From a virus, in IMG/VR virus record IMGVR_UViG_3300029787_000003, positions 65,236-129,235 of that record: a DNA stretch of 64,000 nt, one strand, 5' to 3'. Made by a program: the position numbers and the translations under genes. The notes below the pieces were generated by a model. That model worked only from the letters and a program-made list of their open reading frames with translations. It ran no database searches and was not told where the DNA came from. Each line of letters starts with the position of its first letter. Within the stretch, counting starts at the first letter, position 1. Of the stretch, positions 1-64,000 are shown piece by piece.

Positions 1-1
1 T

Positions 2-367
2 TGGCACGATCATTCTGCAAGTCAAATATCTTTTGTATATTATTTAAAAACACCACCAAATTCACACGTATTGAAGTTCCTTACCCCTGATAATACTAAT
101 AGTGTGTTTAGAGGTAATAATACCAGTGAGTATAAACATGGTATTGAGAATTTTAATTTAGTAAATTCTTCTACATTCTTTATAGAACCAGTAGCGGGAA
201 GTTTAATTATGTTTCCAAGTAAAGTAAAACATTGTACACACTCAATAGATGATAATTTTGAGGGTGAAAGATTGGCTATCGTTGGTGATGTTACATTAGT
301 ATATAATCCTAATATTTTAGATTATTCTCAGGGATACATACATCCTAATTACTGGAAGGTTTATTAG
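2..367 (+). CDS. 2OG-Fe(II) oxygenase, 5'-truncated by window edge
   Basis: The reading frame is open from the first bases of the window, so the N-terminus is missing. The visible part begins with W-H-D-H followed by a beta-strand like SFVYYLKTP, then carries GSLIMFPSKVKH and an ERLAIVGDV strand. This matches the layout of the 2OG-FeII_Oxy_5 family: a first metal-binding His near HxH, then a distal His after a G-x-L-x-x-FPS strand. Such enzymes use 2-oxoglutarate and O2 to hydroxylate a substrate; the substrate here is unknown. The stop overlaps the GTG start of the next gene by one base, so the two are likely co-translated. An in-frame ATG at 71 would lose the first metal ligand and is not the true start. 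Confidence 0.75.
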   Translation, partial: WHDHSASQISFVYYLKTPPNSHVLKFLTPDNTNSVFRGNNTSEYKHGIENFNLVNSSTFFIEPVAGSLIMFPSKVKHCTHSIDDNFEGERLAIVGDVTLVYNPNILDYSQGYIHPNYWKVY

Positions 368-969
368 TGTTTAGATTAAATGAAGAACTACAAATCATAA
401 ATTGCCCATCAAGTAGGCCTATCTTTATAATAGATGATTTCTATGAGAATCCAAAAGAAGTTGAGGATTATCTTTTTAATAGAAATTCTCCACTATGGAA
501 AATAAATGATGCTGGAAGTAAGAATGGTGTATATTTTGAAGATAGAAGATTTTCTATCTATGATGAGAGACTACGAGAAGCATATGATTACTTAAGTGAG
601 TTGTGTGGGCAGAAATATTTTAGTTGTGATGTTAACACTAATATGACTCGCTTTACTAAAGATAGTTTTAATGACTACGAGAATTGTATTTGGTGGCCAC
701 ACAAGGATACTGGATATAATGGTATAGTATATTTTAGTGATGAATGTGGTACTTGTTTATATGAGGACTTAGGTGTAGATGGTTTTAGTATCGAACATCG
801 TGAACCTTGGAGACTGAAGGAAAAATATAAAGTATTAGAAACACTTGTTCCAAAGTATAATCGTATGGTATTATTTGATGGTATGATACCACACGGAATG
901 AATATCTGTAGTGATAGATATTTTGGCGAGGAATATCGTAAAAACCAAGTATTTTTCTTTGATAAATGA
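367..969 (+). CDS. Predicted 2OG-Fe(II) oxygenase, DUF6445-like
   Basis: A 200-residue protein starting with GTG directly on the preceding stop. It has an HxD metal motif in WWPHKDTGYNGIVYF (about residues 109-123), a distal His in MVLFDGMIPHGMN (about 175) and a following Tyr/Arg-rich strand, the usual facial triad order of 2OG-Fe(II) dioxygenases. It resembles the DUF6445 type common in marine phages and is similar in layout to the protein at 4495-5067. The N-terminal part (FIIDDFYENPKEVEDYLF) is typical of this group. The substrate is not known. It overlaps the next gene by four bases (ATGA). Family assignment is by motif only. Confidence 0.6.
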   Translation: MFRLNEELQIINCPSSRPIFIIDDFYENPKEVEDYLFNRNSPLWKINDAGSKNGVYFEDRRFSIYDERLREAYDYLSELCGQKYFSCDVNTNMTRFTKDSFNDYENCIWWPHKDTGYNGIVYFSDECGTCLYEDLGVDGFSIEHREPWRLKEKYKVLETLVPKYNRMVLFDGMIPHGMNICSDRYFGEEYRKNQVFFFDK

Positions 970-1316
970 AATCAATTTTTAAAATATCACATTATTATCC
1001 AGAAACTAATCAGATTACTATTAGATTCTGTAGATTACACGCACCTAAAAATATTGATGAATATAGACCTATTAGTCTTGATCTAGGTGAAGAATTAGAT
1101 TTGTATGATATAGAAACATTCACTCAAAGTATCATGAGAAAGGCTGGAGAGAAGTGGATTGAAAAACATGAAGATTCTGAAGAGTTATTGTTTGAGAATA
1201 TACCAGAGACTCCTAAAGGTAGATTTAATATAGAAGATTTAGTGGGTAAAGTTATCTCATGCGAGACTTATAAACAAAGTAGAGAAGCAATTAAAATGAG
1301 GAAGATTGAATTATGA
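966..1316 (+). CDS. Hypothetical protein, 116 aa
   Basis: I do not recognise this protein. It is rich in acidic and basic residues, has no predicted signal peptide or membrane segment, and ends in a Lys/Arg-rich stretch (EAIKMRKIEL). Both ends are fused to neighbours through ATGA overlaps, so it is translated as part of the oxygenase operon. Its placement between an oxygenase and a possible cupin suggests an accessory role in the same process, but nothing in the sequence shows a function. Confidence 0.6.
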   Translation: MKSIFKISHYYPETNQITIRFCRLHAPKNIDEYRPISLDLGEELDLYDIETFTQSIMRKAGEKWIEKHEDSEELLFENIPETPKGRFNIEDLVGKVISCETYKQSREAIKMRKIEL

Positions 1317-1798
1317 CTATCCCTAGATATAAACATTTTTTTAAGAGGTTAGATAAGTTCTCAGTATGTGCAATAAAAGCTGATCCTAACTGGATTGGTG
1401 TAGAGAGGGATGTTGAATGTTTAGGTGCATATCATTATGTGGTACATGGTAGGGCAAAAGTTGGAGTACCATTTAAAGAAGAATACTTTGAGGTAAAGAG
1501 TAAAGATTTCTTTTCTATGCAACATCTTTTCCCAACAGTAATGATGGACATTCAAGATGATTTCTATATGATAGGATTTAGTGCTTTACATGGGAAAGAA
1601 AAATGGGATGGTAGATTAGTAACAGAACCAACAGTACTGGTACAGAAAGAATCACATTTAATTTGTTTTGATGGTAAACCTATTGTAAATGGGAAACAAT
1701 TAGAAAGATTTGATTATGCTGATCTATCTCCTGATAGAACTTACGAGATTAATTTGAATGGTGGTGCTTTAGGATTGTTTACTGAGGTTAGTGTTTAG
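1313..1798 (+). CDS. Hypothetical protein, possible cupin-like fold
   Basis: A 161-residue protein, ATGA-coupled to the gene upstream. The segment AYHYVVHGRAKVGVPFKEEYFEVKSKDFF (about residues 43-71) has the alternating strand-turn pattern of a cupin motif, and the C-terminal TYEINLNGGALGLF could be a closing strand. The canonical cupin His/Glu metal set is not complete, so this is a weak guess. It ends 11 bases inside the convergent halogenase gene, a tail-to-tail overlap with no visible terminator. It is the last gene of the first plus-strand oxygenase block. Confidence 0.55.
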   Translation: MTIPRYKHFFKRLDKFSVCAIKADPNWIGVERDVECLGAYHYVVHGRAKVGVPFKEEYFEVKSKDFFSMQHLFPTVMMDIQDDFYMIGFSALHGKEKWDGRLVTEPTVLVQKESHLICFDGKPIVNGKQLERFDYADLSPDRTYEINLNGGALGLFTEVSV

Positions 1799-2975
1799 GT
1801 ACATTAAAGTATAGTGCTAATTGAGCCCATATAGCATCAGGATATAGATTTGTATATTTGTTTGATTTGTTATTATAGTGTTCCCATACAGTCTTAGAAC
1901 AGTCAAAGTTTTTATAGTATCTCCAAAATTCAGTATCATCTCTTTGACTTAACATATAATGATGTAAGATATAGTCAGAGTTATCTTTTTGTACTTTCAT
2001 CATAGTTTTATTATATGCCTCAGGTGATGAATTTTTTAAAATACATTTCACCAAGAGAGTTATACTATAGACTACTAGATATAAACCATTTGCTTCAAGT
2101 GGGTCTATAAACCCTTGACCTAAACCAATAGTAACAACGTCATCAGACCAAGGCCTTTTAAGTACGTTAGGTTTCCATTTAATTAATCTAGGTTTGATAT
2201 TATTAAATGGTTTACGATGTGAAGTCCATGACTCAAATTTTTCTAATGCTTCCTCGTCACTTATATGTTGACTACTGAAGACATACCCAGTTCCAGTTCT
2301 ATTCTGTAGATCCACCATGAACTGCCAACCATCAGGTCGAGCAAAAGTTCTTGTGTAAGGATATATTTCATCTTCATGTTCTAATGGCCTTACCCAAGTG
2401 CTATCTACTAGATGATGTTTCCATGTAACTTCTGTTTTATCCTTTGTAAATTGCCTACGGAAACCAGTTGCATCAACATATAAATCATAACCCTCTGGTA
2501 ATTCTGTTAGTGTATCAATTATATGATTTACATTCTTACAATATTTCTTTACGACTTCATTAGCTAAATTAGCATCTAAATGATAAGCGATTGAACTCCA
2601 ACTATTTTTATCGTACAACTCATCATGATCTTCTCTATCTTTGTTACCTAACTTAAATTCTTTATACCAATCATCAAATCTATTTTTAGGATCATTTTGC
2701 CAGAAGGTCATTTGAAATGGTTTTGAACCAATCTTATCCCAGTCGTATTTTATATTACCATACTTGTGGATCGCATTACATCCATTCATCCACTCTTTCT
2801 CTGGTATTCCTAATTGTTGGAAGAAGAGGCCAACCTGTGGTAGAGTTCCCTCTCCCACACCACTAATAGGTATCTCATCACTTTCAATTAATGTTATCTC
2901 AGCATCAAGAAACTTTTCCATGTATGCTGCACACCACCACCCAGATATTCCACCACCAACAATACAAATTTTCAT
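1788..2975 (-). CDS. Tryptophan-halogenase-like flavoprotein
   Basis: A 395-residue protein of the flavin-dependent halogenase family (PF04820 type). The FAD-binding GGGISG sits at residues 7-12, the second family signature GVGEGTLP at about 40-47, and FIDPLEANGLYL near 293 matches the conserved FIEPLE block. Classical halogenases carry W-x-W-x-I-P; here the equivalent segment reads GWQFMVDL, so the signature is degenerate. Known members chlorinate or brominate tryptophan using FADH2 supplied by a separate reductase; no reductase gene is visible in the window. It is shorter than typical members (about 500 aa). Its start overlaps the stop of the upstream minus-strand oxygenase by four bases. 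Actual halogenating activity is uncertain. Confidence 0.8.
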   Translation of the reverse strand: MKICIVGGGISGWWCAAYMEKFLDAEITLIESDEIPISGVGEGTLPQVGLFFQQLGIPEKEWMNGCNAIHKYGNIKYDWDKIGSKPFQMTFWQNDPKNRFDDWYKEFKLGNKDREDHDELYDKNSWSSIAYHLDANLANEVVKKYCKNVNHIIDTLTELPEGYDLYVDATGFRRQFTKDKTEVTWKHHLVDSTWVRPLEHEDEIYPYTRTFARPDGWQFMVDLQNRTGTGYVFSSQHISDEEALEKFESWTSHRKPFNNIKPRLIKWKPNVLKRPWSDDVVTIGLGQGFIDPLEANGLYLVVYSITLLVKCILKNSSPEAYNKTMMKVQKDNSDYILHHYMLSQRDDTEFWRYYKNFDCSKTVWEHYNNKSNKYTNLYPDAIWAQLALYFNVPKH

Positions 2976-3568
2976 CCGTGATCAATACAGTTAGGTAATA
3001 GGTCAGTTACAACCCTAAAATTATTAGGATTGATATACACACCCATAAGTATATGGTATATATCATCAACAAAAGCAAATGACCCATGTTGTTTCTTTGT
3101 ATTCAAAAGGTATGGTTTCCCTGCTTTAAATGGTGTGAGTTGTTTATCATATATGAAGGCCCACTCATGTATTTCAGTTTTATTCAATGGTATAAAGATT
3201 CTCATTTGTTGTGTTGTCTTATAAGCATCCCTGTGTGGTCTGAAGAAAGAACCTGTATCCATTTTAACTGCAAGACATTTTGCTAAACTATTCCACTTAT
3301 CAAAAAATTCTACTAAGGATGGACATGATTTTAAATTATCATTATATTCTCCCTCTTTACTATCTTTCACTTTAAGATCAAGAGTATTTGATCCAGTCAA
3401 AGATAGTCCTTTTTTGTTATTGCTTCCATTGATCCAGTTGTCGTTACTAGATAGTTGTGTTATAATATTATCGACATCAAAATCCCAGTCAAGTTCGACA
3501 ATATCTCCATAACTATTCAGTACCGTTAGTAGTGTTGCCTGTGTATCGTTCATTTTTTGGGAGTTCAC
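2972..3568 (-). CDS. Predicted aspartyl/asparaginyl hydroxylase-like 2OG oxygenase
   Basis: A 198-residue protein with an HxD motif in FRPHRDAYKTTQQMRIFIPL (about residues 109-128) and a distal His in LLNTKKQHGSFAFVDD (about 161), the order expected of aspartyl/asparaginyl beta-hydroxylase-type 2OG oxygenases. The annotated start gives a 56-base overlap with the upstream gene; an in-frame ATG five codons later (3553) shortens it to 41 bases, and I cannot decide between them. The stop overlaps the halogenase start (ATGA), so hydroxylase and halogenase are co-translated and may act on the same substrate. That last point is inference. Confidence 0.7.
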   Translation of the reverse strand: MNSQKMNDTQATLLTVLNSYGDIVELDWDFDVDNIITQLSSNDNWINGSNNKKGLSLTGSNTLDLKVKDSKEGEYNDNLKSCPSLVEFFDKWNSLAKCLAVKMDTGSFFRPHRDAYKTTQQMRIFIPLNKTEIHEWAFIYDKQLTPFKAGKPYLLNTKKQHGSFAFVDDIYHILMGVYINPNNFRVVTDLLPNCIDHG

Positions 3569-3803
3569 GTAGTTGATCCATTTTTCTTATATGTTCTATT
3601 CTCATAATTTCATGGTATAATCGGATTACATCTTTGGGAGCATCTGCTTTCCATAGAAATGGTAATAATCCATGAACAAGACTCTTAAATGAGATTGTAA
3701 TTAACCTACGAGAATTATGTATAGAGTGTTTAAGATGATACCAGTAAGTCCATCCAGTTTCTACTTCTAAGTGATATTTGGATTCCTTAAAAATATTTCT
3801 CAT
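3513..3803 (-). CDS. DUF6356-like small protein
   Basis: A 96-residue protein whose central part reads YWYHLKHSIHNSRRLITISFKSLVHGLLPFLW, followed by a helix ending in IRKMDQLREL. This matches the pattern of the DUF6356 family: an amphipathic helix, then a hydrophobic S/A-C/L-VHGLLPFLF segment. Family function is unknown; the hydrophobic segment suggests membrane association. It is the first gene of the three-gene minus-strand operon and overlaps the next gene. Confidence 0.65.
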   Translation of the reverse strand: MRNIFKESKYHLEVETGWTYWYHLKHSIHNSRRLITISFKSLVHGLLPFLWKADAPKDVIRLYHEIMRIEHIRKMDQLRELPKNERYTGNTTNGTE

Positions 3804-3810
3804 ACTATTA

Positions 3811-3816
3811 ATTATA
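3811..3816 (-). promoter_or_regulatory. Minus-strand -10 element between divergent genes
   Basis: On the minus strand this reads TATAAT, ending seven bases before the ATG of the DUF6356-like gene. The whole divergent gap is only 29 bp, so a transcript from here would be leaderless or nearly so. No convincing -35 element is present. Confidence 0.35.
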
Positions 3817-3832
3817 TCATATCTATCTAGTA

Positions 3833-4492
3833 ATGCAAAATTTACAATGCGATGCCTTTACCGATCCTTTTCCACATATAGTTCTTCATGATTTCTATGA
3901 TGATGAAGAGTTGAAGTTGATATGGGAAGAACTAGATTTTTATACAAAACCAGGAAAATTAGTAAGTGCTGATAAGTATGGTGGGATAGTAGGTAAGACT
4001 GATTCCAAGGCTTTAATGTTAGATGACGTATATCCTAAAGCATATAGAAATCTATCAAATATATTAGAAGTTAATAGAAAGGTATTTACCTCTGGAGTAT
4101 TGGATGTACTTGCTCAATGTCATGGTTGTTGTAGTATTGCACCTCTGGTTAATAAGGATAATACTAAGGTACGATATTATCATGATGGCGAAGGATATGA
4201 ACCTCATAAAGATAAGTCAGTTCAGTTTTTAGCATTTAGTTATTTCTATAAAGAACCTAAGAAGTTTGAAGGAGGAGAGTTGTATTTTCCTGACTATATC
4301 GACATAGATGCCTTGACGTGCGAGAATAATATGACTATAATATTTCCTGGTTGGGTACAACATGGAGTAAGAACAGTAACTATCAAAGATTCAGATTATT
4401 ATGATGGGTTCGGTAGATACGCTATTACGAGTTTTATGAGTTGTATAGATAATGAAAAGAGAAATTTTCAAGGATTAAACAAGAAAGATTAA
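3833..4492 (+). CDS. Prolyl 4-hydroxylase-like 2OG-Fe(II) oxygenase
   Basis: A 219-residue protein with the clearest dioxygenase signature in the window: YEPHKDKS (HxD, about residues 123-130), FEGGELYFPDY (about 145-155), NMTIIFPGWVQHGV with the distal His (about 176) and GRYAITSFMS with the 2-oxoglutarate-binding Arg (about 196). This is the P4Hc-like arrangement. The N-terminus (DPFPHIVLHDFYDDEEL) is typical of phage prolyl-hydroxylase-like proteins. It starts 29 bp from the divergent operon and is followed two bases later by another oxygenase. Substrate unknown; a peptide or a small molecule is possible. Confidence 0.8.
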   Translation: MQNLQCDAFTDPFPHIVLHDFYDDEELKLIWEELDFYTKPGKLVSADKYGGIVGKTDSKALMLDDVYPKAYRNLSNILEVNRKVFTSGVLDVLAQCHGCCSIAPLVNKDNTKVRYYHDGEGYEPHKDKSVQFLAFSYFYKEPKKFEGGELYFPDYIDIDALTCENNMTIIFPGWVQHGVRTVTIKDSDYYDGFGRYAITSFMSCIDNEKRNFQGLNKKD

Positions 4493-4494
4493 TT

Positions 4495-5067
4495 ATGCAA
4501 GATATACTTATAGGTGATAACTTTTTCTCTCATCCCGAGCTTATTCGTGAGTTAGCACTTAGTTATAATGATTACAGACACTCAGAAGACCCAGAATATG
4601 AGTGTGGATGGAAAGGATGGAGAACTCCAGCCCCTAAGGCAATCAATGAGGGTATATGGGATGTAATGAAGAGATCATATTTAATAAACGAAGAAGATTT
4701 TATATGTACACCATACTTCCATATTTCCTACGAGGACACTAAGTTAACTTGTGATTTTCCTAATCATAAATGGCACACAGATACGAGTGATTATGCAGGG
4801 ATTGTATATTTACATCCAGAGCCTCCCAAGAAAACTGGAACTTGTCTGATAAATGGTACAGACAATGAGATTGTAACAGTTGATAATGTATTCAATAGAG
4901 TACTTGCATATCCCTCTCATTATTACCACGCACCCGAAGAATTATTCGGAGACAGTAAGGATAAGGAGAGCGGCCGCATGACTCTCACATTTTTTATATG
5001 GGCAAATGATAATCCACATAAACAACACGCAATAAACTGGATGAGACTTATAGAGACTGAAAAGTGA
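4495..5067 (+). CDS. Predicted 2OG-Fe(II) oxygenase, DUF6445-like
   Basis: A 190-residue protein with WHTDTSDYAGIVYLHP (HxD, about residues 92-107) and RVLAYPSHYYHAPE holding the distal His, then GRMTLTFFIW with the 2OG-binding Arg. The layout parallels the 367-969 product and suggests an old duplication. It is the last gene of the second plus-strand oxygenase block and is followed by a dyad-type promoter and a rho-independent terminator. Confidence 0.65.
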   Translation: MQDILIGDNFFSHPELIRELALSYNDYRHSEDPEYECGWKGWRTPAPKAINEGIWDVMKRSYLINEEDFICTPYFHISYEDTKLTCDFPNHKWHTDTSDYAGIVYLHPEPPKKTGTCLINGTDNEIVTVDNVFNRVLAYPSHYYHAPEELFGDSKDKESGRMTLTFFIWANDNPHKQHAINWMRLIETEK

Positions 5068-5125
5068 GAAATTCATACATACCTTTGTATGGTTTGTACG
5101 GGAAGCTCTAACGTCATAACGGGAA

Positions 5126-5180
5126 ACCAATTACAAAAGTGTCACACACCCTCGACCAGAGGGTTTTTTTGTGTTATAAT
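5126..5180 (+). promoter_or_regulatory. Dyad-type promoter (site 1) for the helicase operon
   Basis: An 18-bp dyad ACCAATT-N4-AAGTGTC starts at 5126, and the -10 TATAAT lies at 5175, 49 bp downstream of the dyad start. No -35 box. The terminator of the upstream genes sits between dyad and -10. This is the most upstream of 17 such sites. Confidence 0.65.
5148..5170 (+). terminator. Rho-independent terminator
   Basis: ACCCTC and GAGGGT form a stem around a short GACCA loop, followed by a run of seven T. It closes the oxygenase block and lies inside the promoter region of the helicase gene. Confidence 0.8.
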
Positions 5181-5202
5181 AAGGGTACGTTATGAGAGAT
5201 TG

Positions 5203-6390
5203 ATGCAATTAAGACCACACCAACAGGATGCCCTCGATGCAATGGAGACCCATGAAAAGGGTCAAATCATAGTACCCACAGGTGGTGGTAAGACTATCTG
5301 TATGATACAGGATGCCTTGAGAGAGTTCTCAAAGTTCCCTCAACATACCATAGTGGTCGTTGCACCTCGTATCCTACTAGCAAATCAGTTAAGTGCAGAG
5401 TTCTTAGAGTTCATCACAGATCCCGAAGTGGATGTGATGCACGTGCATAGTGGAGAGACACATCATTTCAGCACTACTAAGGTAGATGAGATTCGTGAGT
5501 TCAACTTCCATAATGCTAATAGTGGTAGAAATCAGTTAATATTCACAACATATCATTCTTTACATAGAATAGTTGAAAGTCAGATCACGATTGATACAGT
5601 ATATTTTGATGAAGCACACAACAGTACACAGAGAAACTTCTTTGTGCCTACACAGGAACTCGCAACAAGTATATTCACACGTGCCTACTTCTTTACTGCA
5701 ACCCCTAAGCACAGTCTCACACCTGCTAGGGCTGGTATGAATGACTCTAAGGTATATGGAGAGGTAATCTGCAATGTACCTGCACCAAAGTTAGTCAGAG
5801 AGGGTTACATACTACCACCAAAGGTTGAGATATACCAGTCTAGAATCTTGAAAAAAGATGAGTTGGTTGCTGATCGTGATTGTGAGCAAATGATAGGTGC
5901 TATTGATAACCTTAAAAAAGATAAGGTATTGATATGTGCAAAGTCAACCGCACAGATTATCAATCTACTCTATCACACACCATTCACTCAGCAACTTGCA
6001 TGGGCGAATTACTCATGGATGACTATAACATCTAAAACAGGTGCTATAATAGACGGAGAGAAGGTTAATAGAGAGACTTTCTTTGATACTCTAAGTGAGT
6101 GGGGAAAAGACCCTGAGAAGAAATTTGTTGTGTTACATCATAGCATATTATCAGAAGGTATCAACGTAAATGGTCTTGAAGCGGTCTTGTTCATGAGATC
6201 TATGGATTACATAGGTATCTCTCAAACAATTGGCCGTGTGATACGTAAGGGCAATGCAGACAAAGTGTTCGGACTTGTTTGCGTACCAGTTTATTCAAAC
6301 GTAGGTATCTCAACTGCACGTAAGGTACAGAATGTTGTTGATACAATATTCAACAAAGGAGAGCCTGCTATTTCAACAGTAAGAAAATGA
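5203..6390 (+). CDS. Superfamily 2 DEAH-box helicase
   Basis: A 395-residue helicase. Walker A is PTGGGKT (about residues 25-31), Walker B is FDEAH (135-139), motif III is FFTATP, and motif VI is QTIGRVIRKG near the C-terminus. N-terminal RPHQQDAL is the Q-motif-like region of the UvsW/RecG-related SF2 group. A longer frame opens at 5089, but it would begin upstream of the terminator and promoter; ATG 5203 lies downstream of the -10 at 5175 and begins with the conserved LRPHQ. It may be a short UvsW relative, which in T4 unwinds R-loops and branched DNA, but orthology is not proven. Four-base overlap with the next gene. Confidence 0.85.
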   Translation: MQLRPHQQDALDAMETHEKGQIIVPTGGGKTICMIQDALREFSKFPQHTIVVVAPRILLANQLSAEFLEFITDPEVDVMHVHSGETHHFSTTKVDEIREFNFHNANSGRNQLIFTTYHSLHRIVESQITIDTVYFDEAHNSTQRNFFVPTQELATSIFTRAYFFTATPKHSLTPARAGMNDSKVYGEVICNVPAPKLVREGYILPPKVEIYQSRILKKDELVADRDCEQMIGAIDNLKKDKVLICAKSTAQIINLLYHTPFTQQLAWANYSWMTITSKTGAIIDGEKVNRETFFDTLSEWGKDPEKKFVVLHHSILSEGINVNGLEAVLFMRSMDYIGISQTIGRVIRKGNADKVFGLVCVPVYSNVGISTARKVQNVVDTIFNKGEPAISTVRK

Positions 6391-6830
6391 CTTCATCAAT
6401 AGTATTAGTTACAGGTGGTTTTGATCCATTGCATAGTGGACATATTGCCTATTTTAAATCAGCAAAAGCAATCGCACCATTGAGTCCACTCGCTGTCGGA
6501 CTCAATTCCGATCAATGGTTAGCACGTAAGAAGGGTAAACCATTCATGCCCTTAGAGGAGAGAATATCAATCGTCAGGGAATTGAGAATGATTGATGTTG
6601 TGATTGAGTATGATGATAGTGATGGAACCAGTAATGGTGCAATAGAGCAACTATTAGAGATATACGATAAGGTTATCTTTGCAAATGGTGGAGATAGACA
6701 CAATGAGAATGTACCAGAGTATGAGAAGTACAAAGATAATGAGAATGTGATCTTCCGATGGGCTGTTGGTGGTCTTAATAAGAAGAACAGTAGTTCATGG
6801 ATACTTAATGAGTGGGGTAAGAATGAGTAG
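6387..6830 (+). CDS. Cytidylyltransferase-like nucleotidyltransferase
   Basis: A 147-residue protein with TGGFDPLHSGHIAYF (about residues 9-23), the HxGH signature of the nucleotidylyltransferase superfamily, and later ANGGDR and KKNSSSWIL, which correspond to the nucleotide-binding GxDR and xxSST motifs of the RfaE/TagD type. Members transfer CMP or AMP from an NTP to a phosphosugar or alcohol phosphate. In phages such proteins may modify surface sugars or nucleotides; the substrate is not predictable. It is ATGA-coupled to the helicase gene. Confidence 0.75.
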   Translation: MTSSIVLVTGGFDPLHSGHIAYFKSAKAIAPLSPLAVGLNSDQWLARKKGKPFMPLEERISIVRELRMIDVVIEYDDSDGTSNGAIEQLLEIYDKVIFANGGDRHNENVPEYEKYKDNENVIFRWAVGGLNKKNSSSWILNEWGKNE

Positions 6831-6921
6831 CGAATTACTACTGAAAATATACATGAGGGCAAAAGAGAGACCACTTGCTAAACCTGTAAGAAAGCATTAT
6901 AATGTGGCCACGTATGGTTAA
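6823..6921 (+). CDS. Hypothetical 32-aa protein
   Basis: A short ATG frame that starts 8 bases before the stop of the nucleotidyltransferase gene and ends 5 bases before the next gene. It encodes a basic peptide beginning MSSELLLKIYMRAKERP. GGGGTAAGA precedes the ATG as a weak ribosome-binding site. The tight tiling supports it, but 32 codons is short enough to be chance. Confidence 0.4.
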   Translation: MSSELLLKIYMRAKERPLAKPVRKHYNVATYG

Positions 6922-6925
6922 CTAG

Positions 6926-7426
6926 ATGAATATTTTTGTTACTGACCCATCACCCTATAAATCTGCACAGGTACTACCTGATAAGCATATCGTCAAGATG
7001 CCCTTAGAAACTTGTCAAATGCTTTCTATTGTTGCATCCGATAAGTGGGGTCGTGGTTTCGGTAAGTTACCAAAAAAGAGTGGTGGTTTCTACAAAACAG
7101 ATAAAGGTGCATTTCGTAATCATCCCTGTACTATATGGGCTCAGACTAACTTCTATTGGTTAATAGAACATGGTCTTGCTTTATGTGCAGAGTACACATA
7201 CAGATATAACAAAGTCCATAGTTGTCAGTCTACTATTGAGTATGCTGATATGACGTTTCCATCTTGCCCACCACCCACAGATTTTGTTCGTGCTATGTTT
7301 GATGAGTTTAAGTATGATGAGTCTATTGATACTTTTACTGCCTACAGAAGATATATCAATGCTAAACCATGGGTTAAGGACAACTATCTTAGAAAACCAG
7401 AGAGAAAACCTGATTGGATAACATGA
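6926..7426 (+). CDS. Conserved phage protein of unknown function, 166 aa
   Basis: The N-terminus MNIFVTDPSPYKSAQVLPDKHIVKMPLE is of a kind I recognise from many phages (MNIF-x5-P-x2-A/S-A-x5-DKHxVKM-x-LE). Charged DKHxVK and later HPCTIWA suggest an enzymatic or nucleic-acid-binding role, but I know no established function. It sits between a nucleotidyltransferase and a DNA methyltransferase and shares an ATGA overlap with the latter. Confidence 0.7.
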   Translation: MNIFVTDPSPYKSAQVLPDKHIVKMPLETCQMLSIVASDKWGRGFGKLPKKSGGFYKTDKGAFRNHPCTIWAQTNFYWLIEHGLALCAEYTYRYNKVHSCQSTIEYADMTFPSCPPPTDFVRAMFDEFKYDESIDTFTAYRRYINAKPWVKDNYLRKPERKPDWIT

Positions 7427-8268
7427 GAGATTTAATATTATTTGGAGATTGTAGAGACACACTCACACAATTTGATGAGAAGGCAAGATGTTGTGTTACA
7501 TCCCCACCTTACTATGGACTCAGGAACTATGGGGATGAGGAGAATCAAATCGGACATGAACAAACACCTGAGGAATATGTTGATGAAATGGTCAAGGTAT
7601 TCAGATTGGTTAGAGATTGTCTAACTGATGATGGTACTGTATGGTTGAACATGGGAGATAGTTATTATAACTATAGACCTGGTAAAGGTCAAGCACTTTC
7701 TAAACAAACACTAGCAAAGAATGATCAAGACCTACCAACTAAATGTGCAAGGAGAGGTAATAAACTAGATGGATTGAAAGAGAAGGACTTGATTGGTATT
7801 CCTTGGCTTCTTGCGTTTGCCCTGAGGGCTGATGGTTGGTATTTAAGACAAGATATTATCTGGAATAAACCTAATCCCATGCCCGAAAGTGTGAGAGATA
7901 GATGTACTAAATCACATGAATACATATTCTTATTAAGTAAGAGTCAGAACTATTACTTTGATGTAGATGCTATCAAAGAACCTACAAGAAGGAAGAGATC
8001 AGTATGGGATATAACTAAGAAACCATACAAAGATGCACACTTCGCTGTATTCCCACCTGATTTGATTGAACCCTGTATCAAGGCTGGTAGTGAGAGAGGA
8101 GATATAATCCTCGATCCATTTATAGGATCAGGAACTACTGCTATGGTATCTAAAGAGTTAGGAAGAGACTACATAGGTTGCGAATTACATGAAGAGTATG
8201 GTAAACTAATACAAGATAGACTACAACCATACCATAATCCCTTAGAGAAGTTTTATGAAAAAAGTTGA
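7423..8268 (+). CDS. DNA methyltransferase (beta-type, N4/N6)
   Basis: A 281-residue methyltransferase. The catalytic motif TSPPYYGLRNYG is near residue 26, and the AdoMet-binding motif DPFIGSGTTA is at about residue 227; catalysis-before-AdoMet order defines the beta group (PF01555). TSPPY is more typical of N4-cytosine enzymes, so m4C is somewhat favoured over m6A. ATG 7423 is chosen because it makes an ATGA overlap with the stop of the upstream gene; an in-frame TTG three codons earlier is unlikely. No cognate endonuclease lies adjacent, so it is probably an orphan that protects phage DNA or alters regulation. Confidence 0.9.
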   Translation: MRDLILFGDCRDTLTQFDEKARCCVTSPPYYGLRNYGDEENQIGHEQTPEEYVDEMVKVFRLVRDCLTDDGTVWLNMGDSYYNYRPGKGQALSKQTLAKNDQDLPTKCARRGNKLDGLKEKDLIGIPWLLAFALRADGWYLRQDIIWNKPNPMPESVRDRCTKSHEYIFLLSKSQNYYFDVDAIKEPTRRKRSVWDITKKPYKDAHFAVFPPDLIEPCIKAGSERGDIILDPFIGSGTTAMVSKELGRDYIGCELHEEYGKLIQDRLQPYHNPLEKFYEKS

Positions 8269-8731
8269 AAGACATAAGTATGATGGCGATACGATCATAG
8301 CCACCAGAACACTTGAGTTCGATCCATTTCCTTATGAGTACATAGAGGATGTAATGAAAAAGATTGAGTGTTACCTTACACCTGACTTATTATCACACAA
8401 GAAATTGAAATATCCTGAGGATGTTATCAAATACAGATTTTATGGACATTGCTATCATTCATCACAGGCATTATATTTCCTGATGGATACTGATAGATTG
8501 AAACCTTATAGTGGAGTCGATTGGAGAGAAGAAAAGCATTGGTGGTTACAGGATGAAGATACAATATATGATGTAACTGTTGACCAGTATAACTGTAGAA
8601 ACAAAGTACCACCTTATGATGTTGGTAAGGAGAGTAAATGGTACGGATGGAAACAGAGACCACAACAATTAACACTTGATCTCATGGTCAAAGTGTTAGG
8701 AAAGAGATTAATTAAAGATGAAGCATCCTAA
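8255..8731 (+). CDS. Conserved hypothetical protein, possible papain-like fold
   Basis: A 158-residue protein overlapping the methyltransferase gene by 14 bases. The pattern FYGHCYHSSQALYFLM, then EEKHWWLQDED, then YDVTVDQYN gives Cys (about residue 67), His (about 94) and Asp (about 107) in the order of a papain-like or transglutaminase-like catalytic triad. This is inference from spacing only. It ends the helicase-methyltransferase operon; a terminator follows. Confidence 0.6.
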   Translation: MKKVERHKYDGDTIIATRTLEFDPFPYEYIEDVMKKIECYLTPDLLSHKKLKYPEDVIKYRFYGHCYHSSQALYFLMDTDRLKPYSGVDWREEKHWWLQDEDTIYDVTVDQYNCRNKVPPYDVGKESKWYGWKQRPQQLTLDLMVKVLGKRLIKDEAS

Positions 8732-8761
8732 GTCAATTTCAAAGTAAAATTACTAAGGGGT

Positions 8762-8818
8762 AACAGTTTGCAAACTGTCACACTAGGGGTCGCATAGACC
8801 CCTTTTTTATTATATAAT
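8762..8818 (+). promoter_or_regulatory. Dyad-type promoter (site 2)
   Basis: AACAGTT-N4-AACTGTC starts at 8762, overlapping a perfect 14-bp palindrome CAGTTTGCAAACTG at 8764-8777. The -10 TATAAT is at 8813 (offset 51). The terminator hairpin lies between dyad and -10, and AAACAAAGGAG follows. Confidence 0.7.
8785..8808 (+). terminator. Rho-independent terminator
   Basis: AGGGGTC and GACCCCT pair around a GCATA loop, followed by six T. Confidence 0.85.
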
Positions 8819-8843
8819 AAAGAAGTAAACAAAGGAGAATCCT

Positions 8844-8984
8844 ATGAAGTGCGAAGTAAAACTATATGTTGCAGGAACAGTATTTACTGAGGATGTTCAT
8901 GCTGTTGACTATGCTGAAGCAAAGCGAGTCGCACTAGCAAGAAATCCTAATGCAAGAGTGATTGGTGTAAATGCGAAATTCTAA
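8844..8984 (+). CDS. Conserved small phage protein, 46 aa
   Basis: Begins MKCEVKLYVAGTVFTEDV and ends NPNARVIGVNAKF. I recognise this as a small protein widespread in cyanomyoviruses; its function is unknown. AAAGGAG lies 8 bases upstream of the ATG, and the gene is the first downstream of dyad promoter 2. The predicted fold is two strands, a helix and a strand. It overlaps the next gene by 14 bases. Confidence 0.8.
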   Translation: MKCEVKLYVAGTVFTEDVHAVDYAEAKRVALARNPNARVIGVNAKF

Positions 8985-9171
8985 CTATCAAACCTTTTAT
9001 AAGGATGCGATAAAGAATAAGCAAGGATACGTAACTAAAGATGGTATGTGGGCTGCTATACCATCTAACGGAAAGAAGTTTGCTATTGTTCACAATGGAG
9101 AGGTAGTACACATCTCAAGGAACTACGATAGTGCTATGAACTATATACGGAAAGAACTTAAAAGGAAATGA
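8971..9171 (+). CDS. Hypothetical small basic protein, 66 aa
   Basis: A basic protein (C-terminus YIRKELKRK) starting inside the preceding gene. It has alternating strands (MWAAIPSNGKKFAIVHNGEVVHIS) and a final helix (DSAMNYIRKELKRK), a size and charge consistent with nucleic-acid binding. It is translated from the same transcript as the 46-aa protein. Confidence 0.6.
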   Translation: MRNSNYQTFYKDAIKNKQGYVTKDGMWAAIPSNGKKFAIVHNGEVVHISRNYDSAMNYIRKELKRK

Positions 9172-9174
9172 GTC

Positions 9175-9549
9175 GTGTCTGACCTTGACCTAGCCCCATC
9201 ATCATATGAACCACCTGATGATGTACAATTACAAAATAACAGAGGTACACAAATGAGAGACCAAGCATCAATCGGTAATGAAACACCTGCAATAAAATAT
9301 GATAGAGCATTATCTTTATTCACAGAGTCGGTAATGAAGCCTGACCATGACTTGAGAGGCTGTGCACACAACCAAGGATGTTATAACGAATTGTTAGAGA
9401 TAAGACAACACGTTTTAGAATACCTTAAAACATTAAAAGAAGTTACTCATCACACAAATGCTGACGAGAGTGATGAAATAGAAACTGCAAAATTGGAGTC
9501 AGCAAAATCATATTATAATAACGATCAGAAACCATATTACATACAGTAG
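9175..9549 (+). CDS. Hypothetical protein, 124 aa, GTG start
   Basis: Starts with GTG three bases after the preceding stop. The N-terminal 40 residues are low-complexity and proline/asparagine-rich; the centre carries DHDLRGCAHNQGCYNELLEIRQHVLEYLKTL, with two Cys and a His around a helix, possibly a metal or DNA-binding element. Acidic C-terminal tail. I do not recognise the family. It is the last gene before a short intergenic gap. Confidence 0.6.
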   Translation: MSDLDLAPSSYEPPDDVQLQNNRGTQMRDQASIGNETPAIKYDRALSLFTESVMKPDHDLRGCAHNQGCYNELLEIRQHVLEYLKTLKEVTHHTNADESDEIETAKLESAKSYYNNDQKPYYIQ

Positions 9550-9586
9550 GTATATGTGCGTAGGCATAAATTTTTGTTAAAATGTA

Positions 9587-9619
9587 TCTGTAAATACAGA
9601 CATTATTTGTCTATATAAT
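9587..9619 (+). promoter_or_regulatory. Promoter with an upstream palindrome
   Basis: A perfect 6-bp inverted repeat TCTGTA-AA-TACAGA at 9587-9600 precedes TATAAT at 9614-9619. The palindrome differs from the 17-site dyad. It probably drives the 49-aa gene at 9697, with a leader of about 75 bases. Confidence 0.5.
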
Positions 9620-9696
9620 AATGAAGAGTTAGGAAAAAACAAGATGATCTAAACCATCTTTGTTATGGCGACTAATTTCAATTTGGAGGTTCAATT

Positions 9697-9846
9697 ATGC
9701 ACAACTTAATTTCCTTTAATCAGTTAGCGGGAGATCACGATGATCACCATGACGATTTAATCAAAGAGTACTACGAGTGTCTGATTGAATGTGATCAAGA
9801 ACATCATGTATGTAAACGTATTTGTAAGGAGGTTTTAATTAACTAA
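9697..9846 (+). CDS. Conserved small acidic His/Cys-rich protein, 49 aa
   Basis: Begins MHNLISFNQLAGDHDDHHDDL and continues EYYECLIECDQEHHVCKRICKEV. It has four Cys and seven His, with Cys spaced as C-x3-C-x6-C-x3-C, which could bind metal. GGAGG lies 8 bases before the ATG. I recognise similar small proteins in cyanomyoviruses but know no function. Confidence 0.75.
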   Translation: MHNLISFNQLAGDHDDHHDDLIKEYYECLIECDQEHHVCKRICKEVLIN

Positions 9847-9923
9847 CACGTAAACATCACATAGGTTAAAGGACATGGACAAGTATTTACATCCACCTTA
9901 AAGCAAACATTCATTCATTCACT

Positions 9924-9952
9924 AAACCCTTGACTTCTACAGTCAGGGGTTT
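9924..9952 (+). terminator. Probable rho-independent terminator
   Basis: AAACCCTTGAC pairs with GTCAGGGGTTT (11 bp with one wobble) around a TTCTACA loop. The T stretch is mostly within the stem's 3' arm, so efficiency is uncertain. Confidence 0.6.
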
Positions 9953-9962
9953 TATAATATCA

Positions 9963-9970
9963 TATAAATA
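9963..9970 (+). promoter_or_regulatory. T4-type late promoter TATAAATA
   Basis: Exact late-promoter octamer. A TATAAT also occurs at 9953-9958, so the site may be used by two polymerase forms. The next ATG is only 8 bases downstream. Confidence 0.6.
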
Positions 9971-9977
9971 GGCTTTC

Positions 9978-10148
9978 ATGCAATATGCTTATGTAACAAT
10001 GAATGATAAACAAGCCGCAAAAAAACTTATAAAGATAGCAAGAAAGCATCCTAAATTATATAACAAAAGGGATGTATGGTATGCTAAAATGATTAAAAAG
10101 GAACTAAAGAAAAATGACTCAGGACTCACTAAAGATCAATCGAAATAA
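9978..10148 (+). CDS. Conserved small basic protein, 56 aa
   Basis: A lysine-rich helical protein (KQAAKKLIKIARKHPKLYNKRDVWYAKMIKKELKK). The ATG lies 8 bases after the late-promoter octamer, so either the mRNA is leaderless, or translation starts at the internal ATG at 9999, or transcription comes from further upstream. I recognise similar proteins in cyanomyoviruses. It overlaps the next gene by 35 bases. Confidence 0.65.
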   Translation: MQYAYVTMNDKQAAKKLIKIARKHPKLYNKRDVWYAKMIKKELKKNDSGLTKDQSK

Positions 10149-10272
10149 AGATGGTTCATTTGCTGTTGAGTGGGATAAAGAAGATCCTAACTGGAAATTT
10201 ATGAACACCTTGACTTCTAAAGAAATTCAAGATATTATACAAAAAGCAATGAAAGAAGATGGCCTTATCTGA
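10114..10272 (+). CDS. Conserved small phage protein, 52 aa
   Basis: MTQDSLKINRNKDGSFAVEWD-x-EDPNW, then LTSKEIQDIIQKAM. This combination of a short strand motif with a Trp-rich D-P-N-W and a C-terminal helix recurs in cyanomyoviruses. Function unknown. Its start overlaps the previous gene and its stop overlaps the next by 14 bases, so the three form a translationally coupled set. Confidence 0.7.
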   Translation: MTQDSLKINRNKDGSFAVEWDKEDPNWKFMNTLTSKEIQDIIQKAMKEDGLI

Positions 10273-10480
10273 TACAGTAAAAGCATCCCTAACTGATGCA
10301 CAAGAAGATTTAAGAAATGCACTTGCGTATGCAGCTAGAACTGAAAAACCATTTGTAAGTAAGCACATAGCAGCCTTACTTGCTGATATAGAGAACCTTA
10401 TAGATGCTAGTGATGTAATTGATAGCATCGAGAATAGGAAACTAGGAGATAGTGGACTATTTGGTACATTTTATGACTAA
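10259..10480 (+). CDS. Conserved small phage protein, 73 aa
   Basis: A mostly helical protein (SLTDAQEDLRNALAYAARTEKPFVSKHIAALLADIENLIDASD), ending in a DSGLFGTFYD tail. It starts inside the 52-aa gene. I recognise the pattern as recurrent in cyanomyoviruses; no function known. Confidence 0.7.
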   Translation: MALSDTVKASLTDAQEDLRNALAYAARTEKPFVSKHIAALLADIENLIDASDVIDSIENRKLGDSGLFGTFYD

Positions 10481-10527
10481 ATTATAAAGGGATTATAAAA
10501 TTTATAACTACTTTATATAACCTATGT

Positions 10528-10533
10528 TATAAT
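10528..10533 (+). promoter_or_regulatory. -10 element TATAAT
   Basis: TATAAT followed by ACCAACACAAACAAGC, resembling the initial transcribed region of the dyad promoters, but no dyad is found about 50 bp upstream. It probably drives the genes at 10557 and 10765. Confidence 0.45.
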
Positions 10534-10556
10534 ACCAACACAAACAAGCACAGAAA

Positions 10557-10772
10557 ATGGTCAATTTAGACGAAAGATACCACGATTACCTTATTAATGG
10601 TAAACTTATAAGGATGGATGGTGTAAGCGAAAAATTGATCGGTTATGGTTGGCATTGTGATGGAAACGAGATAAAAGGTTACTATCTTACTACAGAGAAC
10701 CATAAATTATATTATAATACAAACCAAGTATATCAGTACAAAGAAACACTTAAGGAGAAAGTTAATGTCTAA
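10557..10772 (+). CDS. Hypothetical protein, 71 aa
   Basis: A Tyr-rich protein with alternating strands (KLIGYGWHCDGNEIKGYYLTTENHKLYYNTNQVYQY), suggesting a small beta fold. Not recognised. It has no obvious strong ribosome-binding site and overlaps the next gene by 8 bases. Confidence 0.6.
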   Translation: MVNLDERYHDYLINGKLIRMDGVSEKLIGYGWHCDGNEIKGYYLTTENHKLYYNTNQVYQYKETLKEKVNV

Positions 10773-11031
10773 AATGAAACATGATTTAGACCATGAAGTA
10801 TATCTTGATCCTAAGGATCATAAGGAACATATTAATCATGGTATGTTAGAGTATAAAGAATCAGAACTTGAAGAAGTTCATGCAGATTATGAATACTCTC
10901 ATAAAGACGAAGTAGTAGAGCCGAATGAAGGTAAGATTAATGATTGGCACACAAGACACGAGGATAAGCATTTAGAAATATATTGTGATAACCACCCTGA
11001 CGCATTTGAATGTCGAGTATATGACGATTAA
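10765..11031 (+). CDS. Hypothetical acidic protein, 88 aa
   Basis: Very acidic and rich in His and Glu (HDLDHEVYLDPKDHKEHINH, then VVEPNEGKINDW), probably extended or helical. AAGGAG lies upstream of the ATG. The character of a small DNA mimic is possible but not demonstrable. The last gene before the second halogenase. Confidence 0.6.
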   Translation: MSKMKHDLDHEVYLDPKDHKEHINHGMLEYKESELEEVHADYEYSHKDEVVEPNEGKINDWHTRHEDKHLEIYCDNHPDAFECRVYDD

Positions 11032-11052
11032 TTAACCAATATAAATTATATT

Positions 11053-12672
11053 ATGAAAGGAATTAAAATCACAGGTGACGATGGTAACAGAACCATTGAA
11101 TATGAAATGCAAAGTGTAAAGAAGATTACTATAGTTGGTGGTGGTACTGCTGGCTGGATGACTGCTGCTTGGACTGTAAGGAGAGCAGCCGCTTTTCATC
11201 ATGCTCATGTAACTTTAATTGATAAAGAAGTACCTGAGAGAATTGGAGTAGGAGAAGCAAATCTTTTAAACTTTAATAAGTTTATGCACTTTTGTGGTTT
11301 TAATGATCCTACTGCATGGATGGATTCTGTAGATGCTACTTATAAAGGTGGTATCATGTATCCTAATTGGGGTAAAGATGGTAAAACAATATTTCATCCA
11401 TTTGGTCAATATCACTTCCATACTAAAGCACCTGATGGGAGTGATTTTGTAATACCCTATGGTGATGTTCTATCAGCCAATCCTGATATTGATTATGCGT
11501 CATCATTATATTTCTTTCCCTCTTTGATTAAGGATAAAGTAGAGATAAATGAACTCTCAGCATATTCTGAGCAACTAGATTGTGGTAAGTATGTTGAATT
11601 TTTAATGAAAGAGATTAAAGGTTCAAAAGGATTTACATACATAAATTCTACTGTTGAAAATATAAATTGGGATGGGGAAGATATAACATCACTAGACTTG
11701 GCTGATGGTACTAAGAATGAAGCAGATGTATTCATTGACTGTACTGGATTCAAGAGACTGTTATCAGAGAAAAGAGAAATTGTTGATTTTAGTGGTAGAT
11801 TATTTGTAAATACTGCGGTTGCTACAAGAGTACAGTATGTTGATAAGGAGAAAGAGTTGCATCCATATACAACTGCTACCTGTACTGATCATGGATGGAT
11901 ATGGGAAACACCATTGACTACTAGGATAGGAACAGGTCATGTATTTAATAGACATATTACTGACCCTGAGGATGCTAAGGAATATTTTGTTAAGCATTGG
12001 GATAATAGAATTAAGAAAGAAGATTTAAGAACTATAAATTGGGATCCCTGTAGAATTAGTAAGTTTTGGGAAGGTAATGTAATCAACATTGGTCTATCTG
12101 GTGGATTCATTGAACCATTAGAAAGTACTGGAATTGGTCTTATTATTAATGGAATAGAACTACTAGAGGATAGTCTGATTGGTGGGTGTTATGACTACAT
12201 GGATAGAGACCAATATAATTTAAAGTTGATAAATGACTATGAAACTGCTGTAGATTTCATTAGTATGCACTATGACTATTCACATATTCAGAGTCCATTT
12301 TGGGATCATGTTAGAAAGACATTTAAGAAGTCTGGATTTCAAAAGATGATGGAGAGTTCTATCTTAGATCCTGATTATCCAACATATAAAGTATTGAGAC
12401 ATGGATTCTTTGGTGGTCACAACTGGGCAATTTGGTTACATCAATTAATGCAAAAAGAAGGTGGGTATCCAGCCAAGAAATATTTTGATAATAGAAAATG
12501 GAGAAGAGAATTAATTGGAAGACTACAAGAAATGAAAAGTAATGCTAATAAAGGATTACCACATCTTAAAGCACTAGAATATAAACCAACACTTGATGAG
12601 AGAATGATGGGTGAGGAGTCAATTAGAGCATTGGAAGAAGATAATATGAAAAGTGTTAGACAAATGGGATAG
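11053..12672 (+). CDS. Flavin-dependent tryptophan halogenase family protein
   Basis: At 539 residues this is full length for the family. The FAD motif IVGGGTAGW is at about residues 27-35, RIGVGEA near 72, GWIWETPL (the W-x-W-x-x-P signature with Thr in place of Ile) near 280, and GGFIEPLESTGIGLI near 352. Classical PrnA-type enzymes produce HOCl beside FAD and use a catalytic Lys; a candidate YKGG lies near residue 97. It is much closer to canonical halogenases than the 1788-2975 protein. No flavin reductase gene is visible nearby. ATG 11053 is used; ATG 11107 (MQSVKK) also keeps the FAD motif. Confidence 0.88.
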   Translation: MKGIKITGDDGNRTIEYEMQSVKKITIVGGGTAGWMTAAWTVRRAAAFHHAHVTLIDKEVPERIGVGEANLLNFNKFMHFCGFNDPTAWMDSVDATYKGGIMYPNWGKDGKTIFHPFGQYHFHTKAPDGSDFVIPYGDVLSANPDIDYASSLYFFPSLIKDKVEINELSAYSEQLDCGKYVEFLMKEIKGSKGFTYINSTVENINWDGEDITSLDLADGTKNEADVFIDCTGFKRLLSEKREIVDFSGRLFVNTAVATRVQYVDKEKELHPYTTATCTDHGWIWETPLTTRIGTGHVFNRHITDPEDAKEYFVKHWDNRIKKEDLRTINWDPCRISKFWEGNVINIGLSGGFIEPLESTGIGLIINGIELLEDSLIGGCYDYMDRDQYNLKLINDYETAVDFISMHYDYSHIQSPFWDHVRKTFKKSGFQKMMESSILDPDYPTYKVLRHGFFGGHNWAIWLHQLMQKEGGYPAKKYFDNRKWRRELIGRLQEMKSNANKGLPHLKALEYKPTLDERMMGEESIRALEEDNMKSVRQMG

Positions 12673-12679
12673 TATCTGT

Positions 12680-12685
12680 TATAAT
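12680..12685 (+). promoter_or_regulatory. -10 element TATAAT upstream of a structured leader
   Basis: TATAAT 8 bases after the halogenase stop. Transcription would begin just before the pseudoknot element at 12691. No dyad upstream. Confidence 0.5.
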
Positions 12686-12690
12686 GTAAG

Positions 12691-12758
12691 AGTCAGAGAA
12701 ATACTGACTGCGGTAATGCCCTTTGGTAGGTTCAGCATTAGCGGCTATAGGAACCTAC
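12691..12758 (+). ncRNA. Candidate cis-regulatory RNA with H-type pseudoknot
   Basis: A hairpin AGTCAG/CTGACT (12691-12696 with 12704-12709) is followed by two interleaved helices: TAATGC (12714-12719) with GCATTA (12735-12740), and GTAGGTTC (12726-12733) with GAACCTAC (12751-12758). Interleaving gives an H-type pseudoknot. It lies between a -10 element and the start of a DNA methyltransferase gene, the place of a riboswitch or translational control element. Family unknown; the manA and wcaG motifs seen in marine phages are worth comparing. Confidence 0.5.
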
Positions 12759-12780
12759 ACTCATTAAGTACCATACCACT

Positions 12781-13752
12781 ATGATCGAGATAAAGCAACA
12801 GCCTGCTGAGAAGATTGGAGATATAGAGCAAGATTTTGATTTAATATACATGGATCCACCTTTCGGATTACAACGTGAGTTTACTATGGTCGAGAAAGAT
12901 GGAGAGAAGAAGGGATTTGCTGATCAATGGGATTCATTTGATGATTACATGGTGTGGTATGCAAATATTATTATAAAATCATATTATAAGTTAAAGAAGG
13001 ATGGATGGTTATACTTACATAATAACTTTATCAACAATGCTTTAGTATTATCTAAAGTAACTGCTGAAATTCGTAATAATTTCTATACAAATATATCATG
13101 GAAGAGATCAGGGCCTAAGAATAATATTAAGAATGGATGGGGGAATATTGTAGATTCTATCATGGTTATTCAGAAAGGCAACCCCTATTTTGAAGTTGAA
13201 TATACATCACTAGACCCAATATATGAAGCAAATAGTTTTAAAAATAAGGATGAGAATGGATTTTATGCACTAGCAAAAGTTACAGGAGAGAAGAGCAGGC
13301 CGTGTGCTAAGTATGAGTATAAGGGTTATAACCCTGAGTATGGATTCAGAATAACACAAGAGAAACTCAAAGGACTAGACGATCAGAACTTACTACATTA
13401 TGGTAAGAATATGTTATACAAAAAGATATACTCTCATGAGTCTAAGGGAGTTCCAGTTCAGAACTTCTGGGATGATGTATATTTTATATCGAGGAGTGAG
13501 AAGAACAAGAGAAAGTATCCTACTCAGAAACCTCTAAAACTATTAGAAAGAATAATCAAATCAAGTTGCCCACCTGACGGATGGGTACTGGATCCTTTTT
13601 GTGGATCAGGAACAACTGCTATAGCATCTTTGAACCTTGATAGAAATTGTATCACAACTGACGTGAACCCTGACGCAATCAAGATGGCCGATGTGGCAGT
13701 AAAAGAACTGTCACAAGAGAAGTTGAATCCTCTGGTTGAGGTGCTATATTAA
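12781..13752 (+). CDS. DNA methyltransferase (beta-type, probably N6-adenine)
   Basis: A 323-residue enzyme with YMDPPFGLQREF (about residues 23-34) as catalytic motif IV and WVLDPFCGSGTTAIAS (about 266-281) as AdoMet motif I, preceded by KYPTQKPLKLLERII. DPPF and the length suit N6-adenine enzymes of the beta group. The central region (about 90-220) is a likely target-recognition domain. There is no adjacent endonuclease. It differs from the 7423-8268 enzyme, so the phage may carry two modification specificities. Expression may be controlled by the structured leader just upstream. Confidence 0.9.
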   Translation: MIEIKQQPAEKIGDIEQDFDLIYMDPPFGLQREFTMVEKDGEKKGFADQWDSFDDYMVWYANIIIKSYYKLKKDGWLYLHNNFINNALVLSKVTAEIRNNFYTNISWKRSGPKNNIKNGWGNIVDSIMVIQKGNPYFEVEYTSLDPIYEANSFKNKDENGFYALAKVTGEKSRPCAKYEYKGYNPEYGFRITQEKLKGLDDQNLLHYGKNMLYKKIYSHESKGVPVQNFWDDVYFISRSEKNKRKYPTQKPLKLLERIIKSSCPPDGWVLDPFCGSGTTAIASLNLDRNCITTDVNPDAIKMADVAVKELSQEKLNPLVEVLY

Positions 13753-13758
13753 TAGTGG

Positions 13759-13836
13759 GAAACAAAACAGGCAAGGATCTATGGTTGTCTTTGTTCAGCA
13801 AAGAAATTACGTCCTGTAAGTCCGAGTTTTTGTTTC
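13759..13836 (+). ncRNA. Candidate structured RNA leader
   Basis: Nested helices: GAAACAAAA (13759-13767) with TTTTGTTTC (13828-13836), ACAGG (13767-13771) with CCTGT (13813-13817; A13767 can belong to only one of these helices), and a hairpin TCTTTG/CAAAGA (13788-13793 with 13799-13804) with loop TTCAG. It lies in the 109-bp gap before the gene at 13862 and does not look like a tRNA. Function is unknown. Confidence 0.5.
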
Positions 13837-13861
13837 TCGCACCCTAATACTGGAGCATTAC

Positions 13862-14305
13862 ATGGCCACAAGATCAAGAATTGGTTACGTCTTACCTGAC
13901 GATTCAATAGTATCAGTTTACCACCATTGGGATGGATACCCTGAGTGGTTAGGTGTTACTCTTAACAGAGAATACAATACAGAAGAGAAAGTAAGAAAAC
14001 TCATTGATGGTGGTAACATGAGTAATTGTTGGTCAGATAGTAAATTTAATACAGAAACAAAAGAATTTGATAAGGTAGAACCTCATGTAAATTATTATGA
14101 TGGGGATGATGAGAGACCAGAAATATCAGCAACCAGACAAGAGGCTGCTGAGTTGAATTGGGATGCTGAGTTCATCTATTTCTTTATGAATGGAAATTGG
14201 GAATGTTTCTCTATAAACAACAAATTGGATAAAGAGGGTACAGTAGTAGAGTCCACCATACTACCAGTAGAAATACCAGCAGGGGATGTTGCAGATGACA
14301 GTTAA
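13862..14305 (+). CDS. Conserved phage protein, MATRSRIG family
   Basis: A 147-residue protein beginning MATRSRIGYVLPDDSIVSVYHHWDGYPEWLG, a start I recognise from many phage and plasmid hypothetical proteins (MATRSRI-x6-DGSI-x-SVYxHWDGYP). The middle holds a LIDGGNMS segment, also typical. Function unknown. The C-terminus is acidic. The gene ends within the dyad of promoter site 3, so the operator overlaps the coding end. Confidence 0.8.
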   Translation: MATRSRIGYVLPDDSIVSVYHHWDGYPEWLGVTLNREYNTEEKVRKLIDGGNMSNCWSDSKFNTETKEFDKVEPHVNYYDGDDERPEISATRQEAAELNWDAEFIYFFMNGNWECFSINNKLDKEGTVVESTILPVEIPAGDVADDS

Positions 14306-14352
14306 ATAACTGTCACATCCGATATTGTACTATGATGTAAAACTGCTATAAT
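14297..14352 (+). promoter_or_regulatory. Dyad-type promoter (site 3), perfect half-sites
   Basis: GACAGTT-N4-AACTGTC at 14297-14314 is a perfect 7-bp dyad overlapping the preceding stop codon. The -10 TATAAT is at 14347 (offset 50). The transcript would carry the structured element at 14359 in a leader of about 175 bases. Confidence 0.7.
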
Positions 14353-14358
14353 ACAGTT

Positions 14359-14427
14359 GTTGAGAAGGATAAGACTTTCAAGGTTGCGTTCAGTCGCATT
14401 TAAGTCGAACTTAAGCACCTTTTCAAC
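14359..14427 (+). ncRNA. Candidate structured RNA leader
   Basis: GTTGAGAAGG (14359-14368) pairs with CCTTTTCAAC (14418-14427) with one wobble. Inside are GACTT (14373-14377) with AAGTC (14402-14406), and TGCG/CGCA around loop TTCAGT (14385-14398). A competing hairpin TTAAG/CTTAA (14400-14414) is possible. It starts about 7 bases after the -10 of dyad promoter 3. Confidence 0.5.
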
Positions 14428-14445
14428 ACCTTTTACTGGGCATTA

Positions 14446-14490
14446 CCACCCTCAACCGAGAACGTCACAGTACGCCACCCTCAACCGAGA
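14446..14490 (+). repeat. Direct repeat in leader
   Basis: CCACCCTCAACCGAGA occurs at 14446-14461 and again at 14475-14490, 29 bp apart. It lies between the structured RNA and the 37-aa gene. It could be a protein-binding or RNA element. Confidence 0.6.
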
Positions 14491-14533
14491 CCATGTAAGC
14501 CCCAGACCCTTTTGTAAACCTGACTATTTTATT

Positions 14534-14647
14534 ATGTCTCAAACTTTCGCTGAGTTCCTACTCGACAACGCATCTACAGGAAATGAGATTCTCTCAGTTC
14601 TTGATGATATTGTAGAGGTAACTGAAACAGGAGGAACTGACCTATAG
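14534..14647 (+). CDS. Conserved small phage protein, 37 aa
   Basis: MSQTFAEFLLDNASTGNEILS, then VLDDIVEVTETGG. I recognise this small helical acidic protein from cyanomyoviruses. The frame is open further upstream, to an ATG at 14357, but that stretch is the structured RNA leader and gives a low-complexity unrelated sequence; ATG 14534 fits the conserved family start. It is driven by dyad promoter 3. Confidence 0.8.
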   Translation: MSQTFAEFLLDNASTGNEILSVLDDIVEVTETGGTDL

Positions 14648-14704
14648 GCCAGTTAAATAAGTGGAACAAGGCCCCTACACAGGGGTCTTGTTTTCTATTA
14701 TAAT
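14648..14704 (+). promoter_or_regulatory. Dyad-type promoter (site 4)
   Basis: GCCAGTT-N4-AAGTGGA at 14648-14665 starts right after the preceding stop. The -10 TATAAT is at 14699 (offset 51), followed by AAGTACATAGCAAACACAAA. A terminator lies between them. Confidence 0.65.
14670..14694 (+). terminator. Rho-independent terminator
   Basis: GGCCCCT and AGGGGTC pair (one wobble) around ACAC, followed by TTGTTTT. Confidence 0.75.
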
Positions 14705-14734
14705 AAGTACATAGCAAACACAAAGAGTAACTCA

Positions 14735-15259
14735 ATGACTACTTCAATTCACAGTTTTATCAAGGACAAGAAAAAGCCAGACTATAGAGATACACTAACA
14801 ACAACCAGACTATTTGTTAGAGACTACACAAAAGATTACGCAGAAGCAATTACAGAGAATTACAGAAGACAACATATAAGATCACTCAAGCATAACGCAA
14901 CACGTTATACTGCTAGTGGAGACAAATCTTTATCTGACTATGCTACTGAGCAACTTAAAGAGATTGAAGATGGAACTGCTAAACTAATGAGATTCAAGAT
15001 CTATGAAGGTAGAAAATATTATAAGATAGTTCAGCAAGACTATCGTGAAGCATCCGAGTATTACAATACAGAGGCTGGGTATCGTGATGGTTCAGTTCAT
15101 TGTTTTGTTGATAAGAAATCAGGGGATGTTTACAAGGCTGCGTCATGGAACGCACCTGCAAAGCACGTTAGATATTCATTCCAGAATACTAAACATCTAA
15201 GATTCTTACTTGACCCTAACAATGTGGGTTGGGCTGGTGGTTACTTATACATGAGGTAA
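14735..15259 (+). CDS. Conserved phage protein, 174 aa
   Basis: The N-terminal half is basic and helical; the C-terminal part reads DGSVHCFVDKKSGDVYKAASWNAPAKHVRY, a block I recognise from many cyanomyovirus hypothetical proteins. The well-conserved C-terminal domain with His, Cys and Asp could be a small enzyme or binding domain, but no function is known. It is the first gene of a run driven by dyad promoter 4. Confidence 0.75.
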   Translation: MTTSIHSFIKDKKKPDYRDTLTTTRLFVRDYTKDYAEAITENYRRQHIRSLKHNATRYTASGDKSLSDYATEQLKEIEDGTAKLMRFKIYEGRKYYKIVQQDYREASEYYNTEAGYRDGSVHCFVDKKSGDVYKAASWNAPAKHVRYSFQNTKHLRFLLDPNNVGWAGGYLYMR

Positions 15260-15264
15260 TAACA

Positions 15265-15453
15265 ATGGACAAAAGTGTAGAGATCATGAGTGAACATTAT
15301 GTTCAGAGATTTAAGACCCTATTAGAGGGAGAAACATTAGATCTACAGATAAAAAGACATAGGGATGCACAATCTATTATGGAAGAATACCTATGTGGTG
15401 GAGTAGAGAATGATAGTTACAAATGGTTGCACATTAACAAATTGGAGGCTTAA
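15265..15453 (+). CDS. Hypothetical protein, 62 aa
   Basis: A helical protein (MDKSVEIMSEHYVQRFKTLLEGE). ATG 15265 is chosen over the frame's upstream ATG at 15229 because it lies just after the preceding stop (15259) with an AGG 7 bases upstream. Not recognised. Part of the transcript from promoter 4. Confidence 0.6.
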   Translation: MDKSVEIMSEHYVQRFKTLLEGETLDLQIKRHRDAQSIMEEYLCGGVENDSYKWLHINKLEA

Positions 15454-15456
15454 ACT

Positions 15457-15693
15457 ATGATTACAGCATTTTGGACAGGAGTTGTTGTAGCAATTCCAAC
15501 TTCACTTATCACAATGAAGTTACTGAACAGTTCACTCTTTATAAGTAATACTGAATTAAGAGAAGCTAATGCAAAGATAAGTCTCATCATTAATAACCTT
15601 GATGACTTCCGAGAGGAGAGAATGAAGGATAAAATGGAGAGATTAGGCATTACAGACAAACTTGACCCCAGATTATCCACTAAAATCAAATGA
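15457..15693 (+). CDS. Small membrane-anchored coiled-coil protein, 78 aa
   Basis: One N-terminal membrane segment (about residues 4-24: AFWTGVVVAIPTSLITMKLL), then a charged, probably coiled helix (NTELREANAKISLIINNLDDFREERMKDKMERLG). The layout resembles small phage inner-membrane proteins, such as superinfection or lysis accessory proteins, but there is no specific signature. ATGA overlap with the next gene. Confidence 0.65.
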   Translation: MITAFWTGVVVAIPTSLITMKLLNSSLFISNTELREANAKISLIINNLDDFREERMKDKMERLGITDKLDPRLSTKIK

Positions 15694-15980
15694 AGCAACT
15701 AACACAACAACAACGTGATGACCTTATCACTCAGTATATTGAAATTGTAGTAGATAGTATGAGTGTTGATGAACTTGTGAACTTAGGCATGAATAAACTA
15801 CAACAAGAGTTCAATTCTTATGACTTAGATGAACTAAGGGGGAAAATAGGTCAGTATGACCCTGAGTTGTTTGATGAGTTAGTTGATAATGTACTGTACA
15901 TAGACTCAAAACGCAAGCCCTTTGAACCAGTTGATAAAGTGTCCACTACACACGTACGTAAGGACTTAGACTTGCTATAA
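15690..15980 (+). CDS. Conserved small phage protein, 96 aa
   Basis: Begins MKQLTQQQRDDLITQYIEIVVDSM, a start I recognise from cyanomyoviruses, and continues LDELRGKIGQYDPELFDELVDNV. It is all-helical and acidic. It shares its layout with the product of 23320-23586, so the two look like paralogs. The TAA stop lies within the -10 TATAAT of promoter site 5. Confidence 0.75.
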   Translation: MKQLTQQQRDDLITQYIEIVVDSMSVDELVNLGMNKLQQEFNSYDLDELRGKIGQYDPELFDELVDNVLYIDSKRKPFEPVDKVSTTHVRKDLDLL

Positions 15981-15981
15981 T
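15926..15981 (+). promoter_or_regulatory. Dyad-type promoter (site 5)
   Basis: ACCAGTT-N4-AAGTGTC at 15926-15943 lies inside the end of the upstream gene, and the -10 TATAAT at 15976 (offset 50) contains that gene's stop. AAGTACATAACAAACAAAGG follows. Confidence 0.65.
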
Positions 15982-16010
15982 AAGTACATAACAAACAAAG
16001 GAAAACTTCT

Positions 16011-16277
16011 ATGACTTCTACTACTGAAATTTGTGAATTTGTTAAGTATGTTGATTCTTTCTATGGTGTTGTTGACCCACTCTATCCTATGATGAGTAAA
16101 GAGACAGGTCAACCACTAAACACAGTTGACATTTATTGTGCTACACAGAACTATCTTGATAGGTGTGTTGACTTCTTTAAGAATGGAATTACATGGGGTG
16201 GTGGAGACTCACTTGATAGAGAAAGAGTAAGAGATATACTTCTTGATGAGTACAACTATAAGTTTGTAGGAGAGTAA
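16011..16277 (+). CDS. Conserved small phage protein, 88 aa
   Basis: A mixed helical protein, MTSTTEICEFVKYVDSFYG, then MSKETGQPLNTVDIYCATQNYLDR and a Gly-rich FFKNGITWGGGDSLDRERVRDIL. The GGGDS loop followed by RERVRDIL is the most distinctive part. It is the first gene after promoter 5 and has a start within the conserved leader pattern ACAAAGGAAAAC. Function unknown. Confidence 0.7.
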   Translation: MTSTTEICEFVKYVDSFYGVVDPLYPMMSKETGQPLNTVDIYCATQNYLDRCVDFFKNGITWGGGDSLDRERVRDILLDEYNYKFVGE

Positions 16278-16278
16278 T

Positions 16279-16458
16279 ATGACCCAAAAGTATTACAACC
16301 TCTATGAACATATACCAGAGGATGAACATAGTCATATTTCTAATAAGATATGGGAAGCATTTGAGAGAGCTGGGATAAAGTTATCTCAAGATGCTGAACT
16401 ATCAATCAGAGTATATGATGATGAGATAATAGATGATGTAATATCTGAAGGAGTTTAA
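16279..16458 (+). CDS. Hypothetical small acidic protein, 59 aa
   Basis: MTQKYYNLYEHIPEDEHSHIS, then IWEAFERAGIKLSQDAEL and IRVYDDEIIDDVISEGV. A helix-strand protein of acidic character. The ATG is one base after the previous stop, and AGGAG lies immediately upstream. Not recognised. Confidence 0.6.
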   Translation: MTQKYYNLYEHIPEDEHSHISNKIWEAFERAGIKLSQDAELSIRVYDDEIIDDVISEGV

Positions 16459-16463
16459 TCAAA

Positions 16464-16598
16464 ATGAATTTAACAGAGAATGAGTACAACTTAGTTGTTT
16501 ATTGCTTAGAGCAACAAATGTATGAGTTTAATAAGGATGAGCAGAATGATGCAAATAATATTGTAATTAAACTATCCAACTTAGTGGAGTCAAAGTAA
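16464..16598 (+). CDS. Hypothetical small protein, 44 aa
   Basis: Helical and acidic (MNLTENEYNLVVYCLEQQMYE), the kind of two-helix micro-protein common in this region. The stop is directly followed by the next ATG. Position and tiling support it; sequence gives no function. Confidence 0.55.
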   Translation: MNLTENEYNLVVYCLEQQMYEFNKDEQNDANNIVIKLSNLVESK

Positions 16599-16736
16599 AT
16601 GAAAACTATTGTATTTCTACTTACTGTTTTTGTATTAGTAACTAATACATTTAACGTGAGAACTAAAGCAAGAATATTAACGTCTAACGTATTAGACACT
16701 ACTTCAAACATTATACACCCATATAGGAGTTACTAA
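16599..16736 (+). CDS. Small secreted or membrane peptide, 45 aa
   Basis: Starts exactly after the previous stop. The N-terminus MKTIVFLLTVFVLVTNTFN is a short hydrophobic segment, either a signal peptide without a clear cleavage site or one membrane span, followed by a basic tail (VRTKARILTS). Tiled between neighbours. Function unknown. Confidence 0.55.
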   Translation: MKTIVFLLTVFVLVTNTFNVRTKARILTSNVLDTTSNIIHPYRSY

Positions 16737-16738
16737 AA

Positions 16739-16942
16739 ATGAAAACTAATGATGACCAACTTTACTACCTATACTCAAAAATATATGAGATAGTAGAACT
16801 AGCAGATTTCAATATTGATGAAGAAGACTTAAAGACAGCTTGTGATGCTGTTATTGAAGACCTTGAACTTGATGAGAGATTCTACCACACTAAGGGTAAA
16901 CCCCACCAATTTGATGATGAACCCACTTACGTAGTAAAATGA
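16739..16942 (+). CDS. Hypothetical acidic protein, 67 aa
   Basis: MKTNDDQLYYLYSKIYEIVEL, then an acidic helix (EEDLKTACDAVIEDLELDERF) and a short KGKPHQFDDEPTYVVK tail. It starts two bases after the previous stop and overlaps the next gene by four bases (ATGA). Not recognised. Confidence 0.6.
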   Translation: MKTNDDQLYYLYSKIYEIVELADFNIDEEDLKTACDAVIEDLELDERFYHTKGKPHQFDDEPTYVVK

Positions 16943-17148
16943 AAACAGCAACTTTTCAAGTCAGACTCGAAGCAACACCTGATGCAGAGATCAACCCATT
17001 ACACTTAGCAGAAGAGATACAGGCATATCTCAATGCTCATGTATGCACAGTAGATCAAAATACTGATGAGTTCGAAGATGTTAGAGTAATTGGGTACAAA
17101 TATGAGTATGATGACTTCATACCAGTTCAAATGGACTACCCACTCTAA
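16939..17148 (+). CDS. Hypothetical small protein, 69 aa
   Basis: Begins MKTATFQVRLEATPDAEINP, then LAEEIQAYLNAHV and VRVIGYKYEYDDFIPV. The strand-helix-strand arrangement suggests a small alpha/beta fold. It ends the run that started at 16011; a possible structured element follows. Confidence 0.6.
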   Translation: MKTATFQVRLEATPDAEINPLHLAEEIQAYLNAHVCTVDQNTDEFEDVRVIGYKYEYDDFIPVQMDYPL

Positions 17149-17150
17149 TT

Positions 17151-17220
17151 GTATCAAATGATACCAAACTGCTCCCTTGAGAATCGCCTGTGGCTGCCCT
17201 CTAACTTCTCTCAGGTATGA
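17151..17220 (+). other. Palindrome and possible structured leader
   Basis: A perfect inverted repeat GTATCA-AA-TGATAC opens the 99-bp gap. ATACC can pair with GGTAT (near 17214) around an imperfect hairpin CCTTGAGA/TCTCAGG with one bulge. No clear terminator and no dyad-type promoter. Could be an operator, an RNA element or chance. Confidence 0.3.
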
Positions 17221-17247
17221 TAGTAAGGCCCCCAAAACACTAAAATT

Positions 17248-17562
17248 ATGTCTTTATACACAAAACACAATATTCCACTAACAGAGTCACAAATTTCGAT
17301 AATTTGTTATACTTTAGAGGATTATATGGCCAGAGGATCAGGCAATACGTCAAGTGACCCTGACTTACCTAAAGAAGTTGATGATATCATTGAACTCTTA
17401 GAGGGAACTGTTGATAAGTATTATGAAGAGTTAGAAAAGAAGAAGGCCAAGCAACCTACTATGGAGTGGGATGATGGATTCACTCATTATAGTGAGTGTG
17501 TGGATAAATTGGTTGATGATATGAACAGTTCAGAAAGTGTCACACCTGGCCTTACAGACTGA
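17248..17562 (+). CDS. Hypothetical acidic protein, 104 aa
   Basis: MSLYTKHNIPLTESQISIICYTLEDYM, an acidic helical core (EVDDIIELLEGTVDKYYEELEKKK) and a Ser/Thr-rich tail. The N-terminal ESQISIICYTLEDYMA is a helix with alternate hydrophobics. I do not recognise it. Its 3' end contains the dyad of promoter 6. Confidence 0.65.
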   Translation: MSLYTKHNIPLTESQISIICYTLEDYMARGSGNTSSDPDLPKEVDDIIELLEGTVDKYYEELEKKKAKQPTMEWDDGFTHYSECVDKLVDDMNSSESVTPGLTD

Positions 17563-17580
17563 TGAGCCTTCTGTTATAAT
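17524..17580 (+). promoter_or_regulatory. Dyad-type promoter (site 6)
   Basis: AACAGTT-N4-AAGTGTC at 17524-17541 lies inside the end of the upstream coding region; the -10 TATAAT is at 17575 (offset 51), followed by AAGTATATAAACAAACAGAGG. Confidence 0.65.
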
Positions 17581-17609
17581 AAGTATATAAACAAACAGAG
17601 GTAATCACA

Positions 17610-17849
17610 ATGAATAAGAAGTACATCGTTGAAAACCTTGAATTTGATACAAAATTCAAAACTGATAAGGAGATAGAGGATCTCAATTGGAAAAGGGATA
17701 ATGCCTATGGAATTTGGGATGCAGAAGGCAGAACCGAGGATGAGAGAATTAACAATCTCTATAATAAGGTTCAAGACTATATGGGAGTTTATCTTAAGTC
17801 TTTTGAATTCTGTAAGAATAGACCGCACCCATTAACATCATATATGTAA
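17610..17849 (+). CDS. Hypothetical protein, 79 aa
   Basis: MNKKYIVENLEFDTKFKTDKE, then LNWKRDNAYGIWDAEGRTEDERI and a C-terminal helix. A strand-rich N-terminus and Trp-containing middle. Not recognised. Single gene downstream of promoter 6, with GAGGTAA upstream of the start. Confidence 0.65.
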   Translation: MNKKYIVENLEFDTKFKTDKEIEDLNWKRDNAYGIWDAEGRTEDERINNLYNKVQDYMGVYLKSFEFCKNRPHPLTSYM

Positions 17850-17890
17850 CTAAAGGTAAAACATCATTCGCACTTATACTCACTATCTGT

Positions 17891-17896
17891 TATAAT
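17891..17896 (+). promoter_or_regulatory. -10 element TATAAT
   Basis: TATAAT followed by AAACATTATG, 8 bases before the ATG at 17904. No convincing dyad about 50 bp upstream, so it differs from the 17-site class. Confidence 0.4.
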
Positions 17897-17903
17897 AAAC
17901 ATT

Positions 17904-18116
17904 ATGATAAACGATTCAATCATCACAATCAACTTGAATGATGTTGTAAGACAATTTTATCCAGGCCTGAGTGAGGATGAAGTTGCTACCATAGCATCTA
18001 AAATGAATGAATACTTTGACTATGACTCAATGTATTCAGACTTTTATGATCTAATCCCAGAATTAGCACGTAAGAGTTTCATTAGTACGGAAGGTAAGGA
18101 GGGAGTTCTATTATGA
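17904..18116 (+). CDS. Hypothetical acidic protein, 70 aa
   Basis: MINDSIITINLNDVVRQFYPG, then LSEDEVATIASKMNEYFDYD and LIPELARKSF. The mRNA from the -10 at 17891 would be nearly leaderless. Helical and acidic. The stop overlaps the next small frame by four bases. Confidence 0.6.
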   Translation: MINDSIITINLNDVVRQFYPGLSEDEVATIASKMNEYFDYDSMYSDFYDLIPELARKSFISTEGKEGVLL

Positions 18117-18253
18117 ATATGAACTCTAAGGAGAAATTAATTTTCATCAGTTCTTTTATTTGGTTTTTACATTGGGGATCATGTATCATTTACAAACTTG
18201 CGGATATGGTTATAGTACAACAGCCTGTACGGATATTGTTGACTGGTTTATAA
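18113..18253 (+). CDS. Possible overlapping membrane peptide, 46 aa
   Basis: ATGA-coupled to the preceding stop and preceded by a strong AAGGAGGG. It encodes a hydrophobic segment (LIFISSFIWFLHWGSCIIY), giving one membrane span. It overlaps the metallopeptidase gene in another frame by 73 bases, so one of the two start assignments must tolerate a long overlap. Alternatively the Shine-Dalgarno serves only to load ribosomes upstream. Confidence 0.35.
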   Translation: MNMNSKEKLIFISSFIWFLHWGSCIIYKLADMVIVQQPVRILLTGL

Positions 18254-18633
18254 ACAAATATCTACCACGTCATAAACTATTCATTAATATACAGCATCGT
18301 GGCCTTAAACGTGAGGGAGGTGCTTTCGGCTATTGTGATATTGACCCTGACTTTGGCGATATAGCAAGGCCACGTGACTTCACTATTGATATACAGGCAA
18401 ATCTAAATCCCACTCTATATGCGATTACACTTATACATGAGTTAATACATTTGAGACAATGGGTTAGAGGTCAGTTAACAATGAAGTCAGGTCGTAATAC
18501 ATGGGATGGTATTGTAGTATCCGAATTAGATTACTGCATACAACCGCATGAGATAGAGGCTTTCGATAATGAATGGCCATATTATAGGGATTACATCTTT
18601 GATACAAAAGGAGACTGGCTTGGCGATGAATGA
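18181..18633 (+). CDS. HExxH metallopeptidase-like protein
   Basis: A 150-residue protein with TLIHELIHLRQWVRG near residue 86, the zinc-binding HExxH of gluzincin or SprT-like peptidases, and a downstream PHEIEAFDNEW that could supply the third ligand (His or Glu). The frame is open to a TTG at 18160; ATG 18181 (MYHLQTCGYGYS) is preferred. SprT-like proteins act on DNA-protein adducts in cellular organisms; whether this one is active is unknown. Overlap with the next gene is 8 bases. Confidence 0.75.
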   Translation: MYHLQTCGYGYSTTACTDIVDWFINKYLPRHKLFINIQHRGLKREGGAFGYCDIDPDFGDIARPRDFTIDIQANLNPTLYAITLIHELIHLRQWVRGQLTMKSGRNTWDGIVVSELDYCIQPHEIEAFDNEWPYYRDYIFDTKGDWLGDE

Positions 18634-18799
18634 TAAAGAAATCACAACACTACTTAATGCTATTAAATCTTACATGAATAATTCAGAACAATCAATCTTT
18701 GAGTACTATCTTCGGGAGGAACATCACAAAGACTTAGAAGAGAAGGCCGCACAGTTAGAGGTAACTGTTGATTATTACATATCGGAGTTCCTATCATGA
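18626..18799 (+). CDS. Hypothetical small protein, 57 aa
   Basis: MNDKEITTLLNAIKSYMNNSEQ, then YLREEHHKDLEEKAAQLEVTVDYYI: two helices with a charged middle. The start is inside the peptidase end (ATGAATGA), more compact than the upstream ATG at 18569. ATGA overlap with the next gene. Confidence 0.6.
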   Translation: MNDKEITTLLNAIKSYMNNSEQSIFEYYLREEHHKDLEEKAAQLEVTVDYYISEFLS

Positions 18800-18879
18800 T
18801 ATACGTAACAGCCTTCACTATCGCCATTATTTGTGGTATAATATATACTGTACTAAGGTATTACAACCCACATAATTGA
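18796..18879 (+). CDS. Membrane micropeptide, 27 aa
   Basis: MIYVTAFTIAIICGIIYTVL followed by RYYNPHN: one membrane span with a short basic tail. ATGA-coupled to the gene before it, and its stop is followed immediately by the next ATG, which strongly supports expression. Function unknown. Confidence 0.6.
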   Translation: MIYVTAFTIAIICGIIYTVLRYYNPHN

Positions 18880-19110
18880 ATGGCCGATCCTATCAAGTAT
18901 TTGTACATTCTAAATTATTGGGAACCTAAAAGAGAAGGTATTTTAAATGTAATAGCAGAGAATGATGAGGAGTGTCTTACAATACTATCATCCGAAGAGT
19001 CATTCCCTAAAGAATGGGAATCACTTATATGGCCTGCTATACAGAACGCACAAAAACTAACTCTTACAACCAATTACAAATCAGACTTAATTGAGGCCTT
19101 TATTCCATGA
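18880..19110 (+). CDS. Hypothetical protein, 76 aa
   Basis: MADPIKYLYILNYWEPKREG, then VIAENDEECLTILSSEESFP and WPAIQNAQKLTLTTNYKSDLIEAF. A strand-helix-strand pattern reminiscent of small ferredoxin-like folds. ATGA overlap with the next gene. Not recognised. Confidence 0.6.
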   Translation: MADPIKYLYILNYWEPKREGILNVIAENDEECLTILSSEESFPKEWESLIWPAIQNAQKLTLTTNYKSDLIEAFIP

Positions 19111-19319
19111 CCCCTAAACCAGAACTACATCCCAGAGATCCTAACGACAATGTACCCAGATATGCACTATATGAAATGCAAACTTCTGGATGGGAGATAG
19201 TAGAGATCGAACAAGAAGTATGTAACTATCTCACTAAAGAGAATGTACAACATTTTCAACAACTGATGTTAGACAATGGGTGTTCCCCTGATCGTATCAA
19301 AGTTGTAAGAGTAGCATAA
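19107..19319 (+). CDS. Conserved small phage protein, 70 aa
   Basis: The core RYALYEMQTSGWEIVEIEQ, then LTKENVQHFQQLMLDNGCSPDRIKVVRV is a pattern I recognise from cyanomyoviruses (YALYEIQTSGWEL, LTKE, PDRLK). A small alpha/beta protein of unknown function. Its stop is directly adjacent to the next ATG. Confidence 0.75.
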   Translation: MTPKPELHPRDPNDNVPRYALYEMQTSGWEIVEIEQEVCNYLTKENVQHFQQLMLDNGCSPDRIKVVRVA

Positions 19320-19727
19320 ATGTATGAACCTGAGGTCAATGACTACGTTATATGGACTACACAGTTGGGTCAGGTACATGAGGGATGGGTATATTGGAAG
19401 GGAGATCCAATAGAACCTAAAAGAGGATGGCCAACACCAACTGATTATATCACTATAGAGATAGGAACTAAGGAAAGAGAAGTATGTGAATACACAGTTG
19501 ATAAACCAGTTAAGCATAAGAAACATCATATATGTTTGTTGTGTTATAAACATCAATGGAATGAACTGAAATTTGTAAGGAAAAGAGTATCTAAAACAGA
19601 CAATCGTGATCCTAATGAACTGACTAAAGAGAACATAAAGCAACAGGAATATACAGATTATGATAGTCCTGAGAACCTAAGTTATGGTGCATATAAGAGT
19701 CAGAGACACAGATACATAGATCCTTAA
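19320..19727 (+). CDS. Conserved phage protein, 135 aa
   Basis: GWVYWKGDPIEPKRGWPTPTDYITIEIG and KHHICLLCYKHQWNELKFV are blocks I recognise from cyanomyovirus hypothetical proteins. The C-x2-C and nearby His residues might bind metal. Basic middle, polar tail. It is the last gene before the repeat island. Confidence 0.75.
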   Translation: MYEPEVNDYVIWTTQLGQVHEGWVYWKGDPIEPKRGWPTPTDYITIEIGTKEREVCEYTVDKPVKHKKHHICLLCYKHQWNELKFVRKRVSKTDNRDPNELTKENIKQQEYTDYDSPENLSYGAYKSQRHRYIDP

Positions 19728-19733
19728 CGGAAA

Positions 19734-19752
19734 TGTATCAGGCTTTGATACA
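19734..19752 (+). other. Hairpin after the 19320-19727 gene
   Basis: TGTATCA and TGATACA pair perfectly around GGCTT. It is followed by AAAAAG, so it is not a classical terminator on the plus strand, though it might end transcription weakly. Confidence 0.4.
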
Positions 19753-19784
19753 AAAAGTATCTAAAAATAGGTTTTAAATGGCTT

Positions 19785-19792
19785 TATAAATA
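19785..19792 (+). promoter_or_regulatory. T4-type late promoter TATAAATA, no gene downstream
   Basis: Exact octamer at the left edge of the 19.7-20.7 kb island, with more than 370 bases to the next ORF. It may produce a non-coding late transcript. Confidence 0.45.
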
Positions 19793-20037
19793 TAAAACTG
19801 TTAATTATCTGATTCTCAATAAGCATCTGTTATTGATAGTCAATAGTGTGTATTATTGATTCTCAATAGGTATCTAATATTCTCATAAGCATCTCTTAAA
19901 CATCTCATAAAGGGTCAGATCTTATGCAAGTTTAGCGAGCGTAGCATGAGACGAGCGTTTCGTCAAGGCCACGGATCGAAATTTTCCCAGAGAAGGCAGG
20001 TTTTATGTGTATTTCGTTACATTATAAGCACTTATAG

Positions 20038-20045
20038 TATAAATA
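20038..20045 (+). promoter_or_regulatory. T4-type late promoter TATAAATA within a palindrome
   Basis: The octamer sits inside AGTATA-AA-TATACT, a 6-bp inverted repeat. About 120 bases upstream of the 50-codon ORF. Confidence 0.4.
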
Positions 20046-20061
20046 TACTACATTGTGTTGA

Positions 20062-20097
20062 CTACGAGATCTTTACTACGAGATTTCACTACGAGAT
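20062..20097 (+). repeat. Three CTACGAGAT iterons
   Basis: CTACGAGAT at 20062, 20076 and 20089, spaced 14 and 13 bp, ending two bases before a TTGACA -35 box. A fourth exact copy is at 20185 inside the ORF, and a TACGAGAT at about 20318. Phasing slightly above one helical turn suggests a protein-binding array. Confidence 0.75.
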
Positions 20098-20099
20098 AC

Positions 20100-20128
20100 T
20101 TGACAATCTAGTCGAGATCATGTATAAT
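20100..20128 (+). promoter_or_regulatory. Perfect consensus sigma70 promoter
   Basis: TTGACA at 20100-20105, a 17-bp spacer and TATAAT at 20123-20128, preceded by three iterons. It ends 36 bases before the ATG of the 50-codon ORF. Confidence 0.75.
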
Positions 20129-20164
20129 CATTATATACAAAGCTCAATTCTCTACTAGATTCTC

Positions 20165-20317
20165 ATGGAAGATTACGTTTGGGACTACGAGATCTCCTGC
20201 CACGATCTCGACGAGAATTACACATACAATATGCAAGATGACATGCATGATCTCGACGAGGAATACGCACGAGATTCATACACATACACAGAGCTTGCAT
20301 ATGTACATTATGCGTAA
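20165..20317 (+). CDS. Tyr/Asp-rich 50-aa ORF in the repeat island
   Basis: An acidic peptide beginning MEDYVWDYEISCHDLDEN and containing HDLDE twice. It includes the CTACGAGAT unit in frame as DYEI and the CTCGACGAG unit twice as LDE. It has a consensus promoter 36 bases upstream and a terminator at 20433, so a transcript is likely; whether it is translated is less clear because no ribosome-binding site is visible. The acidic, aromatic composition would suit a small DNA-mimic or decoy, but this is speculation. Confidence 0.45.
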   Translation: MEDYVWDYEISCHDLDENYTYNMQDDMHDLDEEYARDSYTYTELAYVHYA

Positions 20318-20432
20318 TACGAGATATGTGTACATTCACGTACATACATAATGATACATTCGTACTAGACACACACATTCCTACATTATAGCACGTGGGT
20401 CATGTGATGGTGCATGGTGTGTGCAGGTTTAT

Positions 20433-20455
20433 GAGGTGTCACAACCTCTTTTTTT
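20433..20455 (+). terminator. Rho-independent terminator
   Basis: GAGGT and ACCTC pair around GTCACA, followed by seven T. It would end the transcript from the promoter at 20100, giving an RNA of roughly 320 bases. Confidence 0.7.
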
Positions 20456-20573
20456 ATTTCTTTTCATTCTCAATAAGGATTCGTTATTGATTCTCATTAA
20501 GTTTTTGTTATTGAGAATGTTACTTAGTGTTGCTAATAATATTTCATCGCAGGGGCCGTGACGAAGATTTTAT

Positions 20574-20596
20574 AGTTCGTACCCCCGAACTTTTTT
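20574..20596 (+). terminator. Rho-independent terminator
   Basis: AGTTCG and CGAACT pair around TACCCC, followed by a run of T. A second terminator at the right edge of the island. Between 20318 and 20643 I see no gene, only terminators and the ATTCTCAATAAG repeats. Confidence 0.75.
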
Positions 20597-20643
20597 CATA
20601 CCTTTATTATAACACCTCGGCCGACCTTTTCAACCAGCTGAGT

Positions 20644-20699
20644 GCCACTAATTTAAGTGTCACATGAAATCCCCATTCGTGGTGGATCTGGTTTATATT
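20644..20699 (+). promoter_or_regulatory. Dyad-type promoter (site 7)
   Basis: GCCACTA-N4-AAGTGTC at 20644-20661; -10 TATATT at 20694 (offset 50), followed by AAGTGTATG. The spacer shares CCCCATTCGTG with that of site 11, suggesting duplication. Confidence 0.55.
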
Positions 20700-20705
20700 A
20701 AGTGT

Positions 20706-20924
20706 ATGGAAAATTTTTTAACGATCAACGGGAAATCTTATTCTCACAAACAGATAAATCTGATTCGTGATTTTTTCACGGACGATCAGTGGACTGTCAT
20801 AGACGGTGCGTTGAGTGAGTTCAAGGATCATGATCCAGATTATCTTGAGGAGGTCTACGGATCTGAAAACATTCTCACGGAAACTTTGGATATCATCTCT
20901 GAAGTTTACCGTAGTGCCTACTAA
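20706..20924 (+). CDS. Hypothetical acidic protein, 72 aa
   Basis: Begins MENFLTINGKSYSHKQINLI and is acidic and helical. The frame is open to an ATG at 20664, but that lies inside dyad promoter 7; ATG 20706 is six bases after its -10, so an mRNA from that promoter would be leaderless. Transcription from upstream is the alternative. The end of the gene overlaps the dyad of promoter 8. Confidence 0.6.
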   Translation: MENFLTINGKSYSHKQINLIRDFFTDDQWTVIDGALSEFKDHDPDYLEEVYGSENILTETLDIISEVYRSAY

Positions 20925-20972
20925 CAAACTGGCACACCACCTCTTGCAAAAGAGGGCGGCCTAGATTATATT
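20916..20972 (+). promoter_or_regulatory. Dyad-type promoter (site 8)
   Basis: GCCTACT-N4-AACTGGC at 20916-20933 covers the preceding stop codon; -10 TATATT at 20967 (offset 51). A CCTCTT/AAGAGG hairpin lies between. It leaves a leader of about 105 bases before the gene at 21083, with ACGGT/ACCGT and GGAT/ATCC hairpins possible. Confidence 0.55.
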
Positions 20973-21082
20973 AGAAATGTGGCAGGATCTATCGTAGTTA
21001 TGACACGGTTGGATTTATCCGTAAAAGATACCGTTAGGATCATAGAACGTAAGACCACACGCAAACCACACCACAAAAACAC

Positions 21083-21214
21083 ATGGAATACGAAGACCTC
21101 TTGTTGCAAGAATTGATGGAAACACCTGGTGAACTCTACGACCTGCCAGAAATGAAGCAGGATGACAAGTTCGATGTTGAATCGTATATTGAGAAATCCG
21201 ATTTTACGTGGTGA
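21083..21214 (+). CDS. Hypothetical acidic protein, 43 aa
   Basis: MEYEDLLLQELMETPGELYD, then a short acidic tail ending SDFTW. Helical. Preceded by CACAAAAACAC as in the conserved leader pattern but without GGAG. Small size limits certainty. Confidence 0.55.
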   Translation: MEYEDLLLQELMETPGELYDLPEMKQDDKFDVESYIEKSDFTW

Positions 21215-21231
21215 TCAAATAATATTAAACA

Positions 21232-21369
21232 ATGAAATCACAAGTAACCCTAAAAAACACCAAAGCAGAAATCTTTCAAGCCTTTTTACAAAATAGAGAC
21301 GCATTGGAGGAGAGGAACTGTTTAGTTATCCTTAGTATAGTTCTTTTTTGTTTCGTTTGTCTCACGTAG
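21232..21369 (+). CDS. Small protein with C-terminal membrane segment, 45 aa
   Basis: MKSQVTLKNTKAEIFQAFLQ, a charged linker with EERN, then a hydrophobic CLVILSIVLFCFVCLT end. The start TLKNTKAEIFQA is a pattern I recognise from cyanomyovirus small proteins. Probably a tail-anchored membrane protein. Confidence 0.65.
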   Translation: MKSQVTLKNTKAEIFQAFLQNRDALEERNCLVILSIVLFCFVCLT

Positions 21370-21371
21370 TA

Positions 21372-21426
21372 GACAGTTATTAAAGTGGCCTATCTGTACA
21401 CACAGAGGGTCATTTTTTGTTATAAT
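21372..21426 (+). promoter_or_regulatory. Dyad-type promoter (site 9)
   Basis: GACAGTT-N4-AAGTGGC starts two bases after the preceding stop; -10 TATAAT at 21421 (offset 49). A weak CTGT/ACAG hairpin with a T run lies between and may terminate the upstream transcript. Confidence 0.65.
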
Positions 21427-21454
21427 GAGTATGTACACAAAAACACATTAGTAA

Positions 21455-21619
21455 ATGAGTTACACAAGAAACGAACGAGCTCTGTTAAATCTACAGAACG
21501 ATATCAACAAATTATTTGATTATGTTGGTGAAGAAAACGACCAAATTCCATTCACCTCGTTAAGAACATTTGAAAAGGCTTGTGTTGCATTCGTTAACGC
21601 TATTGAGGTTGAGTCATGA
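21455..21619 (+). CDS. Hypothetical protein, 54 aa
   Basis: MSYTRNERALLNLQNDINKL, then FDYVGEENDQIPFTSLRTFEKACVAFVNAIEV: two helices. Starts 28 bases after the -10 of promoter 9 and is ATGA-coupled to the next gene. Not recognised. Confidence 0.65.
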   Translation: MSYTRNERALLNLQNDINKLFDYVGEENDQIPFTSLRTFEKACVAFVNAIEVES

Positions 21620-21882
21620 TAGGTACCGCACCAACAATGAGAATGTATGAGTCAATACACCTTGGCCATACATTTTGGATAGACGATGACGGCCTGTTCA
21701 TGAGTTGCCCAACTTTCAAGGATGGATCCGTGGATATGGAAAATGCGGTGAGCGTGTACGACTGGGAGAACTGGGAAGAGGCCCACCCACATTTACCACA
21801 CTTAATGCACGTGAACCAGATTTGTATACTAAAGAGAGACTCAGATAAGATAGACTATTATTCAAAATTATTCGCACAATAG
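21616..21882 (+). CDS. Hypothetical protein, 88 aa
   Basis: HLGHTFWIDDDGLFMSCPTF, then MENAVSVYDWENWEEAHPHL and ICILKRDSDKIDYYSKLF. A strand-rich N-terminus suggests a small beta domain. It uses more GC-ending codons than genes before 19 kb. Coupled to the 54-aa gene. Confidence 0.65.
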   Translation: MIGTAPTMRMYESIHLGHTFWIDDDGLFMSCPTFKDGSVDMENAVSVYDWENWEEAHPHLPHLMHVNQICILKRDSDKIDYYSKLFAQ

Positions 21883-21884
21883 TG

Positions 21885-21940
21885 GCCAGTAATTAAACTG
21901 TCCACCATCACCCCACTATCACCTGATCCTAGGTTATAGT
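21885..21940 (+). promoter_or_regulatory. Dyad-type promoter (site 10)
   Basis: GCCAGTA-N4-AACTGTC begins two bases after the preceding stop; the -10 TATAGT is at 21935 (offset 50), followed by AAGTACATACAACAAAAGGA. One of the closest matches to the downstream consensus, with a one-base -10 variation. Confidence 0.65.
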
Positions 21941-21967
21941 AAGTACATACAACAAAAGGAGCAAATT

Positions 21968-22192
21968 ATGCAACTCACCCCAATTGCGTCAAACATGACA
22001 CAAGTTGATCTCAACGGTTTTCAAGTTTTATTTTCATATAGAACCCCTGTTGCCTGTATATCTGATGATAACCAATATTATAGAACAGAAAAGTTTTGGT
22101 CAGTTACCACCAGTAGACACATTAACAAATGGTTAGATGGTGAAGTAGCAGCAGAGCAACCCCAAACATATTTCGACAATTTGGCCAATTAA
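21968..22192 (+). CDS. Conserved small phage protein, 74 aa
   Basis: MQLTPIASNMTQVDLNGFQV, then LFSYRTPVACI, TEKFWSVTTSRHINKWL. I recognise this from cyanomyoviruses (IASNMTQVEL, LFSYKTPVA, RTEKxWSxTTxRHIxKWL). A small beta-rich protein of unknown function. AAAGGAG precedes the ATG. Single gene between promoters 10 and 11. Confidence 0.8.
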   Translation: MQLTPIASNMTQVDLNGFQVLFSYRTPVACISDDNQYYRTEKFWSVTTSRHINKWLDGEVAAEQPQTYFDNLAN

Positions 22193-22239
22193 CAGGCTGT
22201 CCACTATAGCCCCATTCGTGATGCGTTTGGGGTTATAAT
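22184..22239 (+). promoter_or_regulatory. Dyad-type promoter (site 11)
   Basis: GCCAATT-N4-GGCTGTC overlaps the preceding stop; -10 TATAAT at 22234 (offset 50), followed by AAGTATGTACACAAATGAAGG. A CCCCA/TGGGG hairpin lies between. Confidence 0.65.
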
Positions 22240-22265
22240 AAGTATGTACACAAATGAAGGACTCT

Positions 22266-22400
22266 ATGACCTACACTACCGACCAATTCAACAAAGACGT
22301 TTCAGAGTTGAGAAGATTGATAAAAATGTGCGACGATTTACAGAAGAAGCAAGATAAAAACACAACTTACTTAATAAACCAATTCAACGGAGGTAAGTAA
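22266..22400 (+). CDS. Hypothetical coiled-coil protein, 44 aa
   Basis: MTYTTDQFNKDVSELRRLIK, then MCDDLQKKQDKNTTYLINQF: one long charged helix. Followed three bases later by the KxDG protein gene, for which its tail GGAGG (22389-22393) serves as the ribosome-binding site. Confidence 0.6.
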   Translation: MTYTTDQFNKDVSELRRLIKMCDDLQKKQDKNTTYLINQFNGGK

Positions 22401-22403
22401 TCA

Positions 22404-23336
22404 ATGAAAAATATACACTTAGAACACCCCGAAGACACAATTTTAACAGGAGATCTATCCGTATTAGATGCGTTAGAGTTAGAGCAGGAAATATCCGTCA
22501 AGTATGACGGAGCTCCCGCTATCGTATGGGGAAAGAACCCAGCCACAGGCCGTCAGTTCGTAGGCACGAAATCCGTATTTAATAAAGTTAAAATCAAGAT
22601 TTGTGAAAGCCCAGCTGATGTAATGACTCATTACGAGGGCCACCCTGTTCAAGATATTTTACTTGAGTGTTTGAAATACTTACCAGACACAGAAAATATC
22701 TATCAAGGTGATTTTATCGGCTTCGGTGGTGAAACAGAATATCAGCCAAATACTTTGGTTTATGATTTTGATGATGAAGTAAAAGAACAAATAATAGTAG
22801 CTCCACATACACAGTACACCACAACAACAACTTTAAAAGATGCAGAAGCAAAACCAATTAAGTCTAATCTTGACGGCACTTTTGACTGTTTATTCATTAA
22901 GCCTAACGCAGGTACTAGTATAGGCCAATACAATAGATACGGATCTAAGTTTGATTTTAAAAACTATCTTAAGTTCGTTAAACAGATGGCCAGCATGGTT
23001 ACGTTTTTAACTGCAACAGATGCAAAAGCCATGAAAACTGAATTAAATAGGTATATCAGAAATGGCCATTATATTCACCCCGAAGATTTCGGTAATGAGT
23101 TATTAATTTCGTTGTGGGTGAGTGTTAAAAACTTAAAGATGATGGCTTTGAGCCAGTGCCGTCATAGGTGGGGCCCTGATGCGTACTTGATGGATGAGGG
23201 AGGAAACCCAGAGCTTATTGATGCTGAGGGCTACGTAATTCATAATAAAATAGGATCATACAAATTAATCGACAGAGAATGGTTTAGCCATGCAAACTTT
23301 AACAACACCAGATGGGCCAATGCGAAAACTAACTGA
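22404..23336 (+). CDS. Conserved phage protein with KxDG motif (DUF6267-like)
   Basis: A 310-residue protein with SVKYDGAPAIVWG at about residues 31-43. KYDG is the active-site motif I (KxDG) of the covalent nucleotidyltransferase superfamily of ligases and capping enzymes. YQGDFIGFGGE (about 99) and DGTFDCLFIKPNAG (about 157) could be motifs III and IV/V. That would make it a ligase-like adenylyltransferase; phage proteins of this appearance are often left as DUF6267. A stand-alone catalytic domain without a clear C-terminal OB fold. Activity is inference. Confidence 0.65.
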   Translation: MKNIHLEHPEDTILTGDLSVLDALELEQEISVKYDGAPAIVWGKNPATGRQFVGTKSVFNKVKIKICESPADVMTHYEGHPVQDILLECLKYLPDTENIYQGDFIGFGGETEYQPNTLVYDFDDEVKEQIIVAPHTQYTTTTTLKDAEAKPIKSNLDGTFDCLFIKPNAGTSIGQYNRYGSKFDFKNYLKFVKQMASMVTFLTATDAKAMKTELNRYIRNGHYIHPEDFGNELLISLWVSVKNLKMMALSQCRHRWGPDAYLMDEGGNPELIDAEGYVIHNKIGSYKLIDREWFSHANFNNTRWANAKTN

Positions 23337-23586
23337 CACGGAATTTAACTATCTTAAGGAGCTCTACGTTGACAGAATCGTAGAGGGCATGATGACAAAA
23401 GACTTAGTTCGTTATGTTATGGAACGCGAGCAAGAGTGGATCGACTCTTTAACCTATACTGAGGCTATGGATGAGTTGGAAAGTTATTTTGACGAAATGT
23501 TCACGGATACTGTAGAGGAAGCCCTAGCCGATGTCAAGGAATTTGGGCCAGATTACAAACCGTCCACTGAAGACACACGTTTCTAG
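23320..23586 (+). CDS. Conserved small phage protein, 88 aa
   Basis: MRKLTDTEFNYLKELYVDRIVEGM, then VRYVMEREQEWIDSL and DELESYFDEMFTDTV. All-helical, acidic. An upstream in-frame ATG at 23290 exists; 23320 gives a start like that of the 15690-15980 protein (MKQLTQQQ, LITQYIEIVVDSM), with which it appears paralogous. The gene overlaps the KxDG protein gene by 17 bases and contains dyad 12 at its end. Confidence 0.65.
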   Translation: MRKLTDTEFNYLKELYVDRIVEGMMTKDLVRYVMEREQEWIDSLTYTEAMDELESYFDEMFTDTVEEALADVKEFGPDYKPSTEDTRF

Positions 23587-23601
23587 CCAATGCGTTATAA
23601 T
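23547..23601 (+). promoter_or_regulatory. Dyad-type promoter (site 12)
   Basis: GCCAGAT-N4-AACCGTC, a weaker dyad inside the upstream coding end; -10 TATAAT at 23596 (offset 49), followed by AAGTACATACACAAAAGGAT. Confidence 0.6.
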
Positions 23602-23627
23602 AAGTACATACACAAAAGGATTTCTTT

Positions 23628-24044
23628 ATGACTTCATTAGACACAACACTAGGCACTTCAGAGTTAACCGAAGAGTTAATTAAAGAGTACATAGAGGATG
23701 AGGGCTATGAGAGAGAAGATATGGAGGAATTCATCAAGGAGCACGGTGACAGGGCTTTCCAGTTAGATTATCAGGACTATTTGGCCGCAATTGATGATAT
23801 GGGCTCTGAAGTAGTCGAAGCATTTATTGAGGAGTTTTCAATCAATGACGTAAGTAGCTGCCGTGATGCGTACATGGGCTGTTACAGATCAGGTGCAGAA
23901 TTTGCAGAGCAAATGGCCTCCGACTGTGGCGAAGTGATGAACCCGATGGCCAGCTGGATAGAGATCGACTGGGAGAAGAGCTGGGAAAATTTATCCTACG
24001 ACTATTGCGAATACGACGGACACATATTCAGCCAGTATTATTAG
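23628..24044 (+). CDS. ArdA-like antirestriction protein
   Basis: A 138-residue, very acidic protein. The block EEFSINDVSSCRDAYMGCYRSGAEFAEQMASDCGE (about residues 65-100), then SWIEIDWEKSWENLSYDYCEYDGHIF to the C-terminus, follows the pattern of the ArdA family (F-x-x-AYxGxYxSxxEFAExxA, then YIDWExxxxxL and a final G-x-x-F). ArdA proteins mimic B-form DNA and block type I restriction enzymes. It is the only gene between dyad promoters 12 and 13, so it is probably regulated individually. Typical ArdA proteins are about 165 aa, so the N-terminal domain may be reduced. Confidence 0.75.
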   Translation: MTSLDTTLGTSELTEELIKEYIEDEGYEREDMEEFIKEHGDRAFQLDYQDYLAAIDDMGSEVVEAFIEEFSINDVSSCRDAYMGCYRSGAEFAEQMASDCGEVMNPMASWIEIDWEKSWENLSYDYCEYDGHIFSQYY

Positions 24045-24087
24045 TGGCACACGGGCCCTTTCATTAGGGCCCATTATCCCTTATAAT
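24031..24087 (+). promoter_or_regulatory. Dyad-type promoter (site 13)
   Basis: GCCAGTA-N4-TAGTGGC overlaps the end of the ArdA-like gene; -10 TATAAT at 24082 (offset 51). A strong GGGCCCT/AGGGCCC hairpin (24053-24072) lies between and has no T run. Confidence 0.65.
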
Positions 24088-24118
24088 AAGAATAACAAAC
24101 AAACAAAGTTTTAAAACT

Positions 24119-24403
24119 ATGTACGATCCAAACGACCTAAAGGAATTAACTTCAGACATTATGTACACAGAAAGAGTGATCCGCAAGCCAAACAAAGTCG
24201 TAAGATATTATTTTGAAAATGGATATGGAGCCAGCGTAGCATGCCATGAGGGATCATATGGTGGCCCAGATGGACTGTATGAAATGGCCCTGTTGAAAGG
24301 AGATAATTTACATTATGACGAAAGCGGGATTTGGGCTGATGTAATAGGCTATCTCACATTTGCGGAAGTTTGGGCATATATGAAGGAGATTGCAGAGTAT
24401 TAG
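24119..24403 (+). CDS. Conserved hypothetical protein, 94 aa
   Basis: MYDPNDLKELTSDIMYTERVI, then VVRYYFENGYGASVACHEGSYG and YLTFAEVWAYMKEIAEY. The middle, with YYFENGYGASVACHEGSYGG, suggests a small beta sheet as in several phage and plasmid hypothetical proteins. Its Gly-Pro pair uses GGC. Single gene between promoters 13 and 14. Confidence 0.65.
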   Translation: MYDPNDLKELTSDIMYTERVIRKPNKVVRYYFENGYGASVACHEGSYGGPDGLYEMALLKGDNLHYDESGIWADVIGYLTFAEVWAYMKEIAEY

Positions 24404-24461
24404 GCCACTTCACAAAGTGGCACTCAACTGCTTGCAAAGTGACCCCTTTTGTGTGTATAAT
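24404..24461 (+). promoter_or_regulatory. Dyad-type promoter (site 14), perfect half-sites
   Basis: GCCACTT-N4-AAGTGGC starts one base after the preceding stop and is a perfect 7-bp dyad. The -10 TATAAT is at 24456 (offset 52). Confidence 0.7.
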
Positions 24462-24496
24462 AGTAGTATACAAAGTTCAAAACAGATTTAAAAATT

Positions 24497-24673
24497 ATGT
24501 TCACTATTCAAAAATTCATCGAAGTTCCAAATACAAATATTAAGGAACCTGTCACAGGTTTTGCTGATGACCTATGCTACGACATGGCACAGCAATTTGG
24601 TCATGCTCAAATCGTTTGGTATGCTCTAAACGGAAACCGCGTTGTTGACGGAGAGTATACAGACAAAGACTAA
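24497..24673 (+). CDS. Hypothetical protein, 58 aa
   Basis: MFTIQKFIEVPNTNIKEPVT, then FADDLCYDMAQQFGHAQIVWYALNGNRVV. A strand-helix-strand layout. Single gene between promoters 14 and 15; its 3' end overlaps dyad 15. Not recognised. Confidence 0.65.
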   Translation: MFTIQKFIEVPNTNIKEPVTGFADDLCYDMAQQFGHAQIVWYALNGNRVVDGEYTDKD

Positions 24674-24718
24674 ACTGTCACACGGGCCCTTCCATTAGGG
24701 CCCATTATCCATTATAAT
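24662..24718 (+). promoter_or_regulatory. Dyad-type promoter (site 15)
   Basis: GACAAAG-N4-AACTGTC (left half weak) at 24662-24679; -10 TATAAT at 24713 (offset 51), followed by AAGTACATACACAAAAGGAG, the best match to the downstream consensus. Confidence 0.65.
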
Positions 24719-24746
24719 AAGTACATACACAAAAGGAGTTTCACAC

Positions 24747-24989
24747 ATGATCCAAACAAAGACAGAAAGATTAATAAACAGAATCAAAGAAAAAGAGTCA
24801 TTCAATGACGTGGCTTATGTTTGCGAAGATTTCGAAACATTTATTGAAGAAGTGGCTGAGTGGGGAGTAGACCACGCAGCAGGAGTTGACTTTGACGACC
24901 CAGAGCTAAACCTTGAGCAGTTAGACGCATATTTTGCATCTTTCGGCTGCACACCTTCAAACCCTCATCCAGCTGGGAGGTACGCATAA
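24747..24989 (+). CDS. Hypothetical acidic protein, 80 aa
   Basis: MIQTKTERLINRIKEKESFN, an acidic helix (CEDFETFIEEVAEWGVDHA), then LEQLDAYFASFGCTPSN. Preceded by AAAAGGAG. One base of its stop overlaps the next start. Not recognised. Confidence 0.65.
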   Translation: MIQTKTERLINRIKEKESFNDVAYVCEDFETFIEEVAEWGVDHAAGVDFDDPELNLEQLDAYFASFGCTPSNPHPAGRYA

Positions 24990-25138
24990 TGAGCCACCCA
25001 GTAAACGACTCAATTTTAGAAACCCTCTTTGAAGAGGCCCTCGCAGAAATCGGAATTGCTGAGGATTCCCCATTCTTTGCAGATGCTGAGAAAATAGCAG
25101 GGGAAATGGCCATGAACAAATTCTTAGAGATGGGCTAA
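24989..25138 (+). CDS. Hypothetical acidic protein, 49 aa
   Basis: MSHPVNDSILETLFEEALAE, then DSPFFADAEKIAGEMAMNKFLEMG: two acidic helices. TAATG coupling with the upstream gene, whose tail supplies GGGAGG as the ribosome-binding site. The frame tiles well, so it is probably real despite its size. Confidence 0.6.
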   Translation: MSHPVNDSILETLFEEALAEIGIAEDSPFFADAEKIAGEMAMNKFLEMG

Positions 25139-25158
25139 GAAAAGTCAAGCGGGTGAGT

Positions 25159-25213
25159 GCCACTTAATGAACTGGCCCTATACTCACCACGCTGCCATAA
25201 AATCCGTTATAAT
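25159..25213 (+). promoter_or_regulatory. Dyad-type promoter (site 16)
   Basis: GCCACTT-N4-AACTGGC at 25159-25176; -10 TATAAT at 25208 (offset 49), followed by AATAGTATAAACAAAAGGAG. Confidence 0.7.
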
Positions 25214-25241
25214 AATAGTATAAACAAAAGGAGATCCACTC

Positions 25242-25508
25242 ATGGTTCAAACAACATTCAATCTTTCAGACATAGGCACAGATACTTACAACGGATGGAA
25301 GAACTGGACTACATGGAACGTCGCCCTATGGATTAACAATGACATGGGTTTCTATGGTGTAGCACAACAGGTGGAAACATTCGGAGAGTTTTTACTTTGG
25401 ATCTTACCAGAGGACGGAACAGGCGATTTCAAAACACCTGATGGAGCAATCTGGCAGGAAGCAGATTTAACAGAAATGACAGAATTAATACAGGAGATCA
25501 AAGCATGA
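25242..25508 (+). CDS. DUF7249-like conserved protein, 88 aa
   Basis: The block YNGWKNWTTWNVALWINNDMGFYG (about residues 12-35) is a signature I recognise from phage and plasmid proteins (YNGWxNxxTWNVALWIxND). The family function is unknown; in plasmids related proteins often sit near antirestriction genes, which fits the ArdA-like gene 1.2 kb away. ATGA-coupled to a 25-aa frame. Confidence 0.75.
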   Translation: MVQTTFNLSDIGTDTYNGWKNWTTWNVALWINNDMGFYGVAQQVETFGEFLLWILPEDGTGDFKTPDGAIWQEADLTEMTELIQEIKA

Positions 25509-25582
25509 AACCATTAGACCCCAAAGTCTACGAAGCCCTGCTTAAAGCAGAAAAACTAAAACGTCACCTAAAGGAGCATTAA
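25505..25582 (+). CDS. Possible 25-aa basic micropeptide
   Basis: MKPLDPKVYEALLKAEKLKR then HLKEH: a single amphipathic helix. ATGA overlap with the DUF7249-like gene and AAGGAG at its end for the next gene support translation, but it may only couple translation. Confidence 0.4.
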   Translation: MKPLDPKVYEALLKAEKLKRHLKEH

Positions 25583-25584
25583 AC

Positions 25585-25731
25585 ATGACAGGAATTGAAC
25601 TTTTCATATTGATTGGCGGCTGCTATGCATTATACACTGTAGGAGTGGCCATTGCAACCGAAATTGATTATAGATGTGCCAATAAAACAACTGGCCCTAA
25701 ACCAACTATTATAGTGAAAAAACCATTATAA
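25585..25731 (+). CDS. Small membrane protein, 48 aa
   Basis: MTGIELFILIGGCYALYTVG then VAIATEI: one membrane span, then a polar tail. AAGGAG lies 8 bases upstream. Its stop codon is part of the -10 element of promoter 17, and its Gly-Pro pair uses GGC. Confidence 0.6.
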   Translation: MTGIELFILIGGCYALYTVGVAIATEIDYRCANKTTGPKPTIIVKKPL

Positions 25732-25732
25732 T
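25678..25732 (+). promoter_or_regulatory. Dyad-type promoter (site 17)
   Basis: GCCAATA-N4-AACTGGC inside the small membrane protein gene; -10 TATAAT at 25727 (offset 49), followed by AAGTATATACAAAACAAGG. Confidence 0.65.
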
Positions 25733-25761
25733 AAGTATATACAAAACAAGGATTAAAATCA

Positions 25762-26508
25762 ATGTTCAAAACAGACGGATCAGTTCACAACTCAGGCATT
25801 AAGAACGAACTAAACACAATCGACTTTCTAAATGAGACTGGCCTATTCGCTGAAGAGGTTAAGCACTTCGGAGGAACAAAGAGCAAAGCAGACGCAAAAG
25901 CAGGGGACGTTAATATTTCAATCAAGCATAAGAAGGGACTAAAGAATGGCTCCTTTGACTGGGTGAACACATCAAAGATTGATGGCCTAGTAGATACAAA
26001 GGAGTTCGAAGACTTTATATTATTAACTAAGTTATACAGAGACACAGACCAAGCCGAGAAGCAGGTTGAAAACTTTCGCCAGTACTTCGCCAGCCACTGT
26101 TCAAACCAGTTGAACGCAATCAGCTCTGATGCACTCACCACATGGCTCAAGCAGGTCATGTTAGAAGAGAATCATGGCATGGTTATGGTTATTAATGATT
26201 CAGAGGCCAATAATATACACATGGTCAAAGAAGAGAATCTATTAACAGTTCAGTTACTGAAGCAGGGCTGGAAGGCCGAATTCAAGAGAGATTGGAAAGG
26301 GCAGAGCAGCCGTAAGGTTATATTAACCAACGGAACAGAGACAAAGGACACAGGCCTTAGACTTAGACTAACAAGCAACAACGGAATTAAAGCATTTTTA
26401 GGCCTAAGCAAAGCCAATAAGAACTCACAGGTAGTTTTGAAATTACAACAGGATAACATCGCTGAACTACTCAACACAGCAACAGACACAGCTACTATGC
26501 CTTATTAG
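25762..26508 (+). CDS. Possible PD-(D/E)XK nuclease-fold protein
   Basis: A 248-residue protein. GIKNELNTIDFLNE (about residues 12-25) supplies a Glu-containing helix, and GGTKSKADAKAGDVNISIKHKKG (about 37-59) looks like the D-x-(n)-(D/E/S)-x-K core of restriction-endonuclease-like folds, with Asp49 and Lys55. The rest is polar with no recognised domain. Alone between promoter 17 and the end of the dyad-promoter region. A phage-encoded nuclease could degrade host or competitor DNA; activity is not established. Confidence 0.6.
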   Translation: MFKTDGSVHNSGIKNELNTIDFLNETGLFAEEVKHFGGTKSKADAKAGDVNISIKHKKGLKNGSFDWVNTSKIDGLVDTKEFEDFILLTKLYRDTDQAEKQVENFRQYFASHCSNQLNAISSDALTTWLKQVMLEENHGMVMVINDSEANNIHMVKEENLLTVQLLKQGWKAEFKRDWKGQSSRKVILTNGTETKDTGLRLRLTSNNGIKAFLGLSKANKNSQVVLKLQQDNIAELLNTATDTATMPY

Positions 26509-26657
26509 TGTCTCAGACATATTATATGCGGTTGATCCCCCGTATATAAAAACCGAAAGAGACCCTAACCTACAAAGTGTTACGGAAGCGAGATAAATGT
26601 TTCCTGTTATACAAAAATTTTTTCCCCTATATAAAAACATGTAAGGTCGTTTCATTA

Positions 26658-26831
26658 ATGCAAAAAAATTTCGGACATATTTTTTCGACCATAGAGGTCG
26701 ATCCCGCAACTGGAGAGTATAAGATTATAATACCAGAAGCAGTTATCAATGAGATGGGATGGTTCGAAGATACAGAACTTAAATGGAACTTGGTAGATAA
26801 AGAAGTAATATTAACCGAAGATACAGATTGA
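26658..26831 (+). CDS. AbrB-like (swapped-hairpin) DNA-binding protein, 57 aa
   Basis: DPATGEYKIIIPEAVINEMGWFEDTELKWNLVDKEVILTE has the strand-IPxxVxxxMGW-strand pattern of SpoVT/AbrB swapped-hairpin domains. The frame is open back to 26577, but the upstream residues are unrelated; ATG 26658 (MQKNFGHIF) fits family size. AbrB-like proteins are dimeric or tetrameric transcription factors that bind palindromic or AT-rich DNA. It is the only clear DNA-binding regulator I see in the window, so it is a candidate for the dyad sites. That link is speculation. Confidence 0.65.
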   Translation: MQKNFGHIFSTIEVDPATGEYKIIIPEAVINEMGWFEDTELKWNLVDKEVILTEDTD

Positions 26832-26860
26832 TTGACAACGACTATATAAGATGATATAAT
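26832..26860 (+). promoter_or_regulatory. Perfect consensus sigma70 promoter
   Basis: TTGACA at 26832-26837, a 17-bp spacer and TATAAT at 26855-26860. It starts at the stop of the AbrB-like gene and drives the glycosyltransferase operon. GAAAGGAAT follows as ribosome-binding site. Confidence 0.8.
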
Positions 26861-26884
26861 TGGATTGAAAGGAATTTAATTTTT

Positions 26885-27643
26885 ATGGCTAAAGGATTCA
26901 CGGTGAAGGCAAAAACACCGACTGCACAAAAGCAAGTGCAAGAATGGGATTATGATAGAGCTAAGCAGTTGGTAAAAGGGAAGGCAATAGTATTCTGTTT
27001 ACCTGGCCGCGGAGTTTCATATCAGTACCTAAAGAGTTTCGTACAACTATGCTTCGACTTGGTTCAGGCTGGTGCAAGTATACAGATATCTCAAGATTAT
27101 TCATCAATGGTAAATTTCGCCCGTTGTAAATGTTTGGGTGCTAACGTACTCAGAGGGCCTAAGCAATTACCATGGGATGGAAAACTAAAATATGATTGGC
27201 AACTATGGATTGACTCAGATATAGTTTTTAATTCTGAGAAGTTCTTTCAGTTAGTCTTAATGGAAAAAGACTTAGCAGCAGGTTGGTATGCTACAGAGGA
27301 TGGTAAAACAACTTCAGTTGCTCACTGGTTAGAAGAAGATGATTTCCGTAACAACGGTGGAGTCATGAATCATGAAACAGTTGAAAGTATGAGTAAGAGA
27401 AAGAAACCTTTTACAGTAGACTACACAGGTTTCGGATGGCTTCTTATTAAAAAGGGAGTATTTGAAAACGAAGGTATACCTTATCCATGGTTTGCACCTA
27501 AGATGCAGGTCTTCGAAAGTGGCGAGGTACAAGACATGTGCGGTGAAGACGTTTCTTTCTGTCTTGATGCAAAAGAAGCAGGTTACGAAATCTGGTGCGA
27601 TCCACGTGTACGTGTAGGACATGAGAAAACAAGAATCATATAG
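26885..27643 (+). CDS. Glycosyltransferase family A-like protein
   Basis: A 252-residue protein. WIDSDIVF (about residues 108-115) supplies the DxD metal and nucleotide-sugar motif, FGWLLIKKGVFE (about 182) and GEDVSFCLDAKEAGYEIWCDP (about 219-239) match the acceptor-side ED motif of GT-A fold enzymes, and a final HEKTR. It resembles cyanomyovirus glycosyltransferases. The substrate may be phage structural protein, DNA or a host glycan. It is driven by the strongest-looking promoter in the window and overlaps the next gene. Confidence 0.75.
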   Translation: MAKGFTVKAKTPTAQKQVQEWDYDRAKQLVKGKAIVFCLPGRGVSYQYLKSFVQLCFDLVQAGASIQISQDYSSMVNFARCKCLGANVLRGPKQLPWDGKLKYDWQLWIDSDIVFNSEKFFQLVLMEKDLAAGWYATEDGKTTSVAHWLEEDDFRNNGGVMNHETVESMSKRKKPFTVDYTGFGWLLIKKGVFENEGIPYPWFAPKMQVFESGEVQDMCGEDVSFCLDAKEAGYEIWCDPRVRVGHEKTRII

Positions 27644-27785
27644 TATTCTCATAGGTGGTGAGGAGAAGTATTCGAATCTCACACAGAACGAATACTTTGA
27701 TATGATGGAGGACTTAGCGATTGAATTCTACAAAACAGGTTCTCCACATCCTGATACAGTAAAAACTAAGATTAACAAGGAGTAA
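27621..27785 (+). CDS. Conserved small phage protein, 54 aa
   Basis: MRKQESYSILIGGEEKYSNL then TQNEYFDMMEDLAIEFYKTG. I recognise this from cyanomyoviruses (ILIGGEEKYxxLTxxEYFDxMEDLA). It starts 23 bases inside the glycosyltransferase gene end. Acidic helical protein of unknown function, located just before the virion module. Confidence 0.75.
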   Translation: MRKQESYSILIGGEEKYSNLTQNEYFDMMEDLAIEFYKTGSPHPDTVKTKINKE

Positions 27786-27787
27786 TT

Positions 27788-27925
27788 ATGGCAGTTTATT
27801 CAAGTACGAACACGAGTAAGGAGGCAACACCCAAAAAAACTCGTCAAGGAAGCGGAAAACACTCAAAATATTCGGCAACATCCCGTAACTCGGCTCGTAA
27901 AAAGTACAGAGGACAAGGAAAATAA
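27788..27925 (+). CDS. Small basic protein, 45 aa
   Basis: MAVYSSTNTSKEATPKKTRQ, then Ser/Arg/Lys/Tyr-rich to the end (ARKKYRGQGK). I recognise this positively charged protein from cyanomyoviruses near the baseplate genes. Low-complexity and basic, so nucleic-acid binding is likely; AAGGAG precedes it. Confidence 0.75.
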   Translation: MAVYSSTNTSKEATPKKTRQGSGKHSKYSATSRNSARKKYRGQGK

Positions 27926-27930
27926 CCGCA

Positions 27931-27955
27931 GTGTCTCGAAAGAGGCACTTTTTTT
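27931..27955 (+). terminator. Rho-independent terminator
   Basis: GTGTCTC and GAGGCAC pair with one wobble around GAAA, followed by seven T. It separates the accessory region from the virion module. Confidence 0.85.
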
Positions 27956-27968
27956 ATGGGGAAACCAT

Positions 27969-27976
27969 TATAAATA
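27969..27976 (+). promoter_or_regulatory. T4-type late promoter TATAAATA
   Basis: Exact octamer 18 bases before the gp25 start; it opens the baseplate operon. Confidence 0.75.
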
Positions 27977-27994
27977 ATAAAAAACCTTTGTCTA

Positions 27995-28396
27995 ATGGCG
28001 ATTAAGAGGGTATCTAGAGCATTTAAAGACATTTCATTGTCGTTTAAACCTCATCCTGTAACAGATGATTTACAAGTATTGAAGAATGAAGACGCAATTC
28101 GTCGTTCTGTAAGAAATATAGTACAAACAATTCCTACTGAAAGATTCTTTAATTCACTGTTAGGATCAGATGTCCAAAGAAGTCTATTTGAATTCGTTGA
28201 TTTTGGTACTGCGTCTACTATAAGGCAGCAGATAGCCATTGCAATAGATAACTTTGAACCAAGAGTAGAAAACGTAACCGTTGCGGTAGACCCAAATCCA
28301 GAAGTTAACTCTTTTGATGTTACCGTTATCTTTGATATTATAGGACAAGAGTTTCCAACACAAGAATATTCATTCCTCTTAGAGGCAACAAGATAA
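27995..28396 (+). CDS. 25: Baseplate wedge protein gp25
   Basis: 133 residues, against 132 in T4. Contains the gp25/GPW domain: VLKNEDAIRRSVRNIVQTIPTERFF (about residues 27-52), RQQIAIAIDNFEPRV (about 76-90), and a final strand. gp25 is the lysozyme-like-fold wedge protein that seeds sheath polymerisation. It opens the late virion operon and is followed two bases later by gp6, an order shared with cyanomyoviruses. Confidence 0.92.
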   Translation: MAIKRVSRAFKDISLSFKPHPVTDDLQVLKNEDAIRRSVRNIVQTIPTERFFNSLLGSDVQRSLFEFVDFGTASTIRQQIAIAIDNFEPRVENVTVAVDPNPEVNSFDVTVIFDIIGQEFPTQEYSFLLEATR

Positions 28397-28397
28397 C

Positions 28398-30332
28398 ATG
28401 CCTTTCACTAAATTTACAGATCTTGATTTTGATCAAATAAAAACCTCAATTAAGTCATATCTCCGTGCAAATAGCAATTTTACGGACTTTGACTTCGAAG
28501 GATCGAACTTTTCCGTCCTTATCGACACGTTAGCTTATAATACGTATATCACAGCATTCAACTCAAACATGGTTGTGAACGAATCTTTCCTAGATTCAGC
28601 AACAGTTAGAGAAAATGTCGTCTCATTAGCAAGAAATATAGGTTATGTACCCCGTTCTAGGACGGCAGCCACAGCACAAGTAACATTTGATGTAGGTCTA
28701 AACATAACTTCACTCAATTCAACCCCTATAGCGACTATAAGAGCAGGTTTAGTGTGTATAGGTGATGCTAACAACACCTCATATGTGTTCTCAACGTCCG
28801 AAGACATCTCTGCACCAGTAAGAGAACCATCTATAGGCACTTTTGTAGCAACGTTTGAAAATATTTTACTAAAAGAAGGCACATTTCTTAACAAAACCTT
28901 CACAGTTGATGGTTCATTAAGTCAAAGATTCATTTTAGACAACCCACATATTGATACTTCGACTATAAAAGTGTATGTTAAGGGGCCTAGTGACGCATCT
29001 GGGTCAGTTGGAATTGAATATTCACTAGTTTCTAACATTTTAGACGTAGATTCAGTCTCAGAAATCTTTTTAGTGCAAGAAGTACAAGATGAAAGGTATG
29101 AAGTAGTGTTTGGTGATGGAATAATTGGTAAAAAACTGGAAAATGGGTCTGTAGTTACTGTTCAATATATTATTACTGATGGAGAAGACGGAAATGGTAT
29201 TGGAAATAATAATAGTTTCTCATTTGCAGGTAGAATTGTTAATGCAGCAGGGGGATCTATCACTCTAACATCAACTCCTAGTGTGGCTACCGTTGAGGCA
29301 TCCACAAATGGGTCTGAAATAGAGTCTATTAGTTCAATTAAGTATTATGCACCTAGAATCTATTCCTCCCAATACAGGGCGGTTACACCTAGGGATTATG
29401 AGGCAATAATAAAGAAAATTTACCCAGATACTGAGTCAGTAGCAGTCGTTGGTGGTGAAGAAATGGATCCACCAGAGTTTGGTACTGTTACAATTAGTAT
29501 TAAACCTAAGAATGGTACATATGTATCAGCATTTAACAAAACTAGGATTTTATCCCAATTAAAGCAATACGCTGTATCTGGTATTAACCAAAAAATTGAA
29601 GATCTTAAAATACTATATGTGGAAATTGATTCTGCAGTGTATTTTGATGAAAATAAGGTCTCTACTTCATCTGCCCTTCAAACAAAAGTCTCAAATACAC
29701 TAACTGCATATTCAAATTCTGTAGATATGAATAAATTTGGTGGTAGATTCAAATATAGTAAAGTACAGCAAGTAATTGATAGTACAGATACTGCTATTAC
29801 CTCTAATATTACCCGTGTACGTATTAGAAGGGATTTGAAGGCAGCAATTAACCAGTTTGCCCAATATGAACTATGTTTCGGTAACCAATTCCATGTAACC
29901 ACAGCAGGAAAAAATATTAAGTCTACTGGGTTTACAATATCTAATAATATTAGAACTGTTTACCTTACAGATACTCCTAATTCAGATATGAAGACAGGTG
30001 TTATCTCTATCGTGGAAATATTAGACAATGGAACTGAAAATACTGTTATTGGTTCAGCTGGAACCGTAGATTATATAAAAGGAGAAATTCTTCTAAGTAC
30101 AGTGAATATTACATCAACACTTGATAATAGTGGTGTTGTAGAAGTACAAGCAATTCCAGAATCTAATGATGTAGTTGGATTAAAAGAACTATACCTCAAT
30201 TTTAGTCTTTCAAAAAGTACAATAAATATGATTAGGGATGTGATAAGTTCAGGTGATGAAATTACTGGAACTAGCTTTATTAAGGACTTCTATACTTCAA
30301 GTTATCTAAACGGAAAATTAATACGCGAGTAA
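28398..30332 (+). CDS. 6: Baseplate wedge protein gp6
   Basis: 644 residues, close to T4 gp6 (660). N-terminal FTKFTDLDFDQIKTSIKSYLR then DFDFEGSNFSVLIDTLAYNTYIT, and the central RAVTPRDYEAIIKKIYPDTESVAVVGGE is the conserved baseplate J-like segment. gp6 forms the inner ring that joins wedges around the hub and controls sheath contraction. Its Gly-Pro pair uses GGG. It is transcribed with gp25 and followed 8 bases later by the giant gp7-like gene. Confidence 0.92.
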   Translation: MPFTKFTDLDFDQIKTSIKSYLRANSNFTDFDFEGSNFSVLIDTLAYNTYITAFNSNMVVNESFLDSATVRENVVSLARNIGYVPRSRTAATAQVTFDVGLNITSLNSTPIATIRAGLVCIGDANNTSYVFSTSEDISAPVREPSIGTFVATFENILLKEGTFLNKTFTVDGSLSQRFILDNPHIDTSTIKVYVKGPSDASGSVGIEYSLVSNILDVDSVSEIFLVQEVQDERYEVVFGDGIIGKKLENGSVVTVQYIITDGEDGNGIGNNNSFSFAGRIVNAAGGSITLTSTPSVATVEASTNGSEIESISSIKYYAPRIYSSQYRAVTPRDYEAIIKKIYPDTESVAVVGGEEMDPPEFGTVTISIKPKNGTYVSAFNKTRILSQLKQYAVSGINQKIEDLKILYVEIDSAVYFDENKVSTSSALQTKVSNTLTAYSNSVDMNKFGGRFKYSKVQQVIDSTDTAITSNITRVRIRRDLKAAINQFAQYELCFGNQFHVTTAGKNIKSTGFTISNNIRTVYLTDTPNSDMKTGVISIVEILDNGTENTVIGSAGTVDYIKGEILLSTVNITSTLDNSGVVEVQAIPESNDVVGLKELYLNFSLSKSTINMIRDVISSGDEITGTSFIKDFYTSSYLNGKLIRE

Positions 30333-30339
30333 TCAAAAT

Positions 30340-33300
30340 ATGATTCAAACTGGCTTTGAACCAAAAGTAAAGGTTCAACAAATCATTGAAAATCAGCTGC
30401 CCGAATATGTATTGAGTGAAAGTCCTCGTGCAGTAGATTTTTTAAAGCAATATTATATTTCTCAAGAATATCAGGGAGGTAATATTGACATCTCTGATAA
30501 TTTAGATCAGTATTTAAAATTAGATAATTTAACCCCAGACGTTGTTATTGGATCAACAACTCTTTCTACTGGAATTACTACAAGTAGTGATACTATTCCT
30601 GTTTCTAGTACAAAGGGTTTTCCTAGTGAATGGGGTTTATTAAAGATTAATGATGAGATTATAACTTATACTGGAGTAACAACTAATAGTTTTACTGGTG
30701 CTAAACGTGGTTTTAGTGGTATTACAAGTTATCATCAAGAATTAAATCAAGAAGACTTAACATTTTCCACTTCTAGTACTGCTGATCATTTATCAGGTAC
30801 TTATGTACAAAACTTAAGTTCTCTATTTTTACAAGAATTTTATAAAAAACTTAAGTATTCTCTTACTCCAGGGTTAGAAAATGTCGATTTTGATCCAAAT
30901 TTGAATGCAGGTACGTTTATAAAAGAAGCAAGAGCATTATATAATGCTAAAGGAACAGATGAATCATTCAGAATTTTATTTAATGCACTTTATAACGAAA
31001 CTCCAAAAGTTGTAAATTTAGAAGAATATTTATTAAAACCATCTGCAGCGAATTATGTTAGAAGAGAAGTTGTAATTGCTGAGGCTCTTAGTGGTGATGT
31101 TACCAAATTAGCAGGTCAAACACTCTTCAAAACATCAGATGTTAATACTAGTGCTTCAATATCTGAGGTTGAAGGATTTAGTAGAGTTGGTGTTGCACTA
31201 ACAACTATTCAAAATTACTATAAATTATCACTTTTCATTGGTTTTGATGACTCCGATTCTACAATTCAAGGTGATTTTGATATTACACAAGCAACTAGAT
31301 GTCTTGATAATGTAAGTATTGGTTCATCAGTCCTTAGTGTTGATTCAACTGTAGGGTTTGGCCAGACTGGAACTATAATATCTCTTGGTAATACATCTAT
31401 TGATTACACAAGTAAGAGTGTTAACCAGTTCTTTGGATGCACTGGAATAGGTGTTTCTATTAAAAAATCAGATGAAATAAGAAGTAATAACACTTATTAT
31501 GGTTATGAAGATGGAGATAGTACTAAAAAAGTAGAATTAAGACTTACTGGTGTACTTTCAGACTTTGAACAGATCTCTACAAACCTGAATATTAATGAAG
31601 GTGAGACAATTTCAGTTAAAAATGTTGGAGACTTTATACAAAATCCAGCAACAAACGCAACATTTAAGCAAGTTTTTGCAAATTCATGGATTTATAACAC
31701 AAGTTGTAGATATTTCCTTGAAGGACAGTCATTTAACAGTGCAAGTACCTTTACTACTAAGTCAAAAATTGATAAATCTAGTCTAAAAAAGGGTGATATA
31801 GTTGAAGTTGTTCGTAATAGGTCAAATAATGTTGTAGCATTTAATAATGGAAACTTAGAAAGTTCAATTTTACAAATAACTGGTGATGATACTGTTCAAT
31901 TATCAGATGCTTTATCTGTAGAAGGTGCAATTGACCTTAGAAGAAAACTAAATTATGCAAAAAGTACTGCAGTTCCTTTAGAAGTTGATAATATTATCAC
32001 AGATACATCAAATTTATACATTAAAGATGAAACTGAAGCATATTATGCAGCAAATTCACTTCCATCTGGAAGAACTGGTGTTACTACCGACTTTTTAAAT
32101 GTTATAACCACTGATGTTAAGTCTGCAACAGCTAGTGGATTAGATAGTTTAGTACCAAATACATTAGATCAGTATAGTGTTGTTTCATTCCCATCTGCTG
32201 TTCCTTTCTTTACAGGTGATGAAATATATTATAAACCATCTGGTACTCATTATGTCGGATTAGAAACTGGCAGATATTACTGTGAGATTGTTTCTAGTGA
32301 TAAAAAGAAGATTAGAGTATATGGATCTAGAGCATCTATTGAGAGTGCTACTTATATTCCATTAAAATCTGTTGCTGGTGATCATAAGTTTATATTAAAT
32401 TCTCAAAGATCAGAAGAAATAGCAGCACAAAAAACACTTAAGAAGTTTCCATTAACATCATCTTCAAATAGAGCAGATCAAACATTAACAGAACCAGGTG
32501 CAACTGGTATGTTAATTAATGGTGTAGAGATTACTAACTATAAATCTGAAGATAAAGTTTATTATGGCCCATTAAAATCTGCAACTGTTGTTACTTCTGG
32601 TAACAATTATGATGTTGTTAGGCCACCAAATATACATATTAGTTCTGGTGTAGGTACAGATGCTTTAGTGCAACCAGTAGTACAAGGTTCTGTTACTAAA
32701 GTCTTTATTGATCCTCAAGGATTTGATATTACAGAAGTTCAAAGTATTGATGTTCTTGGTGGTAATGGGACTGCAGTTCTTGAACCAATAATTATTCGTA
32801 AATCAAGAGAAATTGAATTTGATGGTAGACAAACAGTTTTTGCTGGTGGAGTTGATGAAACTGCTAATACTATTACATTCTTAACTAGTCATAATTTACA
32901 AAATGCTCAGGAAGTAATCTATAAATCCAATGGGAATGAAGGTATCGGTGTTGGGGTTGGAACCGCTACTCTAGTTAATAATGGTTCTTACTTTGTAGAA
33001 GTAATTAATAATAGAGCAATTAAATTATATGAAAGTGCTTTAAGTGCTATTAATAAAACTAATGTAGTTGGTTTAGGTGTTTCTAATACTGCTGGTACAC
33101 ATAAATTTTCTACTTTACCTAATCAAAAATCAGTTGGTGCTATTGAAGTTATAGATGGTGGAACATTAACTAATAGAAAATTATATGTTAAACCTACAGG
33201 AATTTCTACACAATACAATAAAGTAATATTTGAAAATCATGGATTTAGTAATGGTGATATAGTTGAATATACAACTGCTGCAGGTGCTGGTACATCAACT

Positions 33301-36300
33301 CCAGAAACAATTACTGGATTAACTACAACTACAGGTATCACAACAACTGCGAATTATTATCAGGTTCTTAAACTTAATGATCATTCATTTAGGTTAGCTA
33401 ATGCTGGTATTGCTGGAACAGATCCTATTAATTTTGATAGAGGTAATTTTGTTAAATTTGATTATTCAGGACAAGGATTCCAAGTCTTTAAATATCCAGA
33501 TATTTCAGTATCATTAAAATATACTCCTGTTGGATTTGGTACTGCTACACAAGTAGTTGAAGAGATGATACTTACTCCTACAGTTAGGGGTAGTATTATT
33601 GATGCTTATTTGTATGAAACTGGTACTGGTTATGGTTCAACTATCATCAACTTTGAAAAGAAACCAACAGTATCAATACAAAATGGTAGAAATGCATCAT
33701 TAAAACCAAATGTTATTAATGGTAGAGTTGTAAGTGTTGATATTAACTATGGTGGAGTTGATTATTACTCAACACCTGATTTAAACCTAGTTGATGAAAC
33801 AAATGCAGGATCTGGTGCTAAATTAAGACCAATTATAACCAATAATAGAATAACAGGGGTTCAAGTTGTTAGTGCAGGTATTGGGTACTCTACAGCATCA
33901 ACTAAACTAACAGTAGTTGCTGCTGGTGATGGTGCAAATGTTAATGTTAATGTTAGACCATTAACTATAGACATGGTTCAAAAATACGAAGAAAATGAAT
34001 TATTTGTAGAGAGTAACGATAAATTAAAATATACAGTTGTTGGATATGGTGAAACTTACAGAACATCATTTGGTGAAGTTGGTATAGGTATTACAGTTGC
34101 TTCTAAAATTATTGGATGGGCTTATGATGGAAATCCAATTTATGGATCTTTTGGTTATTCAAATCCTCAGGATGCAAACTCATTTGCAACAAGAATAATT
34201 AGTGGTTATACATTAGACGCTTCTGCAGTAGAAGATAGGCCTTTGACTAGTGTATTTTCAGAGGGATTCTTTGTAGAAGATCATAAATTTGATGATTCTG
34301 GTGATTTAGATATTAATAATGGTCGTTTTGCAAAAACACCTGAATTTCCAAATGGAATTTATGCATATTATGCAACTATAAAAGATAGTAGTAATCAAAA
34401 TAAACCAGATTTCCCGTATTTTGTAGGTAATAGTTTTAGATCTGTTCCAGTAGACCAAGTTTTATCACAAGATTATGATTATGCGACAAATAATCTACTT
34501 AGAAATACATTCCCATATAGAGTTGCTGAAAAAGATATTGATAATGACTTTATTATTGAAACTAATGAAATTTCTAATCAGAAAGCAATAATAGAATCAG
34601 TTACATCAGGAACCATTGATGAATTGAATATTGTTACTTCTGGTGAGAATTATTCAATGAATGAGAAGTTAATATTTGATGAAACTGATAGTGGTGGTGA
34701 AGGTTTATCAAGTAAAATTTCTTCCTTGAAGGGTAAAACTATTGTTGATATACAAACTGCAGTTACCTCTTTTGATAATACAATATTGACTTGGAATCCT
34801 GAGAATGTACAAGTTAATATTTTACCTCAACATTCTTTAGTTAGTCGTGATGATGTTGTTATTTCTGGATTATCTACAGTTCTAACTCAAGTAAATGGCC
34901 GATATCAAATTGGTATAGTAACAGCAAGTACTCAATTAATCGCAGCAGTACCTACAGTTGGATCTCTACCAAGTGCAAGTGAATTGTATGTTACATCAGT
35001 TCCTGAGTCTTTAGGTGTAGGTAATAGTATTACAGTTGGTTCTGAAACAATGCAAGTTTTAGAAATATTCCCAAATGAGAAAATAATAAAAGCAAATAGA
35101 GGTATTTCAGGTGTTTCTCATAATGTAGGTAGTCCAGTTTCTATAATATCTGACTCATTTACTATTCCTAAAGTTGTACCTTATTTTGAGTCAAAATTAA
35201 ATAATATTGCATATTTTAATCCAATTCATCAAGTTGGATTTGGTGTTACATCTGGTATCAGTCATTCATCATCATTTGGATTTGGAAGTACTACAATTAC
35301 AAGAAATATTCCAACTCAGACAATTTTCTTACCTAATCATAAGTTTAATAATAATGATTCAGTGACTATTTCAGTTCCTGGTGGAGCAGCACAAATATCT
35401 ATTGCTAATAGTTCGGGTACCGTTAGTTATAATCTACCACAAGAGGTATTTGTTACAGATAGAGGTAAAAACTATATTGGTATAAGAACTGGTGTTGGAA
35501 TAGGTTTTTCAGATGTCTTTTTCACTGGTGGTGGTACTGATAGGGATAATTATTACATTACTACTAAATTTGAGCAAGTTTTAGCAAAAACACAGAAAAT
35601 TATTTCAACTGTTTCTATTTCTACAGCATTTAATCATAACTTAAGTATTGGTGATGAGATTGATTTAACAGTTAGATCTAGTCTTGCAGTTGGTATTGGA
35701 ACATCTACAGGTATAAAACTCAAGAGAAATGAAGTAACTGGACATCTTTTAGTTAATCCTATTAATTTCATTAATACTGGAATTAATTCAATAACTAACG
35801 AAATAACTTTAAATGAGCATGGATTAAAGACAGGAGATAAAGTTTTCTATGATGCTAATACTATAGCTACTGGATTATCAACTGGTAGTTACTTTGTATT
35901 TAAAGTTGATGAAGATATTATCAAATTATGTGCAACATCTAAGGATGCTTATAGTAATCCTCCTACTGTAGTTGATATGATTGATACTGGAGGAACTTCA
36001 CAGTATCTTTCTTTAATAAATCCATCTTTATTCATTGTTGGAAATAGTGATGTAGTATTTGATGTAGTTGATCCATCTTTAGAAGGATATGACTTTAAGT
36101 TCTACTATGATGATCAGTTTAAGAATGAATTTGTTTCTACTGGATTTACAGGTGCAACTGAATTTACTATAACAGGTGTTGGAACAGTTGGTCTTGGTAC
36201 TGTTGCAACTAGAACTTTAAATTATGATAATATGCTTCCATCTAAGTTATACTACAACATAGAAAAAAGTGGATTTATCAGTACAGCAGATACTCAAGTC

Positions 36301-39300
36301 AAAAATCATTCATTCATAAACTTTGCAGATAGTTTATATAATGGTAAGTATGATGTTGTTTCTACAGCATCTACAACGTTTGATATATTATTAAGACAAG
36401 TTCCTGAAAGATTATCATATACATCATCTGAGGCTAGCACTTTAGAATACAATACAACATCTCTAACAGCGACTGGTGGTGTTCATAAGGTAGGAATTGA
36501 CTTTAGTGGATTCGGATACAAGAGATTACCTAATTTTATTGGTATTGGTACTTTAGCAACTGGATCAGGTGCATATGTTATCCCTGCTTCAAAATCAGTC
36601 GGTAATGCAAACCAAGTAAGAATAATTAATGAAGGATTTGAGTATTCATCAGATAAAACTCTGAAACCAAATGCATATATCTCACCTTTAATTATTATTG
36701 AAAATTCAAATACAATAGGTGTAGTTACTGTTACTAGTGGTGGTGATAATTACTTGGATGAACCAAATGTTCATATTGTACATCCAGATACAAGACAAAG
36801 AATTCAATCTGGATTATTGAGAGCAGAATTAACAGGGCCTTCAATAGGATATGTTGATGTAGTTGTAGCTCCAACTGGATTACCAGAGAAAGCTGTAGAA
36901 TTATTTACAGTCAATAATACTAATGGTATTGGTATTCAGACAGTTGCTAGTAACAATACTGGAATATTTACATGTTATATTACAACTCCATCAGCAGGTT
37001 ATTCTCCAGCACCATTCACAGTAGGTGATGAAGTCTTTATAGAAAATATGGTTAAAGTTGGTACTGCTGGTACTGGTTTTAACTCTGTAGAGATGGGTTA
37101 TAGATTCCCTAAAGTTATAGCATATGCAACAGGCACACTTGATGCAGTAACTGTTGATGCAAGTGAATATACGACAAATTGTGGTACTGCTGTTGTTGAT
37201 CAAGGATCTCTTGCAGTAATTATTAATAAGTACAATTATCCAACATTTTCATCATATCAATTCCCATCACAATTTATTATTGGGGAACAATTAGTTTCAA
37301 ATCAAATTGTAAGAGATTTATATATTACTTCAACTGAAACAGATGCAAAAAATCCTGATTTTATTAAAGTTGCTGGAACTTATGAATTAAGTCCTAATGA
37401 AATTATTGTAGGAAAAGAATCTGGAACAGTAGCAAATATTGTTAGTATTACTGAAAATCAAGGAAAATTTGCTGTAGATTATGCAGTTAAAAAAGATATT
37501 GGTTGGAGTGATGATGTTGGAAAGTTAAATTTAGATAATCAAGTACTTCCTGATAATGATTATTATCAAAATCTTTCATATACAGTTAAAAGTAGTCAAG
37601 AATATAGTACATTAAGAAGTCCAGTAAATGGATTACTTCATACTGCAGGTCTTAAGAATTTTGCAGACACTGGAATATCATCTACAACAGCATTAGTTGC
37701 AGTTGGAAGTACATCACAATCACTTTCTATTCTTGATTTAACAGGTGATGAAAGAGTAGATACACTTTATAATTGGACTACTGCGTTTGACTTAGAATAC
37801 AATACTACTTTTGGATCAAATATAACTCGAACTGGTAAGGCATCTAAATTTGTTGAAATTGAAAATAAGAGATTATCATCATATTTACTTGCAAAAAGTA
37901 ACCAAGTTTTACTAATAGACGACATTAATAGTCAATTCTCAAACTTAGATGGTGATCCAAGTGAATTCTTAAATTTATTTAAAATAGATGCTTCTAGTGT
38001 TAATGAATTTGAAAGTTTATTTGTTAGAGTTACAGATATAGGTCAAGGTGATGTTCAGATAGCAGATTTAGTCTTATTAAGTAATTATGGAACAGAATCT
38101 GTTTTATTACAAAAACAAAAATTAGATGATGAGACATCTATTGGTAGTTTTGCAGTATTTGAAGATGCTCTTGGAGATACTTACCTTAGATTTACTCCTT
38201 TACCTGATGCGTATAATACAGACTACGATCTTAAGATTGTTAGAACACAATTTAATCAACAAGCAGGTGTTGGTACATTTGCGGTAGGATTTGTTAATCT
38301 TAGTGGTTCTGTAGGTGTGGCCACTACCGTTTCATCAGGTATTACAACTACAAGAATTATTGGTTTAAGTTCTGAAAAATATCATTCATTACATCTACAA
38401 AATCATTTACTGAATGAAACAACAAATGAGCAAAATTATGTAGAATTATATGTTAGTCATGATGGTGAACACACATATACTTCCGAATATTTTGTTGATA
38501 CACATTCTGATGTTGGAATGTACTCAGATCAATTCATGGGTGAATTTACAGTAGGTTTTTCAACTGATTCTGGTTATGGAAATGAATTAATAGTCGAATA
38601 TCATAATCCTTCAACAGATATTATTCAACTTAAGTCAAAAATTGTTGGATTTGGTTCAACAGCTGTTGGAGTTGGAACTTATAGATTCTTAGCACCTGGT
38701 CAACCTGCAGGATCTGAACAAACTGCTCTTTATCAATCTGATTATTCTATTGGTACTGGAACAACAACCGTATTTTCAATTATTAATACTGATTTTAATG
38801 CAGTTAAATCTGTTGTTGAAGTTAGTGCAGGATCAACTAGAGCATTGCATCAAGTTTATACGATGCATGATGGTGGCGATGTTTATACACAACCATCACC
38901 ATTCATATCTGTAGGAAGTACATCTATTTCAGATAGTTTATCAGGATTGGGATCATTTAATGGTAAGTACAATGGTAATCAATTACAACTTGAGTTTATT
39001 CCAGATTCTGCATATGCAAGCACTGAAATTCAGGTAGCTTCATTAAGTCTTTGTATGTATGGCCCATTAGACACACTTAATGAACCTCTTACAGAAGAAC
39101 TTGAATTTGGTAGTGGAAGAGAAATGATCAAATTGTTCTTCTACAATGCAATTAATGGTGATAGAATTAATAGGAAGAATTTTACATTAACTTCTGGACT
39201 CACTCCAGTTTTTGCTAAATCATTTGATCCTGCTACACCAGAAATATTTAATCCTGCTACAGGTACTTTCAATATTGATAATCATTTCTTCAGAACTGGA

Positions 39301-42300
39301 GAAGAGTTAATATACAAACCAAATTCAACATTTGTTGGTGTTGGATCTACCCCAGTACAATACGTAGATGGTGGAGGTGGTATTAATTCATTAACAAGTC
39401 CTGTGTTTGTTATTAGAGATGGTAGTGATTCATTCCAGATAGCAACTACTAAGACATTAGCACTTGCTGGTACTGCTGTTACATTTGTTGGTGTTGGTAC
39501 AGGAAATGCACATGAATTCCATATGGCTGTTGCTAATACAAAAGCAGTCATTACTATTGATAATTTAATACAATCTCCATTAGCATATAATCCAATTGCA
39601 TTCAGTCTCCAAAATAATACTGAAAATATTGATGGTGCTGGTACATTAGGTATAGGTACTACTGCAACAACTTTCTCAGTTAGTGGTATCTCATCTCTTG
39701 GCCCTGATGATATTGTAAGGGTTGGTGATGAGTTTATGAAGATTGTTAATCTTGGAATAGGTACTGATACAGATGGCCCTATTGTTGGAGTTGGAACAAC
39801 ATCTCTTCTTCAAGTTGAAAGATCATTTGTTGGTTCAACACCTTCTGCTCATGCAAATAATGCAACTGTTCAACTTTATAGAGGTTCATACAATATTGTT
39901 GGTAAAGAAATACACTTTACTGAGTCACCTAAAGGAAACCCTCAGGTAGAGAAAAATGCAAATAATTTAGATTTCCCAACATCATCCTTTACTGGACGTG
40001 CATTCTTAAGGAATGATTATAGTACTAACCAAATATATGATGATATAACTGACCAATTTACTGGACTCGATACTCAATTTACATTAAAAGTTGGTGGTGC
40101 AAATACCGTTGGTCTAGGAAGTACTGGTGGTAGTGGATTATTGACTATTAGTAATATTTTCCAAAAACCATCTGCTGCTAATAATCCAGATAATAATTTT
40201 GAAATTTCAGAAGATACTTCTGCTGGAATTAGTAGTATTGTATTCACAGGTATAACATCTGCTACAGGAGATGTCTTTATTGATCCTCAAGATATAAATC
40301 AAAACCAACTACCACGAGGTGGTATGTTAGTTTCTCTTGGTTCTACACCAGGACTAGGATATGCTGTTCCAGTACCAGCAAAAGCATATGTTGAAACTGA
40401 TGCTGCAGGTAGTATTACTAGTATTGTTGGATTCCCAACTGTTGCATCAGTTAAAAATCCAATTGCAGCTGCAGATTATGATAATGTTACTGGTGAATTA
40501 GAGATTACTACAACTTATCCTACTTACTTTGAATCTGGTATTATCAGACAAGTTAAATTGGTTGGTTTAGGATTTACTTGTGCTGATGATTATGATGTTA
40601 CTGATGCAACTTATGATGCAGGTAATGGTAATTTAACATTAATCATTGGTGCTAATGCTTTAGGAGTTGGGCAGAGTGTTGGTATTGCAACTGATTCATT
40701 AACATTCACATGCTCACAAGATAACTATTCTTCTTACCATTCATATCCTCGTCATGGTACAGATCCTATTGCAGGAATAGCTACACCTATTATTGAAAGA
40801 ACTACTCAGTCAATAACCATTAATGTTGGTGTTGGTACAGATTCTCTACACAGATTTGTAGGTGTAGGAACTGGTGCAGTATTAGTTAGAAGTGGATTCT
40901 CAGGTATAACAACTTCTACTTATCCTAAGTATCCTGTAGGTTTAACAAGTTATAGTGAAGACTATACAATCTTTAATGTTGATGAAAGAGATTATACTCA
41001 TCAATTTGTAGGTACTGCAACTAGTGCTCTTTATTCAGGTGGTGATTATAAGCATACATTTGTTTCTGCTACTACTAATGCAATAAACGGTAGTTTAACT
41101 CCAAATGGTGGAGATTATGATGCTAATACAGGAGTTCTAACTCTTACATTCGCTGGTGCACACAGTATTTCTGGTGGTGGAAATGTAACTATTGCTAATG
41201 CTTCATTAAGTTTTAAATGTTCTAGAGATAACTTCCAGACAGAGCACAAATATCCTCGTGCTACTGACCCTGCATTTGGACAAACATTAACTGCAACAGT
41301 ACCAAATGCAACAACTATTGAAGTTCCTGTAGGTACTTCTCCTGCTCGTGAGAGGGACGTAACTGACGCAACGTATATTCCAAGCACTGGACAGGTAGAA
41401 TTGACTATAGGGTCAGGCCATGGGTACTCTGCTGCAACTCCACTAACAGCAACTAATGCAGTTTATACACAATCAACTGGAAGACTAGTAATCACAAGTA
41501 ATGGTCATGGTCTTGTTACTGGAATGAGAGTACAAATAAAAGATCATTCTCTAACATATACTTGCACAAAAGATGGTAATGCTACAGAACATTCATATCC
41601 TAGACCAAATGATCCTGCTCATCATAAGTGGTTAGCAGTTCATGCTTATACTGTAAACACATTTACTGTATATGTTGGTGCTGCAGCTGCTGAAGATCAA
41701 TATGCACATACATTTGTATCTGCAACATCTGATGGTATTTTGAAGATGATAGGTGAGACTGTTGGACTTAAGACAGAATCATTAGACTGGAGATGCTCAC
41801 AAGATAACTATGCAACTATTCATCCTTATCCACGTCTTGGAGATCCTGCAGGAGATGGATCAGTTATTGGTGTAACATCAGTAACTACAAGCACAATTAC
41901 ATTAGATGTTGGTAAATTACCAAGATATAGATTTACTACTAAGGTTGGTGTTAACTCTATACCTCACCGTTATCTTGGTAGAGGTTATACACTACCATGG
42001 TATGGTGATGCAACATATGGTTCTGCATATGCTGGTAATATTTCTATAGGAATTACTGATTCACCTTATGAGCATAAGTTTGTAAGTGCTGCAAGTAGTG
42101 CTATAGAAATTGGTGGTGATTATGCACACTCATTTGTTTCTGGTTCTAGTGATCTTGCAAATGCAATATTCAGTGGTGGTGATTATAAACATATCTTTGT
42201 TAGAGGTGCTACTGATTCTATTACTAAGGTTACTGGTGGTGGTAAATTAACACCTATCGGAGCAGCATATACAGGATCTACTGGTGTATTACAAATGACC

Positions 42301-45300
42301 TTTGCATCTGCTCATGGAATTACTGGTGGCCAGCAAATATCATTTGATAATGGTGCATTAACCTTTACTTGTGATAGAGATAATAATAATACAGAACATG
42401 CATATCCTCGTTCATCAGATCCTATTGCTGGAGTTAATACTGCGGTTACTGTTCCTACTGCAACTACAGTTGAATTAAACGTAGGTTCATCACCTAATGT
42501 AACTACTACTATTGCTAGTCCATATGCAGAGTATAGTCCTCAAACAGGTATCGTTACATTCTTTGTATCATCTCATAATTTCAGTGCACCAACTACTCAC
42601 ACAATTGCTGATGCTGGATATAATCCTACAACTGGATACTTAGATATCACAGTTACAGGCCATGGTTGGCAGACTGGAGAATATGTTAAGATTGCTGAAA
42701 ATTCTCTAAGATTTACATGTGCTCTCGATAATCATGCAACAGATCATTACTATCCAAGATTTGATTCTGCAGATAAGGATGAAACTGGAAGTCAGTGGTT
42801 ACCAATTGAGCAAGTAGGTGTTAACACATTTGCTGTTTATGTTGGACTTGCGGGAGATATAAATGCAGGTATTCATACATTTGTATCAGCATCTCAACCA
42901 ATTACTAAATCAGTTGATGAAGTTGGAATTAAGACTGATTCACTAGCATTTACATGTGGTAGAGATAATAATCAATCTATTCACACATATCCAAGATTAG
43001 GAAAAGATCCTCTTAATAAGACATATAGTAAAGTTGTTGGTATTGCTACAACTGGAGCTACTTCATTCAGTGTCTTTGTTGGAGTAACAACAAATTCAAC
43101 TCTTGATGTTCTTGATTCTTCTTATGAAGGTGGAAGTGGAATATTAAAGGTTGTAGTTGGTGATGCAGGTATGACTGCTGTTGCTGCTAATAACAATAAA
43201 ATAGGAATTAAGACAGAATCTCTTGTATTCACTTGTGGTAAGGATAACTTTAGAACATTACATCCATATCCACGTTCTTCAGACCCAGTGGTTGGTATAT
43301 GTACAGATGCGTTCAATAATGATCCAACATCATTTGAAGCATTTGTTGGATCTAGTGTTGGTACTGGTGGTGTAGTAAATGCAGAAATAGTAGACTACAA
43401 CAAACATAGATTTATAACTGCTGGTGTAGGTTCAATTACTGCAAACGCAGGTGGCCCATTTACCGCAACTACTGGTACTGAATATGATCCTAAGAGTGGA
43501 ATCTTGACTGTAACAACTACAGCAAGTCATAGTTTCACTCAATCAGGAATCAATACTGCTGCTAGTGGTACAACTTATAACCCAACTACGGGTGTTGTTG
43601 AGATTACTACTGCTAGTGCTCACGGATGGTCAAATGGAAACTTAGTTAAGATTGAAGAGAACTCCTTGATCTTTACATGTGCTTATGATAATAATCAAAC
43701 TGAGCATCCTTATCCTAGAGTAGGTGATCCAATTCACAATAAGTGGATTCCAATTTCTAATGTATCTGGAACTACTTTCCAAATTCAGACACTTAAGAGA
43801 GCACCATCTACAAATACATCAGCACATACATTCGTATCTGCAGCTGCAAGTGGTATTCAAAAAGCAAATAATACTGTTGGATTTGTAACTGGTGGTTTAA
43901 CATTCACATGTGCTAAAAATAATTTCCTTGATCTTCATCCTTATCCTAGACCTAAGAAAGATCCTGTACATAATAAAATTGTTGGTGTTGAGCAAGTATT
44001 TGCTGCAAACAAATTTACAGTTAATGTAGGTAAATCACCATATGGAACTGGTGCAAGATTAGACATTAGTGTTGGTGCTGCTGGTACAAATTATATCAAT
44101 CCTAGTTTGGTTATTCCAGAACCTGCATATGATGATCTTGGAGTTATTGGTGTATCCAGATTAGGTGATGGCCCAACTACAGATACTGGAACAGGTCTAT
44201 TACTTAATATTGGTATGGGTCAACGTCCACGTGGAGATGAGCATAGATTTGTAAGTGCTGGTATTAATTCAGTGACCAGAAGTATTGGTGGAACTCTAAC
44301 TGTTAATGATGCAGGATATATTCCATCAACAGGTATTCTTGAATTATCATTTACTACTAATCATGGTTTATCACTTGCTAATACTATTACAATTGCTGAT
44401 GATTCATTAACCTTCACATGTGGTAGAGATAACTTTAGCAGTGAACATGACTATCCACGTTCAACTGATCCAGTTTCAGGACAGAGTATCGCTATTCGGG
44501 AAATTGTGGATACTGATACAATTAAAGTATTTGTTGGAGTAACAACATTTAGCGATTTATCTTATGGTGAAGTAACTGAGTTTAGAATTACTAGAAATGG
44601 TTATGGATTCAGAAGAGGTGATAAGTTTACACCTGTTGGTTTAGTTACAGATTCTAATTTACAGGAAATAATAACTCCTGCAATATTTGATGCAGTTGAT
44701 GTTAGAAGTGATGAGTTTTCAGCATGGCAATTTGGACAATTTGACTATATTGATAGTATTAAGAATCAGCAAGATGGATCTAAAACAAGATTTGAATTAA
44801 AATATGATGGTGGATTATTAGCATTTGAATCTGAAGATACACCAGCATTCCCTGAGATGAATCTTTCAAATGCATTGTTAATTATAGTCAATGGTGCAAT
44901 CCAAGAGCCAGGAGTTGCTTATGAATTTGATGGAGGAACTTCATTTATATTCAATGAAGCACCTAGAGCAACTGACGATGTAACTATATTCTTCTATCGT
45001 GGTACTGATGGTGAAGATACTGTTTTAATCAGTGATATTAAAGAAACAGTAAAACCTGGTGATCTTATTGAACTATTAAAGATACAAACTGATAAGGAAG
45101 ATCAAACAAATAGAACAATTGAAGCAATTGTTGATTCTGATAGAATAGAAACCAGTTTCTATACTGGGCCAGGAATTACTAGTGAAAGAAAGCAGTTTAG
45201 TTGGACTAGACAAAAAACTGATAAAATTATTGGTGGTAGAGTTATTTCTAAAGCAAGAAGTATAACAGAACCTTTAATCTTCCCAACAGCGAAGATTATT

Positions 45301-46245
45301 AGAGATCTATCTTCTTCAGAATCTGCTCAAATATTTGTTGATGATGCATCAATCTTTAATTATGAGGGAGATCTTCCTACCAAACCTATTGGTGGATTTA
45401 TCGTAGATAATTCTATCTCAGAACCTCGTGCTGCATCTCTAACTGCTACAATTAATGGTTCTGGTCAATTATCAGGATTTACTATTGTGGATGGTGGTCT
45501 TGGATATGTTGGTGCTTCAACCAACCTTTCAGTCGGAATCCCAACGAGTGGTATTGGAGTTGGTATAGGAACTACTGCTACTGCAACTGCGACTATAACA
45601 AATGGTGCTATTACAGGAACTACAATTACAAATTCTGGATTTGGATATACTTCTAGTAATGTACCTAAAGTTATAGCACCACTACCACTATATAAATCTG
45701 AATTAGTAAGTAATATTACTTCTGTTCAGGCTGTTTCTGGATCTATTACTGGAATTGGTACAACTACCAAAGCAGGATCATCAACTGGTTTAGCATTGAT
45801 GTTTAATATCCGTGCTGCTACTGGGCTTTCCAACTTAGCAGATGGTCGTCCAATTAATATTTTCAATACACAAATTGGAACAGGTGTAACTTCAGTATAT
45901 GATTCAGATAGTGAAGTAATTGGTATAGGAACGGAATTCCTAGACAATGTTTACAACATTAGTGGTAATCATGGAGGATACAGTGGTACAGAAACAATTA
46001 TAATATGTAACATTAAATCTGATACTGTACATACTGGACTTAATACTACAGGATCATGGGAGAATAATCCAGCAGGAAACTTCTCAATGGGTAGATTAAG
46101 TGGAACCATTGCTAGAAATGGTGCTAATCCAATAGCAATCGGAGTTAGTGGTTTAACCATCAATTCTGGTTTAACTACCTTCCCAACAATTCAGAGAAGG
46201 TTAGAAGGTTTTAGAGATAGTGGGGCTGTCGATCCAACATCTTAA
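30340..46245 (+). CDS. 7: Giant gp7-like baseplate wedge protein, 5301 aa
   Basis: One uninterrupted frame of 15.9 kb. Residues about 140-290 (LFLQEFYKKLKYSL, FIKEARALYNAKGTDESFRILFNALYNETPKVVN) resemble the C-terminal part of T4 gp7 (FFESRSYDFYSTKGIEASYKFLFKVLYNEEVEIE), and the gene occupies the gp7 slot between gp6 and gp8. T4 gp7 has 1032 residues; the remaining roughly 5000 here are beta repeats: H-x-(F/L)-x3-GD-x-V modules, G-x-GY-x3-P-x-V modules, and an 11-copy Cys/His array at residues about 3410-4750. Such extensions probably form peripheral baseplate or receptor-contact structures. Part of the late operon from 27969. Confidence 0.85.
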   Translation: MIQTGFEPKVKVQQIIENQLPEYVLSESPRAVDFLKQYYISQEYQGGNIDISDNLDQYLKLDNLTPDVVIGSTTLSTGITTSSDTIPVSSTKGFPSEWGLLKINDEIITYTGVTTNSFTGAKRGFSGITSYHQELNQEDLTFSTSSTADHLSGTYVQNLSSLFLQEFYKKLKYSLTPGLENVDFDPNLNAGTFIKEARALYNAKGTDESFRILFNALYNETPKVVNLEEYLLKPSAANYVRREVVIAEALSGDVTKLAGQTLFKTSDVNTSASISEVEGFSRVGVALTTIQNYYKLSLFIGFDDSDSTIQGDFDITQATRCLDNVSIGSSVLSVDSTVGFGQTGTIISLGNTSIDYTSKSVNQFFGCTGIGVSIKKSDEIRSNNTYYGYEDGDSTKKVELRLTGVLSDFEQISTNLNINEGETISVKNVGDFIQNPATNATFKQVFANSWIYNTSCRYFLEGQSFNSASTFTTKSKIDKSSLKKGDIVEVVRNRSNNVVAFNNGNLESSILQITGDDTVQLSDALSVEGAIDLRRKLNYAKSTAVPLEVDNIITDTSNLYIKDETEAYYAANSLPSGRTGVTTDFLNVITTDVKSATASGLDSLVPNTLDQYSVVSFPSAVPFFTGDEIYYKPSGTHYVGLETGRYYCEIVSSDKKKIRVYGSRASIESATYIPLKSVAGDHKFILNSQRSEEIAAQKTLKKFPLTSSSNRADQTLTEPGATGMLINGVEITNYKSEDKVYYGPLKSATVVTSGNNYDVVRPPNIHISSGVGTDALVQPVVQGSVTKVFIDPQGFDITEVQSIDVLGGNGTAVLEPIIIRKSREIEFDGRQTVFAGGVDETANTITFLTSHNLQNAQEVIYKSNGNEGIGVGVGTATLVNNGSYFVEVINNRAIKLYESALSAINKTNVVGLGVSNTAGTHKFSTLPNQKSVGAIEVIDGGTLTNRKLYVKPTGISTQYNKVIFENHGFSNGDIVEYTTAAGAGTSTPETITGLTTTTGITTTANYYQVLKLNDHSFRLANAGIAGTDPINFDRGNFVKFDYSGQGFQVFKYPDISVSLKYTPVGFGTATQVVEEMILTPTVRGSIIDAYLYETGTGYGSTIINFEKKPTVSIQNGRNASLKPNVINGRVVSVDINYGGVDYYSTPDLNLVDETNAGSGAKLRPIITNNRITGVQVVSAGIGYSTASTKLTVVAAGDGANVNVNVRPLTIDMVQKYEENELFVESNDKLKYTVVGYGETYRTSFGEVGIGITVASKIIGWAYDGNPIYGSFGYSNPQDANSFATRIISGYTLDASAVEDRPLTSVFSEGFFVEDHKFDDSGDLDINNGRFAKTPEFPNGIYAYYATIKDSSNQNKPDFPYFVGNSFRSVPVDQVLSQDYDYATNNLLRNTFPYRVAEKDIDNDFIIETNEISNQKAIIESVTSGTIDELNIVTSGENYSMNEKLIFDETDSGGEGLSSKISSLKGKTIVDIQTAVTSFDNTILTWNPENVQVNILPQHSLVSRDDVVISGLSTVLTQVNGRYQIGIVTASTQLIAAVPTVGSLPSASELYVTSVPESLGVGNSITVGSETMQVLEIFPNEKIIKANRGISGVSHNVGSPVSIISDSFTIPKVVPYFESKLNNIAYFNPIHQVGFGVTSGISHSSSFGFGSTTITRNIPTQTIFLPNHKFNNNDSVTISVPGGAAQISIANSSGTVSYNLPQEVFVTDRGKNYIGIRTGVGIGFSDVFFTGGGTDRDNYYITTKFEQVLAKTQKIISTVSISTAFNHNLSIGDEIDLTVRSSLAVGIGTSTGIKLKRNEVTGHLLVNPINFINTGINSITNEITLNEHGLKTGDKVFYDANTIATGLSTGSYFVFKVDEDIIKLCATSKDAYSNPPTVVDMIDTGGTSQYLSLINPSLFIVGNSDVVFDVVDPSLEGYDFKFYYDDQFKNEFVSTGFTGATEFTITGVGTVGLGTVATRTLNYDNMLPSKLYYNIEKSGFISTADTQVKNHSFINFADSLYNGKYDVVSTASTTFDILLRQVPERLSYTSSEASTLEYNTTSLTATGGVHKVGIDFSGFGYKRLPNFIGIGTLATGSGAYVIPASKSVGNANQVRIINEGFEYSSDKTLKPNAYISPLIIIENSNTIGVVTVTSGGDNYLDEPNVHIVHPDTRQRIQSGLLRAELTGPSIGYVDVVVAPTGLPEKAVELFTVNNTNGIGIQTVASNNTGIFTCYITTPSAGYSPAPFTVGDEVFIENMVKVGTAGTGFNSVEMGYRFPKVIAYATGTLDAVTVDASEYTTNCGTAVVDQGSLAVIINKYNYPTFSSYQFPSQFIIGEQLVSNQIVRDLYITSTETDAKNPDFIKVAGTYELSPNEIIVGKESGTVANIVSITENQGKFAVDYAVKKDIGWSDDVGKLNLDNQVLPDNDYYQNLSYTVKSSQEYSTLRSPVNGLLHTAGLKNFADTGISSTTALVAVGSTSQSLSILDLTGDERVDTLYNWTTAFDLEYNTTFGSNITRTGKASKFVEIENKRLSSYLLAKSNQVLLIDDINSQFSNLDGDPSEFLNLFKIDASSVNEFESLFVRVTDIGQGDVQIADLVLLSNYGTESVLLQKQKLDDETSIGSFAVFEDALGDTYLRFTPLPDAYNTDYDLKIVRTQFNQQAGVGTFAVGFVNLSGSVGVATTVSSGITTTRIIGLSSEKYHSLHLQNHLLNETTNEQNYVELYVSHDGEHTYTSEYFVDTHSDVGMYSDQFMGEFTVGFSTDSGYGNELIVEYHNPSTDIIQLKSKIVGFGSTAVGVGTYRFLAPGQPAGSEQTALYQSDYSIGTGTTTVFSIINTDFNAVKSVVEVSAGSTRALHQVYTMHDGGDVYTQPSPFISVGSTSISDSLSGLGSFNGKYNGNQLQLEFIPDSAYASTEIQVASLSLCMYGPLDTLNEPLTEELEFGSGREMIKLFFYNAINGDRINRKNFTLTSGLTPVFAKSFDPATPEIFNPATGTFNIDNHFFRTGEELIYKPNSTFVGVGSTPVQYVDGGGGINSLTSPVFVIRDGSDSFQIATTKTLALAGTAVTFVGVGTGNAHEFHMAVANTKAVITIDNLIQSPLAYNPIAFSLQNNTENIDGAGTLGIGTTATTFSVSGISSLGPDDIVRVGDEFMKIVNLGIGTDTDGPIVGVGTTSLLQVERSFVGSTPSAHANNATVQLYRGSYNIVGKEIHFTESPKGNPQVEKNANNLDFPTSSFTGRAFLRNDYSTNQIYDDITDQFTGLDTQFTLKVGGANTVGLGSTGGSGLLTISNIFQKPSAANNPDNNFEISEDTSAGISSIVFTGITSATGDVFIDPQDINQNQLPRGGMLVSLGSTPGLGYAVPVPAKAYVETDAAGSITSIVGFPTVASVKNPIAAADYDNVTGELEITTTYPTYFESGIIRQVKLVGLGFTCADDYDVTDATYDAGNGNLTLIIGANALGVGQSVGIATDSLTFTCSQDNYSSYHSYPRHGTDPIAGIATPIIERTTQSITINVGVGTDSLHRFVGVGTGAVLVRSGFSGITTSTYPKYPVGLTSYSEDYTIFNVDERDYTHQFVGTATSALYSGGDYKHTFVSATTNAINGSLTPNGGDYDANTGVLTLTFAGAHSISGGGNVTIANASLSFKCSRDNFQTEHKYPRATDPAFGQTLTATVPNATTIEVPVGTSPARERDVTDATYIPSTGQVELTIGSGHGYSAATPLTATNAVYTQSTGRLVITSNGHGLVTGMRVQIKDHSLTYTCTKDGNATEHSYPRPNDPAHHKWLAVHAYTVNTFTVYVGAAAAEDQYAHTFVSATSDGILKMIGETVGLKTESLDWRCSQDNYATIHPYPRLGDPAGDGSVIGVTSVTTSTITLDVGKLPRYRFTTKVGVNSIPHRYLGRGYTLPWYGDATYGSAYAGNISIGITDSPYEHKFVSAASSAIEIGGDYAHSFVSGSSDLANAIFSGGDYKHIFVRGATDSITKVTGGGKLTPIGAAYTGSTGVLQMTFASAHGITGGQQISFDNGALTFTCDRDNNNTEHAYPRSSDPIAGVNTAVTVPTATTVELNVGSSPNVTTTIASPYAEYSPQTGIVTFFVSSHNFSAPTTHTIADAGYNPTTGYLDITVTGHGWQTGEYVKIAENSLRFTCALDNHATDHYYPRFDSADKDETGSQWLPIEQVGVNTFAVYVGLAGDINAGIHTFVSASQPITKSVDEVGIKTDSLAFTCGRDNNQSIHTYPRLGKDPLNKTYSKVVGIATTGATSFSVFVGVTTNSTLDVLDSSYEGGSGILKVVVGDAGMTAVAANNNKIGIKTESLVFTCGKDNFRTLHPYPRSSDPVVGICTDAFNNDPTSFEAFVGSSVGTGGVVNAEIVDYNKHRFITAGVGSITANAGGPFTATTGTEYDPKSGILTVTTTASHSFTQSGINTAASGTTYNPTTGVVEITTASAHGWSNGNLVKIEENSLIFTCAYDNNQTEHPYPRVGDPIHNKWIPISNVSGTTFQIQTLKRAPSTNTSAHTFVSAAASGIQKANNTVGFVTGGLTFTCAKNNFLDLHPYPRPKKDPVHNKIVGVEQVFAANKFTVNVGKSPYGTGARLDISVGAAGTNYINPSLVIPEPAYDDLGVIGVSRLGDGPTTDTGTGLLLNIGMGQRPRGDEHRFVSAGINSVTRSIGGTLTVNDAGYIPSTGILELSFTTNHGLSLANTITIADDSLTFTCGRDNFSSEHDYPRSTDPVSGQSIAIREIVDTDTIKVFVGVTTFSDLSYGEVTEFRITRNGYGFRRGDKFTPVGLVTDSNLQEIITPAIFDAVDVRSDEFSAWQFGQFDYIDSIKNQQDGSKTRFELKYDGGLLAFESEDTPAFPEMNLSNALLIIVNGAIQEPGVAYEFDGGTSFIFNEAPRATDDVTIFFYRGTDGEDTVLISDIKETVKPGDLIELLKIQTDKEDQTNRTIEAIVDSDRIETSFYTGPGITSERKQFSWTRQKTDKIIGGRVISKARSITEPLIFPTAKIIRDLSSSESAQIFVDDASIFNYEGDLPTKPIGGFIVDNSISEPRAASLTATINGSGQLSGFTIVDGGLGYVGASTNLSVGIPTSGIGVGIGTTATATATITNGAITGTTITNSGFGYTSSNVPKVIAPLPLYKSELVSNITSVQAVSGSITGIGTTTKAGSSTGLALMFNIRAATGLSNLADGRPINIFNTQIGTGVTSVYDSDSEVIGIGTEFLDNVYNISGNHGGYSGTETIIICNIKSDTVHTGLNTTGSWENNPAGNFSMGRLSGTIARNGANPIAIGVSGLTINSGLTTFPTIQRRLEGFRDSGAVDPTS
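40560..44560 (+). repeat. 11-copy Cys/His YPR repeat array inside the gp7-like protein
   Basis: Eleven copies of F-x-C-x2-(D/N)-(N/G)-x4-H-x-YPR, usually followed by DP. Cys codons lie near 40711, 41218, 41562, 41793, 42369, 42718, 42954, 43233, 43678, 43909 and 44419. Three subtypes can be told apart: A (TEH or SEH, DPxxG), B (V-x-I-x2-x-SL, DPxHxKW or similar) and C ((V/I)G-x2-T-(E/D)-SL, IH/LH). The order is C A B C A B C C B C A. F(V/I)SA segments join many of the units. Confidence 0.85.
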
Positions 46246-46253
46246 TAAACTCT

Positions 46254-46261
46254 TATAAATA
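46254..46261 (+). promoter_or_regulatory. T4-type late promoter TATAAATA
   Basis: Exact octamer in the 40-bp gap before gp8. Confidence 0.75.
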
Positions 46262-46285
46262 TCTATTATAAAAAACAAAATTAAT

Positions 46286-47872
46286 ATGTCTGCCGTCGTA
46301 ACAGATCAATTTAGAATATTTAATGCAAATAATTTTGTAGACTCTGTACTTGATACTAATAATTCCTATTATGTATTTTTAGGGTTGAGCAATCCCGCTA
46401 CTCCAAATCCTGGATTTGGTAGAACTAGCACTTGGGATAGTTCTGCACCGTTATTACCAACGGATAATCTATCGTACGAAGCACAATATAGAAGCACTTC
46501 ACTATTTGGTCAAAAAATAAATGCTAATAATATAAGAAGAGTTATACGAAAAGTCCAATGGACTAGAAATACTTCGTATGATATGTACAGACAAGATTAC
46601 AGTATTAGTAATCCTGCTCCCATATCAAAAACTCCTAGATTATATGATGCAAATTACTATGTTGTTAACAGTGATTATAATGTTTATGTCTGCTTAAGTA
46701 ATGGTTCTTATGGTACACCAGGCTCTACGACGGCAGCTGGAGGTAAATCAAAAGATGAACCAACATTTACAGATTTAGAACCATCTGCTGCTGGAACAAG
46801 TGGTGATGGATATGTTTGGAAATTCTTATTCTCAATATCACCTAGTGATATTATAAAATTTGATTCTACAGAGTATATTGTAGTTCCTAACGATTGGTCT
46901 ACTTCCACTAACTCTCAGATTCAGAATGTTAGAGAAGCGGCTGATTCTGATATTAATTTTAACCAGATTAAACAAGTATACATTGAAAATCCAGGTTCTG
47001 GATATAATAATGGTACATTTTCAGTAGATATTCTTGGTGATGGTACTGGTGCAAAAGCATCTGTACAAACTGTTGGTGGTATTATTCAATCAGTAACTGT
47101 AACTGCAGGTGGAAGTGGATACACTTATGGTATTGTTGACTTAGGGTTACTTCAACCAACTGGTACTTCTCCAAGTACTCTTGCTAAGTTAATACCAATT
47201 ATACCTCCTTCCAGAGGACATGGGTATGATGTTTATAAAGAATTAGGTGCAGATAGAGTCCTAATTTATGCAAGATTTGATGATTCTACAAGAGATTTCC
47301 CAACAGATACAACATTCTCTCAAGTAGGAATTATAAAGAATCCTTCTACATATTCATCTAAAAATACAGTTTTTAGTGGTAGTCAATACTCATCTTTAGG
47401 TGCAATTAAGTTTGGTGATTCCTTTAATGGTAGTTCTATTTCTATTGGTAGTTCCATAACACAAACACTTACAGGTGGTGGTGTTGCTCGTGGATATGTT
47501 GCTTCTTTTGATAAGCAAACTAATGTTTTAAAATATTATCAAGACAGATCTTTATACTATGGAAATAGTGTTGATAATACTGATTATGTTGGTGTTAGTA
47601 CAGAGTCAAAAGTTTTAGCATTTGAAGCCACATCAAATAGTATTAGTTTTGCTGCTGGTGGCCCATCCGATACTTCTCCTTCTATTGCATTTACTGGAAA
47701 TACTTATACTGATGGTACTAGAGAAATTGACTTAGGTGTTTATTTCACAAGTGGTCTTGCTGATCCAGAGATAAATAAAACTACTGGAGATGTAATTTAC
47801 ATCGACAATCGTAAGTCGGTTACTAGGGATAGTAGACAAAAAGAAGACATTAAAATCATACTGGAATTTTAA
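46286..47872 (+). CDS. 8: Baseplate wedge protein gp8
   Basis: 528 residues, longer than T4 gp8 (334). DGYVWKFLFSISPSDIIKFD then STEYIVVP matches T4 DGYVWEYLFEIPPDVSIN and NEYIVVP, and the C-terminal GDVIYIDNRKSVTRDSRQKEDIKIILEF matches GEMIYMENRPPI and EEINILF. An inserted Gly-Tyr repeat (GSGYNNGTF, GSGYTYGIV at about residues 237-285) is absent from T4 gp8 and explains part of the extra length. gp8 joins gp7 and gp10 in the wedge. Confidence 0.88.
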   Translation: MSAVVTDQFRIFNANNFVDSVLDTNNSYYVFLGLSNPATPNPGFGRTSTWDSSAPLLPTDNLSYEAQYRSTSLFGQKINANNIRRVIRKVQWTRNTSYDMYRQDYSISNPAPISKTPRLYDANYYVVNSDYNVYVCLSNGSYGTPGSTTAAGGKSKDEPTFTDLEPSAAGTSGDGYVWKFLFSISPSDIIKFDSTEYIVVPNDWSTSTNSQIQNVREAADSDINFNQIKQVYIENPGSGYNNGTFSVDILGDGTGAKASVQTVGGIIQSVTVTAGGSGYTYGIVDLGLLQPTGTSPSTLAKLIPIIPPSRGHGYDVYKELGADRVLIYARFDDSTRDFPTDTTFSQVGIIKNPSTYSSKNTVFSGSQYSSLGAIKFGDSFNGSSISIGSSITQTLTGGGVARGYVASFDKQTNVLKYYQDRSLYYGNSVDNTDYVGVSTESKVLAFEATSNSISFAAGGPSDTSPSIAFTGNTYTDGTREIDLGVYFTSGLADPEINKTTGDVIYIDNRKSVTRDSRQKEDIKIILEF

Positions 47873-47878
47873 AAAATC

Positions 47879-50800
47879 ATGGCTCAAAAGAAAGATTTAA
47901 ACATTAGCCCTTACTATGACGATTACGATTCTAGTAAGAATTTTCATAAGGTTTTATTTAAACCAGGATATCCAGTTCAAGCTAGAGAACTTACGACTCT
48001 GCAATCTATTATGCAGAACCAAATTGAACAATTTGGTAGTCATATGTTCAAAGAGGGGTCTGTTGTAATTCCTGGTGGAATTACTTTTGATGACCAATAT
48101 AGTGCTGTAAAATTAAGTCCATTACAGTTTGGAATTGATGTTTCAATTTATGCTAGTGAACTTGTAGATAAAGTTATAGAGGGTAGAAGTTCTGGAATAA
48201 CTGCAACTGTACAACAAGTTGTATTACCAAATGGATCTGATGTTGAATATTTAACACTATATGTAAAATATTCAGGTTCTAGTCCTGATAATTTTTCAAG
48301 TGATGTATTTACAAATGGTGAGGCATTAATAGTAAAAGAAAATATAGTTTATGGTAATACTACTATTGGTGAAGGGCAGGAAATTGCAACATTAATATCT
48401 GAAGATGCAACATCTACAGGATCTTCAGTTTCTATAGCTGATGGTGTATTTTTTATTAGAGGTACTTTTGTTAATGTAACTAAGCAAACAATAATATTAG
48501 ACTATTATACAAATTCACCATCATATAGAGTTGGTTTAAAAATTGATGAATTAATAATTGGTGCAAAAGATGATCCTACATTATATGATAATGCTCAAGG
48601 ATTTACCAACTATGCTGCTCCTGGTGCTGATAGATTTAAAATTTCATTAAGTCTTACTAAAAAAGGAACAGATGATTATGATGATTCTGATTTTGTTGAG
48701 ATTTTAAAAGTTGTTAATGGTCAAGTAAGAAAAATTCAAGCAAAAAGTAGTTATAATATAATTGAAGATTACCTTGCAGAAAGAACATACGAAGAATCTG
48801 GAAACTATACTGTAGAACCATTTGATATAAAACTTAGTAATTCATTAAATAATAGATTGGGAAATGGTGGGGTATACTTTGCTGATCAGAAAACTGATGA
48901 GGGAGAAGCACCAACAGATGATTTAGCATGTCTAAGAATTGGTGGTGGAACAGCATATGTTAGAGGATATCAAATTGATACAGGCCATACGACTGCATTA
49001 GATGTTCCTAAACCAAGAGATACTCAAAAAATAGATGCTTCTAGTATTCCGTTCTCAATGGGGAATAGAGTACAACTTCAAAAAGTTGTAGGTCAACCTC
49101 AATATAGAAAAGAAATTGCATTGTATAATGGTTATTCAGCATCAACTTTAGAAATAGGAAGAGCAAGAGTATATAATCTCAGTATATCTTCTGAATATGT
49201 TGATGATTCATCAAAATGGAATTTATATCTATATGATGTTCAAACATTTACTAGATTATCATTAAATAGATCACTTTCATCAACAGAAGTGTTACACTCA
49301 TACCATGTAAAAGGTGGACATAGTGGTGCAACTGGTTATGTATGGAATTCTGCTGGAGCTGGTAATGGTGGTACTAGTGGTACAGCAAATGATCTTTTTG
49401 TAGAGCAAACATCTGGTAGATTTTTAGCAAATGAACCACTTATAATTCAAGGTAATTCTATTGCTGTACAAACACTTGCTGTAAAATCATTTGGTATTAA
49501 AGATATTAAGTACGTTAAACAAACAGCAACAGGTGCTTACACACAAGACTTTGGTGGATTTGCATTTTTAGACAAATATCCTTTACCTAATGGAATAAAA
49601 GTAGGAATCGTAACCAACTCTGGAACAACACTAAGATCACCAGGTGCAGTATTTACTGGTATTACAACTAATACTATAATTAGATATTCTCAAGGAAGTG
49701 GTGATGAAATATTTGCAAATGTAAGTGCTATTTCTCCTGATGGATATGCTCTAACTCTCGCTCCTTTGGGTGTAAGTGTTGCTGGAATATTCAGTGGAAC
49801 ACCTATTAATACTAGTGGAACTGTAGATATTGCTGTTGGTGCACCATCTATTAGAGAAGGGGAACAAGGATCTTTATACTCAGTATTACCAGATACTAAT
49901 ATTTCTGCTATTGATTTTGATAAATCTACATTAACAATTACTGCACAAATTACTGGTGAAGGTATTGCATCATCTACAACAACTTTAGATATATCTGGAA
50001 CACCTGGTGTTAAAGATGGTAGTGGAGCTGGAATTAGTACAGCATTTTTTGATTCTTTTGCTCCAAATAGATACTCTGTTCATTATGGATCTGGTAGTGG
50101 AGTATCTGGAGTAAAACCTGGTAATTTTTCATATAATACTGGTGGATCTCAAGTTGTAATTGGGGGATTAAATACTACTGATGCTAATACTGTTGTTAAC
50201 GTAACTGCAATTAAACAAGGTATTCAGAGTAAAGTTAAGAATTTTGTTAAGAGTAATATTGTAGAAGTAACCGCATCTAAATTGCAACAATCTGGTATAG
50301 GTACTGGTATTCAAGACGGATTAACTTGGAATCCATATGCATATGGATTAAGAGTTCAAGATAGAGAGATATCTTTAAATGTTCCTGATGTTTCAAAAAT
50401 TATTGCTATTCGTGAATCAACTAATGAAGAGCAACCAACTTTTGATATTATCACGTTTAGTGCTACAGCAGCCGTCGCATCAAATGCAATTATTGGTGAA
50501 GATATTGTAGGTGATAGTTCTAATGCTATTGCTAGAGTAGTTACAAATAATGGATCCTCTCCTTCTTCTGGTGGTGCTAATAAATTAGGTATTGTATATC
50601 TAAACGATAGGACATTCCAATTAAATGAAATTGCTAAATTTACAGAATCAAATCTTACTAGTACCGTTGAGGGAATTAATGCTACTGAAGGCGATGGTAA
50701 ATATCAAGATATTTCCAGATCATTTACTCTAGATGAAGGACAAAGAGATCAGTACTACGACTATTCTAGACTTGTTAGAAAAAGAAATTCTGCTATACCA

Positions 50801-53800
50801 TCTAAAAGAATGTTAGTAGTATTTGATAAGTACGTTGTTCCTAGTGGTGATAAAGGAGATGTATTTACCGTAATGAGTTACGATAAAGCAAGATATAATA
50901 AAGATGTACCTTCAATCGGTATTAACCAAGTAAGAGCAACAGATGCATTAGATTTCAGACCTAGAGTACCCGATTTTACTAGTAATACAGTATCTCCATT
51001 TGCTTTTGATGCTAGAACAACACAATTTAATGTTGAACCAAAATTCTTATTAGCACCTAATGAGCAATCTATTTTGGGGTATGAATATTATCTACCTAGA
51101 ATTGATAAATTATACATTGATAAAAATGGTACATTATCAGTAGTTCAAGGTCAATCAGAAAGAGATCCATTACCTCCATCACAAGTATCTCCTTCAATGA
51201 TGGAGTTAGCTACGATAGCATATCCAGCATATCTTTATAATCCAGGTGATGCAGATATCTATCTTACCGATAATAGAAGATATACAATGCGTGATATTGG
51301 TAAGTTAGAAAATAGAATTGAAGGTTTAGAAAGAACAACCACTTTATCATTACTTGAAGTAAATACTGAAGCATTTAAAATACAAGATTCTCAAGGTAAT
51401 GATAGATTTAAGAGTGGATTTTTCGTTGATGATTTCCAAAATAATGATAATATTGATCTTGATTATTCTTCTGTAGCTGTTGATGAAAGGTCTGCAGAAA
51501 TAAGACCTATTATGGGCCAAAACAGTCTTGAAAGTGCTTTAATGCCAGCTTCTAATATTGTTGATACTCAATTAGATAGATCAGAAGATTTTACTCTGTT
51601 AGATGGTAATGTTGTAAAACGAGGTGATACAGTACTTTTAGATTTTGATGAAGTTCCATGGATAAATCAACCACTTGCAACTAGAGTTGAGAATGTTAAC
51701 CCATTCCATGTTATTGATTTTAGAGGTCTTGTTGACTTAACACCAATAAGTGATAGTTGGCTTAGAACTATTAGACTCGATCCTATGAGTGCGGTAATTA
51801 AGGAAAATAAGAAAAGAACAGATGAAGTTGTTCGTTGGACACAAAGGAGAAAATGGACTAGTTGGTTCTGGTCTTATTACTATTGGTCTAATGGAGCTCC
51901 AGGAACTACAAGAACTACATCTACCGAAGTTAGAAAAACACATTTCAAAGGTGATGTTATAACATCAACTGGTGATGATCAATATATGAGATCTAGAAAT
52001 ACTACGTTTGATGCTAAACTCCTAAAACCAACAACACAGCATTATCAATTTATGGATAATCAAGCTGGTATGGACTTTATTCCAAAATTGTTGGAGATAT
52101 CAAATGATACAAGTTTAGATAATTATGGATCTGTTGGAGTATTCCAAGTTGGAGAAGAAGTATTAGGTTATGATGGCAATAAGAAAATTGTTAGTTTCAG
52201 AGTTGCTAATCAAAATCATAAAACAGGCCCATATAACAATCCAAAAACGGTTTATACATACATGCCTTATAAACCTGCAGAACAGTTCCAAGCAACATAT
52301 ACCAGTTCTTCCAAAGTAGTGAACGTTGATTGTTTTGCTCTATCAGAAAAGGCACAAGGAAAATATTCTGGTTATGTAGTTAAAGGTGCAAAATTAGTTG
52401 GTCAGACAAGTGGTGCAGTTGCTTATGTTAAAGATTTAAGATTAGTTACTGATAACTATGGTGATTTGCAAGGATCTTGGTACTTGAGAAATCCTTTTGT
52501 TGATCCACAACCTAGTGTTGTTATTCCATCTGGTAATAAGGAATATAAAATTACTGGAGATGCAACTAATGCAAAAGAACTTAAAGGAAGTAAATTAATT
52601 TCCTCAGCATCAATTAATTTCCGATCTATGGGTACATTCCGTGAAATACAATATCAAGATATCCATACAACGACTACAACTAAGGTTACTACTATTACAA
52701 GAACGTATCAGGGCCATAGATCTGACCCTCTTGCTCAGTCATTTGCTGTTGCAACGAGGATACAAGCACCTGATTCCTCTTCAATACAGAGTCAAAATAT
52801 AAACTTAGATGATGATCAGCATGGAGCATTTTTAACTTCTGTCGATTTATTCTTTGCAAAGAAACCTCCAACAGGACAAAATAATCCTGTTGTTGTTCAG
52901 GTAAGAACTGTAGAGTTAGGAACACCAACTCTAACCAATCTTAATCTTGGTGAAGTAGTTTATCCTGATGATATAACAACTTCTGACGATGGTTCAGTTG
53001 CAACTAATGTTAAATTTAGAGAACCAGTTTATGTGGAAGCAGGAAAGGAATATGCAATAGTTCTTCTTGCAACAACTACTGATCAATATGAAGTCTGGAT
53101 TGCTAGAATGGGTGAAACAGTTACTGGTGGTGCTACTGGTGATGGTGTAGGTGGATCTACTATAATCTATACTCAGCAATGGGCATTAGGTAGTCTTTAT
53201 AAGTCACAGAATGGATCTATCTGGGAACCAAGTCAGATGGAAGATATGAAGATGAAACTATATAAAGCAAAATTTAAACCTAATCAAGGAACTGCATACT
53301 TCTCTAATCCAACTCTAAATGAAAGTAATGATTATGTAAGATTACTTGATAGTAATCCAATAACCACATTAGCCAAGACTGGTAAAATTGCTATTACTAA
53401 TCTTGCTTCAGGACATTCTGGACTTACAACCTTTATACCTGGTACAAAAGTTGTAGGATCTTCAAATGATGCTGTTCATGGATACATTGTTGGTACTGGT
53501 GCTTCCGTAACTAATGCAACTATTGCTAGAGCAGGAACAGGATACAACAATACTCTTACTGACGTTAGTACTTACAATCTTGTAGGGCAGGGTGAAGGAT
53601 TTAAGATTAAAATTAATTCTGTTGATTCAAATGGAGCAATTACTGGATTTACAACAGCTGGTACAGCAAAAGGTTATAAAGTTGGTGATGTTGTAGGTAT
53701 TGTAACTGCTGATGTTTCTGGAAATGTAGGTGCTGGTGCTTTCTTCACTATTGAGGAAAATAGTGGTCTTGATACATTATACCTATCAGGTATTCAAGGA

Positions 53801-55279
53801 TCATCTGCTACAGGATCATTTAAAGATACTGAAGATTTAAGGTATGCTGATCCTATAAGTGGAGTAATACAAAATGCTTCTACTGGTAGTGGCCCTGTTC
53901 TTGCTTCAGATTTAACACTTGATGGTGGACTATATGATGGTAAGCATTTCAGAGTATCTCACTTTAATCATGGTATGCATGCCACTAATAATAAATTAAA
54001 AGTATTTGATATTACACCTAATGCCGAAATATCCTTACTTTCACTTGATATTGATGTGAGTGCATCATCTATTAGTGTTGGATCTACTGTTGGATTCTCT
54101 ACTTTTGAAGGAGCACCTATTGGTGTTGGAAGTACTGGTTATGCAAGAATTGGTGATGAAATTGTTGGTTACAGATCAGTCGGAAATGGATCATTAGATG
54201 ATATAATTCGTGGTGTAGATAATACAACCATAACTCCATACAGTGCTGGTGAACCAATAGAAAAATATGAGTTAAATGGTGTTTCTTTAAGAAGAATCAA
54301 TAACTTTACTCATCAAATATCTCCAATAGATATTGGATTAAATCATTATTATGTTGGATTTGATACTACAAGTGGTGGTAAAAATAGAAGTACTGATGCA
54401 GTTGCTAATCCAGAATTATCATTCATTGAAGATGGTTTTGCTGGTGGAGATTCTGTTAGAGGAACTATGAATATACAGTTTGAGACAATAACTCCTTGTT
54501 ATGATGTAGTTACACCATCACCTATGACCAGTACTAAAGCATCTATTAGAACTGTAACAGGAACAAGTGTTTCTGGAAATGAAGTTTCATTCCAAGATCA
54601 AGGATTCCAACCTGTACAACTTAACACTCCTAATGACTTAACTACTCCAAGAATAGTATGTTCTCAAATAAATGAAACTACTTATTTGGGTAATATTGAA
54701 AGAAATAAATCATTTACTACAGGAATAACACTTGAGACTAAGAATCAGAACGTGTCTCCAATAATCTATACCAATGTTGCTTATTCTCAACTTGGAACAA
54801 ATATGATAGATAAACCTGTTTCAAATTATCCTGAAAATGCAGAGGTTAAAACACATACTGAAGATCCTCATGCTGCAATTTATGTTTCTAGATTGATTAA
54901 ACTTAATAAATCTGCTGATTCCTTAAAGGTACTTCTTACCGCATATAGAGGATCAGATGCAGACTTTAGAGTTCTTTATTCATTACAAAGACCTGATTCT
55001 ATGGAAATATTACAAGAATTTGAATTATTCCCTGGTTATGATAATCTTAAAGATACAACTGGAGATGGTTTAGGTAATCTGGTAATAGATGAGACACTTA
55101 ATAGTGGCTTACCTGATGCAGAGGTTACACCAAGCCTATATGATGAATATAAGGAATATGAATTTACAGCAGATAATCTTGGTGAATTTGATGGATATGT
55201 GATTAAGGTTGTAATGTCTTCTACTAATCAGGCTGAACCAGTTAAGATTAGAGATATTCGTACCATTGCTGTTAAATAA
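47879..55279 (+). CDS. DUF4815-containing virion structural protein, 2466 aa
   Basis: The N-terminus NISPYYDDYDSSKNFHKVLF then KPGYPVQARELTTLQSIMQNQIEQFGSHMFKEGS is the DUF4815 signature. The C-terminal half carries LTSVDLFFAKKPPTGQNNPV, EYAIVLLATTTDQYEVWIARMG and a final FDGYVIKVVMSSTNQAEPVKIRDIRTIAVK, a layout of large phage tail and baseplate proteins. It occupies the slot of gp9/gp10 in T4 order, so a baseplate or fibre-attachment role is inferred. It contains one Gly-Tyr repeat near residue 1880. Its stop overlaps the next ATG by one base. Confidence 0.8.
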   Translation: MAQKKDLNISPYYDDYDSSKNFHKVLFKPGYPVQARELTTLQSIMQNQIEQFGSHMFKEGSVVIPGGITFDDQYSAVKLSPLQFGIDVSIYASELVDKVIEGRSSGITATVQQVVLPNGSDVEYLTLYVKYSGSSPDNFSSDVFTNGEALIVKENIVYGNTTIGEGQEIATLISEDATSTGSSVSIADGVFFIRGTFVNVTKQTIILDYYTNSPSYRVGLKIDELIIGAKDDPTLYDNAQGFTNYAAPGADRFKISLSLTKKGTDDYDDSDFVEILKVVNGQVRKIQAKSSYNIIEDYLAERTYEESGNYTVEPFDIKLSNSLNNRLGNGGVYFADQKTDEGEAPTDDLACLRIGGGTAYVRGYQIDTGHTTALDVPKPRDTQKIDASSIPFSMGNRVQLQKVVGQPQYRKEIALYNGYSASTLEIGRARVYNLSISSEYVDDSSKWNLYLYDVQTFTRLSLNRSLSSTEVLHSYHVKGGHSGATGYVWNSAGAGNGGTSGTANDLFVEQTSGRFLANEPLIIQGNSIAVQTLAVKSFGIKDIKYVKQTATGAYTQDFGGFAFLDKYPLPNGIKVGIVTNSGTTLRSPGAVFTGITTNTIIRYSQGSGDEIFANVSAISPDGYALTLAPLGVSVAGIFSGTPINTSGTVDIAVGAPSIREGEQGSLYSVLPDTNISAIDFDKSTLTITAQITGEGIASSTTTLDISGTPGVKDGSGAGISTAFFDSFAPNRYSVHYGSGSGVSGVKPGNFSYNTGGSQVVIGGLNTTDANTVVNVTAIKQGIQSKVKNFVKSNIVEVTASKLQQSGIGTGIQDGLTWNPYAYGLRVQDREISLNVPDVSKIIAIRESTNEEQPTFDIITFSATAAVASNAIIGEDIVGDSSNAIARVVTNNGSSPSSGGANKLGIVYLNDRTFQLNEIAKFTESNLTSTVEGINATEGDGKYQDISRSFTLDEGQRDQYYDYSRLVRKRNSAIPSKRMLVVFDKYVVPSGDKGDVFTVMSYDKARYNKDVPSIGINQVRATDALDFRPRVPDFTSNTVSPFAFDARTTQFNVEPKFLLAPNEQSILGYEYYLPRIDKLYIDKNGTLSVVQGQSERDPLPPSQVSPSMMELATIAYPAYLYNPGDADIYLTDNRRYTMRDIGKLENRIEGLERTTTLSLLEVNTEAFKIQDSQGNDRFKSGFFVDDFQNNDNIDLDYSSVAVDERSAEIRPIMGQNSLESALMPASNIVDTQLDRSEDFTLLDGNVVKRGDTVLLDFDEVPWINQPLATRVENVNPFHVIDFRGLVDLTPISDSWLRTIRLDPMSAVIKENKKRTDEVVRWTQRRKWTSWFWSYYYWSNGAPGTTRTTSTEVRKTHFKGDVITSTGDDQYMRSRNTTFDAKLLKPTTQHYQFMDNQAGMDFIPKLLEISNDTSLDNYGSVGVFQVGEEVLGYDGNKKIVSFRVANQNHKTGPYNNPKTVYTYMPYKPAEQFQATYTSSSKVVNVDCFALSEKAQGKYSGYVVKGAKLVGQTSGAVAYVKDLRLVTDNYGDLQGSWYLRNPFVDPQPSVVIPSGNKEYKITGDATNAKELKGSKLISSASINFRSMGTFREIQYQDIHTTTTTKVTTITRTYQGHRSDPLAQSFAVATRIQAPDSSSIQSQNINLDDDQHGAFLTSVDLFFAKKPPTGQNNPVVVQVRTVELGTPTLTNLNLGEVVYPDDITTSDDGSVATNVKFREPVYVEAGKEYAIVLLATTTDQYEVWIARMGETVTGGATGDGVGGSTIIYTQQWALGSLYKSQNGSIWEPSQMEDMKMKLYKAKFKPNQGTAYFSNPTLNESNDYVRLLDSNPITTLAKTGKIAITNLASGHSGLTTFIPGTKVVGSSNDAVHGYIVGTGASVTNATIARAGTGYNNTLTDVSTYNLVGQGEGFKIKINSVDSNGAITGFTTAGTAKGYKVGDVVGIVTADVSGNVGAGAFFTIEENSGLDTLYLSGIQGSSATGSFKDTEDLRYADPISGVIQNASTGSGPVLASDLTLDGGLYDGKHFRVSHFNHGMHATNNKLKVFDITPNAEISLLSLDIDVSASSISVGSTVGFSTFEGAPIGVGSTGYARIGDEIVGYRSVGNGSLDDIIRGVDNTTITPYSAGEPIEKYELNGVSLRRINNFTHQISPIDIGLNHYYVGFDTTSGGKNRSTDAVANPELSFIEDGFAGGDSVRGTMNIQFETITPCYDVVTPSPMTSTKASIRTVTGTSVSGNEVSFQDQGFQPVQLNTPNDLTTPRIVCSQINETTYLGNIERNKSFTTGITLETKNQNVSPIIYTNVAYSQLGTNMIDKPVSNYPENAEVKTHTEDPHAAIYVSRLIKLNKSADSLKVLLTAYRGSDADFRVLYSLQRPDSMEILQEFELFPGYDNLKDTTGDGLGNLVIDETLNSGLPDAEVTPSLYDEYKEYEFTADNLGEFDGYVIKVVMSSTNQAEPVKIRDIRTIAVK

Positions 55280-55479
55280 TGGAATACGTTAGAGTTGAAA
55301 ATTACAAAGGTTTATACCGTGACGAAACCACTGGTGCAATTATAAACTGCAATGATGCAGAATATAAATCTAGATTAATTAAAATACATGCTGTTGACTC
55401 TCAAAAAGAAGAGATATCTAGATTAAGAAGTGAACTAGATGAAATAAAGAGTTTACTCTATAAGTTAACTAAGAAGTAG
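55279..55479 (+). CDS. Small conserved coiled-coil protein, 66 aa
   Basis: MEYVRVENYKGLYRDETTGA then IINCNDAEYKSRL, and a C-terminal coiled coil (EEISRLRSELDEIKSLLYKLTKK). Recognised as recurrent in cyanomyoviruses in this position. TAATG coupled to the structural protein before it. Perhaps a trimerising or chaperone-like component of the baseplate or fibres; this is inference. Confidence 0.75.
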   Translation: MEYVRVENYKGLYRDETTGAIINCNDAEYKSRLIKIHAVDSQKEEISRLRSELDEIKSLLYKLTKK

Positions 55480-55485
55480 TACTCC

Positions 55486-55493
55486 TATAAATA
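55486..55493 (+). promoter_or_regulatory. T4-type late promoter TATAAATA
   Basis: Exact octamer 27 bases before the ATG at 55521. Confidence 0.75.
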
Positions 55494-55520
55494 GGAAGTA
55501 GGGATTCTTTTCGTAAATAG

Positions 55521-55862
55521 ATGGCTGCAGTATATGTTAATAATCTTGTAGTAAATACAGGATCCACATTCCAACAAACTTTTAATTTAGAATCTGTTGA
55601 TAACAATTCAGCATTAGATTTGAATGGATATACCGTTGCGTCTCAAATGAGAAAATGGGCAGGTGCATCTACAGCAACAGATTTTAATGCTAGTATTCCT
55701 GAGCCCAGTTCTGGAAAGATTGTATTAGAATTAGCTGCTACAACTACTACTAGTTTAAGAGCAGGTAGATATGTTTATGATATTGTTATTACAAAAGGTG
55801 GTGTTGTAGAAAGGGTTGTTGAGGGAAATGTCTTAGTGAGAGAAGGAGTAACTAGGAGCTAA
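55521..55862 (+). CDS. Beta-sandwich virion-associated protein, 113 aa
   Basis: VYVNNLVVNTGSTFQQTFNL then LNGYTVASQMRKW, and LRAGRYVYDIVITKGGVVERVVEGNVLVREGVTR. I recognise this from cyanomyoviruses; the alternating strands suggest an Ig-like or beta-sandwich fold used in tail-fibre attachment. It is located between baseplate and neck genes, and followed two bases later by a fibre-like protein. Exact role unknown. Confidence 0.75.
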   Translation: MAAVYVNNLVVNTGSTFQQTFNLESVDNNSALDLNGYTVASQMRKWAGASTATDFNASIPEPSSGKIVLELAATTTTSLRAGRYVYDIVITKGGVVERVVEGNVLVREGVTRS

Positions 55863-55864
55863 TA

Positions 55865-56707
55865 ATGGCAGATATTAGAGTAAGAGTTGGTCAACAAAAT
55901 GCTGTAAAAATACTTTCCAGTGCGTCTGGTGGTGAGGCTCTTACTGCGATTACAGCACAAAATGTAGTCGGTGGTATCGCTTCAGTATCAACTTTAGATG
56001 TTAATACTGGAATATCATCATTTGCTGGAGACATGCACTTCAAGCATAGTGTTGGTATAGTTACAGCATCATTTGATGCAAGTGAAGGTTCTTTTAAATA
56101 TAATGATAATACTAAATTAAAATTTGGTACTTCTTCCACTGCATTAGAAATATATCATGATGGTTCTCATAGTTATATAAGTGATACTGGTGAAGGTGCA
56201 TTAAGAATTGGATATGGTGGTACAGCAGAACTGTATCATGGAACAACAAAAGTATTTAATACAATCTCCACTGGTGCTACGGTTACTGGAGATCTTTTTG
56301 TTGGTGGTGACTTATTCTTGAGTGACGATATCGTTCTTGATAACGTAAACGCACAATCACTAAATATCACAGGTGTATCTACATATGCTCTTTTAACAGC
56401 GACTCGTGTTCCATTCTTGGGAGTAGGATCTACTTTAAGAGATAGTGCAGGATTTACATTTGATGCTTTAACGGATAGTCTTTCAGTTACTGGTAACCTT
56501 TCAGTTGGTGGAACAGTTACTTACGAAGATGTAACAAATGTTGATTCTGTTGGATTAGTTACTGCTGGTAGGGGATTTAGAGCTACTACTGGTGGTTTAG
56601 TTGTAACTGCTGGTATTGCTACCTTTGGTGCAATAGCAACATTTACAGCAGATGCTTACGTAGATGGAACATTAACAGCTGGATTAATAGATGGAGGCTC
56701 TTACTGA
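55865..56707 (+). CDS. Tail-fibre-like structural protein, 280 aa
   Basis: A repetitive beta-rich protein: ALEIYHDGSHSYISDTGEGA then LRI and a series of SVTGNLSVGGTV-type segments, with TVTGDLFVGGDLFLSDDI. These short T-G-x-L-x-V-GG repeats are typical of trimeric beta-helical phage fibres. No intramolecular chaperone domain is seen. TGATGG coupling with gp13. It may form short fibres or whiskers near the neck or baseplate. Confidence 0.75.
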   Translation: MADIRVRVGQQNAVKILSSASGGEALTAITAQNVVGGIASVSTLDVNTGISSFAGDMHFKHSVGIVTASFDASEGSFKYNDNTKLKFGTSSTALEIYHDGSHSYISDTGEGALRIGYGGTAELYHGTTKVFNTISTGATVTGDLFVGGDLFLSDDIVLDNVNAQSLNITGVSTYALLTATRVPFLGVGSTLRDSAGFTFDALTDSLSVTGNLSVGGTVTYEDVTNVDSVGLVTAGRGFRATTGGLVVTAGIATFGAIATFTADAYVDGTLTAGLIDGGSY

Positions 56708-57549
56708 TGGCAAAACCAACAACTAGACAAGAACTTAAAAATTATTGCTATAGGCAGTTAGGTTCTCCTGTTTTAGAAATTAATGTTGATGACGATCAGG
56801 CTGATGATTTAATAGATGATGCAATACAATTTTTCAACGAACGTCATTATAATGGTGTTGAGAAAATGTATCTTAAACATCAACTTACTCAAGAAGATAT
56901 TGATAGAGGAAGAGCAAACGGAACTAGTGGAGTTGGTATAGTTACTACAAGTAGTTCTTCAAATGTAAGTGGAGTAGGAACTGTTACTTCTAATTGGTAT
57001 GAAAATTCAAACTTTATACCTGTTCCAGATTCTGTAATTGGTGTAGAAAAAGTATTTAAATTTGATAGTAGTACAATATCATCTGGGATGTTTAGTATTA
57101 AATATCAACTATTTTTGAATGACTTATATCAATTTAATTCAGTTGATTTACTACAATATGCTATGGTTAAGACTTATCTAGAAGATATTGATTTCTTATT
57201 AACCACTGATAAACAGATCAGATTTAACCAAAGACAAGATAGATTGTACTTGGATATTGATTGGAAGGCTGAAGAAGTTGGTTCATATATTGTATTAGAA
57301 TGTTGGAGAGCATTAGATCCTACAGCATATAGTCAAGTATATAATGATCCATGGTTAAAGAAATATTTAACTGCATTGTTGAAGAAGCAATGGGGACAAA
57401 ATTTAATTAAATTTAAAGGAGTTAGACTTCCTGGTGGAATTGAATTTAATGGTAGAGAAATATATGAAGATGGACAAAGAGAAATAGATACTCTTCTAGA
57501 GAAGATGACTTCAGAATACGAGGTACCACCCCTTGATATGATAGGTTAA
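56707..57549 (+). CDS. 13: Neck protein gp13
   Basis: 280 residues, against 309 in T4. N-terminal TRQELKNYCYRQLGSPVLEI then NVDDDQADDLIDDAIQFFNERHYNGVEKMYL is the standard gp13 opening; a later LLQYAMVKTYLEDIDFLL region is also typical. gp13 forms the upper neck ring that closes the portal after packaging. Single-base overlap with the fibre-like gene. Confidence 0.92.
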   Translation: MAKPTTRQELKNYCYRQLGSPVLEINVDDDQADDLIDDAIQFFNERHYNGVEKMYLKHQLTQEDIDRGRANGTSGVGIVTTSSSSNVSGVGTVTSNWYENSNFIPVPDSVIGVEKVFKFDSSTISSGMFSIKYQLFLNDLYQFNSVDLLQYAMVKTYLEDIDFLLTTDKQIRFNQRQDRLYLDIDWKAEEVGSYIVLECWRALDPTAYSQVYNDPWLKKYLTALLKKQWGQNLIKFKGVRLPGGIEFNGREIYEDGQREIDTLLEKMTSEYEVPPLDMIG

Positions 57550-57553
57550 TATT

Positions 57554-59008
57554 ATGGCATTAAATCCATTTTTCCTAAAAGGTTCTTCAGGAGAACAAAG
57601 ACTTATTCAGGATCTTATCAACGAACAGTTGAGGATGTATGGTGTTGAAATTACTTATCTTCCCAGAAAAATAGTTAATAAAGATAATATTTTTAGAGAA
57701 GTTGAATCGTCAAAATTTGACGATAATTTTTTATTAGAAGCATATGTTAATACCTATGAAGGGTATACAGGTGCTGGTGATATAATGACTAAATTTGGTA
57801 TGAGTTTAAAAGATGAATTGGTCATAACAATATCAAAAGAAAGATGGGAAGATTTTATTGCACCATTTTTAGTTTCAATGCCTGATGATGAAATACTTGT
57901 TGAAGGTAGACCACGTGAAGGAGATTTAATATATTTTCCATTAGGTAAAAGAATTTTTGAAGTTAAATTTGTAGAACATGAAAAACCTTTCTATCAGTTA
58001 GGTAAAGGATATGTTTATGAATTACAGTGTGAACTTTACGAACTTAGTGATGACGTTGGTGGATGGAATCAAATTAGTGATTCTACACAGGCAATTGATG
58101 AGACACTCGTTGATTATGGTTATATGACTGAGTTACAGTTAATCTCTATTGGTTCAACTGCAACATTAAATATTGGTACTTCAAGTGGATATATTAGAAA
58201 TATATTCCTTAATGAAGATGGATATAATTATACTACAACACCTAATGTTGTAATTGCAGGGCCTGGGCCAGTTGGTGGAGGTATTACTGCAACTGCGGTA
58301 GCTATAACAACATCTGTTTATGGTGTACATTCTGTTAAAGAAATTTTATTAACAAATGCTGGTGCTGGATATACTACACCACCTACAGTTACTATAGTAA
58401 GTACTGCAACAACAGCAACTAATGGTATTACCACATACAATGGAGTTGGTGCGGCCGCAACTGCAAACTTAGGCCCTGCTGGTACTGCTGGTGTTCAGGT
58501 AATAACTACTGGTGTTGGAAATAGTGGTAGTGGTTATGCAGATGCAGCAACTATATTCTTCGATGCACCACCTGTAGGTGTTGGAAATACTATTGCTGTT
58601 GCTAGAGCAGTTGTAGATAAATCTGCTAATATGGTCACTCAAATTCTTATTTCTGATGCAGGTGTTGGATATACTTCACATACAGGTATTGCAACTATTT
58701 CACAACCAGCAACTATAACTGGTATTGGAACTTATCAATTCAATGAGGCTGTTCAAGGATCTGTTAGTGGTGCTATAGGTAGAGTTAAGAGTTGGGATAG
58801 AGATGAAGTTGTCCTTAAATTGGGAACTACATCAGGAACATTCCAAGCTGGTGAGATTGCTGTTGGAACTACTTCTGGTGCTAGATATAATGTAGATTAT
58901 ATTGCTAAAGCAGAATTTGCCGATCAATATGATCAGAGCGACAATATTGAAGCAGAAGCAGATGCTATTATTGACTTCAGTGAAGGTAACCCATTCGGAC
59001 AAGTATAA
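57554..59008 (+). CDS. 14: Neck protein gp14 with Gly-Tyr repeat insertion
   Basis: 484 residues against 256 in T4. The N-terminal MYGVEITYLPRKIVNKDNIF and LEAYVNTYEGYTGAGDIMTKFGMSLKDELVITI match T4 gp14 ([51 protein letters not shown]), and REGDLIYFP matches too. Between about residues 210 and 400 there is an insertion of at least three Gly-Tyr repeats (DGYNYTTTPNVVI, GAGYTTPPTVTIV, GSGYADAATIFF, GVGYTSHTG). The C-terminus FSEGNPFGQV corresponds to the T4 acidic end. gp14 forms the lower neck ring. Confidence 0.9.
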   Translation: MALNPFFLKGSSGEQRLIQDLINEQLRMYGVEITYLPRKIVNKDNIFREVESSKFDDNFLLEAYVNTYEGYTGAGDIMTKFGMSLKDELVITISKERWEDFIAPFLVSMPDDEILVEGRPREGDLIYFPLGKRIFEVKFVEHEKPFYQLGKGYVYELQCELYELSDDVGGWNQISDSTQAIDETLVDYGYMTELQLISIGSTATLNIGTSSGYIRNIFLNEDGYNYTTTPNVVIAGPGPVGGGITATAVAITTSVYGVHSVKEILLTNAGAGYTTPPTVTIVSTATTATNGITTYNGVGAAATANLGPAGTAGVQVITTGVGNSGSGYADAATIFFDAPPVGVGNTIAVARAVVDKSANMVTQILISDAGVGYTSHTGIATISQPATITGIGTYQFNEAVQGSVSGAIGRVKSWDRDEVVLKLGTTSGTFQAGEIAVGTTSGARYNVDYIAKAEFADQYDQSDNIEAEADAIIDFSEGNPFGQV

Positions 59009-59805
59009 TGTTAGGAACTTATTATTATCACGAAATAGTTAGAAAAACCATAATATCTTTTGGTACAGTATTTAATAACATTGTTATTAAGCACAAATCT
59101 CAAGATGGTGAAGATTTTAGTGACTTTAAAGTACCATTATCATATGGCCCTGCTCAAAAATTTCTTGCTAGATTGGAACAACAAGCAGATTTAAACAAAC
59201 CAGTTGCTACAACATTACCAAGAATGTCATTTGAAATGAATACTATTTCTTATGATCCTACTAGAAAAGCAGGTGTTACACAGACATTTAAAACTTCTGA
59301 TGGAACTAATTTAAAAAAGGTTTATATGCCTGTTCCATATAATATTGGATTTGAATTGAGTATATGGACAAAATTAAATGATGATGCTTTACAGATTGTT
59401 GAACAGATACTTCCATATTTTCAACCAGCATTTACACTAACAGTTGATTTAGTAAAATCTATAGGAGAAAAAAGAGATATTCCTTTAGTTTTAGATAATG
59501 TTTCTTTTCAAGATGACTATGAAGGAGACTTTAGTACAAGAAGAGCACTAATATATACATTAAATTTTACCGCAAAAACTTATCTCTTTGGCCCAATCTC
59601 AGATACTTCAGAAGGACTTATCAAAAAAGTTCAAACAGATCTATATGCAGATACTAATGTTCAAACTACAAAACGTGAAATGAGATATACTGCAACACCT
59701 AATCCTGCAGATGCAGGGCCTGCTGATGACTTTGGATTTGATGAGAACTGGGAATTCTTAGGTGATGGTAAAACTTACAGTCCAGTTAGGAAAGAGGACA
59801 TCTAA
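59008..59805 (+). CDS. 15: Tail completion / sheath stabiliser gp15
   Basis: 265 residues, against 272 in T4. YYYHEIVRKTIISFGTVFNN at the N-terminus, then KVPLSYGPAQKFLARLEQQ and RMSFEMNTISYDPTRKAG are the hallmark blocks. gp15 caps the tail tube and joins the tail to the neck. One-base overlaps (TAATG) with gp14 and gp16. Confidence 0.92.
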   Translation: MLGTYYYHEIVRKTIISFGTVFNNIVIKHKSQDGEDFSDFKVPLSYGPAQKFLARLEQQADLNKPVATTLPRMSFEMNTISYDPTRKAGVTQTFKTSDGTNLKKVYMPVPYNIGFELSIWTKLNDDALQIVEQILPYFQPAFTLTVDLVKSIGEKRDIPLVLDNVSFQDDYEGDFSTRRALIYTLNFTAKTYLFGPISDTSEGLIKKVQTDLYADTNVQTTKREMRYTATPNPADAGPADDFGFDENWEFLGDGKTYSPVRKEDI

Positions 59806-60233
59806 TGAGTAACAATTTTGATCCTATAGATGACGCACTCAATACCAGTAGTGAGATTGAGGTTAGCACCGTATCTGAAAATAAATTAACCAAAAATGAT
59901 GGTAAAACTGAGGTACGTAAAGATTATGAATATACTAGAGGAAATCTTTATTCATTAATTGAAAAAGGTCAAGAAGCACTTAATGGTATTATGGAAGTTG
60001 CTGAAGAACAAGGTAGTGCAAGGGCATATGAAGTTGCTGGACAAATTATTAAATCAGTTGCTGATACCACTGATAAGTTACTAGATCTTCAGAAAAAAGT
60101 TAAAGAAGTTGACGAAGAAGCAGTTAAAACTACAAATAATGTTACTAATAACGCTGTTTTTGTAGGTTCAACATCAGATCTTTCAAAGATGTTGAAGCAA
60201 CAGTTTCTAAATAATAAAGAGACGGAAAAGTAA
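59805..60233 (+). CDS. 16: Small terminase subunit gp16
   Basis: 142 residues, against 164 in T4. The central helical region DYEYTRGNLYSLIEKGQEAL then NGIMEVAEEQGSARAYEVAGQIIKSVADTTDKLLDLQKK is characteristic, with NNAVFVGSTSDLSKMLKQQ near the C-terminus. It recognises phage DNA and regulates gp17 at the start of packaging. Located immediately before a small 50-aa gene and gp17. Confidence 0.9.
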   Translation: MSNNFDPIDDALNTSSEIEVSTVSENKLTKNDGKTEVRKDYEYTRGNLYSLIEKGQEALNGIMEVAEEQGSARAYEVAGQIIKSVADTTDKLLDLQKKVKEVDEEAVKTTNNVTNNAVFVGSTSDLSKMLKQQFLNNKETEK

Positions 60234-60386
60234 ATGGACTGGAAAAACTATCAGGAAAAGATTACCATCGAAGATAAAGATGGTAAATCTTTCATGGAAT
60301 TTATAGATGTTATTGGCCCAGTTCAAGTACAACAACAGATGAAAGAAAGAAATATAAGATCCTTAGATATTAACAAACAGGATTAA
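60234..60386 (+). CDS. Hypothetical 50-aa protein between terminase genes
   Basis: MDWKNYQEKITIEDKDGKSF, then FIDVIGPVQVQQQMKERNIR. It starts directly after the gp16 stop and ends 7 bases before gp17, so it is surely co-expressed with the terminase. Its Gly-Pro pair uses GGC. T4 has no gene in this position; it may be an accessory packaging factor. Confidence 0.7.
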   Translation: MDWKNYQEKITIEDKDGKSFMEFIDVIGPVQVQQQMKERNIRSLDINKQD

Positions 60387-60393
60387 TTAAACT

Positions 60394-62043
60394 ATGTCTG
60401 ATAATGTATATCTTGGTAATCCTAATTTAAAAAAAGCAAATACTCCTCATGAATTTACAGAGGAGCAGATAGTAGAATTCTTAAAGTGTAAGGATGATCC
60501 TGTTTATTTTGCAAGAAATTATATTCAGATTGTATCTCTTGATGAAGGACTAGTTCCTTTTAATATGTACGATTTTCAAGAAAAATTAATTCATAATTTT
60601 CATAAACATAGATTTAACATCTGTAAAATGCCCAGACAGACTGGTAAATCTACAACATGTGTTTCGTACCTATTGCATTATGCAGTTTTTAATGATAATG
60701 TAAACATTGCAATACTTGCAAACAAGGCATCAACTGCTAGAGATTTACTTGGCAGATTACAACTTGCATACGAAAATTTACCTTCATGGATGCAGCAAGG
60801 TATAGTATCGTGGAATAAAGGTTCCCTAGAATTAGAAAATGGATCAAAAATATCGGCAAACTCTACTTCTTCATCTGCTGTCCGAGGTGGATCCTATAAT
60901 GTCATCTTTCTTGACGAGTTCGCTTTCATCCCGAATCACATTGCTGACGACTTCTTTGCCTCTGTTTATCCTACTATTACGTCTGGACAAAGTACTAAAG
61001 TAATTATTGTTTCAACCCCAAGGGGTATGAATCATTTCTACCGTATGTGGCATAATTCAGAAAAAGGTCAGAGTGAATATGTTCCTACTGAAGTACATTG
61101 GTCTGAAGTTCCTGGTAGAGATGCTGAATGGAAAGAACAAACAATTGCAAACACATCAGAACAACAATTCAAAATTGAGTTTGAATGTGAATTTTTAGGA
61201 TCTGTTAATACTCTTATTAGTGCAGCAAAGTTAAAAAATCTTGTATTTGAAGACCCCATCCAGAGAAATGCTGGTCTTGATATCTACGAAGAACCAATAA
61301 AGGATCATAATTACATACTCACAGTTGATGTGGCTAGAGGACTTGGTAATGATTATTCTGCATTTTTAGTTTTTGATACTACAGAGTTTCCATATAAGGT
61401 AGTAGCAAAATATAGGAATAATGAAATTAAACCTATGCTATTTCCCAATATTATTCATGATGTTGCAATAGGATATAATCAGGCATTTGTTTTAATAGAA
61501 GTGAATGATATAGGAGATCAAGTTGCAAGTATTATGCAATATGATTTGGAGTATGATAATCTTTTAATGGCTACAATGAGAGGGAGAAATGGCCAAATTG
61601 TAGGTCAAGGGTTTTCAGGGAAAAAGACACAACTTGGAGTAAGAATGACGGCAGCTGTTAAAAAATTAGGTTGCTCAAATCTTAAAACTTTATTGGAAGA
61701 TAATAAACTTTTAACTTGTGATTATGAGATCATATCAGAGTTAACTACATTTTCTCAGAAAGGAAATTCATTTGAAGCAGAGGAAGGATCTAATGATGAT
61801 CTAGCAATGTGCTTAGTAATATTCTCATGGTTAGTGTGTCAAGATTACTTTAAAGAAATGTCTGATCAGGATGTTCGTAAGAGAATTTATGACGAACAAA
61901 AGAATCAAATAGAACAAGATATGGCTCCATTTGGGTTCATGTCCGACGGTCTTGAAGACATGGATAGTTTCGTTGATAAGGAAGGAGATAGATGGCATAC
62001 CGACGAATATGGAGACCGTTCATACATGTGGGACTACATGTAA
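60394..62043 (+). CDS. 17: Large terminase subunit gp17
   Basis: 549 residues, against 610 in T4. Walker A is RQTGKST (residues 81-87), Walker B with catalytic Glu is VIFLDE (170-175), motif III is IIVSTPRG (near 205), and the RuvC-like nuclease domain has LTVDVARGLGNDYSA (near 308), LIEVNDIG and SNDDLAMCL. The ATPase pumps DNA into the head and the nuclease cuts concatemers. All catalytic residues appear intact. Confidence 0.95.
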   Translation: MSDNVYLGNPNLKKANTPHEFTEEQIVEFLKCKDDPVYFARNYIQIVSLDEGLVPFNMYDFQEKLIHNFHKHRFNICKMPRQTGKSTTCVSYLLHYAVFNDNVNIAILANKASTARDLLGRLQLAYENLPSWMQQGIVSWNKGSLELENGSKISANSTSSSAVRGGSYNVIFLDEFAFIPNHIADDFFASVYPTITSGQSTKVIIVSTPRGMNHFYRMWHNSEKGQSEYVPTEVHWSEVPGRDAEWKEQTIANTSEQQFKIEFECEFLGSVNTLISAAKLKNLVFEDPIQRNAGLDIYEEPIKDHNYILTVDVARGLGNDYSAFLVFDTTEFPYKVVAKYRNNEIKPMLFPNIIHDVAIGYNQAFVLIEVNDIGDQVASIMQYDLEYDNLLMATMRGRNGQIVGQGFSGKKTQLGVRMTAAVKKLGCSNLKTLLEDNKLLTCDYEIISELTTFSQKGNSFEAEEGSNDDLAMCLVIFSWLVCQDYFKEMSDQDVRKRIYDEQKNQIEQDMAPFGFMSDGLEDMDSFVDKEGDRWHTDEYGDRSYMWDYM

Positions 62044-62054
62044 AAAGACAAATC

Positions 62055-62062
62055 TATAAATA
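62055..62062 (+). promoter_or_regulatory. T4-type late promoter TATAAATA
   Basis: Exact octamer 37 bases before the gp18 start. GAGAGAGGAATTAAAG follows as ribosome-binding region. Confidence 0.8.
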
Positions 62063-62099
62063 TTTCTAGAATAAATTTGGACTGAGAGAGGAATTAAAG

Positions 62100-64000
62100 A
62101 TGCCACTGAATCTAGCATCTCCTGGTATTTTGGTAAGGGAAGTTGATTTAACACTAGGAAGGATCGACCCCACAACAGATAAGATAGGTGGAATTGTAGG
62201 CCCGTTTGCACAAGGGCCTGTCGGAACTCCAACTCTTGTTAATACGGAGAACGATTTACTTAATACATTTGGGAAACCATATAGTACTGACAAACAGTAT
62301 GAAACATGGTTGACTGCATCATCATATTTGGCTTACGGTGGAATACTAAACGTAGTCAGAGCTGACGATGCAGGATTGTACAATGGATTCGTTGGTGCTG
62401 CTACAAGCACAAAGATCAAGAGTATTGATCATTACGAAGAATTAGGGTACGATGTAAATACAATTGCAAACGTGACTGTTGCTGCTAAAAATCCAGGCAC
62501 ATGGTCGAACGGTATTAGAATTGGAATAATTGATGGTAAAGCAGATCAGAATCTTACACTTAACAGTGTAGGAAGTATTAATGTTGGTTACGGTATTACT
62601 CAAACTGTACCTGCAAACACTGTTATTTCAAAAACTGGAGTCGGTGCAGGAACAACTGAAGTACTTGACGGAATGTTCAAGGGAATTGTTACTGGTGTTA
62701 CTGGATTAACAGTTGATGTTAAATTCATATCACATGTATCAACTGCTGGAACAGAAACTGCTTGGGATTATAACAACATTTACAAGTTTGGTAACGGTGC
62801 TGTTACTATCTTGAATAACTCAGGAGTTTCACAAGCAACACCTACTGTAAGTATTACTGCTGATTGGTTTGATCAGCAAGAACTTTCATTAACAACTGCA
62901 ACTGTTGGTGGAACTGAAACAGTAACTACAACAAAGTGGAATACTGTTACTGAAAGACCAACTACATCTGAATATGTATCTAACAGAGGTGGAAGATTTG
63001 ATGAAGTTCACATTGTAGTCATTGACGCAAAAGGAACTGTAACAGGAAATGCAGGTACAATTCTTGAAAAGCATCTTAACTTATCAAAAGCAAAAGATGC
63101 AGAATTTTCTGTTGGATCACCACAATACTGGAGAAAGTACTTAGAAGTTAATTCAGAATATCTCTTTGGAGGTAGTGCACCAGTAGGAGTTGTAACTACA
63201 GGATTTAGTAATAACTTTACACTTGCTAGTGATACTGGTTGGGATCAAGATGGTGAAGGAATCATCTTCGATACAATCGGAGCATTGAATTCAGTGATTG
63301 CTGGTGGTAAAAACTACGGTAATAGTTTGGACATTAATACAACTGGAGCTCTTAACTCAGGATTAGATGATATAATCACTGGTTACGGACTTTTTGAAAA
63401 TGATACTGCAGTTGATGTAGATTTCTTACTTCAAGGATCTGCACAAGGTGGCGAAGAGCAAACAAGAGCACTTGCTACTAAATTAATCCAAGTTGCTGAA
63501 GCGAGAAAAGATGCAATTGCATTCATCTCTCCTTACAGAGGATCAATGATAACTGATACTACAGATCAGGAAGCACCAACTGTTTTAAGTGATGCTGATA
63601 TTACTGATAATGTAATTAATTTCTTTGACCCAATAACTTCATCATCATATGCTATATTCGATAGTGGATATAAGTATATGTTTGATAGATTTTCAAATGG
63701 ATTTAGATATGTTCCTCTCAATGGAGACATTGGTGGACTTTGTGCAAGAACTGATATTAATCAGTTCCCTTGGTTCTCACCTGCAGGAACAGCAAGAGGT
63801 GCTATACTTAATGCAGTTAAGTTAGCATATAATCCAAATAAAGATCAGAGAGATCGTCTTTATTCTTCAAGAGTTAACCCAGTAATCTTCTCACCTGGAT
63901 CAGGAATCCTATTATTTGGTGATAAAACTGGATATGCTAAAGCATCAGCATTCGATAGAATTAACGTTCGTCGTTTGTTCATCTTCTTAGAAGATGCAAT
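62100..64000 (+). CDS. 18: Tail sheath protein gp18, 3'-truncated by window edge
   Basis: The frame opens with MPLNLASPGILVREVDLTLG and continues through GPFAQGPVGTPTLV and YETWLTASSYLAYGGILNVVRADD, the N-terminal blocks of T4-like sheath proteins, then LATKLIQVAEARKDAIAFISP and, near the end, GSGILLFGDKTGYAKASAFDRINVRRLF, the conserved C-terminal sheath domain. About 633 codons are visible and no stop is reached; T4 gp18 has 659 residues, so most is present. It forms the contractile sheath. Confidence 0.93.
   Translation, partial: MPLNLASPGILVREVDLTLGRIDPTTDKIGGIVGPFAQGPVGTPTLVNTENDLLNTFGKPYSTDKQYETWLTASSYLAYGGILNVVRADDAGLYNGFVGAATSTKIKSIDHYEELGYDVNTIANVTVAAKNPGTWSNGIRIGIIDGKADQNLTLNSVGSINVGYGITQTVPANTVISKTGVGAGTTEVLDGMFKGIVTGVTGLTVDVKFISHVSTAGTETAWDYNNIYKFGNGAVTILNNSGVSQATPTVSITADWFDQQELSLTTATVGGTETVTTTKWNTVTERPTTSEYVSNRGGRFDEVHIVVIDAKGTVTGNAGTILEKHLNLSKAKDAEFSVGSPQYWRKYLEVNSEYLFGGSAPVGVVTTGFSNNFTLASDTGWDQDGEGIIFDTIGALNSVIAGGKNYGNSLDINTTGALNSGLDDIITGYGLFENDTAVDVDFLLQGSAQGGEEQTRALATKLIQVAEARKDAIAFISPYRGSMITDTTDQEAPTVLSDADITDNVINFFDPITSSSYAIFDSGYKYMFDRFSNGFRYVPLNGDIGGLCARTDINQFPWFSPAGTARGAILNAVKLAYNPNKDQRDRLYSSRVNPVIFSPGSGILLFGDKTGYAKASAFDRINVRRLFIFLEDA

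Follow-up and report, generated by a model that had tools for sequence, protein, structure and literature searches.

A conserved early-control region and candidate replication origin in T4-like cyanophages

A stretch of roughly 900 bases in the genome of a marine cyanobacterial virus, which had looked like empty space, is a conserved control region shared with many related viruses; the best reading is that it governs early control in T4-like cyanophages and most probably acts as an origin of replication as well. This reading is held at a probability of about one half, its main rival being a module that acts in transcription only. The island lies in a window of 64,000 nucleotides (the whole stretch of DNA analysed), itself part of a 152,062-base virus record from a T4-like cyanophage, upstream of the genes for gp25 (27995), gp6 (28398), gp7 (30340) and gp8 (46286). 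The predicted anatomy of the island is well supported, and the overall observation of an earlier note on this DNA was confirmed, with every element that it had listed found in its place. Its remark that gene density elsewhere is close to 100 percent is roughly true, although a similar gap occurs at 9550-10258, apparently with a short ORF inside.

The layout of the island recurs in P-SSM2, S-SKS1, S-T4, S-SRM01, a single-cell virus contig and approximately 100 metagenomic IMG/VR loci. BLAST with the island matched pieces of it in P-SSM2, P-SSM5 and one single-cell virus contig, and the wider collection was assembled from the flanking gene, which gave 28 loci, and from one version of the acidic protein described below, which gave 80 more. 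The search for the island in related genomes proposed in the earlier note returned a shared layout, and intact genes decaying in the same place were not found. A scan of genome contigs for the locus gave one match, a contig filed under a Flavobacteriales MAG (L143, NZRO01000035.1) that carries the cyanophage locus and is probably a mis-binned phage contig. Endonuclease genes, GIY-YIG-like (by eye) or HNH, adjoin the locus or lie within a few kb of it in L026, L102 and S-SRM01 (91021-91458), and a motif, AACTG[GT]CACA, recurs before small early genes in the window (20618-24000) and in P-SSM2 (66.6-68.8 kb), often in an inverted repeat. No description of the locus was found in the literature searched, which lay mostly outside subscription journals.

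The island contains divergent sigma70-type promoters, P_L and P_R. The leftward promoter P_L (19938-19966, minus strand) comprises a -35 element TTGACG (19966-19961) and a -10 element TACGCT (19943-19938), separated by a 17-nt spacer ending in TGn, within a conserved block spanning 19916-19967. The consensus over 57 sequences was TTGACR-N17-TAnnnT, at a spacing of 17, with TAnnnT present in 50/57 and TGn in 52/57; because the sequences were collected by their -35 element, the conservation of that element is built in, whereas that of the -10 element and of the spacing is not. The -10 element in the window is weak by consensus, and a perfect TTGACA-N17-TATAAT is found as P_L in several relatives (e.g. 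L068, L070 and L093). On sequence evidence only, P_L points leftward into an AT-rich tract in the 57 sequences. The rightward promoter P_R (20100-20128, plus strand) is, as previously noted, a perfect TTGACA-N17-TATAAT with a 12/12 match, and its spacer contains the palindrome ATCTAGTCGAGAT (20106-20118). Another promoter-like TAnnnT stands right after the stop codon of the ORF downstream of P_R in 47/62 relatives, and is not present in the window.

This ORF, a 50-codon frame already recognised in the earlier note, encodes a conserved acidic protein of 50 amino acids (20165-20317, plus strand; ATG at 20165, stop at 20317). A hidden Markov model (HMM) found it in 100 loci, representing 64 distinct ORF sequences, and the pooled pN/pS was 0.18 (216 pairs, a large share of which are related). 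Family members include PSSM2_098 of P-SSM2 and SWZG_00191 of S-SKS1, and the corresponding ORFs in S-T4 and S-SRM01 are not annotated as such. PSSM2_098 (T4-GC 94) is of the same protein family and is accompanied by the same palindromes, P_L and small RNA as in the window, but it is annotated only as hypothetical, and its promoters, palindromes and RNA were not described in the papers searched. At one locus (L009) the protein is kept with different codons and without the palindromes, which indicates that selection acts on the protein itself. Pfam, PHROGs, NCBIfam and PADLOC contained no significant match to the acidic protein. For searching, alignment A1 proved too variable, and a single sequence took its place. 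An AlphaFold run, from which three rows from annotated records were left out, gave a mean pLDDT of 60 and a pTM of 0.19, and for this reason no fold is claimed. A second conserved small ORF, with the pattern MxAQKRxVRVTLDIECYDDLDLxxINWxxxLxLEGDE, was observed just 3' of the acidic-protein gene in freshwater relatives, S-SKS1 and S-T4, and was not found in the window or P-SSM2.

Overlying the promoter and the gene is an array of palindromic sites. Three CTACGAGAT half-site repeats, identified from repeat counts and shuffles, begin at 20062, 20076 and 20089 (20062-20097, plus strand), the third ending two bases before the TTGACA of P_R, as the earlier note had described; a fourth, which it missed, lies inside the ORF (20185-20193, plus strand). 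These four copies in 64 kb compare with 0.23 expected, and the two repeat families of the island, ATTCTCAATAAG and CTACGAGAT, each exceeded all 2000 dinucleotide shuffles of it, in agreement with the earlier claim of two such families. The supposed iterons are half-sites belonging to the 13-bp palindrome ATCTCGWCGAGAT. Of approximately 60 relatives, most have one palindrome within the P_R spacer and a second immediately ahead of the ATG, with others upstream and inside the ORF, where in the window the sites ATCTCGACGAGAA (20205-20217) and ATCTCGACGAGGA (20250-20262) code for DLDE and DLDEE, respectively. The palindrome is built into the coding sequence: LDE was encoded as CTCGACGAG in 82/101 cases and ARD as GCACGAGAT in 43/59, and in five window genes CTC accounts for only 2/57 leucine codons and CGA for 0/34 arginine codons. 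The palindrome core was restricted to the early zone in 8/8 other genomes, in seven of which there were no control matches, and no RHH_1 protein for the palindrome was found in five phage genomes. In S-T4 (MH412654) the palindrome occurs at 2777 and 174346, a distance of 171.6 kb, which suggests that the two ends of the record carry a duplicated stretch, and DSL-LC03 (L144) has AATCTAGTTCA where relatives have the palindrome ATCTCGACGAGAT, as well as just before the start codons of small genes.

Two features of the array fit less easily with operators. Up to three palindrome clusters occur within approximately 8 kb in some genomes, some of them at gene ends rather than promoters, and isolated half-sites nearly all point the same way (106 to 4), a bias left unexplained by a simple operator model. 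Both speak for a DNA-organising or segregation site, at which the palindromes nucleate a phage DNA-binding protein marking the early zone and transcription is secondary. However, the tight placement of palindromes within the P_R spacer and immediately ahead of the ATG suits operators better, no partition genes were identified, and the retention of the gene without palindromes in L009 also argues against this alternative, which is considered improbable.

Transcription from P_R would end at an intrinsic terminator (20433-20455, plus strand; hairpin 20433-20448) with a stable predicted fold (z -3.2), resembling hairpins in L006 and L045. Two terminators had been proposed in the earlier note; both hairpins are present, but the second (20574-20591) is better read as part of a minus-strand RNA. 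Similarly, the boundaries of the regulated small RNA of about 320 bases suggested there look right as those of a transcript, but this transcript encodes the conserved protein, and the small-RNA candidate lies on the other strand, at 20537-20594. This candidate, of approximately 58 nt (model R1; cmsearch E 5e-19 in its own genome), is preceded by a predicted promoter, P_C (TTGAAA-N16-TATAAT, 20606-20633, minus strand, 11/12 match), and in relatives by a TAnnnT just upstream. An alignment of 25 sequences contained two-sided changes in 5/5 core stem pairs, with a covariation score above every shuffle and every slid control. Because the first alignment had been collected with a stem requirement, the collection was repeated without one, and the stem was kept in 25/25 homologues, the sole stray match being unrelated coding DNA. 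Copies outside the model were found in P-SSM2 (66,478-66,546; E 3.5e-12), DSL-LC03 (E 4e-23) and L143 (E 3.5e-24). The candidate is antisense in orientation to the acidic-protein gene in every locus carrying both, and its G-U pairs favour the minus strand. No Rfam family exceeded its gathering cut-off at 20537-20594, with matches at chance level only. A loop pseudoknot (GG with CC) was compatible with all rows of the alignment but lacked covariation, and is not claimed; resemblances to a Fur box and a hammerhead were noted by eye. The cfrI antisense RNA at psbA of phage S-PM2 (PMC5931967) is likewise a phage-encoded non-coding RNA of a T4-like cyanophage, but it is antisense to psbA, whereas the RNA proposed here is an intergenic hairpin RNA at a different locus. 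The covarying stem, together with purifying selection on the ORF and promoter conservation, contradicts the view that the island consists of decayed genes or neutral spacer, for which the scarcity of ORFs and the lack of a database match for the protein could be cited; this view is refuted by conservation and retains a negligible likelihood.

To the left of P_L lies the AT-rich repeat tract (19728-19905), a putative DNA unwinding element containing the left ATTCTCAATAAG copies and TATTGA-NNN-TCAATA dyads. In the window, the 200 bp to the left of P_L are 72.5% AT, within the top 1.1% of its own locus, and across 50 loci the same 200 bases had a median of 74% AT, compared with 60% for the loci as a whole (top ~1%), with tandem repeats in the tract in 48 loci. 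By melting energy over 150 bp the window tract is about the tenth easiest site to open in 152 kb (z 2.5), and that of P-SSM2 is only mildly easy (z 1.6-1.9). Also within the tract is a late-promoter-like block, TTTTAAATggCTTTATAAATATAAAACTGTT (19772-19802, plus strand), built on an ATAAATA core, which is near-identical in marine relatives (L002, L006, L007, L009, L010) and S-SKS1, and of which P-SSM2 keeps the core. The two late-promoter octamers reported in the earlier note correspond to cores at 19786, within this longer block, and 20039. A candidate leftward terminator at the block was dropped, as its stem is broken in P-SSM2. The ATAAATA core is depleted in the window as a whole (1-64000), with 10 found and 37.8 expected from shuffles.

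The ATTCTCAATAAG repeats bracket the island. By repeat search the left copies lie at 19812-19823 and 19859-19870 (plus strand), and the right copies at 20466-20518, where a 12-bp inverted repeat also pairs 20465-20476 with 20508-20519; matches are exact at 19812 and 20466 and carry one mismatch at 19859, 20490 and 20507 (minus strand). ATTCTCAATAA has three copies in the whole 152-kb record, all within the island. The suggestion of a remnant mobile island can draw on these repeats, which flank the island on both sides and within the genome are confined to it. However, many relatives share the layout, none of those examined showed an empty site, the island contains no transposase or integrase, and the bracketing repeats are missing in P-SSM2, with different repeats standing in for them in other relatives; homing endonuclease genes occur beside the locus in some relatives and not in the window. 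The mobile reading is thus largely refuted and is given almost no weight, and the island appears to be neither decayed nor mobile.

A replication origin, one of the roles considered in the earlier note, gains support, real though indirect, from AT-rich repeats beside a conserved promoter and from clusters of DnaA boxes in several relatives. The 9-mer TTTTCCACA is described as a cyanobacteria-specific DnaA box (PMC5987646). With similar loci grouped into 20 non-redundant clusters, each counted once, TTTTCCACA or TTATCCACA occurred 12 times in the 14 kb upstream, compared with three times in 159 kb elsewhere (approximately 45-fold, p 3e-11). In DSL-LC03, 7/10 genome-wide copies of TTTTCCACA fall inside 460 bp at the locus. 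Boxes were found in only 5/20 of the clusters, and they are absent from the islands of the window and P-SSM2; a dependence on DnaA, if present, would thus belong to the relatives. GC skew provides no confirmation of an origin, and the cumulative-skew check put forward in the earlier note gave no usable origin signal in four genomes: there was no sign switch at the island in its own record or in P-SSM2, where skew is positive on both sides, and no lasting switch in DSL-LC03 or G001. A detrended skew maximum in P-SSM2 at 65,744 was not significant (P 0.075).

Known origins offer partial parallels. Minimal T4 oriF and oriG consist of a promoter and an A+T-rich unwinding element (PMC3016281), and the island likewise has a promoter adjoining an A+T-rich tract, but the T4 promoters are MotA middle promoters, whereas those predicted in the island are of sigma70 type. 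Both T4 oriE (AF158101 at 79,355; repEA, repEB) and the island lie upstream of gene 6 and gene 7 baseplate genes; small early genes and direct repeats are also common to both, and the GIY-YIG endonuclease gene next to oriE (segC) seems to have a counterpart in some of the relatives. However, oriE is situated within gene 5, whereas the island is intergenic and is followed by 8 kb of small genes before gp25, and the acidic protein gave no alignment with T4 RepEA or RepEB at E <= 100. Cyanobacterial oriC (PMC5987646) shares clusters of the same 9-mer with several relatives, notably DSL-LC03, but no dnaA or dnaN was found beside the island locus, in addition to the lack of boxes in two of the islands. 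The T4 and cyanobacterial parallels are resemblances. In the papers searched, neither an origin nor an early-control switch had been mapped by experiment in T4-like cyanophages, and one review gives only a predicted single theta origin, in Syn9.

The principal alternative is an autoregulated early host-takeover module made up of the promoters, palindromes, acidic protein and small RNA, in which the AT-rich repeats serve as regulator sites or as spacer; replication would then start elsewhere. All of the promoter, operator and gene evidence stands without an origin, the palindrome covers P_R and, in most relatives, the sequence before the ATG, the promoter-like element after the ORF stop is widespread, and GC skew lacks an origin signal. 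This alternative does not by itself explain why DnaA-box clusters appear at the same place in several lineages, nor why a strong, conserved promoter should read into AT-rich repeats when the marine relatives lack a conserved leftward gene, and it is considered a serious possibility, though less likely than not.

A possible sequence of events under the combined early-control and origin reading is that host RNA polymerase fires from the island promoters soon after infection, and that a dimeric protein occupies the palindromes and lowers the activity of P_R. Transcription from P_L would enter the AT-rich repeat tract and help to open it, and may prime replication as in T4 oriF and oriG, with host DnaA boxes in or beside the tract in some lineages and other repeats in that place in the window. 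The acidic protein could act early, with replication or the host polymerase as its possible target. More tentatively still, the locus may combine in one unit, from marine to freshwater phages, a T4-like cyanophage origin with host DnaA boxes in several lineages, a gene whose codons also form an operator array, and an undescribed phage small RNA.

The locus provides one testable address for an origin and early control in the cultured phages P-SSM2, S-SKS1, S-SRM01 and DSL-LC03, and brings to light a conserved microprotein family and a candidate family of RNAs that shows covariation and is unmatched in Rfam. It also presents an unusual overlap of protein code and palindromic DNA signal in one sequence. 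Functional DnaA boxes would mean that the host initiator is recruited by some lytic T4-like phages.
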